Below are positions 1 to 7,280 of a DNA stretch of 7,280 bases, one piece after another. The first letter of the stretch is position 1, and each line of letters starts with the position of its first letter. Below the pieces are notes generated by a model that worked only from the letters and a program-made list of their open reading frames with translations, searched no databases and was not told the origin of the DNA. The position numbers and the translations under genes are program-made. This stretch comes from Candidatus Tectimicrobiota bacterium. GTDB taxonomy: Bacteria; JACPSX01. The stretch is taken from assembly GCA_016193065.1 (NCBI GenBank), contig JACPSX010000024.1, positions 1 through 7,280 on the forward strand, read 5' to 3'.

Positions 1-2
1 AT

Positions 3-152
3 CCTTTGAGGGCCGCGGATGCTCTGCAACTGGCGGCGGCTCTGGTTTGGACCCGTGGTTATGCCGCCGGTCAACATTTTGTTTGCCTGGATCAAAGGTT
101 ACGGGAGGCTGCACATCTTGAGGGCTTTCTGCTCTTGCCGGATACCCCGTAG
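3..152 (+). CDS. C-terminal end of a PIN-domain (VapC-like) toxin, partial at left edge
   Basis: An open frame enters from the left edge and ends at TAG 150-152, giving 49 visible residues. It begins PLRAADALQLAAAL, continues with FVCLDQRLREAA and ends EGFLLLPDTP. This matches the C-terminal part of VapC-family PIN ribonucleases: an AxDALxLAAA helix carrying a catalytic Asp (visible residue 6), then a strand with the 'FV..D.RL..AA...G' signature carrying the last acidic residue. PIN toxins are Mg-dependent endoribonucleases that usually cleave tRNA or rRNA and are neutralised by an antitoxin encoded just upstream, here outside the window. It is a different PIN subtype from the complete toxin at 863-1276 (ADALQLAAA and CLDQRL versus IDSLLAATA and THNARDF). 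The N-terminal catalytic residues are not visible, so intactness cannot be judged. Confidence 0.72.
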   Translation, partial: PLRAADALQLAAALVWTRGYAAGQHFVCLDQRLREAAHLEGFLLLPDTP

Positions 153-250
153 GAGCCTCCAACCCCATCCGCTCCATGCTTCTTCCGCGGCCACGACATC
201 GCAGCAGGGGACTTGGGCAAGAAATGGATGAGCATCGCATCCGGCAATTG

Positions 251-379
251 GAGGGGCAGACCGCAGCATGAGGATCCTCTATCCGGTCGGCGAGGTCTTC
301 CCAAACCCCACGGCCCGCTCGATCCAGATCCTGAACACCGGCGCCGCGCTGGCCCGGGGAGAGAATCATGTGTTCCTGC
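251..379 (+). repeat. Imperfect direct repeat: first copy of glycosyltransferase 5' end (second copy 1288-1416)
   Basis: Bases 251-379 align without gaps to 1288-1416 (offset 1037), with 115 of 129 positions identical by hand count, about 89%. The first 52 bases, covering the ribosome binding site and the first 11-12 codons, differ at one position. Mismatches accumulate towards the 3' end. Similarity stops abruptly on both sides: upstream of 251/1288 the sequences are unrelated, and after 379/1416 they diverge. The two copies bracket the toxin-antitoxin module. Confidence 0.85.
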
Positions 380-393
380 CGCGGTGCGGCTAA
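268..393 (+). pseudogene. Truncated glycosyltransferase start (paralogue of the intact gene at 1305)
   Basis: ATG 268 has the same upstream purine-rich tract as the intact glycosyltransferase (GAGGGGCAGA, 251-260). It opens a frame of 41 codons, beginning MRILYPVGEVFP and reaching ARGENHVFLP before TAA at 391-393. The first 38 residues match the N-terminus of the intact protein, including the TARSIQ segment of the donor/acceptor-cleft N-domain. Then the similarity ends and the rest of the enzyme (about 345 residues) is missing. Differences from the intact copy include conservative substitutions (NPT for SPT, LNTG for MNTC). This suggests a diverged tandem paralogue that lost its 3' part, or a recombination remnant, rather than a very recent duplication. 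It cannot encode an active enzyme, though a short peptide could still be translated. Confidence 0.75.
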
Positions 394-405
394 CGAGCCG
401 GTTGA

Positions 406-576
406 GAGTCCCGGTTTGCCTCCGGCAACGTGTTTCGGCGTTTCCTGGAAAATTGCAAGGTCGTCGTTGTGGTCATGGAAAAGCGGCTCGCGGAATTCAG
501 AAGGTCGGGACTTGCCAGGCAGCTCGTCGAGGTGAGGCCGTCCGGCAGGTTGACAAGGCAACAGGGAGGGTGCTAA
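406..576 (+). pseudogene. Unassigned open-frame remnant before the toxin-antitoxin promoter
   Basis: After TGA 403-405 the same frame as the broken glycosyltransferase stays open for 56 codons to TAA 574-576. It reads ESRFASGNVFRRFLENC, then a run of five valines, MEKRLAEFRRSG, and LARQLVEVRP. The third codon positions are mostly G or C, as in the neighbouring real genes. The strand-helix pattern (hydrophobic run followed by an amphipathic helix) looks protein-like. There is no convincing start or ribosome binding site; GTG 430 is the only plausible initiator. I do not recognise the family, and it does not match the intact glycosyltransferase. It is best read as the 3' end of a deleted gene fused by deletion to the glycosyltransferase start, but chance openness in GC-rich DNA is possible. 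Confidence 0.3.
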
Positions 577-579
577 TAT
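550..579 (+). promoter_or_regulatory. Sigma-70-type promoter of the toxin-antitoxin operon
   Basis: A perfect -35 hexamer TTGACA (550-555) is followed 18 bp later by TAATAT (574-579), a 4/6 match to the -10 consensus. Transcription would begin near 585-588, within the small palindrome, about 28 bases before the antitoxin start. Position and quality suit an autoregulated type II module. The promoter overlaps the end of the upstream remnant frame. Confidence 0.55.
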
Positions 580-582
580 GAA

Positions 583-598
583 TCTGACTAGTCTGACC
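583..598. promoter_or_regulatory. Candidate operator for the Phd-type antitoxin
   Basis: The perfect 8-bp palindrome GACTAGTC (586-593) lies inside a direct repeat TCTGAC-TAG-TCTGAC (583-588 and 592-597). It sits at or just after the predicted transcription start of the module. Phd/YefM antitoxins repress their own operon by binding short palindromes at the promoter, so this is a natural candidate. Only the position and symmetry are seen; binding is inferred. Confidence 0.4.
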
Positions 599-614
599 AA
601 ATACGGAGGGTTCT

Positions 615-866
615 ATGAGCACTTGGCAGCTTCAGGAAGCAAAGGCCCGTTTGAGTGAGGTTATCAAGAAGGCCACGAAGGAAGGGCCACAGAGTATCAC
701 TGTGCACGGGGAACCGCGCGCCGTCGTGGTTTCGAATAAGGAGTATGAACGACTTAAGCATCCCCGGGGGAGCTTCGTGAAATTCATGCGCCGCTCGCCG
801 CTTTACGGTGTAGAGCTGAATCTCAAGCGTGAGCAGACGCTCACTCGCGAGGCCCATGTCGCATGA
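615..866 (+). CDS. Type II antitoxin, Phd/YefM family
   Basis: An 83-residue protein. Residues 1-50 show the Phd/YefM fold: the N-terminal WQLQEAKARLSEVIKKA helix, then ITVHGEPRAVVVS strands and the NKEYERLK helix, which together dimerise and bind operator DNA. Residues 51-83 (GSFVKFMRRSPLYGVEL, then a charged tail) resemble the toxin-wrapping C-terminus of Phd antitoxins that pair with VapC/FitB-type PIN toxins. Length is normal for the family. ATG 615 has GGAGGG at 605-610, four bases upstream. The stop overlaps the toxin start (ATGA, 863-866), so the two are translationally coupled. Its role is to bind and inhibit the co-encoded ribonuclease and, with it, repress the promoter at 550-579. 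The family call is firm; the operator assignment is inferred. Confidence 0.92.
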   Translation: MSTWQLQEAKARLSEVIKKATKEGPQSITVHGEPRAVVVSNKEYERLKHPRGSFVKFMRRSPLYGVELNLKREQTLTREAHVA

Positions 867-1276
867 GCTATCTGCTCGATACCAATGTGGTGTCGGAGAC
901 CATCCGACGTAACCCGAACAAGACGGTGACGTCATGGCTCGATCAGATCCCTGGTGAGGCGCTCTTTATAAGCGTCCTTACGTTGGGAGAGATTCGCAAA
1001 GGCATCGAGGCCTTGCCGGACAGGAAACGCCGTGAGAGGTTGCGCTTGTGGATCGATCATGAGCTTCCACGATGGTTTGAGGAGCGGGTGCTCCCGGTGG
1101 ACCTCGCTGTTGCCGACCGTTGGGGGCGACTGCTTGCAGAGGTTCGCCGGCCGGTTCCCACCATCGATAGCCTTCTTGCCGCGACTGCCTTACATCACGA
1201 CTTGCGGCTGGTGACACACAATGCCAGGGATTTCGATTATCCCGGTCTTGAAGTGATCAATCCGTGGTTGCTGTAG
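863..1276 (+). CDS. vapC: PIN-domain ribonuclease toxin, VapC family
   Basis: A 137-residue, complete PIN domain. The expected acidic residues are visible: D6 in LLDTNVVSE, E43 in TLGEIRKGIE, D102 in PTIDSLLAATA and D123 in THNARDFDYPG. These would hold Mg and cleave a specific RNA, typically initiator tRNA or a 23S rRNA loop in characterised VapCs; the target here is unknown. The THNARDF ending and the LGEIRKGIE helix place it near the VapC/FitB subgroup that pairs with Phd-like antitoxins. It begins four bases inside the antitoxin gene and has no other close ribosome binding site, so expression follows antitoxin translation. Its stop lies 28 bases before the glycosyltransferase start, so readthrough transcription into that gene is possible. 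No inactivating change is seen. Confidence 0.93.
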   Translation: MSYLLDTNVVSETIRRNPNKTVTSWLDQIPGEALFISVLTLGEIRKGIEALPDRKRRERLRLWIDHELPRWFEERVLPVDLAVADRWGRLLAEVRRPVPTIDSLLAATALHHDLRLVTHNARDFDYPGLEVINPWLL

Positions 1277-1304
1277 TAATCCCCATAGAGGGGGAGACCG
1301 CAGC

Positions 1305-2465
1305 ATGAGGATCCTCTATCCGGTCGGCGAGGTCTTCCCGAGCCCGACGGCCCGCTCGATCCAGATCATGAACACCTGCGCGGCGCTGGCCCGCAGGGGC
1401 AACCAGGTGTTCCTGCTGCTGGGAAAGAAGCGGGGGATCGACGCCGCCCGCTTGCTCGAATATTACGGGCTGCTGCCGACCCCGGGGCTTGAGATCGAGT
1501 TTCTGCCCATCCTGAGGCCCTCGGGGCAGAGGGTCTGGCGCCCGAGCTGGGGTGGCCTTTTCCTGTTCTTTTGCCGCCGGCGCCTGGTCCGGCTGCTGGC
1601 GGATTCTACCGGGAAGAAGGATACGGTCGTCTTTGTCCGCCATCTGAAGCTGGCCGTGAATCTGCGCCGGAAATACAAAAAACTGCTGGAAACCCCGCTG
1701 ATTTTCGAGGCCCACGAGATTTTCTCCCACGAGAAGCCAGCGGGCTCCCGTCTGCGGACCCTGGAAGAGAGAGCCTATGGCGGGGTGGACGGCGTGGTGG
1801 CGATCACGGCCCATCTGGCCAGGATGATCGTGGAGACCTTCTCTGTGCGCGTTCCCACGGCGGTTGTGCCTGATGGAACGCGCCTCTTCACCCTCTCCCC
1901 TTTGAATTCCCAGACTCCCGCCCGGATCGTTTACTCGGGCCAGCTCTACGAGTGGAAGGGGGTTGACTGCCTGCTGCAGGCCATGGCGGAAGTGCCGGGG
2001 GCCCGCCTGGCCATCCTGGGAGGAGGAGCCGGCGGGGCGGAGCAACTGCAAAGAAAGGCCCGGTCCCTCGGGATTGAAGATCGTCTGGATTTCCTGGGAC
2101 AGGTGCCCCACCGGGAAGTGGTGAAGTCTCTGCGGGAGGCGGACGTTTTTGTTTTGCCCGCATCCGGAAGTCCCATCTCCCGTTTCTGGACGTCCCCATT
2201 GAAGCTCTTCGAATACATGGCGGCGGGGCGTCCGGTGGTGGCCTCCGATCTACCCTCCCTGCGGGAAATCCTGCGGCACGAGGAAAATGCGCTGCTGGTG
2301 GAGCCCGGGAATCCCCGGGCGCTGGCCGCAGCCATAAACCGGATTCTGGCCGACCGCGGGTTGGCCCAGCGGCTGGCTGGGCAGGCACTTGCCGATGTGA
2401 GAGAGTATACGTGGGATGCGAGAGCGGAAAGGCTGGAAAGATTTTTCGCTGAACTCCTGACTTGA
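1305..2465 (+). CDS. Glycosyltransferase, GT4-like (GT-B fold, group 1)
   Basis: A 386-residue retaining-type glycosyltransferase of usual length. The N-terminal Rossmann domain opens with MRILYPVGEVFPSPTARSIQ (1-20) and includes FEAHEIF (134-140), typical of GT4 acceptor-side loops. The C-terminal nucleotide-sugar domain starts with YSGQLYEWKG (210-219), followed by LGQVPHREV (264-272), then SPLKLFEYMAAGRPVVASD (297-315) and ENALLVEPGNP (327-337). E303 corresponds to the second Glu of the EX7E motif. The first Glu position is Trp (295), a variant seen in the 'SPLKLFEYMA' subgroup. No signal peptide or membrane segment is evident, so it is probably cytosolic or membrane-peripheral. The ribosome binding site is GAGGGGGAG at 1288-1296. 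Its place before kdsB suggests envelope polysaccharide or lipopolysaccharide work, but donor and acceptor cannot be told. A broken copy of its 5' end lies at 268. Confidence 0.9.
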   Translation: MRILYPVGEVFPSPTARSIQIMNTCAALARRGNQVFLLLGKKRGIDAARLLEYYGLLPTPGLEIEFLPILRPSGQRVWRPSWGGLFLFFCRRRLVRLLADSTGKKDTVVFVRHLKLAVNLRRKYKKLLETPLIFEAHEIFSHEKPAGSRLRTLEERAYGGVDGVVAITAHLARMIVETFSVRVPTAVVPDGTRLFTLSPLNSQTPARIVYSGQLYEWKGVDCLLQAMAEVPGARLAILGGGAGGAEQLQRKARSLGIEDRLDFLGQVPHREVVKSLREADVFVLPASGSPISRFWTSPLKLFEYMAAGRPVVASDLPSLREILRHEENALLVEPGNPRALAAAINRILADRGLAQRLAGQALADVREYTWDARAERLERFFAELLT

Positions 2466-2490
2466 TTTCGTCTCCTGCCCGGTGTAAAGT
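2462..2490 (+). promoter_or_regulatory. Weak candidate promoter before kdsB
   Basis: TTGATT (2462-2467) and TAAAGT (2485-2490) are separated by 17 bp, each matching the sigma-70 consensus at 4 of 6 positions. They fall in the about 90-base gap between the glycosyltransferase stop and the likely kdsB start. This would let kdsB-pyrG-kdsA be expressed independently of the toxin-antitoxin/glycosyltransferase patch. Such matches also occur by chance. Confidence 0.3.
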
Positions 2491-2498
2491 AGTGGCTC

Positions 2499-2551
2499 AT
2501 GAAACTCGTAGTTTTCCCTGGGCTGCATTGCCGAGCGATGGAGGAGGGACC

Positions 2552-2555
<4 letters not shown>
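2499..2555 (+). CDS. Possible 18-codon leader ORF overlapping the kdsB start
   Basis: ATG 2499 opens an 18-residue frame (MKLVVFPGLHCRAMEEGP) whose TGA (2553-2555) overlaps the inferred CTG start of kdsB (2552-2554) in a CTGA junction. The kdsB Shine-Dalgarno lies inside this ORF. The arrangement could couple translation of kdsB to the leader. Its own ribosome binding site (GGTGTAAAG region) is weak, and I recognise no family. It may be chance. Confidence 0.2.
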
Positions 2556-4994
<2,439 letters not shown>

Positions 4995-5015
4995 ACGAAA
5001 GCGAGAGGTGCTCCG

Positions 5016-5744
5016 GTGAGCCGGGAAGTACCCGTTGGTTCCGTGATCTTGGGGGGTGGGAACCCGCTGGTCCTGATTGCGGGCCCGTGCGTCATCGAGT
5101 CCGAGCGGGACACCCTGGAAATTGCCCGGCGGCTCAAAGAGATCACGGCGGCGGCTGGAGTCCCCCTGATCTTTAAGGCCTCTTACGACAAGGCCAACCG
5201 CACTTCCATCCGCTCGTTCCGGGGACCGGGACCGGAGAGGGGCCTGCGGGTTTTGATGCGGGTCCGGGAGGATCTCGGGGTTCCGGTTCTCTCCGACGTC
5301 CACGAAACCGACCAGGTTTATGAAGCAGGCCAGGTTCTCGACGTGCTGCAGATACCGGCCTTTCTCTGCCGCCAGACGGACCTGGTCGTGGCGGCGGCCC
5401 GCACGGGTAAGGTGGTGAACGCAGAGCGCGGGATTTCTTTCGGCTACAACAACCTGGTGGTCGATTTCCGTTCTCTGGTGATCATGGCGGAACTCGGCTA
5501 TCCCGTGGTCTTCGATGCCACCCACAGCGTGCAGATCCCGGCAGGGGCCGGCACAGCTTCCGGCGGAAACCGGGAGTTCATCGCCCCTCTGTCCCGGGCT
5601 GCGGTGGCCGTGGGCTGCGATGCGCTCTTCGTCGAGGTCCACCCGGACCCCGACAAAGCCCTGAGCGATGGCCCGAACTCCCTCAAACTCGAGGACCTGC
5701 CCGATCTCCTCCGGCAAGTCAAGGCCATCGCGGCTGCCAGATGA
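5016..5744 (+). CDS. kdsA: 3-deoxy-8-phosphooctulonate (Kdo-8-P) synthase with internal ~29-residue deletion
   Basis: KdsA condenses PEP with arabinose-5-phosphate to Kdo-8-phosphate in a TIM barrel. Starts at GTG 5016 behind GAGAGGTG (5003-5010). Family motifs are clear: IAGPCVIES (C25, the metal-ligand Cys of metal-dependent KdsAs), [12 protein letters not shown] (K54, K59, N61, R62), RGPG, DVHE (D94), [30 protein letters not shown] (H170), VEVHPDP (E207) and SDGPNSL (D218). The protein is only 242 residues instead of about 270-285. Aligned from memory to E. coli KdsA, GKVVN (131-135) jumps straight to [11 protein letters not shown]. The VKKPQF...KVIL stretch is gone, including K138 (E. coli numbering), the following helix and most of the next barrel strand. 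The frame is kept across the junction at about 5420-5424, and everything after aligns normally. It may be inactive, atypical or a sequence/assembly error; identity as KdsA is certain. Confidence 0.93.
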
Positions 5745-5826
5745 CATTGTGAGCTTAGATCGGGGAGAAACGGGTTCGCTCCGGTCCAAATGGGTGTTTC
5801 CGATTTGAAAGGAACAGGGGCGGATT

Positions 5827-5889
5827 GTGGCATCTGAGGCGAAGTTCTCCCGGGATTACGACTTTAAGAAGAACGTGAGGCTGGAGTAG
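5827..5889 (+). CDS. Possible 20-codon ORF ahead of the Nudix gene
   Basis: GTG 5827, with AGGGG at 5816-5820, opens a 20-codon frame (VASEAKFSRDYDFKKNVRLE) ending at TAG 5887-5889, 10 bases before the Nudix start. It is charged and compositionally protein-like, but no family is recognised. It could be a leader peptide, a remnant of a lost gene or chance. The rest of the gap 5745-5899 shows no RNA gene or convincing terminator. Confidence 0.2.
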   Translation: MASEAKFSRDYDFKKNVRLE

Positions 5890-5899
5890 AGGAGGAGAG

Positions 5900-6445
5900 A
5901 TGTCCGATGAGCACGTCCGGGTACAGGCCGTCTACCGGGGTCGCATCGTCAACTTGGATCTTGAAATGGTTCGCCTCCCCAACGGGGCCGAGGTGACGAT
6001 GGAGATTATTCACCACTCAGGGGCTGCCGCCGTGGTGCCCCTTCTTCCCGACAACAGGGTCGTTCTGATCTATCAGTACCGGCACGCGGTCGGCGGTTAT
6101 ATCTGGGAGGTGCCGGCGGGCCGCCTCGATCCTGGAGAGCTTCCGGAAGCCTGCGCCCAGCGAGAGCTTGCTGAGGAAGTGGGTTACAAGGCGGGCCATC
6201 TGGAAAAGATCGGGATGATCATGACCACCCCTGGGTTTTGTGACGAGAAGATCCACCTGTTCCTGGCTCGGGATCTCACCCCATGCCCGATCAACCATGA
6301 AGCCGACGAGGTTCTCGAGATTCGGGAAAAAGCTCTGGAAGAGGCCTTGGCCATGATTGGCCGGGGTGAGATTTGCGACGCTAAGACCGTAGTTTCCCTC
6401 CAGACTGCCTATTTGCACCTTTCGGGTCCCCGGTCCTTGAAGTAG
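5900..6445 (+). CDS. Nudix hydrolase, ADP-ribose pyrophosphatase type
   Basis: A 181-residue protein of the NudF/ADP-ribose diphosphatase group, which splits ADP-ribose or other nucleoside diphosphate sugars to AMP (NMP) and a sugar phosphate. The Nudix box is complete at residues 74-96: G74, E80 and RELAEEVGY (88-96) fit GX5EX7REUXEEXGU, with the Mg-binding E89, E92 and E93. The N-terminal strands VYRGRIVNLDLEMVRLPNG, the VVLIYQYRHAVGGYIWEVPAG lead-in and TTPGFCDEKIHLFLA (109-123) are typical of ADP-ribose pyrophosphatases. ATG 5900 follows AGGAGGAGAG closely. It lies 155 bases after kdsA on the same strand. A link to sugar-nucleotide turnover is possible but unproven. It is convergent with the GGDEF gene, with only 11 bases between stops. 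Exact substrate is not determinable. Confidence 0.93.
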   Translation: MSDEHVRVQAVYRGRIVNLDLEMVRLPNGAEVTMEIIHHSGAAAVVPLLPDNRVVLIYQYRHAVGGYIWEVPAGRLDPGELPEACAQRELAEEVGYKAGHLEKIGMIMTTPGFCDEKIHLFLARDLTPCPINHEADEVLEIREKALEEALAMIGRGEICDAKTVVSLQTAYLHLSGPRSLK

Positions 6446-6456
6446 AAGGGAAACTG

Positions 6457-7278
6457 CTAGGGCCGGCCAAGACAGATCTGGTCCTTTCCTCCCTTCTTGG
6501 CCACCAAAAGGGCCTGATCGGCCTCCAGGATTAGCTCCTGGGGACTCTTGACTTTCTCTTTGGGGAGGAGGGTCGCAATACCGGCGCTGAAGGTCAGGGA
6601 GATGGGGGGGGTGCCACCGAAATTGTGGTGCTTGACACGCTCCTTCATCCGGTTGACGATTCCCCAGGCGCCCTTCGAGTTTGAATTGGGCAGAATGAGG
6701 GTGAATTCCTCTCCACCGTAGCGGGCTACCAGGTCCGATTCCCGGCAACCGGTCTTGAAGAGATGGGCAACTTCCTTCAAAACCCGGTCTCCTGTGACGT
6801 GGCCGCAGGTATCATTTACATTCTTGAAGTGATCCAGATCGATCAGGATCAGGGTGAGAGGATAGGCAAGCCTTAGGGCGCGGGATACCTCTTCGGAAAT
6901 GCGCTTTTGGAAGTACCTGTGATTGTAGATCCCTGTGAGTCCATCGAGGTCTGAAAGGTTCTGGAGCCGTTCGTTTTCCCAGCGCAGGGATCTTTCGGAC
7001 GATTTCAACCCGTCGATCGCCTCCTTCATCTCCTTTTCCCGCTGCTCGAATTGGATCGCTGATTCACCGAGGGCCTGGCTGGCCTTCAGCACTGCCTTGA
7101 AAACCCCCTTCAAGTTCGGGACGCGGATATCGAGATAACCTGCCATCTCCTGAACTTGTTGTTCGATGGCCTCAAGGATCTGCCTTGCTTCCTCTTCCGT
7201 GTGCCCCAGCAGGCTGTAAATCTCCTGACAAAAGGCCCTGATCCTGACGCCCTCCTGGGTGTCGGAGAGGGCATGGGC
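6457..7278 (-). CDS. GGDEF diguanylate cyclase, C-terminal part (N-terminus beyond window)
   Basis: The minus-strand frame stays open from the right edge to its stop at 6457-6459, showing 273 residues. A Met at 7146-7144 is internal to this frame and not a convincing start, since protein-like sequence (LSDTQEGVRIRAFCQEIYSLLGH, written here as LSDTQEGVRIR plus AFCQEIYSLL) precedes it. Visible residues 1-75 are helical; about 76-106 are charged and coiled-coil-like. The cyclase domain follows: DLDGLTGIYNHRYF (110-123), LILIDLDHFKNVND with the Mg-binding Asp (142-156), RYGGEEF with the active-site GGEEF at 188-192, and the C-terminal AGIA and KKGGKDQ. RESD (179-182) stands five residues before GGEEF, the spacing of the product-inhibition I-site. 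It therefore likely makes cyclic di-GMP from two GTP under feedback control. The upstream helical part could be the end of a sensory or HDOD-type domain; this is a guess. Confidence 0.92.
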   Translation of the reverse strand, partial: AHALSDTQEGVRIRAFCQEIYSLLGHTEEEARQILEAIEQQVQEMAGYLDIRVPNLKGVFKAVLKASQALGESAIQFEQREKEMKEAIDGLKSSERSLRWENERLQNLSDLDGLTGIYNHRYFQKRISEEVSRALRLAYPLTLILIDLDHFKNVNDTCGHVTGDRVLKEVAHLFKTGCRESDLVARYGGEEFTLILPNSNSKGAWGIVNRMKERVKHHNFGGTPPISLTFSAGIATLLPKEKVKSPQELILEADQALLVAKKGGKDQICLGRP

Positions 7279-7280
7279 TG

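Follow-up and report, generated by a model that had tools for sequence, protein, structure and literature searches.

An in-frame 29-residue gap in a metal-type kdsA gene that is probably not the working gene of its population

We analyzed a 7,280-nt stretch of DNA (the window) that makes up an entire contig (C8) of a 2.9-Mb bacterial genome assembled from a metagenome. The assembly consists of 294 contigs and is 86.3% complete and 0.95% contaminated. The window carries genes for the synthesis and activation of Kdo, a sugar of lipopolysaccharide for which KdsA is an essential enzyme, with the following features.

2462 to 3307, forward strand: kdsB, CMP-Kdo synthetase, intact; true start probably near 2552
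3264 to 4994, forward strand: pyrG, CTP synthase, intact; true start probably near 3354
5016 to 5744, forward strand: kdsA (3-deoxy-8-phosphooctulonate synthase) with an in-frame 29-residue gap; 242 aa; identified by HMM and PDB sequence matches
5016 to 5420, forward strand: part of kdsA before the junction, beta1 to beta5; Cys25, Lys54, Lys59, Asn61, Arg62, and Asp94 retained
5415 to 5432, forward strand: junction V-N-A-E-R-G; 87-base gap in or beside the GCA codon at 5421 to 5423
5424 to 5741, forward strand: part of kdsA after the junction, beta7 and beta8; Arg138 (E. coli R168), His170, Glu207, and Asp218 retained

The kdsA reading frame starts with GTG, has no internal stop codons, and is the sole kdsA within the window. 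Toward the left end, a 129-bp direct repeat (251 to 379 and 1288 to 1416, 89% identical) duplicates the start of a glycosyltransferase gene (1305 to 2465) upstream as a truncated fragment, and a Phd-type antitoxin/VapC-type PIN toxin pair (615 to 866 and 863 to 1276) sits between the repeat copies. At the left contig end, frame 3 of positions 3 to 149 appears by eye to encode the C-terminal end of another PIN-domain protein (DALQLAAALV...FVCLDQRLREAA). Elsewhere in the assembly, contig C1 (2452 to 8304) carries type III-D-like CRISPR effector genes (Csx7 and Csx10 families, TIGR03986).

To assign the kdsA product to a family, we used the whole-protein score, which passes both NCBIfam cut-offs for KDO8P synthase: 341 bits with NF003543 (cut-off, 242) and 325.6 bits with TIGR01362, slightly above its cut-off of 314. 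Both matches were split in two pieces, and PDB KdsA sequences likewise aligned in two pieces, which met at residues 135 to 137. Outside the gap, the protein is 54 to 67% identical to its relatives and retains all other invariant columns. Like metal-dependent KdsA of the Aquifex aeolicus type (Cys-His-Glu-Asp), it keeps the metal ligands C25, H170, E207, and D218. It also retains the contacts to A5P and PEP except K138, with the substrate-binding residues K55, K60, N62, R63, D95, and R168 of the E. coli enzyme present as K54, K59, N61, R62, D94, and R138. Unlike that class, it lacks 29 residues, from the end of beta5, where K138 sits, through helix alpha5 and strand beta6. The window sequence is an ordinary metal-type kdsA minus one helix-plus-strand unit (alpha5-beta6).

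The size of the gap was evident from the spacing between the asparagine and the ERG motif that meet at the junction. In a MAFFT alignment, this spacing is 30 residues in 79 of 84 relatives and 28 to 35 in the other five, versus a single residue in the window protein; all 84 relatives carry the segment that it is missing. The loss amounts to 29 residues, or 87 bases, in a single in-frame gap. An earlier note on this DNA had described a clean in-frame deletion of about 29 residues at 5400 to 5445, and those coordinates do bracket the junction at about 5421 to 5423. The shift in residue numbering that it gave relative to E. coli was reproduced by a structural alignment of the predicted model (residues 1 to 242) to E. 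coli KdsA (1gg0, chain residues 2 to 274), in which the offset grows from 1 to 32 between the first and last residues. None of the 84 aligned relatives has alanine at the columns that flank the junction (after N and before ERG), and a degenerate version of the junction pattern did not occur in shuffles of the window. A hybrid codon (GTN + ACA giving GCA) is a suggestion at most for the odd alanine; ACA is rare here (5% of threonine codons). The junction lies mid-contig, away from the contig ends. No direct repeat was seen at the breakpoints in the DNA of relatives, where the lost piece is unique sequence.

Helix alpha5, strand beta6, and the KKGQF motif all fall in the lost piece; the motif contains E. 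coli K138, a ligand of the PEP phosphate. Five residues of the missing segment (in Geomonas numbering, K137, K138, Q140, F141, and K153) do not vary among 55 full-length relatives; they include the PEP-phosphate lysine (E. coli K138) of the KKxQF motif, a motif that the window protein does not have. This second lysine of the motif is equivalent to Lys133 in Neisseria meningitidis KdsA (constant offset of 5). Docking and simulation of that enzyme indicate that Lys133 and Arg163 contact the PEP phosphate and that Lys133 ranks among the residues that contribute most to inhibitor binding (PMC6650799). Our literature search on K138 or in-frame KdsA deletions returned no relevant paper. The alignment and the structural models bear out the earlier description of the missing piece as K138, the helix after it, and most of the next strand, and the invariant columns outside the gap agree with the claim that the remaining catalytic residues are all kept. 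The 242-aa product encoded by this sequence is probably unable to make Kdo-8-phosphate.

Despite this loss, it is conceivable that the gap is a genuine, fixed deletion and that the product works as a (beta/alpha)7 barrel, with the start of beta5 fused to the end of beta6 and Arg138 replacing the missing lysine. The gap is in frame and equals one alpha-beta unit, and the frame and the other invariant residues are preserved. AlphaFold predicted seven core barrel strands for the window protein versus eight for a Geomonas control, in which the equivalent of the gap forms a helix (residues 144 to 155) and a strand (residues 162 to 166) that are both gone from the window model. The model superposes on solved KdsA structures with an rmsd of 1.3 to 1.5 Å over 225 to 242 residues. 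However, AlphaFold tends to return the parent fold after deletions of this kind, so the superposition supports folding of the protein only weakly and may merely copy the parent. Confidence also collapses beside the junction: pLDDT falls below 50 at residues 140 to 146, just past it, and the control has no such segment. The structure prediction that the earlier note had proposed for judging whether a closed barrel is possible gave these seven core strands, with low confidence beside the junction. The invariance of the lysine and of KKGQF in relatives also argues against a working barrel.

In a first collection, we searched the window KdsA in 386 genomes, consisting of its own and 385 others. 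The same gap was found in none of the 385; the best matches listed break off near residue 139 and resume near residue 130, meaning that the segment is present. In a second collection, the gap was not found among the best 80 of at least 594 matches, and for complete matches these loci span approximately 795 to 810 bases per 236 to 241 matched residues, which again means that the segment is present. The junction pattern had no matches in the four genomes from the phylum of the best-matching genome. Its one match in viral contigs lay in an unrelated protein and was discarded. The uniqueness of the gap is judged against relatives beyond the organism's own phylum, which is the main limit of the comparison, as the genomes searched included no other member of its genus, family, order, class, or phylum. 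The source genome belongs to a very isolated lineage in the searched collection or to an unplaced one. Such isolation is in keeping with a working barrel, since the comparisons reach distant relatives only. Nevertheless, no relative examined in either collection shares the gap, which speaks against the earlier suggestion of an altered but working barrel, and we regard a fixed deletion with a working product as improbable. Narrower still, it seems very improbable that a deeply isolated lineage has a naturally shortened, active seven-stranded KDO8P synthase that does without the otherwise invariant lysine that binds PEP.

We then considered what the rest of the genome implies about Kdo. Using a full-length KdsA as the query, we found no second kdsA in the 86%-complete assembly; the matches were the window kdsA and one gene on contig C201. 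The latter was rejected as a second copy. Although it shares the superfamily and barrel of KdsA and is 34 to 39% identical in parts, it encodes a full-length, 346-aa type I-beta DAHP synthase (AroF-like), with the N-terminal extension typical of DAHP synthase and a role in another pathway. The second kdsA raised by the earlier note therefore survives only for the missing part of the genome. In contrast to kdsA, the rest of the pathway is undamaged. KdsD and KdsC are intact and adjoin on contig C196, and contig C227 encodes an intact WaaA with BamA, LpxD, FabZ, LpxA, LpxI, LpxB, LpxK, and a late acyltransferase. A suspected split of lpxA on C227 was rejected, as the gene is intact. Because KdsB, KdsC, KdsD, WaaA, and LpxA, -B, -D, -I, and -K are intact, the organism, on this gene content, appears still to make Kdo-lipid A.

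An intact pathway without a second kdsA in the assembly would suit a working barrel. The lack of a second copy in the assembled part of the genome would also suit a true null deletion, in which case the organism would tolerate the loss of Kdo or possess a nonhomologous replacement. However, intact WaaA, KdsB, KdsC, and KdsD are unexpected after long abandonment of Kdo, and kdsA itself shows no other decay. A fixed null allele does not square with the combination of an intact pathway, an otherwise undecayed kdsA, and a missing invariant ligand. We consider a true null deletion unlikely, and a defective allele fixed in an organism with intact Kdo-lipid A genes is hard to credit.

Because the pathway is kept and kdsA is otherwise undecayed, the gap is most likely not the working gene of the population. 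We think it probable that an error in local assembly or in the library, or else a defective allele, lies behind it. Either would be likelier than a new kind of enzyme, given that the pathway is intact and the gap is in no relative examined. What sets this kdsA apart is one in-frame gap of 87 bases, seen in this assembly alone among the sequences compared, that removes alpha5-beta6 with the PEP-binding lysine. Local misassembly or library error at the junction has somewhat less than an even chance of being the cause. The other candidate, a genuine and recent defective allele whose function may be supplied by an intact copy or strain outside the assembly, is more doubtful. Local defects or damaged genes do occur in the assembly, as seen in a conserved family-4 uracil-DNA glycosylase gene (contig C201, 827 to 1498) with a one-base frameshift at about 1427 to 1440, near the HPA motif, that looks like one C missing from a short run. 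Some evidence counts against an artifact or defective allele. No direct repeat or contig end accounts for misassembly at the junction, and the gap is exactly in frame (one in three for a random event) and is almost exactly one structural unit. In addition, approximately 20 other conserved genes of the assembly that we inspected have no comparable gap.

Among the four options in the earlier note, the single clean deletion on which they rest stands, and a working altered barrel is disfavored. A simple collapse of 87 bases is also disfavored, because the lost piece is unique and there is no repeat at the junction, which leaves room for other local misassembly. If the enzyme did work, it would show that a TIM barrel can stay functional after losing an alpha-beta unit along with a substrate ligand that is universally conserved. 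More probably, the case is a cautionary one: when only one metagenome assembly shows an in-frame gap, the gap can mimic an evolved variant, and the reads should be checked before it is interpreted.
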